Shown in pieces: positions 1-64,000 of a stretch of DNA of 64,000 nt. This DNA comes from Rhizophagus irregularis. Its lineage: Eukaryota; Glomeromycota; Glomeromycetes; Glomerales; Glomeraceae. Made by a program: the position numbers and the translations under genes. The notes below the pieces were generated by a model, which did not search any database, was not told the DNA's origin, and saw only the letters and a program-made list of their open reading frames with translations. The stretch spans positions 1,860,001 to 1,924,000 of the forward strand of contig NC_089450.1 of the NCBI RefSeq assembly GCF_026210795.1, written 5' to 3'. The first letter of the stretch is position 1; every line of letters begins with the position of its first letter.

Positions 1-139
1 AGTTGTCAGGAAGAGAGTTGTAACGAGCAAAAAGAGTTTCTTGTTTAAGGGCGCACTTAGCGCAAAGGTCCTCAACTTCGCGAAGTTTAGAAAGAACTTC
101 ATCCCAACTCAAAGTTGAGAAGTCATAAGAAGAGGCCAT
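1..139 (-). CDS. Unidentified protein, N-terminal 46 codons (cut by window edge)
   Basis: An open frame runs from an ATG at 139 off the left edge. It begins MASSYDFSTLSWDEVL and continues with a charged, leucine-rich helix carrying a CxxC-like pair (DLCAKCAL). I do not recognise the family. Base composition is clearly richer in G and C than every other gene in the window, and codons end in C or G more often. That would fit a recently arrived or transposon-borne gene, for example a first open frame of a retroelement, but this is inference. The region just upstream of its ATG holds an inverted repeat and a 147-bp tandem repeat. An ordinary host gene remains possible. Confidence 0.5.
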   Translation of the reverse strand, partial: MASSYDFSTLSWDEVLSKLREVEDLCAKCALKQETLFARYNSLPDN

Positions 140-244
140 AGGCCAGAGGAAGGATAAAAATAAAAGAAAAATTAATAAAAAACTTTGAAAAAAATTATTT
201 TATTTTTATGTAAAAATTGTCGTGAGGGCAACGGGAGAGAGTTG

Positions 245-415
245 TTTTAATCTTTTAGTTTTATCCTTTTCCGATCACTGGCTGACGAGTTATTCAACAA
301 AATGTTAAACATCGGCATTATAATATTTCTTGATTTACGTTTACTGCGCCATTTAACATTTTGCTAGATTTCTCGGTACCTAGTGATTGTAAAAAGACGA
401 TTTATAGCTCGTTGG
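245..415. repeat. Imperfect palindrome upstream of the edge gene
   Basis: The block CAAAATGTTAAA near 299-310 recurs inverted near 352-363. The flanks also pair loosely: TTTTCCGATCACTGG on the left and CTAGTGATTGTAAAAA on the right. The right flank leads straight into the 147-bp tandem repeat. The outer sequence (GATCACTGG next to AAAAGG) also occurs in the inverted-repeat element at 58158-58686, so both belong to one repeat family. Confidence 0.5.
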
Positions 416-421
416 AATCGC

Positions 422-779
422 CTCATCGAGACGAATCGAATGGCGGTAAGCTCATCTCTCTGTGATCAATATTGACGGAGTTATTACTTAAAAACCATTT
501 AATATTTTTTAATTTTGGAAATTGATCTAGTGATTGGATTTCGATGTATTTTATACCATTAGATTCGTCTCATCAAGACGAATCGAATAGTAGTAAGATC
601 GTCTTTCTAGGATCAATTTTGGCAGAGTTATTACACAAAAACCATTAATATCTTTTTAATTTTGGAAATTAATCTAGTGATTGGAGTTCGACGTATTTTA
701 TACCATTAGAACCGTCTCATCAAGACGAATCGAATGGCGGTAAGATCATTTCTCTACGATTAATATTGGCGAAGTTACG
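422..779. repeat. 147-bp tandem repeat, about 2.4 copies
   Basis: The landmark CTCATCRAGACGAATCGAAT starts at 422, 569 and 716, exactly 147 bp apart each time. Units 1 and 2 match over nearly their whole length, through the shared TTGGAAATT and TATTTTATACCATTAGA segments. Unit 3 is truncated near 779. A decayed version of the start of this unit (TAGCTCATTGGAATCAT and onwards) lies inside the inverted-repeat element at 58158-58686. Confidence 0.8.
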
Positions 780-866
780 ATACAATAAAGTTTTAAGTAT
801 AATTCTGGCTAAAATTATGTTAATTTTTGGCTGGAATTATGATATACAAATATAAGAAATTTTTTA

Positions 867-943
867 TATAGTCACATCTCTTTATAATCACCAAATATGG
901 ACTGTCCCAAATGTGTGACTATAAAGAAAGTTGACTGTATATA
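867..943. mobile_element. Short TA-flanked inverted-repeat element (pogo/Tc1-like remnant)
   Basis: The left end TATAGTCACATCTCTTTATA pairs with the reverse complement of the right end, TACAGTCAACTTTCTTTATA. The interior is only about 25 bp. The CAGTC-rich end and TA target resemble pogo/Tc1-like miniature elements; the superfamily is inferred. Confidence 0.5.
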
Positions 944-1060
944 AAATTTAATTTTTTAATAAAATTACTACTTTTAATGAGATTAAAAAAAAAGTAATTA
1001 GAATAGGATTTAAATAAAATTAAAATAAACATAGGACCCTGGACATCTCTTATAGAACTC

Positions 1061-1306
1061 ACAACTGACTTTTTGCCAAAAAAGACCTAATTTGCTCTTT
1101 TTTTTATTTTACGTTTTTTGCGATTATCTCGGTATCCAGTAATCTGATTCATGCGGATTTTTTTATTTTGTAGAGCTTGATGAGAGCTACAAAACAAAAA
1201 AATTTTTGTACAAATTGGACCACTGGATGCCAAGATAATCGCAAAAAACTGATTTTTTTTTTTGTGAAATTTAGGTCAATCTGCAAAAAAGTTGCCACTG
1301 AGTTGT
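1061..1306. mobile_element. Palindromic miniature transposon-like element
   Basis: The 246-bp segment folds almost completely on itself. Ends are ACAACT and AGTTGT. Left-arm TTGCGATTATCTCGGTATCC pairs with right-arm GGATGCCAAGATAATCGCAA with two mismatches. The centre, near 1182, is TTTTGTAG..CTACAAAA around an AGCTTGATGAGAGCT loop. There is no coding capacity. I found no clear target-site duplication. Confidence 0.65.
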
Positions 1307-3695
1307 ATATGTAATATTCGGGGTTCTAATAACATATTTACTAGAAAAACATAAATAGCTACAAAAATGGTATAAAATGTATTGTTTAAAAAATGTGATA
1401 TAAAATATAAAAGAAAATAAGTAAGAGCTAAATTATATATAGTGATATAAGTGAAATTAAAGGAAGGAAAAATACATGAGTTAAACCAGTACTATAAATT
1501 TATTTAATTCTGTATAATAAATAGTTCTTTACTATACTACTGCTACACTTTAAACAATTAAAATTTTAATTGTAATAAAATTTAATAATACTTTTATTTT
1601 AAATTAATTTTTTATTAATTTATATCATAAGATTTTTATAACTAATAATTTTATTTAAATTTTATTTTATTTATTTATTTATTTTTTAATAATTTATATA
1701 TGCTTTATTGATATTAAGTTTATATATCATACAAACAAATTATTATGAGCTATATTTACCCAGAAGGATGTAATCATCAAAAATTATTCAAATTTTATTA
1801 AATATCTTTATATTTTAATTTAATATATCATTTTTTAATTTATATTATTATTTAAAATTAGTTAATCAATTATTACTTTTGGACTATATTTCTTATCTAC
1901 TAATTACTTGACCATTTTTTTAGTAAAAATTTCTGAAGGAAAAACTTAGTTTTTCTTACTTAAATAGTTGTAAAATGCTTTTGATTTTATAAATTTCTTA
2001 AAATTCTTTTAAAATTTAAATGGACTTTTAATTTCTAGTTTTAATGAAATTACTTAACTTGAAGCAGTTTTTACCAAAGGTAATTTTACTTCTGTAAAGT
2101 TTTTCTTCTACTGGATTTTTGAAAGTTATATGATAGTGGTTACTTATAAACTACACTGTGACTTCAATTGTAAATTAAATAGTAAAAAGAAAAAACTAAA
2201 CTGATAAAATGATAGAGTAATATATAGTGAACATTTCTATTAGGTTATTTTATAAAATTTAATAAGAATTTTAATTAATATTATGGGTTAAAGTTGGATA
2301 ATTTTAATAAGTAGCAATAATAAAAACATAAAATTTCAGATTAGTTTTCATGTAATTTTTATGGATTTTACAAAAATTCCATAAAAATCCACAAAAATTT
2401 CATGTAATATAGTAAAAAAAAAATTTTGCTGTTTACACAACAATTATTATATTTTAACAAAGTATTTTAAAAATAAGTTATATAATATAAATAAATAAAA
2501 TTTTAAATTTTAGACTATTATTATATATAGATGACTAATTGACCATTATCATAATAATTATATACTAGCAACTGAGCTTTAAATTCTGCATTGGTGTAAA
2601 GTTTTTTCATTAGTTTCTTTATCTTTAAAAGTATTACAAAGGTTTTTCTAGAAAATACCAGTTGAAATAGAAGTGGTTATTTAGAAAGTGGGCTTTTTCT
2701 TTATTATTAATTATCATTTGAAAAGTTGTAGTAATAGATGGAGATTTGGTATCTTTATTCAGTTTTTTTTTCAAAGTTTTCTGAAAATTATGATTAGTAT
2801 TGCTATCTAAAACTTATTTAACAATAAAATTCAAAAATCTGAAATTTAAAAACTTTATTTTTAATAAAAAAATTAGTAAATCTAAAACTTTTCTAAATTA
2901 TAATTAGTTTTAAAAAAAATATAAAAATAGTTTAACTAATTAAATTTATTATAAAAAATAGTTTTAGATTAAATTTGACTAAACTAAAATTTTGAAAAAG
3001 TAGTTTTGACAAGCATCTTTAATTATGACTTTTCTTTTTGTTTTTTAATTTTTTCTTTTTTTCTGAAATTTCAGTATTTTTACTTTTAGTTTTCTTTTGA
3101 AAAAATTGAAGATATTAAAATATTGATCATCTGGGCTAAAAGTTTAATATTATTTAACTTTTTTTAAATTTATATAGATTGGCTTAATTAGAAGGACTGC
3201 TAATGGGATTGGTAGATTTTAATTTTTAATTTTTATTAATTCAAGTTGATCAGTAGAAAATTATTAAAATTAAAATATTAAATTACTTAAAAGCGTAATC
3301 AGTTAAATCTGGCGTATTCACTTGAAATTAGATAGATTACTATAGTTATAGAATTATAAAGTATCAGAAAGACTCTGTTTTCTCATATTTATGAATTTCC
3401 ATTTCAGAATATATTAGCTATTTATATTATATTTTTTCAGATAAGTACATCTATTTGTAAATAAAGCCTAAGATAAAAAGTATTGAATCTGATTATTTGT
3501 ATACCATTTTGCTAATGGATGAAAAAACCCTGTAAAAGTTTGACTCTTTATATTACTTTTTGTTTTTAATATTTTTTATAATATCTATATTAGAATTAAT
3601 TTTGTAGTTTATTAAACTTAACTTAAACTACAGAGATTATAAAGGACTAAGATAAAGTTTATTATAAATGATACTATACCTATATAGCTTTATAA
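1307..3695. other. Gene-free AT-rich DNA
   Basis: About 2.4 kb of low-complexity AT-rich sequence with many A and T runs. I see no reading frame with protein-like composition, no RNA gene and no clear repeat here. Confidence 0.6.
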
Positions 3696-3705
3696 CTGCC
3701 TGACT

Positions 3706-3899
3706 AAGGTTGCGGTGAAACCCCATAGTAAACGTGAAACTTGACAAAACTATATTAAAATATTAATAAAAATTTGGCAAAACTTGACTATAAAAATCAT
3801 ATGAAATGACAAAACTATAATAAACTCTTATAAAAAAATTAACAAAACTGAGGTTTAGACGTTTTGCCAAATTTAAAAACCAGTTTAGCCCGCAACCTT
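3706..3899. mobile_element. AAGGTTGC-ended miniature transposon, copy A
   Basis: The terminal inverted repeats are AAGGTTGC and GCAACCTT. The flanking 10-mers CTGCCTGACT (left) and ATGTCTAACT (right) match at 7 of 10 positions, as expected of a decayed 10-bp target-site duplication. The interior is non-coding, with repeated AAAACTTGAC-like and ACAAAACTATA-like words. It is the same family as 3986-4228 and 58727-58943. Confidence 0.65.
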
Positions 3900-3985
3900 A
3901 TGTCTAACTGTATATACATGAGATTTCAAAATGGGATGACAATTATAATATATAGCTTTAACTTGTTTTTAATAAATATACAGCT

Positions 3986-4228
3986 AAGGTTGCTGGAGAA
4001 ACTAGGGGGTTTTGGCAAGTTGGTGAAATGCCGAAATAGCAAAACTTTGCTAAAACTATATGAAAGTCTTATTAAAAAGTTAGCGAAACTCTGGAGAAAA
4101 GCGAAACCTGACGAAACTTATTATAAATGCTGAAACTGCTGAAACCTTGCCAAAACTATAATAAACCTATAGTAAAATCTTGGAGAAATTAATCGTAGAA
4201 TTTTGAAGAGGTTTAGGCAGGCAACCTT
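3986..4228. mobile_element. AAGGTTGC-ended miniature transposon, copy B, perfect 10-bp target duplication
   Basis: The ends are AAGGTTGC and GCAACCTT, and the element is flanked on both sides by ATATACAGCT (3976-3985 and 4229-4238), a perfect 10-bp target-site duplication. It is 243 bp and non-coding. The duplication length of 9-11 bp is typical of Mutator-like (MULE) elements, so this is probably a MULE-derived non-autonomous element. The superfamily call is inference; the duplication and inverted ends are seen directly. Confidence 0.8.
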
Positions 4229-4238
4229 ATATACAGCT

Positions 4239-6727
4239 GTTATTAAAAAAGTATTATTACTTTTTAGATTATAAAAATTTTAAAAATTATAAAAATTTCA
4301 GAAATTTTAAATTTTACATTTTTATAAAATAAAATTAATTTTACCAAATTTTATAAATAATTAAATAACTTTATTTAAATATAAAAAAATAACTTCCAAT
4401 ATAATAAAGTATTTTTGACTTTTAATTTATTATTTATTTTATATATTAATTTTTATTAATTATTATATTTTAAAATTTTTAAATAAGGATTTTGTTTTTT
4501 ATCGTATTGTATTATATTATACCCCTATAATATGTTATATATAAAAGTCAAAAATGACATAATAATTTCATTTTTGATATATTAAAAAAACTTGTAAGTG
4601 GTCAATATAAGGTTTTTTATAGTATATAGTAAGTGCATAAGTTTTCATACCAGGATTTTTTAAAAAATGGGTAATCTTAATAAAGTTATGCAAAAAAGGG
4701 AAATATAATTTTTTTTTTCTTGTTAAATTACAAGATAATATTTACATATAATTTAAACTAGCTAATTTCTTTATTTAAAAAATTATTTATTTTAGTTGGT
4801 AAATCACTATTACTTATATACTGTATATATATAATTTTAAAAATTATACTGTATAATAATATAATATAATATATATATATATAAATATTTAATAAATTTA
4901 ATGAAATTATTAATAAATTTGAATAAATTGATTTATTAAATGAAAAAAATAAAATTATATAAATTATAATGTATAAACCAAAAAATTTTTTAATTCTAAA
5001 ATATATATTTCTTTTTTTATTAAATACCAGTATATTAATTATAAGAAATTATATTCTAAATAAATAAATATATAAAAATTTAGTAATGGTTTTTTTTCAA
5101 TAATCAGTTGAACTAATATTTAATATTTTAATTACTTTTACATCTGAAATTTCAAAAAAAAAAAAAATTATTGGAATTTTTTAATAATTAAAGAGAACTT
5201 TTAATACATTAGTCATTACTTTAAAATGCGCCTTATTTTCTTTACATTTTTTTTTTTGAAAATAAATTAATGGACTTACATAATAAAATAAAAGGTGTAC
5301 TTGATAGTTCTTGTACTTAAATATAGGATCTTAACAGTCGTTTGTTTTAAATATATAAAGTTATTTGTAATTTTTTAAAAGATATCATGAAACAGCGAAT
5401 ATTTCTGTAGCGTCCCATCAAGCTAACCATTTTGGTAGTTATTTCAATGTTTTTATTTGTCTGAGCAGGAATTGTTTAATATTTGTTCGGATCCTGGTAT
5501 ATCCTAAGGAAGTAATGAATTTTGAGTAAGTATTAATTATATCAAAAATGATCAAAAGTTGAAGGAGTAGAATTTAAGCCTCGTTTTATTTCATTATAAT
5601 CGGCTTTCTCTTGCTATGAAGTCTGAGCAAATATAGACTTTATAATTTCTTTTTTTTTTCAAAACTGTTAAATAATTAAATAATTTCAAATTACCTTTGA
5701 TCATAGCTATTTGTTAATTGATCTAGTATATGTAATATTACACAGAATATTGCGTACTGTGCGGTAAAATTATACAATACGGTACAAGGAAGGTTAACTG
5801 AAAAATCATAATAAAGTGAAATTAAAATAAAATATATGACAACCATTAATATCGGTTATATTTGCAAGATAATGGATTATATAATAATTTAAAAACATTA
5901 CCAATAAGAAACAACAAAACCGCTTCTACAGTCAATGTTGGTTATCACGAGATAATATCACTGCGCCGCAAAAATGTTCGTTTTTCTGAACACATTCACC
6001 AGATCTTGTTGTATTACTTGACGTAGTTCCTACTTTTTTTTTGATGGTTAATATTAATGTGATGGTTAATATTAATGGATTGTTTTTTTTTTTACATCTT
6101 TAAGTCTTTATCCTTTCATTCATTGTATTACGTACCGTTATTTTTACTATTTTTTTTGTCAAATCGCGATCGCCAAGTTGAAAAATATAATGACGATTTG
6201 TTAAGTATACCAATTTCATCTGTAAACCGGAGCTCTTTTTTAATAAATGTAAATTTAGGAGAAAATCTGTATTGTGAAATTTTTTAAAAAAAGAAAAGTA
6301 GTTAAAAAAAAACTGTACCATTTTTATCAAATGTTACCGTATAACCAAATTTTTATGGTTATGTAATAATGTAAATCGTAATTCTATAACAAACCTTAAA
6401 TTAAAATGGAATGATTTAAACATTCAAAAGATGTAAATATTTGGTAAATCTAAAAATCAAATATAAACGGAGAAAGATTATCAGTATCTTTTCTTCATTC
6501 ATAACAAAACAAATAATTTAAGCATTGTTAAAAGAAAAAAAGAAATAAGATTAAAAGATAATAAAGATGCGCTTACTAAGAATATGATGTACAAATTAAA
6601 ATAAATAATAAAAAATGAACATACAGAGCGCATGAAAAAGTACTAACCGTTGAATATATCTCGAACTGCAAAATAAAAGGAAAATATGAATAATAATTAA
6701 TAATTAATTATAATAAATAAAAATAAA
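4239..6727. other. Gene-free AT-rich DNA
   Basis: The sequence is AT-rich with long A and T runs and a TA-rich microsatellite near 4830-4890. Around 5380-5520 and 5900-6030 composition is slightly less biased, but I see no splice-supported or protein-like frame. No gene or RNA is called. Confidence 0.55.
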
Positions 6728-6909
6728 TACACTGTGAAATTCGATATACCGGAACCATGATATAACGGAACATAAGTAAAGTCTTGATGTATCGGAATTG
6801 GGGTCTGGAACGGATGATCATAATATAACGAATTTCTCGATATAACGGATTTTTTGACAAATTTAACTAATGGAACGGATGGTTCCATTATATCGAATTT
6901 CGCTTCATA
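6728..6909. mobile_element. TA-flanked inverted-repeat element with ATATAACGGA words
   Basis: The left end reads GTGAAATTCGATATACCGGA. The right end, reverse complemented, reads GCGAAATTCGATATAATGGA. The interior repeats GATATAACGGA and GGAACGGATG words. This is typical of small pogo/Tigger-derived elements with TA target sites. It is non-coding. Confidence 0.55.
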
Positions 6910-8654
6910 AAATCATAATAAACTTAAATCTTTGAATACATATCTTAATATTCGTATTGAATGAAGGTAAATAATCATTTATGGATCTAAAATTTGAAAG
7001 GAGAAATTTTTCGTAAGTATTCGATAATAAAATATATAAATCAATTTAATTATAAATCATCAGAACTATGAATCTCGAATTTCTTATTATTTAGGCGTTC
7101 CATAACAACACGTTCTTAGTATGATTAACACTTTAGCTCTCAATAACCATATTAGCGTTCTTTTACGTAAAAAAAATTCGATATCTTGTATATATATAAA
7201 GCGGTAAGAGTTAAACATAGAAGGGTATGATAATAAGGACTCTAATCTAACCCTAAACCTTGCATTCAAACATAAGCGAACTTCTAATTATCTAAATATG
7301 TAAATAATGCCATACCCTTTAAAAATTAATAAATTATAATTCATATTTACCTATATTTTTAAGGAGGTATTACCAAGAGATTTAATATGCAGCCTCTTTA
7401 TTTGAGATAATTCTTGATAATTGAAGAATTTACGGACAAAAAATATAAAATATCGATACTTCACGTTTACCGGAACTGATCCAGTAAAATAAGAATCTCA
7501 TAACTTGAATAATAAAATTATTATTTTTTTATTTAAGAATTGAGAAAATTACAGTATCTTTAAAACATAAATACATAAAACATACGACAGAATTATTTAT
7601 AAATTGTTCAGGAAATCTATTTAAAAAAAGTGAAAATGAAAAAAAATAAGATAAAACTTTTATTGTCTAATATCTTGGAATTTTCTAAAAATGGAAAACA
7701 TTAAAGTAACAGCTGATGATTTATATTATTACACTATTACACCGAATACCTATTTTGTCTCTAAATAAGATTATTATTAAAAAAAAATATAAAAACGTCA
7801 TATTCGTATCTTTTGTGACGTAGTTTTTTAGTTATTTGAAAACGAAGTGATTTTCGTGCTACTTTTCGTTGGAACTTTTTGTGATACAACACGCAATATT
7901 CAAATTGTAAAAACAAAAACATGTAATAAAAAAAATATTGCCATTGTCTGACCAATAATGAATTAAGATATTATGCAAAACAATTAATATTCTATAAAGA
8001 AATTCATCTACGACTAAAATCTACAAAAATCTACATAACAACCAATTCGACAATTTTTTTGTCATACAAATATTTTTCGTTGTTTGAAAAAAAAACTTTA
8101 AAACGCGCTTGTATGCAACCCTACTTTTAAATAATTATAAACTTTATTCTATTATAATATCTTTAGAAGTTCATATCAATAGTTATTTATTGCATAGACA
8201 ATAGACAAAGAATGAATATATGCAAGAAGACAAGGACTTGTATTATACAATCAGTTTTTTTTTCCATAAATGCGCGAAAGGCGATTTGATTTTCTTAAAA
8301 ATTAACAAAATTAAATATTTCAATTAAAATTTAATGCGAGTTTGGGAAAAAATATTTATGTTGGCGTATTCAACATAAAAAAAATTGTGGATTTCACGCC
8401 ACTATTGTTTCATAAAGTTTCATTAAATGAAAGAAAGTTGAAAACCGTACTGATTGATTATATTTGATATATATAAAAAATGTAAAAAAAAAAAAAAAAA
8501 AATTTATGCAAAAATCGAGTTAAAATTAAATAAAGATCGTCTTGCATGCATTTTTTTCAGATGCATGACTACTAAAGATAACGTTTCAAGCCAATTAGGT
8601 TGCAAATTACAAAAAAAAAAAATTGCGTTGACAATTAAAATTTACTTTTTTAGA

Positions 8655-8772
8655 TATCGTATACATCGGAAAATAAGCAACCCCCGAAAATAAGCAACAT
8701 GGGCGAAATTATGGCATTTTTTGGCCTGCATTACGTGCAAAAGTTGTGGCTTATTTTCGGATGAATACGGTA
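8655..8772. mobile_element. 118-bp pogo/Tigger-like miniature element
   Basis: The left end TATCGTATACATCGGAAAAT and the reverse-complemented right end TACCGTATTCATCCGAAAAT match closely, both followed by AAGC(C/A)AC. TA dinucleotides form both ends. The CCGAAAATAAGCC-type end is common in pogo/Tigger-derived miniature elements. There is no coding capacity. Confidence 0.6.
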
Positions 8773-9111
8773 TTATAACGAAAAGACAAATATAAAGTCA
8801 CCAAATTTTTAGGTAAAAAAACCCTCATAATTTTTTAAAAATTATTAAAAAAAAAAATTTCACATATTTAATATTCTTATTAAAATAAATTTGCGACAAC
8901 AAAAAATCCATAAATAACATTTATAATTCCAAGAAGTCAAACAACTAAAAATTCGTTCTTAATGAGTCGCGTCGAAGTAAAAACTTATTCGACTCATTCA
9001 AATTTCACAATACATTATTTATTGATTGTCGTCTTAGACAAATTTAACCACAAAACGGTTAATTATTGTTTGTTGACATTCCCCAACAAATTCAATCGCA
9101 ACAATCGCAAC

Positions 9112-9147
9112 TTTCTCAACAAATTTCTCAACAAATTTCTCAACAAA
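9112..9147. repeat. 12-bp tandem repeat, three copies
   Basis: TTTCTCAACAAA is repeated three times without interruption from 9112. The surrounding 8962-9186 frame is open but is made of the repeat and Asn/Lys-rich sequence, so I treat it as non-coding. Confidence 0.7.
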
Positions 9148-9299
9148 TTCACGCTCCCTTTTTATAGTTTAGAGAAATTTCCGTGAAACATTAAAATTCA
9201 TATATCTTGTCATTTTCTCATTTTCTTATTCCACACAAACTTTATTTAAAATCACGTGATATATTATAATTATCCGCAGCATAACGCGCACCTGAGTAA

Positions 9300-9450
9300 A
9301 CAGGCCTTAAAGTTTAAACCTTTTTTTAAACAGGGCTTAAATAGGCCTTAAAGTTTAAATAAACTTTTAAGCAGGTTTTAAAGTTTAAATAGATCCTAAA
9401 GTTTAAATAAACTTTTAAGCAGGTCTTAAAGTTTAAATAAAGCTTTGAGG
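9300..9450. repeat. Degenerate tandem repeat with AAAGTTTAAAT core
   Basis: A (G)GNCTTAAAGTTTAAAT word recurs at least five times, in 24-25 bp spacing. The longer unit AAACTTTTAAGCAGG repeats with a 48-bp period (9361 and 9409). There are no unique spacers of constant size, so this is not an array of the CRISPR kind. Function is unknown. Confidence 0.7.
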
Positions 9451-10220
9451 CCAATAGAAAAATTCATTGGTGTATACATAGTATTAATAGACTTTAATTG
9501 AATTTTTTTTCTGAGATTAGATTATTAATCATTACTAATCAGTAATGAAAAGGTTCCATTTAATCGCGGGTCGTGTTATTTTATACGTTCATTTTATATT
9601 ATGGTGGTGTTTAGTAAAAAGTATTTGGTGCAATCATTTTTTTAGTTTTAATTTCATATTCATTTTTTTTATATATATTGATATTGTACTTTAACCTTGT
9701 AAATTTTCGATCGACAAGTAATAAACTATATCCGAACAACAATTGAAAAAAAGACAAAAAAGACATTAATAAGTAAAATTAAATTTCAAATTTGCAACCA
9801 AATATGAGAATATCTATATTAGGAAAAGAAGCCAAAATCAAATTCATTATAAATCACGAGATTATGGCTTGAAATGTGAATTCGCGTTTCTTAAGATGGT
9901 ATATGTTAATCAGTTACATGATTTTTTGGGTTCACTAATCACTATTATGTCGATTATGTAAAAAAGCGCGTGAAATTTTGAAATTTGGAATATGTTGAAT
10001 AACTTTATTATTTGAATTAGTTAATATATAATTATTTCTTTCTTTTAATCAAAATTATAAGTATAAAGAAATTGAACAACATTGTAATAATGTATTATTT
10101 ATTACAATTTCTTTTTTAAATACTCAATACTACTTGCTCTTTTGCTAAATTTTAATTTTAATTTTTTTTTTTTTTTAACCCACATCGTCGGATTTAAAGA
10201 AACTGCCCAAAATTAATCAA

Positions 10221-12222
10221 TTAATCTTGTCTAATCGGACTTTGCCCTTCCGGATTAATCTTATTTTGTATTTTTAGTAATTTAGTAAAATCTTCTGTTT
10301 GTGGATTTTTGAAAGGTTGTTCTAAATAATAATTAATAAATAATATTTTAAAATAAATTTTATGATGTTTAAAAATATTTAAAAATTATTATCTTACGGA
10401 GAATAAATGTTTGCTGTTGTCCATATGCAGGAGCAGTAGGTTGAAAATTATTTGGAATTACAAGTCCTGCTTCTATTTGCGAAATATTTTCTTGAACCCA
10501 TCGTAATTCTTCTTCAATTTTTCTAATAATAAAAAGAATCATTATTAAAAATTTTAACGTTTATTAAACTATTTATATTATTAAATTTTACTTTTGAATT
10601 TCATTGTCCGGAGGTAATGGTTTTGCGTTTGAAGATAATGTGAGATATTCTTGTGTTGCTTTTGTAATTGCTAGCCATTCCTCATCATAGCTAAATTCAA
10701 ACTTTCCATTTGCCTCAGGAAAATCAATAATCTAAAAAAATAAATATCTAATTATTTTACGTTATTGTATCGATATAAATCACCTTTGGATAATTAATGA
10801 CCTGTAAAAAATCGCGGTCGGGTAAACATTTATCAAGTGCTAGAAATTTTGTACAGGGAATCTGTTCTTTCTTTTCATCTTCTATTATATAATCTTGTAA
10901 AGTCTTTTCATTATTAGATTCTTTATTCTTCTCCTCCTGATTTACACCATCTTTAAGATCAATGTTAATTTCATCTAGATTATTGAGTTCCTCATCAAAA
11001 TCAATGTTAATCTCATCTGGATTCTCAACTAATGTTGAACTCATTTCCTTACTTTCAGAATAAGATGTTGTTCTTTCATCATGATATACAACAGCAGAAA
11101 ATTTCACATGAAGATGTGCCGAAAACCAGTATTTTGGCTTTAATTTAAATAATAATTCATCACAAGCTATACTTCCAAGTTTACCTGTTGCAATCTATAA
11201 ATACAAAGTTTCAAGTTTATATAATTTATACGATTGTATTATGTATGTAAATAATTGAAACAAACTTACATCGGGACCAAAAAATGGTTTAGTTTTGAGA
11301 AGCTTATTCACATTTCCAAAATTTGTGATTCCTGTAGGCCAATCATGTGATAAAAATATGTCTAAGGGTTGCCTAATCTGATTCATTTATGAATTTTGTT
11401 AGAAGAGATTTATAAGTATTTAACTTACGAAACGAATTATATGAATACCTGAGCTAGTTTATAAACATCGTATTTTCTCGTATGATAAGCACTCCTAACT
11501 GTTGATTCAGTATATGGAAGAGTTTCAAAATGACCTAATAAATGATAAAATTAAATTTATTAAAATAACCAATTTCCTCATATTTAAAATAAAATTTTCG
11601 TACCAAAGTTATAATTCCGATGATTATATATTCCGGACATTCCCCCTATTCTTAAGCCACCAAAATTTACCACGCCGGCGTATCCAAGGAAGTAAATATT
11701 TTCGCACACCCATCCACCATGATATCTATTATAATAAACCAGGTTAAAATGTATAACTTTTTAAATTAAACTTATTATGATTAAGTCATCATTCTTACAA
11801 TTCCCATAAATAACTTATGACTTCATGATTTCCACCAATAAATAAAGTCGGATAAGGTGCTTTGAGTTCTCCAGTATAATATTTATAAAACGAACCTAAT
11901 GTTCGATATTTGGCCGGCACTGATAATGATTTAAAATCTTCCGTGTTGCGTATAGCCTAATAATAATGTCGAAATTGATTACTTAAACAAGAAAAAAATT
12001 TAGATGTAATAGATTTAAAAAATCTTCCAACCTGAAAATCACCACAAATCAACAATAAGTCGATTTTTATATTTTCGACACTTTCGATATGTTCCAAAGC
12101 TTTGTATATCTCTTCTAGTTTATTATGACAGCAGCCTTCAATAGCGACCTAAAACGTTAGATATAATTAAACCCGTTTGTATGATGATAATGAAAATTCT
12201 TTCTTCATAAACTTACTTTCAT
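10221..12222 (-). CDS. DBR1: Lariat RNA debranching enzyme DBR1
   Basis: This nuclear metallophosphoesterase hydrolyses the 2'-5' branch of excised intron lariats. Ten exons (on the minus strand): 12222-12217, 12148-12032, 11956-11799, 11725-11604, 11534-11449, 11377-11270, 11194-10784, 10731-10592, 10522-10398, 10321-10221. They add up to 457 codons plus stop, in frame throughout. The first exon is only ATG AAA. Metal-site motifs appear in order: GCCHN, ICGDFQ, IGGNHE, LSHDWP and SAHLHV. The C-terminal DBR1 domain includes [10 protein letters not shown] and [11 protein letters not shown]. An acidic, low-complexity insert ([12 protein letters not shown]..) lies between the catalytic and C-terminal parts. 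The length is close to other fungal DBR1 proteins. It is transcribed divergently from the oxidoreductase gene, with 196 bp between the two ATGs. Confidence 0.95.
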
Positions 12223-12418
12223 TTTTTCGTATAATAAATTGTAACTTTTGTAGGAAAGAAATTGTGATCAAGTTGATCATTTGAGATAGTCAATTTAATA
12301 TCGTCATGAATCATGATTGTCATAATTAATCACAATGATCGTCAATCTGATGATATAAGATAACCTGAGAGATCGATTTTTAGAAATATTTATTTTTTTG
12401 ACAACAATATAGACAATA
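12223..12418. promoter_or_regulatory. Bidirectional promoter, DBR1 / oxidoreductase
   Basis: The two start codons face away from each other across 196 bp, so both promoters must overlap here. The middle carries a run of ATGATTGTCAT, TTGATCATTTG and GATCGTCAATCTGATGA words that are partly self-complementary. No TATA box or TCACGTGA site is evident. Confidence 0.6.
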
Positions 12419-14150
12419 ATGTCAAAAGACCTCGATATTGTTGTATTTGGTGCAACAGGTGAGTTGTATAAAATGTAATTTAATTTTTTTCCCTTACGTT
12501 TGCTTTTTTAACATAATAATAAGTTTATAATAATTTATTTCGTATAATAAAGGCTTCACTGGCAGATTTGTTGTTGAGGAAATATGTCGCACAGCAAAAG
12601 AAGTACATAAACTTAAATGGGCAATATCTGGTCGTTCCGAACAACGACTTCTCGAGGTTGCGAATATAATAAGCATATCTAATAATAATAATGTACGTCA
12701 ACCGGAAGTTATTGTGGCTGACGTTTCCAATCCAGAAACATTACATTCATTGGCTAAGAGAGCTAAAGTTTTCATTGATTGCGTTGGGCCCTTTCGTTTA
12801 TATGGTGAACCTGTTGTGAGAATCTGCATAGAAAACAACACGGATTATATTGATATATCAGGTAAATATAATTGATATAAAATTTAAAAATTTATCTAAT
12901 TAATTAATATTTTAATTCTCAAAGGTGAAGTTGAATATATTGAACGAATTCAGTTAACATATGATGACTCTGCAAGATCAAAAAATGTATCCATTATTCC
13001 TGCTTGTGGTTATGATAGTGTATGTATTCAAATCCAAATTTGTAATTATATATATATATTTTGTATGCATAATTAATAAATTTGGTTTCTTTTTTTAAGA
13101 TTCCTGCGGATATGGGTCTACTATTTACTAAACAGCAGCTAGATGTTAAGGGTGCAATTCCCTCTCAAATCGAAATACTTTCCGGATTTCGTGCAGGCAG
13201 TGCTGGAATGCGCGCAAATTACGGAACCTATGCTTCACTTGGTAAATTTTTTTTTTTTACTGTTGTTTCTTTTTTAAAGTATTAATTTATGAAGCCAATT
13301 TTCTTATTCATAATCAGTATATAGCATTTCTAATGTTAATAGCCTTCGTGAGCTAAGAAAACATGCTAACCGTCCAATCGTATCTAAAATTGGTCCTAAA
13401 CTTAACTTGTTACCGTCTAGAAAATTTGATAATCGCGTTAATGGATATATTATTCCTTCTATCACTACTGATCACTCTATTTTAAAACTAGGACAACAAT
13501 TAGATATTAAGTTTAATACTGGTGTTCTTCCTGCTCAAATTTCTTCGTATCTTGTCTTCAACAGGTTCAGATATATTGCAATGATGATGCTTGGTGGTTC
13601 AATGTTTAAATTTTTAACAAAATATGAATGGGGAAGAAATTTACTTCTTAAATACCCAAAATTCTTTAGTTTCGGTAATAATAATAATAATTTTTCATTC
13701 ATTATGTTTGATTATTTCATTCATTAATTATTTTCTAATTTTAATTTTATTTTAGGACTTTTTTCAAAAGATGGACCTACACTTGAACAAATTCAACAGT
13801 GTAGCTTTTATCATCGTTTTTATGCTAAAGGAATTTCTAAAAATAAATTGAATAATGAAGATATGGAATTAGTTAAATCTATTAATTCTATAGAGCATGA
13901 CAAACCTTTATCTATATTATCTCATTTACAACCAGATATTGAAATTGTAACTGAAGTCAAAGGGCCTGAAGCGGCTTATGTAACAACTCCGATCACAGTT
14001 GTTCAATGTGCTTATACTTTATTAAAAGAAAAACCAAATATTCCTAATGGTGTTTGTACGCCAAGTGTTGCATTTGGAAAAACTTCTTTATTGCAAAGAC
14101 TGAAGGATAATGGGATTGAATTCAATGTAGTTGAAGGTCAATTTTATTAG
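12419..14150 (+). CDS. Saccharopine dehydrogenase-like oxidoreductase (SCCPDH family)
   Basis: Six exons: 12419-12458, 12553-12861, 12925-13019, 13100-13241, 13318-13674, 13756-14150, giving 445 aa in frame. The N-terminus is a Rossmann nucleotide-binding fold with the motif VVFGATGFTG (residues about 8-17). It is followed by SGRSEQRL, DCVGPFRLYGEPVV and PACGYDSIPADMG, all hallmarks of the trans-acting enoyl reductase/SCCPDH family. A hydrophobic stretch (RYIAMMMLGGSMFKF) sits in the middle, and the protein ends with GVCTPSVAFGKTSLLQRL, as family members do. Members associate with membranes and lipid droplets, and the physiological substrate is unsettled. I therefore assign no lysine-pathway role: the true saccharopine dehydrogenases have a different C-terminal half. 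Confidence 0.93.
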
Positions 14151-16999
14151 GAAATATGAAAATTCATATTAAGGAAAATTCATATAATCTATTATAATTT
14201 AATAATATTATATATTAAAGTATTGTCAAAAAAAATGTATATTATTATTTGTAAATATGTAACAACACTTTTTGAAGAATTAAAAATAATTTGTTTTATT
14301 TTGTAATTTATTTATATAATAATGAAATATGTTGTATTTATATACAATTAACATTGAAATTTTATGTGAAAAATTGATTTATATAATTAATTTAGCATGT
14401 ATAAAATATAGAAAATATATATTTAGCATTAAGATTTTAGCTTAACTAAATAAAAAATGCATTTGTAAAGGGTATACATTTATATTTTATTACAATTGTT
14501 AATTTTAATCTTGTTTGAATATTAGAACATTATTGTAATATTCCATAATTTTGTAATACATTTAATACTTAATATACAATTTTTTTTAATAATATAATAT
14601 AATAAAATTTAATAATTTGATTAATATAAAATAAAAATTTTAAAAGTATTTATTGCTATTTTAAATTAGTTAATCATATTATTTATTAATTAAAAAAAAT
14701 TAAAAATACTATAATACTAAAAAATAAAAAATTATTAAAATTTAAAATAAAATTTCAGAGTTTAATTAGTAAATCTTTTGCAGATAAAAAATTATTTCAA
14801 ATTTTACAATGAAGGAACTGACTATGTACCTTCCTTTATCCTAAATAAAATGTTGTTGCACTGCTAATCTTATTTCTTACAATAGGTAATACAATCAGAG
14901 TGTTTAGAAAAATGGGTCAAAATATACTGGAAGGAATTTTTAAAGAACATAAAAAGGTAATACATATAACAATATATTAAACTTTAGGGTTTATATTATT
15001 TATATATTAAATATTTTTTTAAATAATTACATTTTTATATATATATATATTTTTTAATTATCTTCAAAAAGAATAGCTATGCTTTTATTAATACTGATGA
15101 CTAGATATATACTACAAAATAAAGAATTATTTTCTATCTTATAAAGTATCAGATTGCAGTATAAAATATATTCTATAAATATATTAAACTTTTTAAAATT
15201 CAATTTTTATAATATTATTTTTGAATATTTAAATTTTTATTATTATTTATTTTATTTATTTATTAATATTTTACTTCCTTTTATATAATTATATCATATA
15301 AAATTTCCCTTCATAAACACATTATATATATTTTAGCCAAATATACTAACAAACATGTTAAAAAAACCCTTTTTATAGTTATTTTTTTTTATAATTATAC
15401 CTTTTTTTTTCAGGTTAAGAAGTATAATTATAAAGAAAATTGATTATATTAAGTTTTTTACAAGTTTATTAATTTAGAATAAAGTAAAAGACTATATATT
15501 ATATATATACTATTAGTTTTACAAATATTCTATTATCAGTTTATTTAATTACTACTTTTTTGATTAAATAACTAATATATTATTATATAATTAATAAATA
15601 ATTTAATTATTTTTGTCAATAGCATTAGAAAAAACAAAACAATACATAAATCAATTTATTAAAAAAGGAAATAGGGTACTTTGGAAGGTATATAATAACA
15701 CAAAATTGTACAAATACAACATAACCTCTTTTTTTTTCTTCTTTTAGAGGGTAGTGAAAGCATTTACTTAAGCCTTACAATATAATGATTTTATATAATT
15801 CAATAGCTACTATTGAAGGATATAGATGAATTTTATAGGGTGATGGTAGGGCACAGGAGCAATCTTAAGGATGGGGAACTGGTTTGGAGTTTTAATAAAT
15901 TAGTTATATAACAGATGCTTTTGTATCATTACATATAATTAATAAACTCACAAATTGCACTACCTTAGGAAAAAAAAAATTTAATTATTTTTTACTTTAG
16001 ATTTAATAATAATTTTCATTTCTAAATATATAAAAGTAATTTTTTAGTATAATAAATTTATATTAAGATAAATTATTATTTAAATTTTATTTTAAATTTT
16101 ATTTAATTTTTTTAAATTTATATAATAAGAATTGTAAAACTTTATTAAATCTGTATAATGAAATTTTATTAATATATTTAGAAATTTTTTACAAAATTTT
16201 TTTTTTTAAAATAAAACTTTTTATATTATATTTTTCTTATTAAAACTTATTTTATACAAGATTATTGTTTACAATAAAAAATAAGTTTTAAAAAAAAATT
16301 CAAATTTTAATAAAAATTATGAATATTAGTATTTTTGATATTTTTAATATTTTATGATTTAAAGAATAAGTATTAATATTAAATTTTTCTTAGAATAAAA
16401 AAACTTTAAATTAATTTTATATAAAAAAAAGTTTTTTATAAAATATTATATTTTTATTAAAAAATTATTAAAAATATTTTTAAATTTTATAAATAAAGTG
16501 TTGTTAATCTTAATTAAAAAGAAAATTATTGGATAAGAAATTATATTAATTCTGGTATAAGTTAGTTTGAAGCTTAACTAGAAATCATTATATTTTTAAT
16601 TAATAAATTAATTTATTTACCGTACAATTTTGATTAAAAATTATATAGATGTATAATTTTTTTTTATTATTATAATAATATTACTACTAATAATTTTAAA
16701 AAAACTTGCTAAAAAATTAAATTTATTTTATATATATAGAAGTAGCATTTTATTTCCAATTTAAAAATTCCAATAATATTATTGGCATATTTTGTATAAA
16801 TGGCCTTTATTTATTTCACTAATTTCTATAAATTATTTTGCCAATTAGAATTATTTTTTTTTTTCAATATATTGAATAATTTAACCTATTTTCTTTATTT
16901 TCATTTATTCCACAATTTTATAGTACTTTTTTTTTAATATTAAATCATCCTTTATTATTTTATACTTGATACTTTAATTGAATTATAACGAAAATTCAG
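14151..16999. other. Gene-free AT-rich DNA
   Basis: 2.8 kb of extremely AT-rich sequence between the convergent ends of the oxidoreductase and PRMT5 genes. Short stretches near 14810-14960 and 15830-15890 are less biased but carry no sustained frame. No RNA gene or transposon end is recognised. Confidence 0.6.
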
Positions 17000-20041
<3,042 letters not shown>

Positions 20042-20214
20042 AACTTCGAAGAAAAAGTTAAAAATTTTTGCAAATGCTTTGTTTCCCTTTATGGAACTTA
20101 AAACAGTTGTCTACGTAATCAAATTTTCTATGCCGTCATCAAACACGTGCTGATCAAATCATCATATACCTGACTATATTCTCTTTCAACAATTTCAACT
20201 TAATACTAAATCTA
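20042..20214. promoter_or_regulatory. Bidirectional promoter, PRMT5 / MED23
   Basis: Only 173 bp separate the two start codons, which point away from each other. The middle contains AACACGTGCTGATCAAATCAT (an E-box-like CACGTG at 20145-20150 and a TGATCA palindrome). No TATA box is seen. Confidence 0.6.
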
Positions 20215-23200
20215 ATGGATCCCGTAGATAGTTTTAAATTACTGCTAACGGAAACTATTGAGGCTCGTGAAAAAAATGCTGAGCGGGTATTTAGAAATAA
20301 CATTTAGTACTGTAAAAAAAAAATATGAAAATTTACGCGAAAGTCTTTTTTTATTTATTTAATCAAGGAATCAAGTCAATCAGATCCATTAGAGGGTTTA
20401 TTTAATGGGTATTTATTCAGACATATGATCATTTATACAAAATTATTAAATATTAATTAATAATTCGATATATAGCATTTTTGATTCGCCAGTGAAGAAA
20501 CTGAAGAAGGAGAAAAAATGCCAAATAAATCCTGAAGAAGGGCTGGAATTGGAACAATCTGATACAATTACCAAACTAGTTACAGAGTTTTATAGGGCAT
20601 CTTCGGCTGTTGGGAATACGGTATTTAAGAATAATAATTAATACGATGAAATATTATAATATCAGAAATAATGACCAACGATTTATAACAATAACCAGGG
20701 CGAGATTATAAATTATATTGTTAGTCTACTTGGGCCTTCGTGGCAACGCATTTGTCTCATTTTATCATTATTTGGAGCTTTAATAACAGACTCCCCTACA
20801 ACATATGGATTGTTATTGGGACTTGGTGGTGATATTTCGAACCCATCATCTGTTCTTCAACCTGCTCTTTCAGTTCCCATTCCAGCAATTTTCGAATACC
20901 TTACAGCGCAACTTAACATTTCTTGTCAAGAGTTATGGAATGGAATCCTGTCTTTTATGATTATAATTATCCGACAATATCCACATGCAATGATTGAGAT
21001 TTCGTATTTGGCTACAGAAATCATAAAGAACATTTTAAAGCAAATTGAATCACTTAAGGATAATCTCACAAAAACAGAACTTGATTGTGTAAAAAAAGGA
21101 AAGGAAGTTATTGATATATTTCTAAATGGAAAAGATTGTGGAGGAGTGGGTTGTGTATCACATTATCAGATTATTGAACAAGTGAGATATTTATAATTAG
21201 CAATATTATTTGTTTTATTCTTATAATAATACATTATTTGAAATTTTCATTGAAGATACAAGAACTATATGGACCGCCCGTAAGAGGACAATTCATAAAG
21301 GTTCATTGGACGTTGGAGAATTTTATTAATGAATTATCACAACGTCGAAGGCGTCTTGCCTTCTTAATGATACCTCCTGGTATTTTGACATTTTAATTTA
21401 ATCAATGAATTGATTGCTTTGTAATCTAATTTAATCTATTTATAGATGCTGCATGGCCTTTGGTTTCACATTACAGGTTTTTTACTTAAAATTAATAATA
21501 ATAATTAATTTAATTATTATAATTATTTTACTGATATTGATTTTTTAACATAATTTAGCCGTTCTCATGAACATATTGACTTTTCAAAATTAGGAGGTTA
21601 TCAACTATTTCAATATGATTATGTAGGTTGTTATTAAATAGAAAAATTACCTTCGATTAATATATATCGACTAATTAATTATATATATATAAATAGGAAC
21701 AGTTTACAAAAGAAGGTCAAGCAACAAGTCATTTTTCAAAATTTCGAGATATGTTTTTTCAACGTGCTCCTATTGAAGAAGTCGAGGCAATGATAAAGGA
21801 CGTAAAGCTGACTTCTGTTGGATTAGAACCTATGCGTGCAGCTTTTTTTACTAAAGTTCATGATGTTATTAAGTTAGTGCAAAGTCATCCAAATTTTAGT
21901 GAACTTAGACGGGGTTCGTATAATGATTATTTATCTATTTTATATTGAAATAAAATAACTGAATTGTAAGAATTTTAATTATAAGATTTAGAATCTTCAA
22001 GTGATGAAATAAAAGATACATTAATTCCTGAAAATTTGGATTTTTGGGAACTTATTATTGAACTTGGAGATCAATTATATGGACTAGTTGCTTCAGAGTA
22101 AGTGTAAAAGAAGACCTTAATTATTGCTGCGAATTATTGTTAATTAGTTGATTTTGGATATTTAGATACATCAAGTATGAGGAAGTCTTGCAAGAATTTC
22201 ATCATATGGTTTACCCTAAAAGCGGAGAAAATTTTATAAATCGGCAAAATACTTTGTCCAAGGATAATACATTAATTTGGTTACTGCTACAACTTTTCCG
22301 TAAATTTTTATCCAATAATTCTATATATCTTTTTCGATTACAATTTACTTAATTTAATTTTAAAAATTAAATTTAGATATTGAAAGGATTGGAACCGAAA
22401 TTATTACCAAGGATCTTGCTAATGATGAAAGGTTGTTCAGTATGCTTATTCAGTTATATAATGACCAACAAATTATGTCAGTGGACGCTTTTTATTTGAG
22501 GGATTTATCTTTGCAATGTGTGGTAAGTTTTAATGACAGAAATACTAAACTCTCATTGCTTCTATTTAACATTATTTTCTAACTTTATAAAGATAGGTCA
22601 TCAAGGACATGCAATAAGGGATAGAAATAACTTAAAATCCAGATATCCTCGACTTAGCGGTGTTTTAGCTCACTATCAATCACTACGTCGTTTACAACCC
22701 TATTTTCAAAATGTATATAAAAGTAAGTATATTACGGTTCCGTTTATATAATTTGTTTATATAATATTTAACTAGTTGCTTAAATTTTAGATAATGTCAC
22801 AACGCATGATCTTTTTAAAGATTTGCCGATACAAGAAACAATAAAGATTGCTATCATCAGTCAACTTACTCAAAATCTCGTTGCTGATACTTTATATGTC
22901 CATTCAGTTCCTGATAAATTAATGGATGTTGGTATACTTGGATTTCCAGAGGCAAAATTCGCGCAAGGTGGAAATGTTACTTATAAATTATGTGATTTTA
23001 TTAATATACACAATAAGCACAGGTAAATTATATTATGATTGTTATATTGTTATTCTTTCTGATCAAAGCCAAACATCTTATATTTGATAAAAAATTTTTC
23101 AGACTTGAACAACTCATTTATAAGATGATGCTTGGTGACAAAATAACATTCAATTACCCCGCTGAGGATCAAAAAATAACCTGTGTATCGCCTTACACTT

Positions 23201-26200
23201 TGGATGTAGTTTACAAAATTGTATATAGTGCTCCTTGGTCGTAAGTTAATTGTCAATTATATATTAGAAGTTGATCCGATTATTTTTATAATTAATCGTT
23301 GTTTAATATATTTTTATTAGACTTGAGCTTATGGTTAAAACGATTCTTGAAAAATTCAAAAAAGTTGATAAATTATTAAAAAGTCATGCAGAAAACAATT
23401 TAAAGACAGAAGCATTACCAGAACAGTCTTTAAGATGGCAACATACTATTTTGCAATTATTCTGCCATCGATTTCTCCGATTCTTAAAATATTCCTCTAA
23501 AGCTCCTGATCTTTTACATTATATAAAACATTCAGTATCCTATTTGGATCATCGACAGACTTATCGTGATGCTGAAATGTTTGCTATACACATTATGGTA
23601 AATTATACAAATAAAAAACTGGTTAGAGTTTATATTAAACTATTAAGATAATGTTATTATTTTTAGATGATACAAACAGACATCAAGTTCATAAAATCTA
23701 TAGAAGATCCGAAAAGGGACAATCCTACTTGGTTTCCAGAATCAGAATTATTGGCAAGATATATGATTTTTACTTTGGCTAGATTAATTAAATTTAGAGG
23801 ACTTGACAACATGAAACTCGAAATCATTCAGGAGCTTCTGCGAAATATATACGTTCAGCCATTAGAATGGTCAGTTACAACTTTAAATTATTTTCCTGAA
23901 CCTTTATATAGTTTCTTTTTACAACAAGAAGAGTCAGCGAAAGTTCCTTCTGTATCTGATAAAGATGTAAGTAAAATATGAAAATTTCTTTTATTTTGTA
24001 ACCTTGCTAAATATTTAGAGTATACGTCTGATTTATAATTGATTTAAACAGATTAATGCAGTTTTGTCAATAGGAAACTTATTTAAATTGGTTATGGATG
24101 AAAAATTGGCATCAGAAGATGAAGCATCGTTACAGGAATATTATTCTAAACTCGAAAATCAATCAATATTTCTATGTTCCTTGTGGAAAATTGGATGCTA
24201 TAGTAAAAGCTTAAATCCAGATATGATGAGCAGTAAAGTTTCCCCGTTTAAATATTAATTTACAACGTTCTTTTAAGTGGATTTAACTTAATTATACTAT
24301 CGTTTTTTAGCTTTAAGGAAGGTGCTATTACAATTTCCACCTTCTAGAATGGCCACATATACAACTGTATTGATCGATTTTATTATTGAAAAGATAGATA
24401 ATGATTCTAGCAGTCCTTCCATTGAAGTGGTAAGAAGTAATTAATTATGTGGTAAATTTGATTTTATTTAAACCTTTAATAATTTCCTTTTATTTAAGTG
24501 TTATAAAATGCTTGAGGAGTTAATATGGAGATATCAAATTCTTGCATTTGAACATGTTCTTTTTGCGCTTATAAGAGGACAGAGAGAAAAGAATGCAACA
24601 GCATTTAAAATATTAGATTTTCTTTTATTTAAATCTGAAGAATATTCAGGGAGAGTAAATTATTTTATATCGTTGGGATTTACTCATAGGTATTGGATTG
24701 AAGATGATCATCATGATAAACTTATGAAGTATCTTGAAAGATATCCCGAATATTTTCAATATGAAGCATATGCAATAGGTGGATATGACGAATATGAAAC
24801 TGTTGCAAAGAAATTAGATCCACCATTAACTGCTACGAATATGCCAATATATTATACTAGTGCTATAAGAAAGTCATTGCCTATATTAGATTTAGTAATT
24901 GGTAGATTAATCGAATTTAGTGAAACGGAAATGTTGACAAGATTGTTGGATGAATATGGTCAAATTTATAAGTTTCATCAAACACCTTTAAGCTTTGTAA
25001 GAGATTTGTTGTGTTATTATTACCCCGCACCTACTCTTCGAGATTCAACGATTTGTTCAAAATTAATAAAGTTATTAGGTAATTTAATTTATAAAATTTT
25101 TTTTTTTTGTATTTTATTAATTTTATTAATTCTTTTTTTTTTAACAAAATAGATTTCGATGAGTACGATTTTGCCACTGAATTATTGAATTATGGGACTA
25201 ACGAAATATTATTCTCGGGACTTTTTGATTCCTCATATTTTGAAAAAGTTTTCCATAAATTGGCCAATCGTGAGTTACTTTTATAACTTTGTCTGCGATA
25301 AAATGCGAGCTAAAATAATGAATTATTTACAGATATGGAACCACAAAAATGTGCCCCAAAGACGAACACAAAACTTCCAGAACGCCATTTTCAAGAAATT
25401 CCGAATCCGGTGGTTCGAGCCTTACATATTGCGTGTGTTGAAGTCTTAGCAACACCTGTTAGTTCACAAGATATCGTCAAATCAACATTAGATGTTATTC
25501 TAATGAATGGAAGAAAGAATACTGCAGTACAACCTATTGTTTTACATGCTATGGGATTGTTATATTCATTCTTACCTACAAAAGAATTTGTGGATAAAAT
25601 GTTTGATGAGATGTTAGTATTAATTCAAACAGATCCACACCTTGCAGAATTTTCTCAGCCTTGTAATATAGTAAGATATCAAAATAAATATATATAATAT
25701 TTATTTTTTTCGTATTTTTCCTAACTAAAATTAAAATTTTTTTTTAGTCTGGATGTGGTCCTTTATTTTCAAGAACATATTCTAACAGGTCGCATCTTCA
25801 ATCAATGGATCCTTTACAACAATTATTATCATCAAATTCAGAGCAGCCATTTTCAACAATGTTTCCATATATATTTAATGATTACAGATCTAATTTACGT
25901 AATTTTGGAACTAACGCAGCTAATAGTTTCTTAACATTTATACATAGTTTATTACATTATTCAAATATTGAAGTTGTACAAGATTTTTTAGATAAATTTG
26001 TAATGTTAAATGGAATTAAGACAGATATACAGTTACTTTATTTATGCGCTTTGGTTGGACCGTTAATATATAGATTTGAACATAATTTTTTGTTTATTCA
26101 ATCGGTAAGTGATAATCTATTTTATTGAAAAATCGAAATTTTATTTTCAATAATTAATTATTAATCTGTTGACAGTTTTTACGAACTTTCATTCAACATT

Positions 26201-26449
26201 TACATGATGTAACTTTAAATATGAAATTGGAGGAATGCGGAGACAGTACTTTAGCATTGGAACAAATTTATGACTTTTTGTATCCTTTATTATAATAATT
26301 AATATTTTTTCCACATTTTTTATTTTATCCTTAATCCTTTTTTTATTTTTTATAGACACTGTGTTAAACCTATCATTATGAATGATATATACACCAGCGG
26401 AATTATTAGGTTATTAAAATTACCTGTACAAAATAGATTAAGACTATAA
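20215..26449 (+). CDS. MED23: Mediator of RNA polymerase II transcription subunit 23
   Basis: This is a tail-module subunit that relays activators to the polymerase II machinery. Twenty-four exons give 1509 aa in frame: 20215-20286, 20368-20408, 20476-20620, 20699-21181, 21256-21379, 21446-21476, 21559-21622, 21697-21913, 21992-22097, 22166-22299, 22377-22522, 22593-22722, 22791-23022, 23103-23240, 23321-23597, 23667-23966, 24052-24232, 24311-24429, 24499-25078, 25153-25269, 25333-25670, 25748-26104, 26176-26279, 26356-26449. Segments matching the animal protein in order include FYLRDLSLQC, EWSVTTLNYFPEPL, IFLCSLWK, DPPLTATNMPIYY, GQIYKFHQTPLSF, IPNPVVRALHIACVE and LLYLCALVGPLIYRF. A basic KKLKKEKK stretch lies near residue 45. 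The length modestly exceeds human MED23. MED23 is absent from the model yeasts, which argues for an early-diverging fungus. Confidence 0.94.
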
Positions 26450-27350
26450 CGGAAATGTAAGTATGATTTAGTAATATAAAATATTACGTGGGGCTGCGCG
26501 TTTATACAGTTTTTATATATTTAGGTCGTGCATATTGTATAACTATTTATTTTTTTTTATAATAAAAAACTATAAAGCCAATTAAATTAATTGTTAAGAT
26601 GATATCTAAATAGATATAAATAATGATCAATCTATGAAAGAGATTAATTAAAAGCTTCGAATGTAAATTAGATCATACTAGTAACTATACCAGTTTATTT
26701 CCATATTCTTCACTTCATAAATTGCTGTTGCGTCATCATACCAATTATATTGTTATAATGTCGATTTCTTAAGCAATCATTTATTTTGTACGATCAATTA
26801 CGCATGCGCCTTCAGTCACGTGATTTTAATGTACTACGTATAAAACCAACTAGAATTCACGCTCAAATTTGCATAAAATATGGCTTAACGATGTAAGCAA
26901 TAAGCATCCTAGTGAATATAAGTCACTAAGCCAACCATAAACACATCAAATAAGCCTTTATAATTCAAATAACAAGCCCCGTAATATTTTAATAATTCAA
27001 TATAAATTCCTTCCAATCTTTGCTTTCCTAAGCCGAGAAATAATAAGCCGGATGAAAAAATTAGTCAGTAATATTGGCCTTTTTTTTTGTTGCATGAGTT
27101 TGATTTTTATTTTCGTGTACCATACGTGGCAATAACGAGGCTTGAAAAAGCTACGCCGCAATTGCTTGAAAGTTGGATTTTATTTATATTCATGCTGTGT
27201 TTTATCCATAAAAGGATTGTTTGCAATAATTATTTCTGTAACCTTTCGAAGCAGAAAATACTTGTACACAGGATTGTACACCACCGATTTTCCTGCTGCT
27301 TTTTTTTAATTGGATGAAATTTAAATCTCGATATCTCTGTCATCTTATAA
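26450..27350. promoter_or_regulatory. Upstream region of the Ca2+ ATPase with TCACGTGA and TATAAAAC
   Basis: TCACGTGA lies at 26816-26823 and a TATA box TATAAAAC at 26839-26846, about 500 bp before the ATPase ATG. Between them and the ATG are several TAAGCC-type words and a 76-codon open frame (27087-27317) without family features. A long 5' leader or an unrecognised leader intron is likely. Confidence 0.5.
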
Positions 27351-31052
<3,702 letters not shown>

Positions 31053-31371
31053 AATGTTATAGAATGTTATAGAATATAATTGATACATAGATACATATTA
31101 CACACGATAAGCATGATTATTAATTATAATTTTAATATTCATATTTCGGATTAAACAAAAGCAATAGCAAAATATTTAATTTTTTTCTCCGAATACTATA
31201 TTAATTACTTATAATGTATAATATACATACGATATTTCACAGTTAATAATTATAAATAAAATAAACGTATAATTAATTTAATTATTTTAGATTATATTTA
31301 CATCTTGTTAATTTATAAAGCTATAAAATATATTAATAAATTATAATTTTTATATTAAATAAACAACAATT
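31053..31371. other. Convergent 3' intergenic space
   Basis: 319 bp of AT-rich DNA between the convergent ATPase and epimerase genes. It begins with a short triplet of AGAATGTTAT-like direct repeats (31051-31077). Probably only 3' untranslated sequence. Confidence 0.5.
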
Positions 31372-32169
31372 TTATCCAACTTGTTCTAATTCAACTAAAA
31401 CACCACCACAATCTTTTGGATGCAAGAACACAACAGGATTACCATGAGCACCAATTTTTGGCTCAGGATCCAATGGTCTAATACCTTTACCCAATAAATC
31501 TTTGACAGCATTACTTATATTATTAACTTCAATACAAATATGATGAATACCACCATTTTTATTTTTTTCTAAAAAATTTTTTATAGGGGATTTTTCACCA
31601 TATGGATGTAATAATTCAATTTTTGTATTACCCAAATTAACAAATACTGTATATACCCCATGTTCAGGTTGTGGCTATATTAAAATAAAACGTTTATTTA
31701 TTGTTGTTATTAAGTATATAAAAAAATGAATCTTGGAAACTTACCAATGCTTCACTAACTTGATCAACGCCTAAAATATTCTTGTAAAAATTTACAGCGT
31801 TGTCAATATTTGGTACTGCTATAGCAACATGATTTAAATGACCCAATTTCCACAATGGATGATCCTGCAATATTAAAAGACTTTTAGAATTGGATTCGGT
31901 GTAAATTTTTAAGTCCACGGCCTATATTTGTATAATATACATATATTAATTACTTTTAATATATCACTAGTATTCGCTCCTGCAATAAAAGATACCGAAG
32001 AATAAGAAGAGAAATATTTATTTTGGTCTCTTTGAAGATAAATTTTACTATTAGTATTAAATTTACTAAATACACCGATATTTTTAGTATTTAACGTTCG
32101 AGATAAAAATATAGAGTTTTTTATAACATTAATGTTTTTTGGAAAAATATTTTTAATTAAATGAAACAT
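31372..32169 (-). CDS. MCEE: Methylmalonyl-CoA epimerase, mitochondrial
   Basis: It interconverts the R and S forms of methylmalonyl-CoA in the propionate pathway of the mitochondrial matrix. Three exons (minus): 32169-31954, 31864-31745, 31674-31372; 212 aa. The first exon is a basic, hydroxylated and Asn-rich leader of about 70 residues (starts MFHLIKNIFPKN) that fits a mitochondrial presequence. The rest is a vicinal-oxygen-chelate (glyoxalase-like) domain: LNHVAIAV with the first metal His, YTVFVNLGNTKIELLHP, GGIHHICIEV with the second His, and GGVLVELEQ with the metal Glu. KDCGGVL near the end is typical of the epimerase rather than glyoxalase I. It is divergent from mL43 across 228 bp. 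Confidence 0.93.
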
Positions 32170-32397
32170 TTTTGATGTTATTTTTATTTATAAAATATAT
32201 TAAGATTAATATATTTTTTTAAAAGAAAAGGAAAAAGAATCATCAATTTATCAATAAATCGTCTGATTCCAATAATTGTATTTAATTGGTCAGGATTTCC
32301 TCAGATGTTGTATAATTTTCACATGATTTTATATCTGTGTCACGATAAATCGAATAAGAAAAAAAATCTCAATTCTTTTTCAAGTTTAGAAATTAGA
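32170..32397. promoter_or_regulatory. Bidirectional promoter, epimerase / mL43
   Basis: 228 bp between outward-facing start codons of two mitochondrial protein genes. It contains a CAATTT..TCAATAAAT run and an in-frame upstream ATG for mL43 at 32305. I prefer the later ATG because the upstream extension is Asn/Lys-rich and unlike the family. Confidence 0.5.
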
Positions 32398-32963
32398 ATG
32401 ACTCTGACAAAATCATTAATTCCGAAAGCCAAAAATGGAGTTGGTGCTTTTGTTTTTTCATGTCGTAAGATTGAATTCAATTATTGTGAACGTAGCGGAA
32501 GTAGCTATGGAATGATGTAAGTAATTTGTTTAACTTTTATTCATAAAAAGTTATTCTCAAATAAATTCTCGTATATTTAGTAAATATCTTCAAAATCATT
32601 TAATTCCTTTTGCAAAGATAAACCCACAGATGGAAATTGTGGTAACACCTCGTCCATCAAAACATCCTCTCATTACTGGAACATATCGTTAGTCCTAAAT
32701 ATTTTTCTTTGTAACTTTTTTTTGTAATTATCTTCTCACATAAATTTACGTATATATATATATTGTGTATAATAGTGAACCTCAAAAAAAAGCAAGTTTG
32801 TGTTAAAAATAAAAATCCTGACGAAATTGCAGAAATTGTAAAATTGATACGTGATAATACGGGAGTTTCTACAAAAAAAAGGTTTAAAAAGCCAGTTATT
32901 TCAACAACTAAAAGTATTAGAGGTATTTGGAGTCCATTCCATACTCGACCACATTTAATTTAA
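32398..32963 (+). CDS. MRPL43: Mitochondrial large-subunit ribosomal protein mL43
   Basis: Three exons (32398-32516, 32581-32687, 32776-32963) give 137 aa. The protein matches the ribosomal L51/S25/CI-B8 thioredoxin-like domain of mL43 (yeast Mrpl51): CRKIEFNYCERSGSSYGM, then HLIPFAKINP, VTPRPSKHPLI and RDNTGVSTKK, and the C-terminal SIRGIWSPFH. The length equals other mL43 proteins. Family knowledge places it near the central protuberance side of the mitochondrial large subunit. No long presequence is visible, as in other mL43 proteins. The pairing with a mitochondrial matrix enzyme on one promoter is suggestive but may be chance. Confidence 0.92.
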
Positions 32964-34062
32964 ATTTTATCAATTGTAAAGAAAAAAAAAATTTATTTTA
33001 ATAAAAAAAATCTTTTCAAAAGAAGAAATTATTTGAAGGAAAAAACTTTAGTGCTTTCATTTCTCTTTTAAAGTGTTCACCCGGCGTTATGAAGGGAATA
33101 TTTTTATATGATCACGTGAAAGTGAATCCATATTGGTCGGCATTTATTATATGTTACAAAAACTATTAATTTGATTTTTAATAAAATAAAGCTATAAAGC
33201 TTTAACCGAAAATAATCGGAAAAAAGCATATAAAATTAAATAAAAGAAATGAAGATAGCAAAAGTGAAATCGAAATCGCATGAAGGAATGTAAATCAAGA
33301 ATAAAAAACAAACCAAAAAAACAATACAAAAAAAAGCACAATAGAAAACGATGAGATCCAGACAAAAAAAAGCAAAGATGAAACTTAGAAAACCAAATGA
33401 AAAAAATGAAAAAAAAAGAAACAGAGTGAAAAATTGAAAAAGCATTGATTAGTTATACTCAGAAAGAAGAACGTATTGCCATTTATCAAGACGTTAAACT
33501 AAACCCTCAGGAATTTAGATTATTCTTTTTGTTTATTTATGACAAAAAATATTTACTAAGAAAGATTAAAATAAGTTTTCAAAATGTAGTTTATTTTTTG
33601 TTTCATATAATTTCCTATTATAACTATTAAAATTCTTATGAAATTACAAGTATGTATAAATATTTTGATTAAGAAAATAATTAACAACAAAAATATGATA
33701 GAAACTTACCGCCATTAACAGTTAGTATTAATTTGGTCATATTCTTAACCATTTTTACGATAGTGCATTTCCAATTTCCATTCAGCCACTTGCAAGACAT
33801 GACCAATAACTACAAATTTGTTGGTACAAAATTCAAGTTAATAATCATTGGGCATTTAATATGAGATTATACCATAAATTTTTAAATTTTATTTCTATTT
33901 CAAAACTTTACAAATTTAAATTTATACATTTCTTAATCGCTAATCCATCCAATTCACGTAATAAAATAATTTCTAAATTTTTTTTATTTCTTAAAAGGAA
34001 AACATACATATAGAGATATAATTATCATTACATACCTATTTTGGCAAATCAATAAATATCAT
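32964..34062. other. Intergenic region with an A-rich strand
   Basis: Between the convergent mL43 and CET1 genes. TCACGTGA lies at 33112-33119. From about 33186 to 33445 the plus strand is almost pure A with some G and C, and few T, so the complement shows a Phe-rich spurious frame. At 33441-33505 a short frame (SYTQKEERIAIYQDV) resembles the start of a transposase DNA-binding region but is too short to call. On the minus strand 33697-33800 a frame MSCKWLNGNWKCTIVKMV ends at a GTAAGT donor; no partner exon was found. Confidence 0.4.
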
Positions 34063-35429
34063 TTATAAGACTTTTTTGGCCAGCATTCTGATATTATTAA
34101 GAAAATGCTCAACTATCTCTATGTATTTATTTTCCTGGTTTCTTTCTATTTTGAGCTTTTCTTCGAGTAATATCCTTGGATTTATAAATTCTACTTCTAA
34201 CTCGTGAGTCAAATCCTGTGAGCCTCCCTTAATAAATATATATAAATGAGATATTTATTTCCCAACCTAAAAATAAATTATGCAAATAAAACAAAACTTA
34301 CACCAGATACCTTGACTTGCGTTAAATCAATCTTAACTATTTGATGGGTATAGCTTAACCTATCCTTATTCCTCTCAAAATTATGTTGTCCTTCTGGCAT
34401 TTTCTCTGCAAATGAATAAAGTATTAACATTTTAATCTATGTCTTTATATAATTAAAGAATTTCAAATAATTACTAACTTGGAATTTCCCGATTTACAGA
34501 AATACGATAATCTAACTTCGTGTTTGGTGAGTAAATGTTTAAGTCTGCAACACGAATTTTTTGTACAATACCGCCTTCAACAATCTAATCAAAATAATAT
34601 TGTTAGAAAAATGATGTATTAAAGCAATGAATAGACACAATAAATTAATTTATACCTCTCCAGTTTTTCGGTCTCTTGTTACTCTAATTCTTCCTTCCTT
34701 TGTGTCATAAAAACTATCTATTTCATATGTATGTTTGTATTCTACAGGTTGTCCCTACAGCATATTTAAAATTCTTTTTTAACTAATTTAAATATTTTAA
34801 AATTAATCTAGCATACCTTATGCGATGGAGATTTTGTTTCAATGAAACGATTGTTTAACAATTCATTAAAAGATTTATGTTGTTCCTAAATTAAGAATAA
34901 AGAATTATTTCGGTTAACCTTATTCTGAGTATGCCATATTCATCTTGGAATTGCTTACAAGAGTCATATTACTCTCAAATATCATCCACTTGTCTTCATG
35001 AGGATTTATTACTGTAGGATATAACACATAAATCAGCCGAAAAGAATTTTTGAAAGAATGATGGAAATTTTTTGTTAGAATGCTTACCTGTCTCACAAAA
35101 AACTGGTAACTTTATTCGTTCTCGATTTACTTTATCCAATAAAACACCTAACTTGGCTTCTATCTAAAATAAAAGAGAAATAAGTAAGATATATTAAACA
35201 ATTTAAATATTAATTTTATTACCTCAACATCTCCCTTTCTAACGTGATTATACAAAAAGTCACTAACAACTCTAACAAAATCGTTATTTGGTTGTATCCC
35301 AAATATGCTAGGTTCTAATTCTTTTGGCAGTAACGGTATTCTGGAACTTTGGTGTTGTACTAAACCATTTGATGTTTCTTCACTATTCAATTTTTCTTCA
35401 TCCTCTTCAGTACGACGACGTTTCGACAT
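34063..35429 (-). CDS. CET1: mRNA-capping enzyme, RNA 5'-triphosphatase subunit (CET1 family)
   Basis: It removes the gamma phosphate from nascent mRNA 5' ends, the first step of cap synthesis in the nucleus. Eight exons (minus): 35429-35223, 35163-35088, 35011-34959, 34885-34817, 34754-34656, 34584-34479, 34405-34302, 34227-34063; 292 aa in frame. The tunnel-fold motifs appear in order: EAKLGVL (first metal-binding Glu strand), then YEIDSFYDT, RVTRDRKTGE and DYRISVNREIP, then NKDRLSY, IDLTQVK and ELEVEFI (last metal-binding Glu strand). The first 35 residues are an acidic, basic-tipped tail (MSKRRRTEEDEEK) preceding IPLLPKELEPSIFG. It is shorter than yeast Cet1, lacking most of the long N-terminal extension. 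This type of enzyme is characteristic of fungi; animals use an unrelated phosphatase. Confidence 0.93.
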
Positions 35430-35541
35430 GGTTATGAAAAACGTGTAAAGTTATGGTAAAGAGATAAATTCGTATTTCACATGAAAGACAAAAGCAAAAA
35501 TTTTTTTAAGGATAAATAAAGCAAATTACGTCATCACTAAA

Positions 35542-35723
35542 TACAGTTTACCCTTATAGCGAATTTTTATATAACGAATCACGTGACGCTTAGCCAATAA
35601 AATATGTCAATTTTCCCTCGTTATAACGAAGTAACCAATCAAATTCTTCAAATTCTTCGTTAACTTGCTATAACGAATTTGAGGTGCAGAACGGTTTCTT
35701 CGCTATATCAAGGGTAGACTGTA
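35542..35723. mobile_element. TACAGT-ended miniature transposon, copy 1 (upstream of CET1)
   Basis: The left end TACAGTTTACCCTTATAGCG and the reverse-complemented right end TACAGTCTACCCTTGATATA are matched, with TA at both edges. The interior repeats CTATAACGAA words. The same family is seen at 57349-57524. The element contains one of the TCACGTGA palindromes (35579-35586) and a CCAAT-like sequence, 150-160 bp before the CET1 ATG, so it may contribute promoter sequence. Confidence 0.7.
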
Positions 35724-35953
35724 AGCATCTGTAGGTTTATTGACTTATCACGTGAATCAACCCATTGGTTACAAATGCAAAATTTTTTTTTTTCAAGACG
35801 CGAGCTTAGAAGTGATTGTTTTGACAGATAAAACTTTTGAGAACCTTAATGAAGCTTAAGTTATTCGGAAAAAAACTTACAAAACAAACACAAAAATGAA
35901 AATTATCATGATTTTGAACTATTCAAAGACTAATTACTTCTCATAGAATAATA

Positions 35954-36329
35954 ATGTTAGAATATTTGCAAGAACAAACACTAATCCTCAATTTACCAAG
36001 GCTAGCTTTGATTAATTATATATATAAATTTTACATCACTGAGGATTTATTACGTGAAATATTATTCAAAGCTTTATTTGCTTTTTTTTTTTTGATTAAT
36101 AATTTGAGCACAACCCGCACAACCTGGATATGCTCCATTTCGTAAACAGGGCATTCCATTAAATTTTAACAATCATCAAGCTTTGGCAAATACACTTGCA
36201 GTACTCGTTAATAATAATTGGTCCAAACACATAAACATGATTGTGGATGTTACAAACTTCAGTTCTAAGAAGGGCCAATTGGAAGTTGTCAAACATCTAA
36301 TTGTAAAATCACTTTCTGTGGTCTTATAA
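35954..36329 (+). CDS. Hypothetical two-exon gene or gene remnant
   Basis: An ATG at 35954 opens a frame that joins in phase across a 55-nt candidate intron (36054-36108, GTGAAA..TTTGAG) to 36109-36329, giving 106 aa. The second exon looks protein-like (GYAPFRKQGIPLNF, HQALANTLAVLVNNNWS, IVDVTNFSSKKGQLEVV). I do not recognise a family. A further protein-like stretch at 36434-36540 could be another exon. The acceptor is weak, so a decayed gene is an alternative. Confidence 0.35.
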
Positions 36330-38489
36330 TTCTCAATATGTTTTTTTGTTTTAACTTAGTAAAACCTACTAACAATATTCTGTCATTTCAACTATAACAG
36401 TAGAGAATTACAAAGAACACTGCACCTTCTGAGCATCTACTTCAACTGCACCAGATTTATCAAAAGAACTACAAAGGATTCATGTCAGTTTTCCCAAAAA
36501 TTCACTTACGTTTTACAATAATCTTAATAACAATGAAGGTAAAGCACTATTTATTTCATACAATACATTTCTTTGGTTGGTATGCATTCTATTCAACAGT
36601 ATTAGCAGTTGTTTTTTTTACATAATTACAGTTTTACTAATAGTTATCAGAAAATATGAAATTTATAACTTTATTTACTTAAACAATTTTACATCAATCC
36701 GGATAAAATTTGAAGTATATTATTATTATTTTTTTTATACTTAGCAAAAAAATACACAAATAAAAAAGAACACTAGTTCCAATCTATCTGTAATTATAAG
36801 ACGAACTCAACCTTGCTATTAATTCCATATATACCAGAGCCAACTTAATATTTTGAGCATTTCCTACTTTTGAAAGGGTATTAATAATATAACAATTAAC
36901 CATAAAAAATTTGTGAAGCTAATTACCAAAGATTTAATAATATCTATTATATTCATGAAGAACGAAGTAAAAATATATTAAGTTTAGTACATTTTTTCAG
37001 GTTCTATCTTTTTTACTATGAAATTCATCAAATATCATCATGTCATAACGATATTTCCTAATTCTTTGTTAATATCTTAACATATTAATAATAAAAATTT
37101 GATTGTTATAATAACCAATGAAAATCACGATCTATTCCGTTAATTAAAAATTACATTATTGATATAAACGTTATTTCTATTCTTTTTAAAGATGTGCTTT
37201 TTATTTTCTTACAAGCTTTTTATTTGAAAGATTTTTTTTGAGTATTATTGAATCCTTAAGATAGAATTAAGATAAAAAAGATCCTAAGCATAACATGAGA
37301 ATTTTAACAGGTCAATATACTGTATCTTGGATACAACGCATTATAACTTTCATAATTTAATTTGCACTCTGTTTCTTTTTGATTTTTCTAACAAAAATGG
37401 ATCATCATATCATTAGAATTTCTGGTACAATTGCTAATTAGAGAATGTGTGTCATAGAAGTTAGCATTCATTCTTCTGAATTAATATAAGGTGGAATGTC
37501 ACACTAGAGCTTGAAAAAGTTCATAAGTGGCTCTGCTTTTCAATCTAGGCAAGTGACAACCTACTATACATAATCTTTCAACCAAAACTTCTTTCGTTTA
37601 CAATCAAAGTAATATTTTCCCAAAACAATAATGTTATACAACACATCATTTATTTCCTTATTAATAATATATTATATAACAGAGTGTATTGCTATGTACT
37701 TCCGTGAACTTTGACCGAAAGAAGTGTTTGCTGGGACATTTCAAAGAGCTATATCATAAAAGTCTGAACAATAGGCAGTTCTTGGCACTTGGCATCAGTG
37801 AGCAAAAAAATTCTAAATTCCCACGGTATTTGGCCTTAACAAATTGATTATCTAAATTTTGGTCGAAATGTTACTAATCCAATTGATCCGGATATCAACC
37901 GCAAATCTTTTTTAAATGTTAAACACCTTTAATAGGGCTTAAATTTGTTTTTTTAGCAAGTGCAACTGTATGCAAATCTCTTTTGATATTGATAATATTG
38001 GATTCGTATTAATCAAATCAATAAATAATTTAAACTGTTGGAGCGTAAAAATATGTAACACTGATCGAATTATAATACTGATTTTAACCAATAAAAATGT
38101 TTAATTTTGTGTAACGTAAGATTTTTCTAAAATATTAGCTAATATATGTGTCATGGCCCTAACGCGGTAGGCTGTTTATGTCTAAAATGTTAAACTATTT
38201 TATAATAAATAAATTATTTACATAGTTGTTACACCTGATCCTAAATTTTCATTGGTTACATTGGTTACAAATAAAACATGTGACGCAAATTCGCGAATTT
38301 TTGTCGCGTCCGTAATAAACAATATAAGCAATATAAACAATACTGATTACGACATACATATTTTCTTATTTAAACACAAAGGGTCATACAATTTGTACTA
38401 TTTGCAAGTTGTAACCTACTTTCCTTATTTTTATATTTTCGTTCCATAAACGCGTAAAATTTAACTAAGCAATTCAAAATAAAATAATA
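36330..38489. other. Intergenic region with weak coding traces
   Basis: Mostly AT-rich. Two short stretches look protein-like: 36434-36540 on the plus strand, ending at a GTAAAG donor; and 37680-37847 on the plus strand, a 55-codon frame containing GHFKELYHKSLNNRQFLALG and ending in TGA. Neither matches a family known to me and no splice model connects them. Confidence 0.35.
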
Positions 38490-40662
38490 ATGTTCAAAAA
38501 CATAGAAATTGAAACGCCGAACTCACAAAGTTCATTTTCTTTCCTTGCACCACGTTATAAGGACTTTAATAATGACGTAACTTTTAGTGAAGGAGACTCA
38601 TTTTTTGGTACATTGAACGGATTTTTTTTTCGAAGCATTAATATGGGTTTGTTATTAACTTATAAACTACACGTTTCCTAAACTCCATAGATACTGCAAT
38701 AAGGTTGACAAGGTCCGCAACCAGGGGACAGCCCCTTTTTACACCGTCAAGGAATGTTCCATTCACTCCAATATTAAATGGAATTAACGGGAAAGATAAT
38801 TATGCCAAATTTATAATTGAGAAGCTTACTACTAAGAGTCCATTGAAACAACCAAAAAAAATAAAATTTCTTGATAATCTCGACGTAAAAGCCGGTGCTA
38901 ATAAAGAAAATGGGCCACCAGTTGTAAAAATTGTAAAAGAAGCTGTAAACACGGCTAATATCAAACCTGCTAAGCAAGTAAAAAATTATCCTGGTTGTAA
39001 ATCTCAAGGGATTCGGGTATGAATATTCATATAATACCTAATCATATTCTTATTCAAATAGTCAATACCTTTGTCATTTATATTTTAAGAAACGGCAACC
39101 TATCAAAAAACCTGGCACAGTTTTGACAATTCCTAAACCTTTCAGATTTCACAAGAGGAAGCGCTCTAATGTGATAAATAGGAATTCCCCAAAATCACCA
39201 TTTATTTCATTGGCAGAGCGTATACAACAATTTTTGGAAAAAACTCCAGACAGATTCAAATCAAAGCTTGTGACAATGAGGGTGAGGGAATACTTCATTT
39301 TTGATAGTTATAATTAAATTAAATTTAACTAAGCTAAAAAACTTAAATTTTATAGTCTACGTCGAATTATGTTAATCTTCCTACAAAAGCGAGGTCTCCA
39401 TTCTTGCGCACTAAATTAAGGGCTGGAAGGATCAAGTAAACTTAATTAAATAAAGAGTTTTTCTCCATTTTATATGTTAAATATTTATAATAATTTCTAT
39501 AGGATGACGAACAAGGAAAATAAAATTAATAATGATAAGGTGCAATCAAAACCGGTTGATTCATGTGATATCAAATCCGGGTGCGTCAAGAAAACTAAGC
39601 CGAAAATCACAATACCGGTATCTCCACATATAACAAAACCAAAACCACCTCAGCAAAAACCTCCATCACCACCTCGTATTATTAAAGCAAATCCAGTACC
39701 TCAGCTTAAGGAACCTTTCAAGCCTATTGTAGCACATCGAAAAATAGATCCTACCAAATATTCACTTCCGGGAGAAAAAATTTCACAACGTAAAGCAGAA
39801 ATAAGAGAAGAAAAATTAAAGAAGGAGGCACAAGAGCAAGAAAAGGCGCGTAAATTTAAGGCTCAACCACTTCCTACTGGTTCACCTGATGTAAGTTACT
39901 TGACAAAATATATTTACGGTAAAAAAAAAAATTTTCGTTCGTATTATAATTAATTATTTCTTATTATAGAGTTTGCCCCCTGTTCATCCGTTACCTACTA
40001 CTGTAACTAAACCATTTAAACTAAGGACTAATATAAGAGGAGAGAAATATCAACAGTACTTCCACGAAAAAATTACTGAATTAAATAAACAAAAAAAGGA
40101 AGACTTATCGTTTCGTGCAAAACCAACACCTAAGTTGTTACCTTATCGTCCAAAAAAATCGGCTAAACCTTTAACAGAATTTGTTGGATTTAATCTCCAT
40201 ACTGATGCACGCCTTGAAAAACGCAAGGCATATGATGAACAGAGAAACTTACGTGAACAAGAAGAAAATATACTAAAAGAACGAAAGCAAATAGAAGAGG
40301 AGGTACGATATATAAAACATTTTTATTTGAGACATGATGATCATAAGTAAATTCGAAATACATTTAAAAACTATAATCAGGAACGTAATAAACAACAAAT
40401 TCGTCAATTGAGAACCGAGTTAGTACACCATGCTCAACCAATCAAAAGGTATGCGCCCGTTAAAATAGAATTTGCAAACAGAAAAATAACCAAACCCGTT
40501 TCACCACTGATTGGGGAGAAAAGGCGTAAAAAATTACAAGCATTAAATGAATCCAATATTCGTAATGCGATATCGGAGAACGTTTCAACAGCAAAAATAG
40601 TTCCCCAATCCAAAAATAATAAGAAATTACTAGAAAAGAATGCAAAGGAAAATAGTAACTAG
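38490..40662 (+). CDS. TPX2: TPX2-family spindle assembly protein
   Basis: Seven exons: 38490-38646, 38691-39016, 39090-39281, 39356-39435, 39503-39890, 39970-40302, 40381-40662; 585 aa in frame. TPX2 proteins nucleate spindle microtubules and activate Aurora kinase. Diagnostic C-terminal modules are LTIPKPFRFHKRKRS, KPFKLRTNIRGEKYQQYF, RKFKAQPLPTGSP and LTEFVGFNLHTDARLEKRKA, each followed by charged coiled-coil helices (REQEENILKERKQIEEE). The middle is proline- and lysine-rich (KPKPPQQKPPSPP). Overall it is very basic. The intron after exon 1 starts GGTTTGTT and is supported only by frame, so the first junction is the least certain. The first exon resembles an N-terminal Aurora-binding segment only in being short and hydrophobic, so I do not assign that role. 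Confidence 0.88.
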
Positions 40663-42883
40663 TGGATGGTTGAATTCACTCCTATTTATACATGAAAACA
40701 CTACGCAATAATTTACTTCTTTCTTTAGCAGCTTTTTTAAAATAAAAAAAGAATTAGTTACAGTAATCTAATAATTAAATTATTATCAAACAAGATTTTA
40801 TCTTTAACTTTTTTTCTTGTTACTCCAAGATGCTTGAGCGCTTTCCATAATGTGATATAGATACAAAGCAATATAACCATTAATAAATAATTTAAATAAT
40901 TAAAACTCTCACAGTTAAGTCGTTCGAATTAACACAGTCATAACGATTATATAAATTCTTAATTATAAATGCCAGAGTACGTACAAAAAAAATATTCAAT
41001 AAAAATTTTATATAATATACGATAGAATAATAATGAGTTTCATACAAAACAATATATTCATATGAAAAGAAAAAATCACGAAAAACTCAATAATATGCCT
41101 GTTCTTCAATATAAACAACCAAATAAGTATCGCTAAAAATTGTTAAAAATTATTAAAGTTGGTGTAATCTTATACAAATTTCGCAGCAAAAGAAGTTCCA
41201 GACTCTTACAAGCAATGATTATGTTCTTATGGACAAAAAAAGATCGGGACTTGATAAAATTTATAAAATTTGAAATTTTATTGTACGGAGAAAAATATCG
41301 TGGTTCGAATTACAAAAAATGAATACTGTACTATTGAACCAAAAAAAACATGAATGGTTGTTATACTGTTTAATTAATTTTATGGTTTTTTATCTTACTT
41401 TATTTGTTTATTGCTTAATTGGTTCTGACAAAAAAAAAAACATTAAAAACCAACAAAACCAGCGATTGATTCAACAATAAATTTTTGGAAATGATCAAAA
41501 TTTGGGTAAATTATTATAAATTTTTATTACTCAAAAATATTAAAGAATAATTTGCCAGAGAAAAAAGAAATTGGGGCTTGTCTTTTTTTCTTGAAGTCCA
41601 AATAATAATTATAATTTGAGGAGGACTAATATAAATATAATCATATCGGAAACAAAGGATTAAAATAATAATTATTACTAAATAATAAAAACTAAATCTA
41701 CTAAATAATAAATAATAAGTAATTATTTATTATTTATTAATAACTAGGAACTTTGAGAAAAAATATAAAATTTATTAAGCAATACCATAAATAAATAATT
41801 AGTAATTGAAAGCTAAAAATAATGGCTCAACTACACTAAATTAACCATTGCCTCATATGATAATCACTAATTAAATCTAAGGTATCCACTAATTTTTTAA
41901 TTATACAAGCGGCTTGATAAATGCTCATTGCCTCTATCTCAATGTTCTTAAGGATATATTTCCAATTTTTCTTAAAAATCCTTGTTAACTTGAAATGTTG
42001 AAATGTTGAGCAATCATTATAAATGGTGGTGATACTTGCCAGGTTTCAGTATAAAAAAAAACGAAGATTCACGATAGATATTTTCACATCATCATTGTTT
42101 TGCCAGTCAATGATTGATAAATTGAGGATTTGCCTTGTTTTGAATAGATTTACCAATATTAGTGATTATTGTTTTAAGCGACTAAAAAATAATTTTCAAA
42201 AAAGCATTTTTTATTATTTTCAATTGATAATACATGGTAATATCTTGTAAATGTGCAATAAGGATTTTCGTGTGATTTCGATAATGTTTGATTGTATCCA
42301 TTACCACTTTTATCCAAAACTTTATATTATATTGTTTCTTTATCAAAGATCAATACACAATAAATAATTTGTCAAAATATGTTATCTTTTTTTTTTACAG
42401 TTATCTCGGAGACTGTAGAAATAAGTTGAAAAAAATGATACAAAACTGAAAATGATTTTTTTTTTCCTAATCCAGATAGTAAAATCACGTGATATCAACA
42501 TATTCATTGAACAATGACTACAATGACTACATTTTTGATATTTACAATAGAGCATTCACACAACACGTATATAGATTTCTGACAATGGTTTTAAATTTCT
42601 TGTTTTTCATTTTAAGTATGTATGAACATATTAAATGACTTATCCGGTTATTCCAATTAACTCATTATTCGTAGTAGTCTACTTTTTTGACTAGCTGGAC
42701 GGAGTTATTTCAACGGATGTTTCGTAGACAGTAATCGCTTTTATGCGATACATGTAGCATGTATATACCAATTCGGAGTTTAATGAATGAAGATAATTTT
42801 TTTATAATTATTTTAAAAAAATAATATTTAAAGAGTTGATTTTCTATTATTTACAAGGCAGGTAATTTTATCGCAGTATTGAA
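40663..42883. other. Gene-free AT-rich DNA with TCACGTGA near the right end
   Basis: No protein-like frame. AATAAT-rich simple sequence occurs near 41655-41760. TCACGTGA lies at 42485-42492, 392 bp before the next gene's ATG. Frames at 41140-41322 and 42023-42250 are Lys/Ile/Phe-rich and read as chance. Confidence 0.55.
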
Positions 42884-43406
42884 ATGGATACCATTAGTAA
42901 TGTAAGAATTATTACCATGATACTCGTTTAATTGATTATTATTATTTTTTTTTTTAATAACTGAATTTTTATTTTGAATTTATTTAGAAACAGCGGCTTG
43001 CAATAGAAATTGTATCGATAACACTTGGTGTTATTGTGGTTAGCTTTATCGTAATATGCTTTGTGATAGGATTGAGGAAAGCAAAGAGTATTCCCAAATA
43101 TCTTATCCTATTTCTATTGGCCTTTATTTGTCCGCCGTTATGTGTCTTTATAATAAGGGACCAAATTAAACCCGGAAGTTGTCTTAAAGTAATGTTTAGA
43201 ATATTAACATGTGATTATTGTTGCGGGTTTTGTAATCCTAATGCAGTTATTAATTTAATACTTACGACGTGTTATATTCCTGGTATGTATTTATTTGAAC
43301 TGATTTAGTTTTTTATTAAAGCAATATGTTTATTATTATTATTATTATTATTATAGGAGTTCTTCATTCTTTATACCTATTGTTTTCAGTGCTCGATGAT
43401 ATTTAA
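42884..43406 (+). CDS. PMP3-like small membrane protein (UPF0057 family)
   Basis: Three exons: 42884-42901, 42988-43282, 43357-43406; 120 aa. The core LILFLLAFICPPLCVFII plus VINLILTTCYIPGVLHSLYL matches the two membrane helices of PMP3/UPF0057 proteolipids, which affect plasma-membrane potential and salt tolerance in yeast. This one differs from the usual 50-60 aa protein. It has an added N-terminal membrane segment (IVSITLGVIVVSFIVICFVI) and a cysteine-rich insertion between the two core helices (LTCDYCCGFCNPNA). Intron 2 ends in a (TTA)n tract directly before its AG. Exon 1 encodes only six residues (MDTISN). Confidence 0.8.
43333..43355 (+). repeat. (TTA)n microsatellite inside an intron
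   Basis: About eight TTA/ATT triplets lie immediately before the 3' splice site of the second intron of the PMP3-like gene. They replace the usual T-rich tract. Confidence 0.7.
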
Positions 43407-44985
43407 ATAGTAATATACTATATATACTACATTGTATTTACATAAATAATATACTGTAATTTTTTTTTCGTTGACGTATTAAAGCAATTAAACGATTTGA
43501 ATTCTCATAGGATTTGTTTCAAATAATCCAATATATTAATTAATGCGTGCATAGAATCAATATTTCAAATGTTCGAAGTGAATACTTGTATACATTTTCA
43601 TGATTTAAGCTATAGAAGGCGTTGAATATACAGGTCATGAAGGTACAGTAATTGTTTGCTTCATCCTCTACTAAAGAATAGTAGAGGTATTTGAAATTCC
43701 ATTATAATACAGTAGAAGAATCTTTAAAATATTACTACTTCTTCTTCCACTCTCGCAATCCAAGCTAAAACTAGATTCAAATCGCTCAACGAGAGTGCGA
43801 AATTTAAATGGAATCTAACTTATACCGTGAAATTGAATATGTAAAAATTGAAACTTTTTTTTTTACAAGATTTAGCCCCAAAAAGTTATATAGTGCAAGG
43901 ACTAATTATGAGTTAATTTGAAAAGATTTCTCAAACTAGATCAATCAAATTACCATTTTTTTTATAATTGATTAAAACAAATTCCGTATTTATACAATTT
44001 ATAGATGTATTTACAGCATAAGATCAATTGACCGTATCGAAACACGAAATTCAAGAAATTTGTTGCTTAATGCATTATAATAAAGGTGTTTTCGATTTTT
44101 TTTTTATCACCAGTACGATACTGTGCCAAACATCAAGTGATATACTGCGCCAGCTTTCGTAGCATGTGATTAAAATCAGGTGAAATTTGCAAAGCCCACA
44201 AATTATCACAAATAACAAAATGGGCAAAGAATTAATGATCAACTTGATTTTCGATTCAGTCCGTAATTTATAAAGGCCATGTGTTACTTTTTATGTATTG
44301 ACCATAAATTTTCATAAAGTTTACAAATCCGGTAATCTTACAATGAATTTCAAGATTTCGATTAGAAAATATTTAGATATTTCTTTGTTTTATTTAATTC
44401 GTTATAAAATTATATTTTTTTTACTAATATATCAGTTAAGTTAAAAATTAGAGTTATATAATTTTTTCAGCATTCAGTTTAAAGTATTAGGAGGTTTTAG
44501 CAAGATAGCATGTATGACAAGTGGTTTGTAATTTAATAATATTAGAGTAGTGTATATAATTTATTGCTTTATGTTATTTTTCTATTACTTTTACCTTAAT
44601 AAAATTGCAAATGCGCTGATTATTGGAATTAAAAAATATAAATATTATAGTAGTGGTTAAGATACTATAAAATATCCATAAACTAATATTCTTTGAACGA
44701 AATTTACCCAAAATAGAATATATGGTTATCCGATACCGATTAAAAAAGTTAAATAGTTAAATTAATTTATATTTTCATGTTTAAAAATAAAGTTTGTATC
44801 CTAAATTCCTAATAGGCAAATGCATAAAAAAGATAATGCATAATACGGGTGATAATTATATAAAGGCTTTTAATGGAAGTTGAGTAACATCCACATTGAG
44901 TAACATGATAAAAATAAATATATAAAACGTTTAAAACGTTTCAAACAACAGTATCATTTTTAGACATGTTAAATTTCCGATTTTA
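43407..44985. other. Gene-free intergenic DNA
   Basis: AT-rich sequence without sustained protein-like frames. A short self-complementary segment, CATCCTCTACTAAAGAATAG / TAGTAGAGG, lies near 43660-43690. No RNA gene is recognised. Confidence 0.5.
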
Positions 44986-45254
44986 TCACGTGATGTATTA
45001 TAAAAGGTTTAATCGGGGGTTTTGTTAATTAACCAGTTAATTAACAATACTATAAATTATATAAATTATATAACTATATAATTTTATAGTTAAAATTGTA
45101 TAGGTTAATTAACACGTTAATTAACCCCGTAAAATTTTATCAATTATAATTATGTTAATTTGAAAATTTTTGATGTGCATAACGTTTTTATAAAAAAATG
45201 ATATAAAAACTCCAGTGTTGAGATTGAGACCTAAAAAAAAAAAAAAAAAAAAAA
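44986..45254 (+). promoter_or_regulatory. Promoter of coiled-coil family member 1: TCACGTGA, paired GTTAATTAAC palindromes, TATA, poly(A) tract
   Basis: Seen in order: TCACGTGA (44986-44993), TATAAAAG (44999-45006), GTTAATTAAC at 45024-45033 and 45036-45045, again at 45104-45113 and 45116-45125, then TATAAAAACTCC (45202-45213) and a 22-base A run (45233-45254). Each palindrome pair is exactly 12 bp apart. The layout recurs before family member 2. Which TATA is used is not known. Confidence 0.75.
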
Positions 45255-45329
45255 TCAAATATTTCTTTTTTTTTACATATTTCTATAAAATCTATACTAT
45301 TTTTTTTAAAAAAAAATATCTCAGTAATC

Positions 45330-45869
45330 ATGCAAAATTCTCCAACCGAATACCCAGAGTACTCTGAATACCATACTCTTGAAGTCACAAACAACTTTAA
45401 TGATTTACCACACGAAAATGAATCTGTTCCTCTCTTAACAAATCCACTACCTCAACGCATTGTCTCGCAACAAAATAATAACTCTTCTATGAACCAAAAC
45501 CTTCAAATCTTTTACAATTCTATTAATACATTTGAAGAAATTATTAATAGACAACTTGAACAAGTTAATGAACTTAAAACGTTATTAAATCAAATGAGTC
45601 AATCTTTTATCACGCATCAACAACAAGCTCCTATGCCTCGTCGTATAAGCCGAAACTATGTCACTAGACCTCATCCTTATTTGAATGAACGTTTAGTTTC
45701 TTCTCGGACCCCAACTATTCGTTCTGCTATGCCAACCTACCGTCATGAATGCTTTACCGAACAACTCGCTTCATCGAACAGTCTCCATCGTCAGCAAACC
45801 AACGTTCCTGCTGAGACAACTGATAATGAAATTTTCCCTTCTGATATTCAGAATTATGAATTTTGGTAA
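45330..45869 (+). CDS. Unrecognised coiled-coil protein family, member 1
   Basis: An intronless 179-aa frame. The N-terminus is PEYSEYHTLEVTNNFNDL and HENESVP; then QQNNN. A predicted coiled coil of about 35 residues follows (NTFEEIINRQLEQVNELKTL and onwards). A basic, conserved block comes next (TRPHPYLNERLVSSRTPTIR), then RHECFTEQLASSNSLH, and the aromatic C-terminus NYEFW. Two further copies are at 49850-50431 and 60503-61042; the strongest identity is in the RPHPYLNER and SRTPTIRS blocks and the C-terminus. There is no signal peptide or membrane segment. I know no family for it; a regulatory or scaffold role is possible but unsupported. Confidence 0.85.
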   Translation: MQNSPTEYPEYSEYHTLEVTNNFNDLPHENESVPLLTNPLPQRIVSQQNNNSSMNQNLQIFYNSINTFEEIINRQLEQVNELKTLLNQMSQSFITHQQQAPMPRRISRNYVTRPHPYLNERLVSSRTPTIRSAMPTYRHECFTEQLASSNSLHRQQTNVPAETTDNEIFPSDIQNYEFW

Positions 45870-47010
45870 ACTTGTAATATAGCTTGTATGCAGTTAGCCT
45901 ATTATACTCCTTTCTTCCAATTTGCAGCCAATTATATGTCATTATAACAAAATACGATCATCTTTAATTTTTTTTTCTTATTTCATATTTCTTTTTATAT
46001 TTATACTATTTATACTTGTATTTTTATACTTGTATTTTTTATATTTTATAGTATTAAATAAAAATTTAGGTTTGTTCAAATTATATTGTCATTATTGTCA
46101 TGTGATTTTTGACTTTGCTAAAAGTTGAAATTCGGTCAGTTGTTTAGTTATTCTTTCGTCATACTTTTCTATAGGTAATGCACAAGTAAATCATTTTACA
46201 GATCAACTTTAGTATATACTGTACAAATCCTGCATAATTACTCATTTTAGGAAAGGCTATAATCAAAGGATTTGACATACATGGATCGGCAATTTCAATA
46301 TTTAATGAACATCACATGAATTTACGAATAACGCATTTGAATTTTTTTTTTTAATTTGAAAGTTCGTATAATTGCTCAAGAAGTTTCTTTTAAAAACTAA
46401 AGAAGTAAACTAAAGAAGTAAAAGACTGGGAATTAATAATATGTCCTTAAAGCTCGGGTAATTTGGGAAATTAAAGAAAGAGTATTGATATTTAACAATG
46501 TTTTCTTTTATTCTTGGAGTAAAGGTGCATTAGTTTCAGGAAATTTTAGACATATTCTTCTCTGCAATATAGTTTTAGTTTACTTTTGATGAATTGAGTT
46601 ATTAAGTAAATTTTCTCTTCCTTTTATGATATGTTATGCAAGATTTTATTTAATAATATATTCTTGTTTACATTTTTTAGATTCTTTGTTTTAGTACATA
46701 CCAGCAAGTGCTTTCTGAGTAGTGATGATTTATTCTAGTTATAGAATATCTTTAACTATCTTTTATTTGTTTAATTAAAACCCTGATTATGCTAATATTA
46801 CACTGATTTTGGTAAATATTATAATATTAGCTAGTTGGCTTACTCGTATCACTTTTTTGATAATATAATGTTCTTTATCTTGTATTTATATAGAATTTTG
46901 TATTTTAAAATTTTTGTTCTTAATATTTATATACCTACTGAAGATATTACTTTTTTCATTCCCTTTTTTTTGGAATTAGTTATTGCTATTCATCAATGAA
47001 CTTTAATTAA
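45870..47010. other. Gene-free AT-rich DNA
   Basis: Downstream region of family member 1. T-rich; open frames such as 45922-46128 are Phe/Ile/Leu-rich artefacts. Nothing else is recognised. Confidence 0.55.
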
Positions 47011-47151
47011 TCAATTAATAAATTGTTCTTCCCTAATGCTCTGGATCAATGGGCGGCCGTGCTTGGAGTAATTCTGAGTATTACGATAGCACTATGTGCT
47101 GGAATAGCTTCTCTCTTTTGGATACTTGGGATATATGAGGAAACATCGTAG
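47011..47151 (+). pseudogene. Fragment encoding one hydrophobic segment
   Basis: A 46-codon frame without ATG reads NALDQWAAVLGVILSITIAL followed by more hydrophobic residues and ends IYEETS-stop. Base composition rises here relative to the surroundings. It may be a last exon or a gene remnant with a transmembrane helix. No partner exon was found. Confidence 0.25.
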
Positions 47152-47679
47152 CTATTGTCTTGATCATTATCACACGACTGCCAGAACGTCCGGTACATAT
47201 TATTGATGCAAGTCATGTAAGTATCACATTCATCAAAGTAGGATTTATTTATTAGTCAATATAGAGGGAATTTATATAATATTTTGGAATTAAATAGTAT
47301 GATCTCTATACTAATTATACTAATGATGGAATTTTAGATGATCTTTAATGCGTAACGAAACAAAAATATTGAATGATTTGAATTGCACGATATTTACTAA
47401 AATATTCCAAAATATATTATGTACGAAATGTATTAAAGAATAATTTAATTTTTGATTTATGATAATTTTATTAGAATGTAAATAAAATCTCTAAAATTTT
47501 ACAAGTTTTATTTAATTATTATACCGATTTTAATTTTTATATTTTAATTGAATTAATCAAATTTAATTTTAAATATTACGTTCTTTTATCACACCTCTTT
47601 TTTCCATAATTTCCTTCAAACAAAATAATTATTATTTAGATTTCAATACAGGCCTTTTTATGGGCAAAATTATGGTCTT

Positions 47680-48045
47680 TCGCGTCTAATGAGCAATTAT
47701 AATTTATGTATAGCGGCCTCTTATTTTGATTTTTAATGGGTAATTTTAATTCATATTCTTATTTGATTTTAATACTTTTTCATGGACAATTTTAATTTAT
47801 GCGTTAGTGATGATCTTTCCATTTGATCTTTAATATTTTTCGTAGGAATTTTATTTATGGTGATGGTCTGATCTCTAATGGGCAATTATAATTCATATAT
47901 AGTAGTCTTCCTATTTGATCTTTAATATTTTTATGAGTAATTTTAATTTATGTATTGCGGCTTTCATATTTTGATCTTTAATACCTACCCTTTCGTGAAT
48001 TTAATTTATATATGATGGTCTTATTATTATTTGATCTTTTGTATT
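47680..48045. repeat. Degenerate minisatellite with TTTGATCTTTAAT core
   Basis: The core (T)TTGATYTTTAAT recurs near 47728, 47825, 47917, 47973 and 48032, with weaker copies at 47685, 47765 and 47870. It alternates with GGGCAATTTTAATTTATG and TAGTGGTCTT-like words. Spacing varies from about 37 to 60 bp. Confidence 0.65.
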
Positions 48046-48222
48046 TTTTTTTGTGGCATGCGATAGTCTTTTCATTTATAATAAATGCAATTTTTTTTTG
48101 GAAAATATCACTTATTATAAAAGTATGAACAATTTAATATTTTACATAGTTGAAAATAAAATGTTTATTTTGTATCAATAATATCAAAATATACAATCAC
48201 CAACCGGATACATATATTATTT

Positions 48223-48525
48223 CTAGTCTAAATTTTCATGTTTTTCTTTTCTTTCCAATTCTTTATTAATCCAATTTTTAATCGCTGTTAATGTTTTATC
48301 ACATTTAGGTATATCAATATTATTGTACTGTACATACGAGATACCATCGATTGATTAAAACCAATATCATCAAGTGAAATATCCCTTATTTCTCGAGCTA
48401 TCCTATATTGATTTGAAACATCAAGGGTTTTCCTATAATCTAAAAATTATTTTAAATTCTTTAAGTATCTTTGATTCTTTGCTTGTAAAAACTCGTGTTC
48501 TTTTAGGTTTCCATTGTTCATTTAA
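48223..48525 (-). pseudogene. Frameshifted gene fragment, possibly a DNA-binding protein
   Basis: Reading the minus strand, three successive frames each look protein-like. The first has WKPKRTRVFTSKESKILKEF, the second YRIAREIRDISLDDIGFNQS, the third DKTLTAIKNWINKELERKEK and then a stop. Two frame changes are needed (near 48440 and 48330), and no intron fits. The basic RTRVFTSKE start and helical middle faintly recall homeodomain or other helix-turn-helix proteins, but no diagnostic WF-N-R motif is present, so the family is unassigned. Confidence 0.45.
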
Positions 48526-48949
48526 TTTATTTAAGCTTTATTTTGATTTATAAACAATGGATAAAATCGTTAAATTTGTTATTTTAACATGCTTCAAAAT
48601 ATTAAAAAAAAGTTAATTTGTCATTTCATTTCGTCATATCTCCCTAAAATTCCTAAAATATCATTATCTTTTCTCACGATCTATCTTTTGAGCGATTAAA
48701 TTATCAAATTACTTGCATTAATAATAGTTTAACAAAAAAAAAAATTCAATTGAAAAAAAAAGTTATTATTTTTTAATCATTTCTCTTATTACATATAATA
48801 TCAGATTTTATAAAATAACTGACAGTGATCTGCATCTTTCTCGTTATTATATAATATACAGTATTTTTTATGAAATATTTGATAAAAATTTATAGTTGAT
48901 TTATTGTCTAACACGTTATAGTTAAAAAGGTGTAAATTTTTGAAGTGTA

Positions 48950-49087
48950 GAATTCCGAAGAATTCGGCATATTCTTTCGGAAAAACACATGATTATGGTT
49001 TAAGCACAAGTCACGGATCAGCCTAAAAGGGTAATTCTCAGAATTCCGAAAAATTCGGATTTTTTTTTCGGGAAAATACTTGATTAT
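48950..49087. repeat. Two 47-bp direct repeats with a GAATTCCGAAGAATTCGG core
   Basis: GAATTCCGAARAATTCGG followed by TTTCGG(A/G)AAAA and TGATTAT occurs at 48950-48996 and 49041-49087. The core is itself palindromic (TTCCGAAGAATTCGGA-like). Confidence 0.6.
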
Positions 49088-49183
49088 ATAGGATAAGAAA
49101 ATTTTTGAAAATTTGTCAAAAAATACTTGATTGATATATGTACATATACAGTAAAATAAATCAATAATTATATTTTGATATTT

Positions 49184-49285
49184 ATGACTTACTTATATAC
49201 GCACGAAGAGAATGATGATGATGATTTTGATGATGATGATCTAGAAGATTTTGAAGGCAAGTGCAGCTCAGATTCCAAATCATAA
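49184..49285 (+). CDS. Tiny acidic open frame
   Basis: 33 codons from ATG to TAA with a (GAT)n-derived tract: HEENDDDDFDDDDLEDFEGK. It could be a small acidic protein, a last exon, or chance translation of a GAT microsatellite. There is no other support. Confidence 0.2.
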   Translation: MTYLYTHEENDDDDFDDDDLEDFEGKCSSDSKS

Positions 49286-49556
49286 TAAATTTGCCCCAAA
49301 ATTTATTAATACGTTTAATGTAGCGATAGTGCCGAACTTAACTAGATACCTGGTCTCCTAGCGTGTGATGGGAGGTTATCTTCGGAAGACGTAGTATAAA
49401 CGAATCGGTATAGAACTTGTGTTATAGGTCCATAAAATAACTTTTTTTCGGGTAATGACTAACCGCCAATCACAATGCAAATAATGTTTTTGAAGTTAAA
49501 AAACCACAATGCTCCATGTTTGTAATACGGATTTTTTTTTATTTTTTTAACTCCGC

Positions 49557-49765
49557 GTTAATTAACCTACGTTCACGTGATTTATTGAAATGCGTTTGAT
49601 CTAACCAAATGAAAATATTAAACAAAGATAACGTGTTACAACTTTTTTAACGAGTTAATTAACAATACCTACCATATAAATTTTATAGGTTAATTAACGA
49701 GTTAATTAACAAAAAATTGAACTGCATATTCTTTTTTATTACCAGAAAAAAGTATATAAACTCCC
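49557..49765 (+). promoter_or_regulatory. Promoter of family member 2: GTTAATTAAC palindromes, TCACGTGA, TATA
   Basis: GTTAATTAAC at 49557-49566, 49654-49663, 49689-49698 and 49701-49710; the last two are 12 bp apart, exactly as in the member 1 promoter. TCACGTGA lies at 49573-49580. TATATAAACTCCC (49753-49765) corresponds to TATAAAAACTCC of member 1. Intervening words (AACAATAC..ATAAATTTTATAG) are also shared, so the promoters are homologous. Confidence 0.75.
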
Positions 49766-49849
49766 GCTGATTAGACTTGAAAAATCAAAAAAAGAAAAAA
49801 AAATTTTTATACTTTTTTTAAAAAAAAATTTAAAAAAAAAATAATAATA

Positions 49850-50431
49850 ATGGAACATACCTACGAAATTTTAAATGGATATCCTGAATACCCTCTTGAA
49901 AATAATAATGAAGTCATAAGTGACTTTATTAATGATTCGCTATGCGAAAACGAATCTGTCCCTCTCCCAACTTACCCACCACCAAAATTTCAAACTCGAT
50001 GCACAATTTCTCAACAAAACAATAACCTTTCTATGTATCAAAAAATTCAAATGGTTGCTAAGACTATTAAGGCATTTGAAGAAAGCATTATTAGACAACT
50101 CGAACAAGTTAATGAACTTAAGGATCAATTAAATCAAATGAACCAATTTTTCATCGCACAACATCAACCACAACGAAAGCCTTCCGTATCTCGTCATATA
50201 TACCGAAATCATGCTCCTAGACCTCATCCTTATTTGAATGAACGTCCTTTGATTTCTTCTCGTACACCAACTATTCGTTCTGCTGCGCCAACTTGCCGTC
50301 ATGAATGTTTTACGACTGAACAACTCATTTCATCGAATAGTTTTCATCAACAACAAGTTAACGTTCCTGTTGAGACAGTTGATAATAATGAAGTTTTCTC
50401 CGCTGGTACTCAAAGCTATGAACTCTGGTAA
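49850..50431 (+). CDS. Unrecognised coiled-coil protein family, member 2
   Basis: An intronless 193-aa frame preceded by an A-rich leader. Features in order: GYPEYPLE, CENESVPLPTYPPP, SQQNNN, a coiled coil (KAFEESIIRQLEQVNELKDQ and onwards), RNHAPRPHPYLNERPLISS, RTPTIRSAAPTCRHECFT, and the C-terminus SYELW. It is 14 residues longer than members 1 and 3, mainly around residues 45-55 and 105-115. The frame is intact and the conserved blocks are preserved while linkers vary, which suggests selection at protein level. Function is unknown; no localisation signal is seen. Confidence 0.85.
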   Translation: MEHTYEILNGYPEYPLENNNEVISDFINDSLCENESVPLPTYPPPKFQTRCTISQQNNNLSMYQKIQMVAKTIKAFEESIIRQLEQVNELKDQLNQMNQFFIAQHQPQRKPSVSRHIYRNHAPRPHPYLNERPLISSRTPTIRSAAPTCRHECFTTEQLISSNSFHQQQVNVPVETVDNNEVFSAGTQSYELW

Positions 50432-51034
50432 AACTCGTAATTACAAGTTTGTCAAACTTGTATGTAGATAGATACTGTTGTTATTATACCAATTATATTA
50501 ATTATATGAACTTTAATTTGATTATAGTCCTTTATTTTTGTTATTCTTATTTTATTTCGTTTTATATTTTCTTGTATTTTATTTTTAAGCATACTTTGTG
50601 ACGTCACATAATAAGCTTTCATATGACATGAATCACATGAGTATAGATGGTACAAATGATCTGTCCCTTTTCTGTATAATAGTTTGATTAGAATAACCAC
50701 ACTTCTAAAGTAAAATAAAATTACTTTTGAGCTTTCGTAATTTCATAATTTCATCCCCATTTGATAAGTTTGTTACTTGGAAATATCAACTTATCGTGTA
50801 TTATGGGAAAATCCCGCAAAGTAAAAACATCTCGATTAAAGGAAAAGTTTTCGAGTTCTTAAAATGTAAGAAGTATTATAACTAATAACTAATAATAAAT
50901 AAAATGTTTGATTGGAATACGGAGAATAAATGCTGCGTCTTTTTGGAAGATGCACGGATCACCATTTTTTCCATATGGAGAAATTATTTCCCTAGATTAA
51001 CTGATATAATTGATATAATGGAAATTTAGTTTTT
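50432..51034. other. Gene-free DNA downstream of family member 2
   Basis: The first 60 bp resemble the 3' flank of member 1 (CTTGTATG..AG..TTATTATAC words), so duplication probably included some 3' sequence. The rest is AT-rich without frames of interest. Confidence 0.4.
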
Positions 51035-51510
51035 TTAAGTAGTGAATTTAACTCCTTCTTTTCTTAGAAATTTACGTATATATCTCTCCGTAAATGCTTC
51101 TGCAGAACAAAGTGTTGTCCTTTCCGGCATAAATCCGGCTACATAATGCAAGCAATCCAAGTACATCATTATATTTGATATAATTATTTACACTAATAAC
51201 ATGGATGTATGTATACCAACGTTAACCAGTAACTACCTTTATCTCTTAAAGTGATGATAAAGTTAAAAATTATGCGTTCTTTCCATGGAAATGCTCTCGG
51301 GTATTTTATAGATTTCTTTACGTAAAAAAGGAATTTACAATTTGATTAAACTGTTTCATCATTTTCGGTAGCCACTTTCTTTTCATGTATAAACTAGGCT
51401 GTCCAAAAATGGTGAAACAAAATATTTAGAGATTATGAGTAGGAAATGGAACGGCAGATCATTCCAAGAAATGTAAGTAACAAAAGGGATGCCATTTTTG
51501 TCTGTACAGT
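51035..51510 (-). pseudogene. Possible gene remnant with several coding-like pieces
   Basis: The clearest piece is a 44-codon frame 51169-51035 (HYVAGFMPERTTLCSAEAFT and YIRKFLRKEGVKFTT-stop). Upstream on the same strand are AFPWKERIIFNFIITLRDK ending at a GGTAGT donor-like site (51243-51300), YMKRKWLPKMMKQFNQIVNS (51310-51395), and a signal-peptide-like MASLLLLTFLGMICRSISYS (51435-51495). I could not join them in frame with good splice sites. They may be exons of an unknown gene or a decayed one. Confidence 0.3.
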
Positions 51511-52431
51511 ATAGATAATGCCAGAGTAACTGTTATATTTTGTTTGATTTTTGTATTTGTAGAGCACATAATATTATATTATGATGGAAGCAATACGGAC
51601 AGAAACAACTGAGTCTCGAAAATATTTTGACTCCTACTTTATTGTTGAGGAAAAATACTGGCCAAGTTGTTACGTACAAATGCAAAAACTTATTTATGTA
51701 ATTAAAACCTTTCGGAAATAAGCGGAACTGATAAGGGTATCGTTCTCGAGGGAAAATGTTTTACTTTCGATGGCATGATTGGCATCAGTTGGTTGATCGT
51801 AACATTTTGTCGCAGTTTTGTCGTTGAAACGCAATTGCAGTCCAGTTGATAATTTTGTACTATTCCTGATAGCTCAGCTATTTTGATTTGGCTTTATACA
51901 GGTTCGTAATATTGCTTAGTTCTTGTTTTTTTTTGTTTCAAAAAACTATGTTTCGTAACTGGTCATTTTTATTTTTTTTTGACAGAATGCTACATAATGT
52001 GAAATGTACATCAGATCAAACGAAAATAAGACAATGTACCCTATGAAGATTACGGCTATCTTTAATATACACTGTGGTCAGTGTGGTAGCTGGTGTTTTG
52101 TCAATGTGACAACCAATAATTTCCGAACAAATTACTTAAGAATTTTCTTAAACACGTGATGAATAATTCAACCGTGACCACAGGTTATAATCTCACAGTT
52201 AGCTATTTTTTTTTATGTTCTAGTCATAGTTAGTTGCAACCCTTTGAATCATAAAGTCATTATTGGCATCAAAGCGTTTTTCTGCTATATTTTATGAAAA
52301 AGAAGGCAGAACGATAATTCCAGTGGAACTGGATTTCGCCAAAATTCCATCGCTACCTTGAAATCTGTTAAATTCTAAGAACGTATTCTTTCTCGGAATA
52401 GTTAGTTGAAAATAATAATGATAATTTAGTA
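51511..52431. other. Intergenic DNA of intermediate composition
   Basis: Less AT-rich than most spacers (for example 51720-51860 and 52060-52200), with scattered short frames but none convincing. CACGTGAT lies at 52154-52161. No RNA gene is recognised. Confidence 0.4.
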
Positions 52432-52615
52432 ATGCCGTTAAGTCAACTTTCACAACGGGAGAAATTTTATATTGATGCCTTGATGGTAAGACAAAACATA
52501 CCTTTTTACAGTTACGTTCACGAAACTAATTCAATTTTGTATATAAATAGAGGTCTTAGGAACAAGAAAAGAAAAGAAAAAAGATGCAAAATCACAAACT
52601 AGTAAAATAGCGTAG
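52432..52615 (+). CDS. Possible small spliced gene, 38 aa
   Basis: Exon 1 (52432-52485) begins MPLSQLSQREKFYIDALM and ends exactly at a consensus GTAAGA donor. A 67-nt intron, of the size usual in this window, ends at AAATAGAG. Exon 2 (52553-52615) reads VLGTRKEKKKDAKSQTSKIA and stops. The product would be a small basic protein, unrecognised. The model is in phase but too short for strong support; exon 1 could also belong to a decayed larger gene. Confidence 0.35.
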
Positions 52616-53382
52616 CACCGGCGTAACTAAAAATATTTATCATGCATCGGCTTATAGTATTCGGTTATGTCCATGAAAAATCATGAAGACTGATCAACTC
52701 AAATCACAGACTATGGCTAACAAGACGAATTACAATATTTACAACACATTTAACAATATATAACAGTATAAGTATACTTTTTTCATTCTACATTCAATCA
52801 AGCTATACTCCAAAGAAATTCGGATTTTTAACCCGGAAAGTGGCCACATATAAGAACAATTCTTCTCATGAAAGATTTAGAAAAAGATTGATCTAACATT
52901 TGTTCGTTTTGGTAGTGAGTGGGGCAGTACTTTTATTCCAATCAATTCTTCGAAGTGTAATTCATTACGAACAGTTAATTCACATTTTATTGTTGAGACA
53001 AACGAAAAAATAAATTTGCCGTTAAAATAGCATAGTTTGTGTTGCTTTATAACGGTAGTATGCTTTTAGAAAGCAAATTCACAAATATATTCTTAAACTA
53101 TTGAAATATTATTTATATTTTTTTGTCGGATATTAGTTATGTATATCTAATATATTATGAATTGTAGTAAGTGTAAATCGGAAATATAACATTACTTATT
53201 TTTTTTTTTTACCTCAGTTGCTAATTCCTGAATTTATGTTGTAGGTTCAAAATTACTTAATCTTGGTCCTTCGTTCACGTTTAATTTTGGATTTTCTTAT
53301 TTGTAACATGCACGCGATTTTTTGCGGAGTTCAGTAGACGAAATTAAAGACAGAAATTAACCAATGAAATCGCTGAATCAAT

Positions 53383-53405
53383 TCACGTGATCCTCCGTAT
53401 AAAAC
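53383..53405 (+). promoter_or_regulatory. TCACGTGA plus TATAAAAC module
   Basis: TCACGTGA at 53383-53390 and TATAAAAC at 53398-53405, with CCAAT at 53361, 43 bp before an ATG at 53448. The same pairing of motif and TATA stands before the Ca2+ ATPase (26816/26839). Confidence 0.6.
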
Positions 53406-53447
53406 GTGAACCTTTTTAACCAACTTGACTTGTTTCTCTACGCTCTA

Positions 53448-53977
53448 ATGGCATCACAAAATATACCTACGCCTGTATGTGACCTGGCCATTTATTTATA
53501 TTTATATTGGACTCCTGCAGCCGATACTTGGAAGAGGGACTTGCAACGAATAGGCTCATTACAATTGTAATCCCCTTAGATAGATTCGTTGCAATAGACT
53601 CGTTCAAAAATTCATTTGTCAATGCCACTACCGTGATTATCTTATAGTTCATATTTCTTAGTGACTAAATTATTCTAAATTTTTTTATAGTTAGATATTT
53701 CAGCGGGATTTCTTCCTATTCTAGTAACACTGAGATTGAAGCCTGGGGTTATATAGGTTGTCTTGAATATTTAGCAAAAGTGGGTGTGCATTTGACATTA
53801 GAAGATCGTGACGACATTCTTGGCAGATATAGAAATCATCTGCATTCAATATTCTCGTCTACATTAACACTTAAAAAAGCAAAAGACAAAGCCTATAAGC
53901 TGAATTATGCAGCGGAACGTTCATTTAAACGCGTAGAAGTTACCTCGTTTTTTAAAAAACTTGATACACTACGTTAA
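53448..53977 (+). CDS. Hypothetical gene, splice structure unresolved
   Basis: A TATA-preceded ATG at 53448 opens MASQNIPTPVCDLAIYLYLY, WTPAADTWKRDLQRIG and closes at 53567-53570. A second convincing block starts after an AG at 53690 and runs to a TAA at 53975-53977. It reads AWGYIGCLEYLAKVGVHLTL, EDRDDILGRYRNHLHSIFSS, then a lysine-rich helix and VEVTSFFKKLDTLR. The segment between them (53571-53690) holds concentric palindromes. Joining in frame needs an unusually short 31-nt intron plus a 73-nt one, so the gene may be disrupted. No family is recognised; both ends look protein-like and the promoter is good. Confidence 0.45.
53541..53594. repeat. Concentric palindromes
   Basis: TTGCAACGAAT (53541-53551) is perfectly inverted at 53584-53594 (ATTCGTTGCAA). 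Between them lies the perfect 14-bp palindrome ATTACAATTGTAAT (53558-53571). This may be an insertion footprint or an RNA hairpin in the candidate gene. Confidence 0.7.
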
Positions 53978-54020
53978 TTAATGTTAATTAATCGTCGTTA
54001 AATCTGTGTATGTATATATA

Positions 54021-55429
54021 TGTTGTGCCTCAGATCGATTCTTGCCTAGATCGAAGCTCACGCACCCCAGATGTGAGGTGCGTGAAGTGAAACATCAATC
54101 ACCTGAGGTGCCTCAGATTCGATCTGAGGCAATTTTTTTTTTAAAAAAAAAAATTTCAATTTAATTTAATTTTATTTTCACCTTTTCTTTAAGGTTGGTA
54201 CCAGTTTTCTTTATTTTATATTTTCTTTTTAGGAACATTATTAACTGTTCCTTTTTTTTCTTACAGGAACTGCTATTTGGAATGGTTATTTTGGATTTTT
54301 TAAGGTAGGTGGACGCTTTATATATATATATATATATCTTGTTTTTCTTTATAGGAATGCCATTAACCATTCCTTCTTCTTTTTTCTTTACAGAAACCTC
54401 CATTTTCTAAAGTAAGTTCAAAATTTTTTTATATATTTTTCATTCTTAGAAATGTTACTAACCATTCTTTCTCTTCCTTTCTTTATAGGAATTGATCAGA
54501 ACACTCATTGCAGTGTCAAGAATTAGTCTGAGAATTATATAATATTATATATGACAATTTTTTATTTTCACAATAAAAAATCTTTGTTTTATATGTATGG
54601 TCAAATGGATATAGATCAAATGGATATATAGTAATAAGAGTTTATGTTGTAGAAAACACAAAAGATTGATATTTGAATAGAAAAAATAATATTGTATTAT
54701 GATTAATAAAAGGATTAGATTTAAAAAGGTAAATTCATAATGATGGTTAAATTAATTTATTGGTTTAATTTAATAGTAGAAGATACATAATTTTTATTAC
54801 AAAATTTCTTAAGTTTAATAAAAAACTAATTTTTTACAATAAACTTTTTGTTCTTCCAACTTTTAAATTAAACCACCTATCACTATTTCAAACAATACAA
54901 ATTAGTATTCCAACCAGTTACTATATGAAAAAAAAGAAAAGAAATGGTTAATAGTGTTCCTAAAAAGAAAAAACATAATGAAAAGACAAAAGAAAGTCCT
55001 TACCTACTATTCTAACTTCCAAATGGTATTCTGAGAAGTTTCTGTAAAAAAAAAGAAGAAATGGTTAATAGCATTTCTATAAAGAAAAACAAAAATATAT
55101 ATAAATAAAAAAGTGTTCACTTATTTTAAAAATCCAGAATAACCATTCCAAATAGTAGTTTCTGTAAAAATAAAAAGGAATATATAGTTAATAATGTTTC
55201 TAAAAAAAAAATATAAAGAAAAGAAAAAATAAAAATAAAGAAAACTGGTATCTATTTTAATAAAAAGATGTAAAAATAAAATAAATTAAATTGAAAATTT
55301 TTTTAAAAAAAAAATTGCTTCAGATTGAATTTGAAACATTTCAGATAATTGATATGCATCTCATATAATGATTTTAATTTAAGATGTGTAAGCTTTAGTC
55401 TGAAACAAAAATCAATCTAAAATACAACA
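54021..55429. mobile_element. 1.4-kb fold-back element with ~500-bp inverted arms
   Basis: The left arm (54021 to about 54520) and right arm (about 54900 to 55429) are inverted copies. Ends are TGTTGTGCCTCAG and, reverse complemented on the right, TGTTGTATTTTAG, both abutting TATATATA. Each arm contains three to four tandem ~90-bp units of the form AGGAATGCCATTAACCATTC followed by a T-rich tract and ACAG. The roughly 380-bp centre has no coding frame. The left arm is GC-richer; the right arm differs mainly by C-to-T and G-to-A changes. Superfamily unknown. Confidence 0.8.
54062..54087. repeat. Small GC-rich hairpin at the left tip of the fold-back element
   Basis: CACGCACC and GGTGCGTG pair around CCAGATGTGA. 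It is nested inside a larger pairing of TGCCTCAGATCGA (54026) with TCGATCTGAGGCA (about 54119-54131). The equivalent tip of the right arm has lost these pairs by transitions. Confidence 0.6.
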
Positions 55430-56510
55430 TATATATATAAATTAATTTATTTGACAGATTGACACAAATGTAACTAAAAGTCTTGCAAATGCCATTAAAA
55501 ATCTTGTGAATGTAAAAGAAAATTTATATAAATCAAAACTGAAGGCATATGCATATAAATATATAACAAATTTGTAGAAAATACAGATGTAAAAGATAAT
55601 CATTTATCCAAATGTTTTAAATAAGAAACAATAATTTTAAAAGAGAACAAAAAATAAGTATAATATTTTTTGTTATTTTTTTTGGTAAAATATTATTATT
55701 TGATAATAAAAATTTGAGTTCTTCTTTTTCTAATTTAATACAAATACATTATTTAAAGTAAATGATAATTTTTATGATATATTAATTAATGCAAATATGA
55801 TAAAAATATTATAGTTTCTTTATAAATAATTGTATCAATTTAAGAGCAAAAAGATGATAATAAAAATAAAATGTAGAAAAAGTTAAAGAAAAATTATATT
55901 TATTTAACTATATAATATCTTCTTTTATTTTTTTTCTAAACCTTGTTTTTGTAATAAATATCAACTAATTTGTTCTTATTATCTCTTTTGAAAATTTATT
56001 ATGTAAAAGAAACAACTTTACTTTATAAATAAGTTATAATAATTGGTTAATAATATTTTGACTATTGCTCATTTTTATTTATATTTTTTTTTTTAGCTTA
56101 ATCAATTGTTTATTATAAATTTATCATTATTTTTAAAAATAAAAGGTGAATTTAGTGATAAGCAGTAGGCTGAGTTAGTTAAAAAAAAATCTAATGCAAT
56201 TTAAAAAACTTATCATTACAAGATTAAGTCTTTTATTATAGCTAAAAAGTAAGAATTGCAAATTAGAAAATAAACTTAGTTTTATATAATGAATTTCTAT
56301 TGACTTTTTCTTTTATTTTAAATAAATTTATTACAAGCTTATAAAAATGATATAAACTTAGAAATTTGGCTATTCTTATATATAATAATAGGTTTTCATA
56401 TATAGAAGTTGATTGAAAAAAATAAAACATTAGGTGGAATAGGTAATAGGATAATTGTATATTATTAAATCATTATTTATTGTACAATATAACAAATTTT
56501 TGTTATAATA
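55430..56510. other. Gene-free AT-rich DNA
   Basis: No protein-like frame, RNA gene or repeat end recognised. Confidence 0.6.
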
Positions 56511-56860
56511 TACAGTCAACTCTCTATAAATGCACCCTCTATAAATGCATACCTCTATAAATGCATCTTTATCTGTCTCAACTATAATGTTAAATGAAAT
56601 GTATGGTTTATATATATAAATATTCTGTAAATGCATCCTTTATAAAAAAAATGTTATATAGTTTACTTATAAAATTTTTGAATTACCTTAATTTTAGATT
56701 AATATCATATAGATTTATATGTATTCTATAAATGCACACCCTTTTTAAATGCATTTTTATATCTGGTAATCATTTTTTATTTTATTATTATAATTTGGAT
56801 GCATTTAAGTTCTTTTAAAATCTACTATAAAATGACTGTTATAAATAAAAGTAAACTGTC
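56511..56860. mobile_element. TACAGTCAAC-ended element with internal tandem repeat
   Basis: The left end TACAGTCAACTCTCTATAAA is followed by three 16-17 bp units of CCTCTATAAATGCA. Further copies of TAAATGCA are scattered to 56810. The right end, reverse complemented, begins GACAGTTTACTTTTATTTAT, a weaker match. The end sequence and TA target fit the pogo/Tc1-like miniature group. Non-coding. Confidence 0.5.
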
Positions 56861-57348
56861 AACTATATCATTCCTTTAATATAAAAAACTTTAAAATTAA
56901 ATGGAAATTTTATGTTTTATGGTAAATTGTGCATCTTTTCATTTATTATACATGTATAATATAAGATTTTCTTTTATTTTAAATTTTGTAAAAAAAAAAG
57001 GTTTCTATTCTTACAACTCAATCCATTAAAATAATAATAATATACTTACTGAACAAGTTGATTGAATTATCAGGTAGATATCTATATAATTATAAGCCAT
57101 ACAAGGTTGCTTTTATATTAACTATAGTAAACTATATTCTTATGATCTAACCAAACTTGTTTTAAATAAATTTAATCTTTCATAAATTATAAAAAATATG
57201 CTTAATGATTTAAAATCAAAATTTCTTTATACTAGAAAACATCTATATATATATTATTAGAATTCAAATATAATAATAATTACTCATATATAAATATATG
57301 TAAAGAAAATTTGTACTTACATATTTTATTTATATTTTCTCAAATATA

Positions 57349-57524
57349 TACAGTCAACCCTTGTTATAATGAATCCTAAGGTCCAGACTTTAACTTCGCT
57401 ATAAGACTATAGTGAAGATTTTAAGAGATTTGATTGGTTAATTCATTATAGTGAGGAAAAATTTATTATAATTGTTTGAAAAATTCACTATATCAAGGGT
57501 TCGCTATATCAAGGTTTAACTGTA
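57349..57524. mobile_element. TACAGT-ended miniature transposon, copy 2
   Basis: The left end TACAGTCAACCCTTGTTATA and the reverse-complemented right end TACAGTTAAACCTTGATATA match, with TA at both edges. The interior repeats TTCRCTATA words. It is 176 bp, in the same family as 35542-35723. Confidence 0.75.
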
Positions 57525-58157
57525 TAACAGATAGAAGTTTAAATCTATCTGATAGAAAAATGTGAAATATATTTTTTTTATTATTTAAAATTATTTAATT
57601 TTTCATTTACATTTTTAGCTTATCATTATCTGAAATCTGCATTAAAAGTGATATGAAATATTTTGATTTTTTATACTAAAAATCTGGAATAATGACATTT
57701 TAACTAACTTTATTTCATTAATAATTACAGGGCTTAATAGAATTCTGGAAAATATATAAATAAGTAAGATCTCAAATTGCTTAGAATTTGCCAAAAAAAT
57801 TGTGTAAAGCTTTTCTTTTTAGATAATATCAGCCAGAAATTTAATTTTCTAATTTAGAAACTGGCTAGTATTATTATAATTCTGACCCTAAAAAAATGTT
57901 TAAAGTTCATAGTAAAAGTTTTTTGACTGGATCTTACCTATTTATGTATTTTTTGGAGTTCTGACTTAATTAACTAACTTCTTAGTTCAGAAATTTGATA
58001 TTATTTGATAATAATAGATTTAGAATTCCTTCTATAATATTGTTAAATAATAAGAAGTTTTAAAAAACATCACTAAAATAATTAAAGAAAATATTAATAA
58101 ATGTAAGTGTTGAATGATTATTATATTTAATATAATAACTATAATTTACTTGAATTA

Positions 58158-58686
58158 CACAGGTCAAAAGTGAAAAATCAGGTATCAATTAGTTCACCAA
58201 TCGGTCACCAATCAGGTAGCTAATTATGACGATTGGTAAAATGATTGGCATTTTCGCTAAATACATCACCAATCAGACAATTTAGAACTTTTGATCCAGT
58301 GATCAGAAAAGGATAAAATATAGCTCATTGGAATCATCTTAACAAGATGAATTTAATGGTAGTGTAGTAAAATCGCATTTTTAGGATTAATAGTTAATAA
58401 AAAATTAAATAAAATATAAATAATATATTTTTATTTTTATATTTTACTTAATTTCCCATCAAGTATTAATCCTAGAAATGCAATTTTACTACCATTAGAT
58501 TCATCTTGTTGAAACGATTCCAATGAGCTATTTTCTGATCACTGGATCAAAAGTTAGAAAACTGTCTGATTGGTGACGGTATTTGACAAAAATACCAATC
58601 AGTCACCAATCAGTCACCAATCAGCTACCCGATTGGTGACCAATTAATGACTGATTGATGCCTGATTTTTCACTTTTCGACCTGTG
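58158..58686. mobile_element. 529-bp inverted-repeat element, TTA target duplication
   Basis: The ends are CACAGGTC and GACCTGTG with TTA directly on both sides (58155-58157 and 58687-58689). The arms stay complementary for roughly 200 bp. Subterminal zones carry repeated CACCAATCAG/CTGATTGGTG words, three in tandem on the right. The 3-bp duplication and repeated subterminal motif resemble CACTA- or PIF/Harbinger-like non-autonomous elements; I cannot choose. The middle (TAGCTCATTGGAATCAT..) is a decayed copy of the 147-bp unit at 422-779. Confidence 0.8.
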
Positions 58687-58726
58687 TTATGAGTTATTAT
58701 TAGGTATATATTATATTATTAATATT

Positions 58727-58943
58727 AAGATTACTTACCTAAATCTCTCCAAAATCCTACAATTAGTTTTTTTAAGATTTTACTATAGTTTTATTATAGT
58801 TTCAGCAAAGTTTGTTAAGTTTAGCTTTTCTCCAGATTTTACCAACTTTTTAATAAAACTTTCATATAATTTTGGCAAAGTTTTGCTATTTCAGCATTTT
58901 GCCAATTTGCTAAAACCTTTAGTTTTTCCAGTACAGCAACCTT
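58727..58943. mobile_element. AAGGTTGC-ended miniature transposon, copy C (inverted)
   Basis: This is the reverse complement of copy B along its whole length: it ends GCAACCTT at 58943 and begins AAGATTAC, a mutated end. Flanking 10-mers TATTAATATT and AATTAGTATC match at 7 of 10 positions. Non-coding, 217 bp. Confidence 0.7.
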
Positions 58944-59117
58944 AATTAGTATCATATGATATTTTAAAAATACACAAATGTATATAGGATAAATAAATTT
59001 TAATACAAATTGGCATTACAAAAAAAGTGCATTCAAATTTTAAATCCTTAAACTTTTACAAAAATAATATAAATAGTTCCATTGGTACAATATGCAATTG
59101 ATTATAAAGTTTTAAGT

Positions 59118-59387
59118 TTATTTAATAAGATCCAATTCTTGAAGATGCTCTGGAATAACTATATATGAATCTTTGTAATACCAAACATTCTAATTCTCTT
59201 TGCATAATTCTTTGAGTTGATCCTGTATGTACTTGCTGTTTGATAAAATTATTGGAATTGCCTTTATGAAAGAATTCTATATATTTTTCATGCTATTCTC
59301 CTTGTAGTAGGCTTGTACTTTGATTGCAAATCCATATTCATATTAGAGAATATCAAGTTCTAAACCTGTTGGATATTCTGATGTAAG
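59118..59387 (-). pseudogene. Pseudogene of a lineage-expanded nuclease-like protein
   Basis: One continuous minus-strand frame with three internal stops. In order it reads YPTGLELDIL-stop, EYGFAIKVQAYYKENSM, then KAIPIILSN, DQLKELCKEN-stop, NVWYYKDSYIVIPEHLQELD and a terminal stop. The spacing of LELDI and an I-x-V-Q element recalls the E/D..E-x-Q core of PD-(D/E)XK-type endonuclease folds, and I believe proteins with this pattern are numerous in Rhizophagus. That recollection needs a search. The N-terminal part is missing. Confidence 0.55.
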
Positions 59388-60502
59388 TTACCATCATTAC
59401 AAATGGTATACATGACTGCCTGTTATTAAAAATTTGAGGTGTGACCGTGTGACCTAATTTCTATTATCTATCCCTATAAAAAAAATTCTGGAAAAATTCT
59501 GATAAATGATCATTTTTCTAGTTTTATTCCGAAGAAACTCAGACACGTGATCATGTTTTTGAAAAATTTTTTATAGGTTAAATCATTCAATAATCTAAAA
59601 AGCGAACAAAACCTAAAAAAAAAGTGAGTTCAAATCTTGATATCCGTATTTTTCTTTTATCACTCATGATACTAGATCCATTGTTGTTTATAAAGGGTAA
59701 ATCTAATTATTCGTGCGCTGGTGTCACAAAGAAGTATGTGAGATCACTCATGGTTATGCGTGAATCGTTAGACGTTAATGATTGATTGATCCTTTTTGGA
59801 AATAACGTAGCGCACATTCGCGTTTGCTTAGGTTGTGAAGTTATCATAATGATGGCTTGCCGTTCTAGATATCATTATCTGAGACTTAAAGCGTGGAGGT
59901 ATCCATAGTTATACTGAGGAATTGAAGAGACGTCGAAACGGCGTCTGACTTTGTAATCAAGGAGGTTAGTATTGTAAGTGTCACGATAGTGGATGCGAGG
60001 ATTACCTGGCTTTCAGGTGATATCATCCATCACATGTATTAAAAAAACAAATTTTTAGTCATGTGATCTTGCATAATAGTTCATGGATTTCGTATTTAAC
60101 TTTTGACATTCCTTTCTTATCCTTTCAATCCTTCCTTTACATCATTTAACCTTACACACTTTTGTACTATCTTAGCAACCATGTTTTTCTACGGATAGTT
60201 TTTCTTTATAATAATAGGCAATTATTGTTGGACAAAGGATACGTCGTCGTTGATTTATTTACATAATTAAATAAAAGGCTATAATTTCATAATTTCTTAA
60301 ATGCAATTTATACGGCACAATAATTTAAATTTTATTAATAATAAGTATAAAATCATATAAATGTAAATATAAATCATATAAATTAGATAAAATGAACGAA
60401 GAATAATCATTCTAAATTGTTGTATAATCAAAACTTATATCTTATATATAATAACTATATCCACTATTTGTATTCAAGTTAAAAAAACTTGTGAAGTTTC
60501 AT
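59388..60502. other. Intergenic DNA with a GC-richer island at 59820-60030
   Basis: The island contains the hairpin AGACGTCGAAACGGCGTCT (59929-59947) and, on the minus strand, a ~45-codon frame with NPRIHYRDTYNTNLLDYKVR ending in stops. It could be a decayed exon. CACGTGAT lies at 59552-59559. No tRNA or rRNA features are found. Confidence 0.35.
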
Positions 60503-61042
60503 TTACCAGAATTCATAATTCTGGGTACCTGAAGGGGAGATTTCATTATTATCAGTTGTCTCAGCAGGAGTGTTATGAAGACTATTCGATGAGGCGAGTT
60601 GATCAATCGTAAAGTATTCATGTTGGTAAGTTGGTGCAGAAGAACGAATAGTTGGCGTACGAGAAGAAACTAAAGGACGTTCATTTAAATAAGGATGAGG
60701 TCTGGAAACATGGTTTCGGTATATACGACGAGGTAAAGGTTGTTGTTGCGCGATAAAAGATTGTTTCATTTGATTTAATTGATTTTTTAGTTCATTAATT
60801 TGTTCAAGTTGTCTATTAACATTTTCTTCAAATGCCTTAATAGAATTAAAAAACCTTTGGAAATTTTGGTATATAGGAACGTTATTATTTTGTTGAGTAA
60901 TTATGCACTGAGTTGGTACCAGTGGTGGGTGTGTTAAGAAAGGAGCAGATTCACTTTCGTGTGGTGGATCATTAATAAAGTTGTTAGTGACTTCTAGAGG
61001 GTATTCGGGATACCCGGTTGAAATCCCGTAAGTATTTGGCAT
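60503..61042 (-). CDS. Unrecognised coiled-coil protein family, member 3
   Basis: An intronless 179-aa frame from the ATG at 61042. The frame stays open 49 codons further upstream, but that part translates the leader (a lysine run from the poly(A) tract), so I chose the start aligned with members 1 and 2. Blocks in order: TGYPEYPLEVTNNFINDPPH, QQNNN, a coiled coil (KAFEENVNRQLEQINELKNQ and onwards), SRPHPYLNERPLVSSRTPTI, HEYFTIDQLASSNS and NYEFW at the end. A 21-base A run on the coding strand (61076-61096) lies 34 nt before the ATG, as in the leaders of the other two. The paired GTTAATTAAC sites of members 1 and 2 are not visible upstream. Confidence 0.85.
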   Translation of the reverse strand: MPNTYGISTGYPEYPLEVTNNFINDPPHESESAPFLTHPPLVPTQCIITQQNNNVPIYQNFQRFFNSIKAFEENVNRQLEQINELKNQLNQMKQSFIAQQQPLPRRIYRNHVSRPHPYLNERPLVSSRTPTIRSSAPTYQHEYFTIDQLASSNSLHNTPAETTDNNEISPSGTQNYEFW

Positions 61043-61062
61043 AATTATTATTAATTGTCTTA

Positions 61063-61096
<34 letters not shown>

Positions 61097-62457
61097 GAAA
61101 AAAACTTTTATGGTATATATATATGTATGTATATATATTGTTCTTTCAAAAATACCAGTTAATATTATATAAATTTCACACAACATCAATGATTTACCAT
61201 CATTTTAAAAAAAACTTTATGGCATATATATACTGTATATTGATTCAAATTATCAGCAATATTACATAATTTTACACAACACCGATTTTCCTTTTTCAGT
61301 TGTACAAAATTCTGATAATTTTAGATCGACATTCTAATAACTAATCTTCGTTGAAGTAACCACCGGAATTACCTATAATGAAGCACACAGTATTGTAAAA
61401 TCTTGAAATTATATCAGGAGATCTTAATTTTTACCAATGGCTGTACGCAGGGGATTTTAATAAGGTTTTAACATCAAATAGCTGTATTCCTTATGAGGGT
61501 TTATTCATATATTTAATTTTAAATTCAACATTTTGCTGAAATAAAAAACCTAAAGAAAAAAATATACTTTTCTAATTACTTTAAATCTAATTTAATTTTC
61601 AAACTCAAATATTAAAATAACTAATCGCCGACTTTTTATTTTTACATTGAAATCATAAATGAATAAATAGTATTATCGTATATCACGGGCTATAGTACCC
61701 CCCCCCTTATGTATAGTACCCCTCAAAAAAGAAATCATTCTAATAATCCAACAAATACCTTAGGTGTGACGACTGTGACGTGTAACAATACTCTAATTAT
61801 TTTATAAGTTTAAACCCCCCTCTATTAATAGTAAAAATTCGCGTAATAGGGGGCGTAATTATGATAATCAAAGAAATTTCCTAATTTCTTGGCGGTGAAA
61901 TCCGCTTAACCCGTTTTGGTTGCCATAATTTGTTAATTTAGTATGATTAATTAGATGATTAGAGCTTCAATACTGAAATTGGAAAATTTGGTCCGAATAC
62001 TCCATTCAATTATAATAGATATGATTACGGTGTCGTCTATTATAAAATTCGGTCTGACCACTGACCGCATCAGCAAACCGTTATGCATTTATTTTTTCGA
62101 ATCCTGAATCTCAAATCCGAAAGCTATGCATGTATAATTCGTTGGACGTCCGCTAGTATTTGTGAACTTTATTTAGACGTTTTCTAATTTTTAGAATGGT
62201 TATAACGAATTAAAAAGTAATCTTATGAATAAAAAAAAAAAATCGATTATCGATTTCTCCTTATATCGCGTGTGTGCCTGGCACAGCGATGAGTTACGGA
62301 TTAGGTTTTGATAATTTAGAATTGATTTTGGAAGATCGGAATTGTTGGAAATAATTTAGGGATTCTGTAGGAATTTAGGTTACGGGTTAGATTTGTAAAT
62401 ACTTTCAGAGATTTTGTTATCCACGTTTAGACTCAATAATTTTACTATTATGCTAGC
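61043..62457. other. Intergenic DNA with C- and G-runs
   Basis: TATAGTACCCC occurs twice near 61690-61722, the first extended to nine Cs. CCCCCCTCTATTA at 61815-61827 can pair with TAATAGGGGG at about 61845-61854. The rest is AT-rich with a few less biased stretches (61900-62160) and no convincing frame. Confidence 0.45.
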
Positions 62458-62560
62458 GCATAAATAATAGTTATTGGGTAGGGGGGTTGAAATATCACCG
62501 AACTGCGAAGCAGTTCGGATGATATTTTAACCCCCCTACCTAATAACTGTGTTATTATGC
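62458..62560. repeat. 103-bp near-perfect hairpin
   Basis: The left arm reads GCATAAATAATAGTTATTGG, GTAGGGGGGTTGAAATATCA, CCGAACTGC. After a 3-base GAA loop the right arm is its complement, with a few mismatches and small insertions. The apex CCGAACTGC-GAA-GCAGTTCGG is perfect. The flank TATTATGCTAGC extends a second small palindrome. Either a tiny transposon or a structured RNA; no target duplication is clear. Confidence 0.8.
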
Positions 62561-63871
62561 AGACGTCCAAGATCATGTTCCATATGAAAAGCATAGTAAA
62601 TGTGTGATAATAATCTATATGACGTAATGCGTCAAAAATATCAAAGATATTTACGCAATGATAGTTTATCTAAAAAATATCAGTATGTTAAAAACAACAT
62701 GATCCTATTTGGCTGCATAATAATAACATTTATTATTTTTAATAAAAGTAATTGCATTTGAAAATACTATTGTTAATATCAGTTCAGAACCAATGAAATA
62801 ATGGAGATACGATCTAATACATATACTAAATACATAATTGATCCGTAATACTAAAATAGAAAATCACATTTTTTAATTTAATTGTCGTACTAAATAAATT
62901 TTTTATTACTAGTGTCAAAAGACAAATTCTTTTATCCCATCGGTAACAGCCACAATTATTAAAGTGAACAAAGTATAAACGATATTTTTTTTTTATTCTT
63001 ATTCTATCTTAAATATTTTCTAATTGATATTTGTGAAGTTATGAAATTTTATGTCATACATTGAAATATATTAAATATCTAATATCTAGTGTTTAGGTGA
63101 TTACGAAGTTAAAAGAGTAATAAAAATGTAATAAAAAATATGGTTACGGTACGATCATTTCACCGACATGAAATTACTGCCGACATGGAAAATTACCTAA
63201 TTTCGTTTTGCCGACTTCAAATTAATTGTGATAATCGGAATTGCTCAAATAATAAAATTTTACTTCCGTCATTTGTAAATTAACGTATAAACGCAAAAGT
63301 TCATTTTGCCAACAACAGATGAATTCCCTAGTCTTTAAAAATCACAACCACAGTATGAGCTAGGGAGAAGATTAAGAAACTTCTAGCTGATAGACAAATG
63401 TCAAATCAATCTGTATAAGAAATCTCATTTATTATAAGTTCATTGTTCAAAATACAACATTTTAAAAACATTTACTGTACGAAAGTATATCTACCCTAAA
63501 TAGAATATAAAGTAAAATACAAATCATTCAACATTATTTTTTTTAATTTAATATATACAATGAATATGTTTAATAATATTTTATAAAATGATTACACAAG
63601 TTATAATACAATAGCAGATAAGCCAATAATATTACCGAACGAGTAAACTTGCATAAGATCTTTAATTTATAATGTAATTAATATCCATTTTGCTTGAGTA
63701 GACGAATACATTATATATTAGAATCATACATATGGCGGTAATAAATATTTTGTATACAACAAAAAGAATATACTTACTTACGATTTCTCTTCCCTATAAA
63801 TGAGAATACATTTTATTGAGCATCTAAAAATTAATCTAATAAGTAATTTTGAAAAAAATTTTATTACTTAC
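62561..63871. other. Gene-free AT-rich DNA
   Basis: No protein-like frame. A pair of CCGACATG(A/G)AAATT repeats stands at about 63161-63190. The right part presumably holds introns or 3' parts of the Myb-like gene that enters from the right edge. Confidence 0.45.
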
Positions 63872-64000
63872 TTTTAATTTTCTTAATAAGTCGGCGATAT
63901 CTTTTTTTACATTCATGAGCGTTCTTTGATCCCAATAAAATTGCTATTTGTTCCCAATCATCATCAAATTCATTCACGTACGAAATAAGGTATTGAATCT
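63872..64000 (-). CDS. Myb/SANT-domain protein, one exon (cut by window edge)
   Basis: The minus-strand frame IQYLISYVNEFDDDWEQIAI, LLGSKNAHECKKRYRRLIKK ends at a GTAAGT donor (63871-63866). Spacing of the tryptophan, IAxxL and C-x-x-RYRxL fits the second and third helices of a Myb/SANT repeat, a DNA- or histone-tail-binding module. A 12-nt exon (AGG)GAAGAGAAATC may follow after a roughly 77-nt intron, but the downstream structure is unclear. The gene's start lies beyond the right edge. Confidence 0.65.

Follow-up and report, generated by a model that had tools for sequence, protein, structure and literature searches.

Within a stretch of 64 kb of Rhizophagus irregularis DNA with a GC content of 26% (hereafter the window), three short open reading frames resemble one another, which raises the question whether they are genuine protein-coding genes, how they came to be present in three copies and what their products might do.

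Three single-exon paralogues and their upstream regions

Copy A (45330..45869, + strand, 179 aa), copy B (49850..50431, + strand, 193 aa) and copy C (60503..61042, - strand, 179 aa) are single-exon open reading frames which are unbroken from ATG to stop. A tblastn search within the window showed that they are paralogues from end to end (59-68% identity, E-values from 4e-47 to 4e-68), in agreement with the three intact members of one family that a sequence-only reading of this DNA had described. In the alignment of the three proteins 92 of the 193 columns are invariant; the copies share ancestry and do not count as three independent tests. No fourth copy was found in the 64-kb window, the next-best tblastn match of any query having an E-value of 0.54 (0.17 without composition correction). 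Copy C has an in-frame ATG further 5' at 61186, but the extra stretch is of low complexity and has no equivalent in A or B, and the start at 61042 was therefore preferred. The word "dispersed", used earlier for the copies, holds insofar as there are three separate loci; it is generous for loci that all lie inside 16 kb, a distance for which local duplication suffices as an explanation. The contrast between intronless copies and split neighbouring genes was borne out, as Med23 and a P-type ATPase are each spread over several open reading frames. Intron-rich genes and a GC content of 26% are compatible with an assignment to Glomeromycotina.

The upstream regions of A and B share a palindrome, GTTAATTAAC, which resembles a homeodomain site. 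It occurs as an exact palindrome eight times in the 64 kb, where 0.36 occurrences are expected and none of 100 shuffles reached eight, and all eight copies are located 149-306 bp 5' of A and B. The array of copy A (45024..45125) consists of the pairs 45024/45036 and 45104/45116 with 2 bp between the members (offsets from the ATG -306, -294, -226, and -214), and the array of copy B (49557..49710) consists of sites at 49557 and 49654 and the pair 49689/49701 (offsets -293, -196, -161, and -149). Three pairs, two in the A array and one in the B array, thus have a spacing of 12 bp. Among the literature matches listed for GTTAATTAAC, none appeared to be work on fungal promoters. A TATA-like box, TATAWAAACTCC, is also common to the two upstream regions, as TATAAAAACTCC in A (45202..45213, + strand) and as TATATAAACTCC in B (49753..49764, + strand). 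The pattern TATA[AT]A{1,2}NCTCC, which was built from these very two copies, is found twice in the window (45202 and 49753), once before each gene. TCACGTGA is present 5' of both A and B as well, yet it occurs nine times in the window and was given no weight. Copy C has no TTAATTAA and one half-site in the 600 bp upstream; upstream of its leader there is neither a palindrome array nor a TATAWAAACTCC box, and its TATA-like boxes mismatch the pattern. Since array and box are absent from C, it is probable that A and B share a common regulation to which C does not belong.

An A-rich leader had been noted for all copies. It is real in each of them but uneven. The leader of A (45233..45329, + strand) is A/T-rich and its first 22 bases are A, and that of C (61043..61098, - strand) is A-rich with a run of 21 A on the coding strand; the window has four A/T runs of at least 15, and two of them are in these leaders. 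In the A-rich leader of B (49785..49849, + strand, the portion which can still be aligned with copy C) the longest run is only 10. Just 5' of copy C lies an imperfect, TATATA-rich direct repeat (61093-61281, with units 61093-61185 and 61203-61281).

The extent of the homology is relevant to the possibility that at least copy C is a retrogene that arose from an mRNA, either spliced or intronless, and lost the parental promoter. The homology between B and C spans the leader from approximately 49785, about 30 bp past the TATA-like box, to the 3' flank at approximately 50585, which is roughly what an mRNA would cover. Outside these limits the two copies are about as similar as unrelated segments; on the upstream side the identity drops to 0.36-0.44, compared to 0.35 (largest value 0.42) for such segments. 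The lack of array and box in C fits the same scenario. However, direct reading did not reveal an A tract where the homology of C ends on its 3' side, and the distances of 4-16 kb between the copies fit local DNA duplication. In addition, A and B, which have kept their upstream elements, are intronless as well; this makes an intronless ancestor probable, and a loss of introns can therefore not be demonstrated. Between A and B the 3' flank is conserved over 84 aligned columns with 75% identity. We consider a retrogene origin unlikely.

Predicted architecture and database comparisons

Five sequence blocks had been presented as fixed. RPHPYLNER and SRTPTIRS are indeed the same in A, B, and C, but the other three vary: PEYPLE is present in B and C and has PEYSEYHTLE as its counterpart in A, the HENES block reads HENES in A, CENES in B, and HESES in C, and RQLEQVNELK of A and B is RQLEQINELK in C. 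The proteins end in NYEFW (A and C) or SYELW (B), which agrees with the aromatic C-terminus described before.

The coiled coil proposed for the centre of the proteins is supported by prediction. AlphaFold2 runs on monomers, using the alignment of the three sequences, predicted a confident helix at residues 62-104 in copy B (43 residues) and at residues 55-99 in copy C (45 residues), in which 39 and 30 residues, respectively, exceed a pLDDT of 90; the mean pLDDT was 57.5 and 58.4, confidence outside the helix was low and nothing was resolved there. In A, B, and C alike, hydrophobic periodicity, determined without a null, was stronger for a repeat of 3.5 residues than for one of 3.6 or 3.67, a heptad periodicity like that of a coiled coil. 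The helix is preceded by an acidic N-terminal part (charge -6 in A, -7 in B, and -5 in C) and followed by a basic block (+6, +5, and +6) and an acidic tail (-5, -5, and -6). A bZIP-type transcription factor was considered and rejected, because the basic block is C-terminal of the helix and the part before the helix is acidic. On direct reading the N-termini are hydrophilic and lack a signal-peptide-like stretch, which makes it unlikely that the proteins are secreted. Each protein contains 0-3 glycine residues.

None of the three proteins had a match at the curated cut-off in Pfam or NCBIfam or a convincing match in PHROGs or PDB, and by these four comparisons the family would count as an orphan family with no known protein domain. 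Weak matches were obtained on the coil with DUF6674 (Pfam, E-value 0.0024, below the cut-off), FcpA (NCBIfam, E-value 0.0025, far under the cut-off), and bicaudal D (PDB, E-value 0.44). Together with the strongly predicted helix, these chance-level matches could be taken to indicate that the proteins belong to a known coiled-coil family, as a lineage-specific branch which has diverged past sequence detection. The matches, however, are to different, unrelated families, are restricted to the coil and do not pass any curated cut-off, and the conserved C-terminal half is left unmatched, which makes such a descent quite unlikely. Searches with a pattern of the whole-length alignment followed by tblastn gave 288 pattern matches in viral contigs and 134 in prokaryotic genomes, and those with a pattern of the C-terminal block gave 25 and 38, respectively; none of these matches was confirmed. 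The lack of viral and prokaryotic relatives is expected for a fungal gene. Four peptide motifs had no match in the literature searched, which carries little weight since protein sequence is seldom printed there, and no account of this family was found.

Genomic surroundings, selection, and codon use

Between 10 and 43 kb the window contains exons of Med23, a P-type ATPase, PRMT5, saccharopine dehydrogenase, DBR1, glyoxalase, TPX2, and Pmp3, and an exon for a Myb-like DNA-binding domain (63867-63998, - strand) is cut by the window end. No RNA family was found in the window at the Rfam gathering score. Inverted repeats are located between the exons listed and also among the copies. An inverted-repeat element at 54094-55353 has arms of about 310-320 bp with 79% identity, which contain a recurring motif around GGAA..ATTAACCATTCC. 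About 100 bp before this element is a tandem GTTAATTAAT GTTAATTAAT (53973-53992), one base different from the palindrome of A and B. A foldback of 607 bp (58117-58723) is 79% self-complementary, and the adjoining segment 58726-58944 has a relative on the opposite strand at 3985-4229. At 62469-62548 there is a near-perfect hairpin of 80 bp (89%). The copies had been assigned to a transposon-rich half of the DNA; several inverted repeats are in line with that description, but no transposon domain was detected in 40 scanned open reading frames and segments, five of which lie within 44-64 kb.

Three intronless copies inside 16 kb with inverted repeats nearby (54094-55353, 58117-58723, and 62469-62548) would also be compatible with A, B, and C encoding a transposon or retroelement protein, or a protein domesticated from one, the copies then being copies of the element. 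A self-comparison of the window (E-value 1e-4) identified no common terminal repeats around the copies, and beyond the leader, the open reading frame and a short 3' part, the only flanking DNA that it showed to be common to any copies was the promoter array which A shares with B. In Pfam, NCBIfam, and PHROGs none of the three proteins matched a transposase, integrase, reverse transcriptase, or Gag family; a transposon or retroelement match, named beforehand as evidence against the family, was thus not encountered. The selection on the protein reported below is also unlike the decay of element copies, and we regard an origin as a mobile element as distinctly improbable.

A pairwise maximum likelihood codon model gave omega values of 0.365 (A-B), 0.294 (A-C), and 0.418 (B-C), all significantly below 1 (likelihood-ratio against omega 1 of 15.9, 19.0, and 11.3, respectively), and the Nei-Gojobori method gave 0.41, 0.34, and 0.44. 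In nucleotide alignments that ignored the reading frame, all 19 gaps (seven for A-B, eight for A-C, and four for B-C) were multiples of three, and the frames contain no stops. These data support the earlier view that A, B, and C evolve as proteins and are real paralogous genes under protein-level selection; a value near 1, which in combination with a lack of transcripts had been put forward as contrary evidence, was not seen. A two-class codon model was modestly ahead of a one-class model (lnL -1243.9 vs. -1247.5), assigning an omega of 0.13 to about half of the codons and values near 0.8 to the remainder. This lends some statistical support to the idea of fixed blocks and free linkers. In the A-C comparison omega was 0.91 over the 40 codons of the coil, where synonymous changes are few, and the coil is no specially conserved part of the protein.

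Synonymous change was found at 19 of the 89 degenerate codons for which the amino acid is common to all three proteins. In simulations under the fitted models 38% of such codons changed and none of 300 runs was as low as observed; with empirical codon frequencies these values were 36% and one of 300 runs. The low synonymous change is spread over all invariant codons, also beyond the blocks; a local tract in which the fixed blocks show additional conservation at synonymous positions was looked for and dismissed (permutation values of 0.92-1.0 with four different window sizes). Relative to 1331 codons taken from 19 exon segments with Pfam support in the window, the family favours TCT, CGT, TAC, and CCT/CCA and shuns ATA and GTA. 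When codons were permuted within amino acids, a difference in codon usage as large was obtained in 0/1000 permutations for A, 0/1000 for B, and 26/1000 for C. The same comparison of control genes with the rest gave 27/500 for Med23, 226/500 for the ATPase, 148/500 for PRMT5, 283/500 for saccharopine dehydrogenase, and 1/500 for glyoxalase. Codon heterogeneity is therefore not special to the family, the glyoxalase exon being equally odd.

With a set of optimal codons of the yeast type, the number of optimal codons was 93 of 173 in A (71.8 expected), 104 of 188 in B (81.5 expected), and 90 of 176 in C (71.5 expected), corresponding to z-values of 3.7, 3.8, and 3.2, compared to -1.5 to 1.8 for the five control genes. 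The expectation was matched for amino acids, and CGT was excluded since it had been chosen after seeing the counts of the family. Pyrimidine-ending codons are generally in excess (z-values of 4.9 in A, 4.1 in B, and 2.7 in C), and a plain third-base preference could yield part of the skew in optimal codons. The lean toward optimal codons and the suppressed synonymous change would together hint at high expression of the family. Decaying pseudogenes or fortuitous open reading frames, which might be suspected from small, low-complexity N/Q/S/P-rich proteins within AT-rich DNA, are largely refuted by the presence of three homologous open frames, omega values below 1, gaps that are all in frame and the skew in optimal codons, and are hardly credible.

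Proposed role and relation to known orphan families

The reading that we prefer, to which we assign a probability of roughly one half, is that A, B, and C form an orphan family of local duplicates whose products are abundant coiled-coil oligomers displaying short motifs, with A and B being switched together via GTTAATTAAC. According to this model, protein-coding genes of the host genome were multiplied through local duplication, and each would encode a mostly disordered protein of about 180-190 residues with a central helix of about 43-45 residues. The helix would most likely pair to form coiled-coil oligomers, which may be homomeric or heteromeric among the paralogues. Such an oligomer could present several Arg/His-rich stretches (RPHPYLNER...SSRTPTIRS) as docking motifs and the aromatic C-terminus (YE-F/L-W) as a second docking motif, and might serve as a scaffold or adaptor, produced in quantity if expression is as high as codon use suggests. 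A putative factor binding to GTTAATTAAC would turn on A and B jointly, and copy C would be driven by a different promoter. A more far-reaching version is doubtful. It holds that the family is lineage-specific and strongly expressed, that the paired GTTAATTAAC sites 12 bp apart are a new fungal control element for A and B, with another element for C, and that the mixture of oligomers is stage-specific.

Domain-less orphan genes, both single and multicopy, are reported to be a major class in Rhizophagus (PMC8647823). A, B, and C resemble the orphan genes assigned to Class B in Rhizophagus irregularis, which have no known protein domain and a low or high copy number, in having no recognised domain, in being multicopy and in lying in sparse, repeat-bearing DNA; Class B, however, is a bin and not a single family as A, B, and C are, and the passages considered here name no coiled-coil family with this sequence. 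The AGL proteins (PMC8786786) form small multigene families of disordered proteins that are said to be specific to arbuscular mycorrhizal fungi. A, B, and C are also a small and mostly disordered family, but where the AGL proteins are secreted and carry Pro/Gly tandem repeats, the three paralogues have a coiled coil, 0-3 glycines and hydrophilic N-termini. Most likely, A, B, and C represent one more family within the large, known class of domain-less orphans and no new kind of system.

Beyond the description of motifs and open reading frames, the difference in promoter between A and B on the one hand and C on the other is the most informative result. If the family holds in related fungi, it would offer a compact, testable set of three paralogues with a promoter contrast and two fixed motifs that may serve as bait, and one domain-less fungal orphan entry would gain a predicted architecture.
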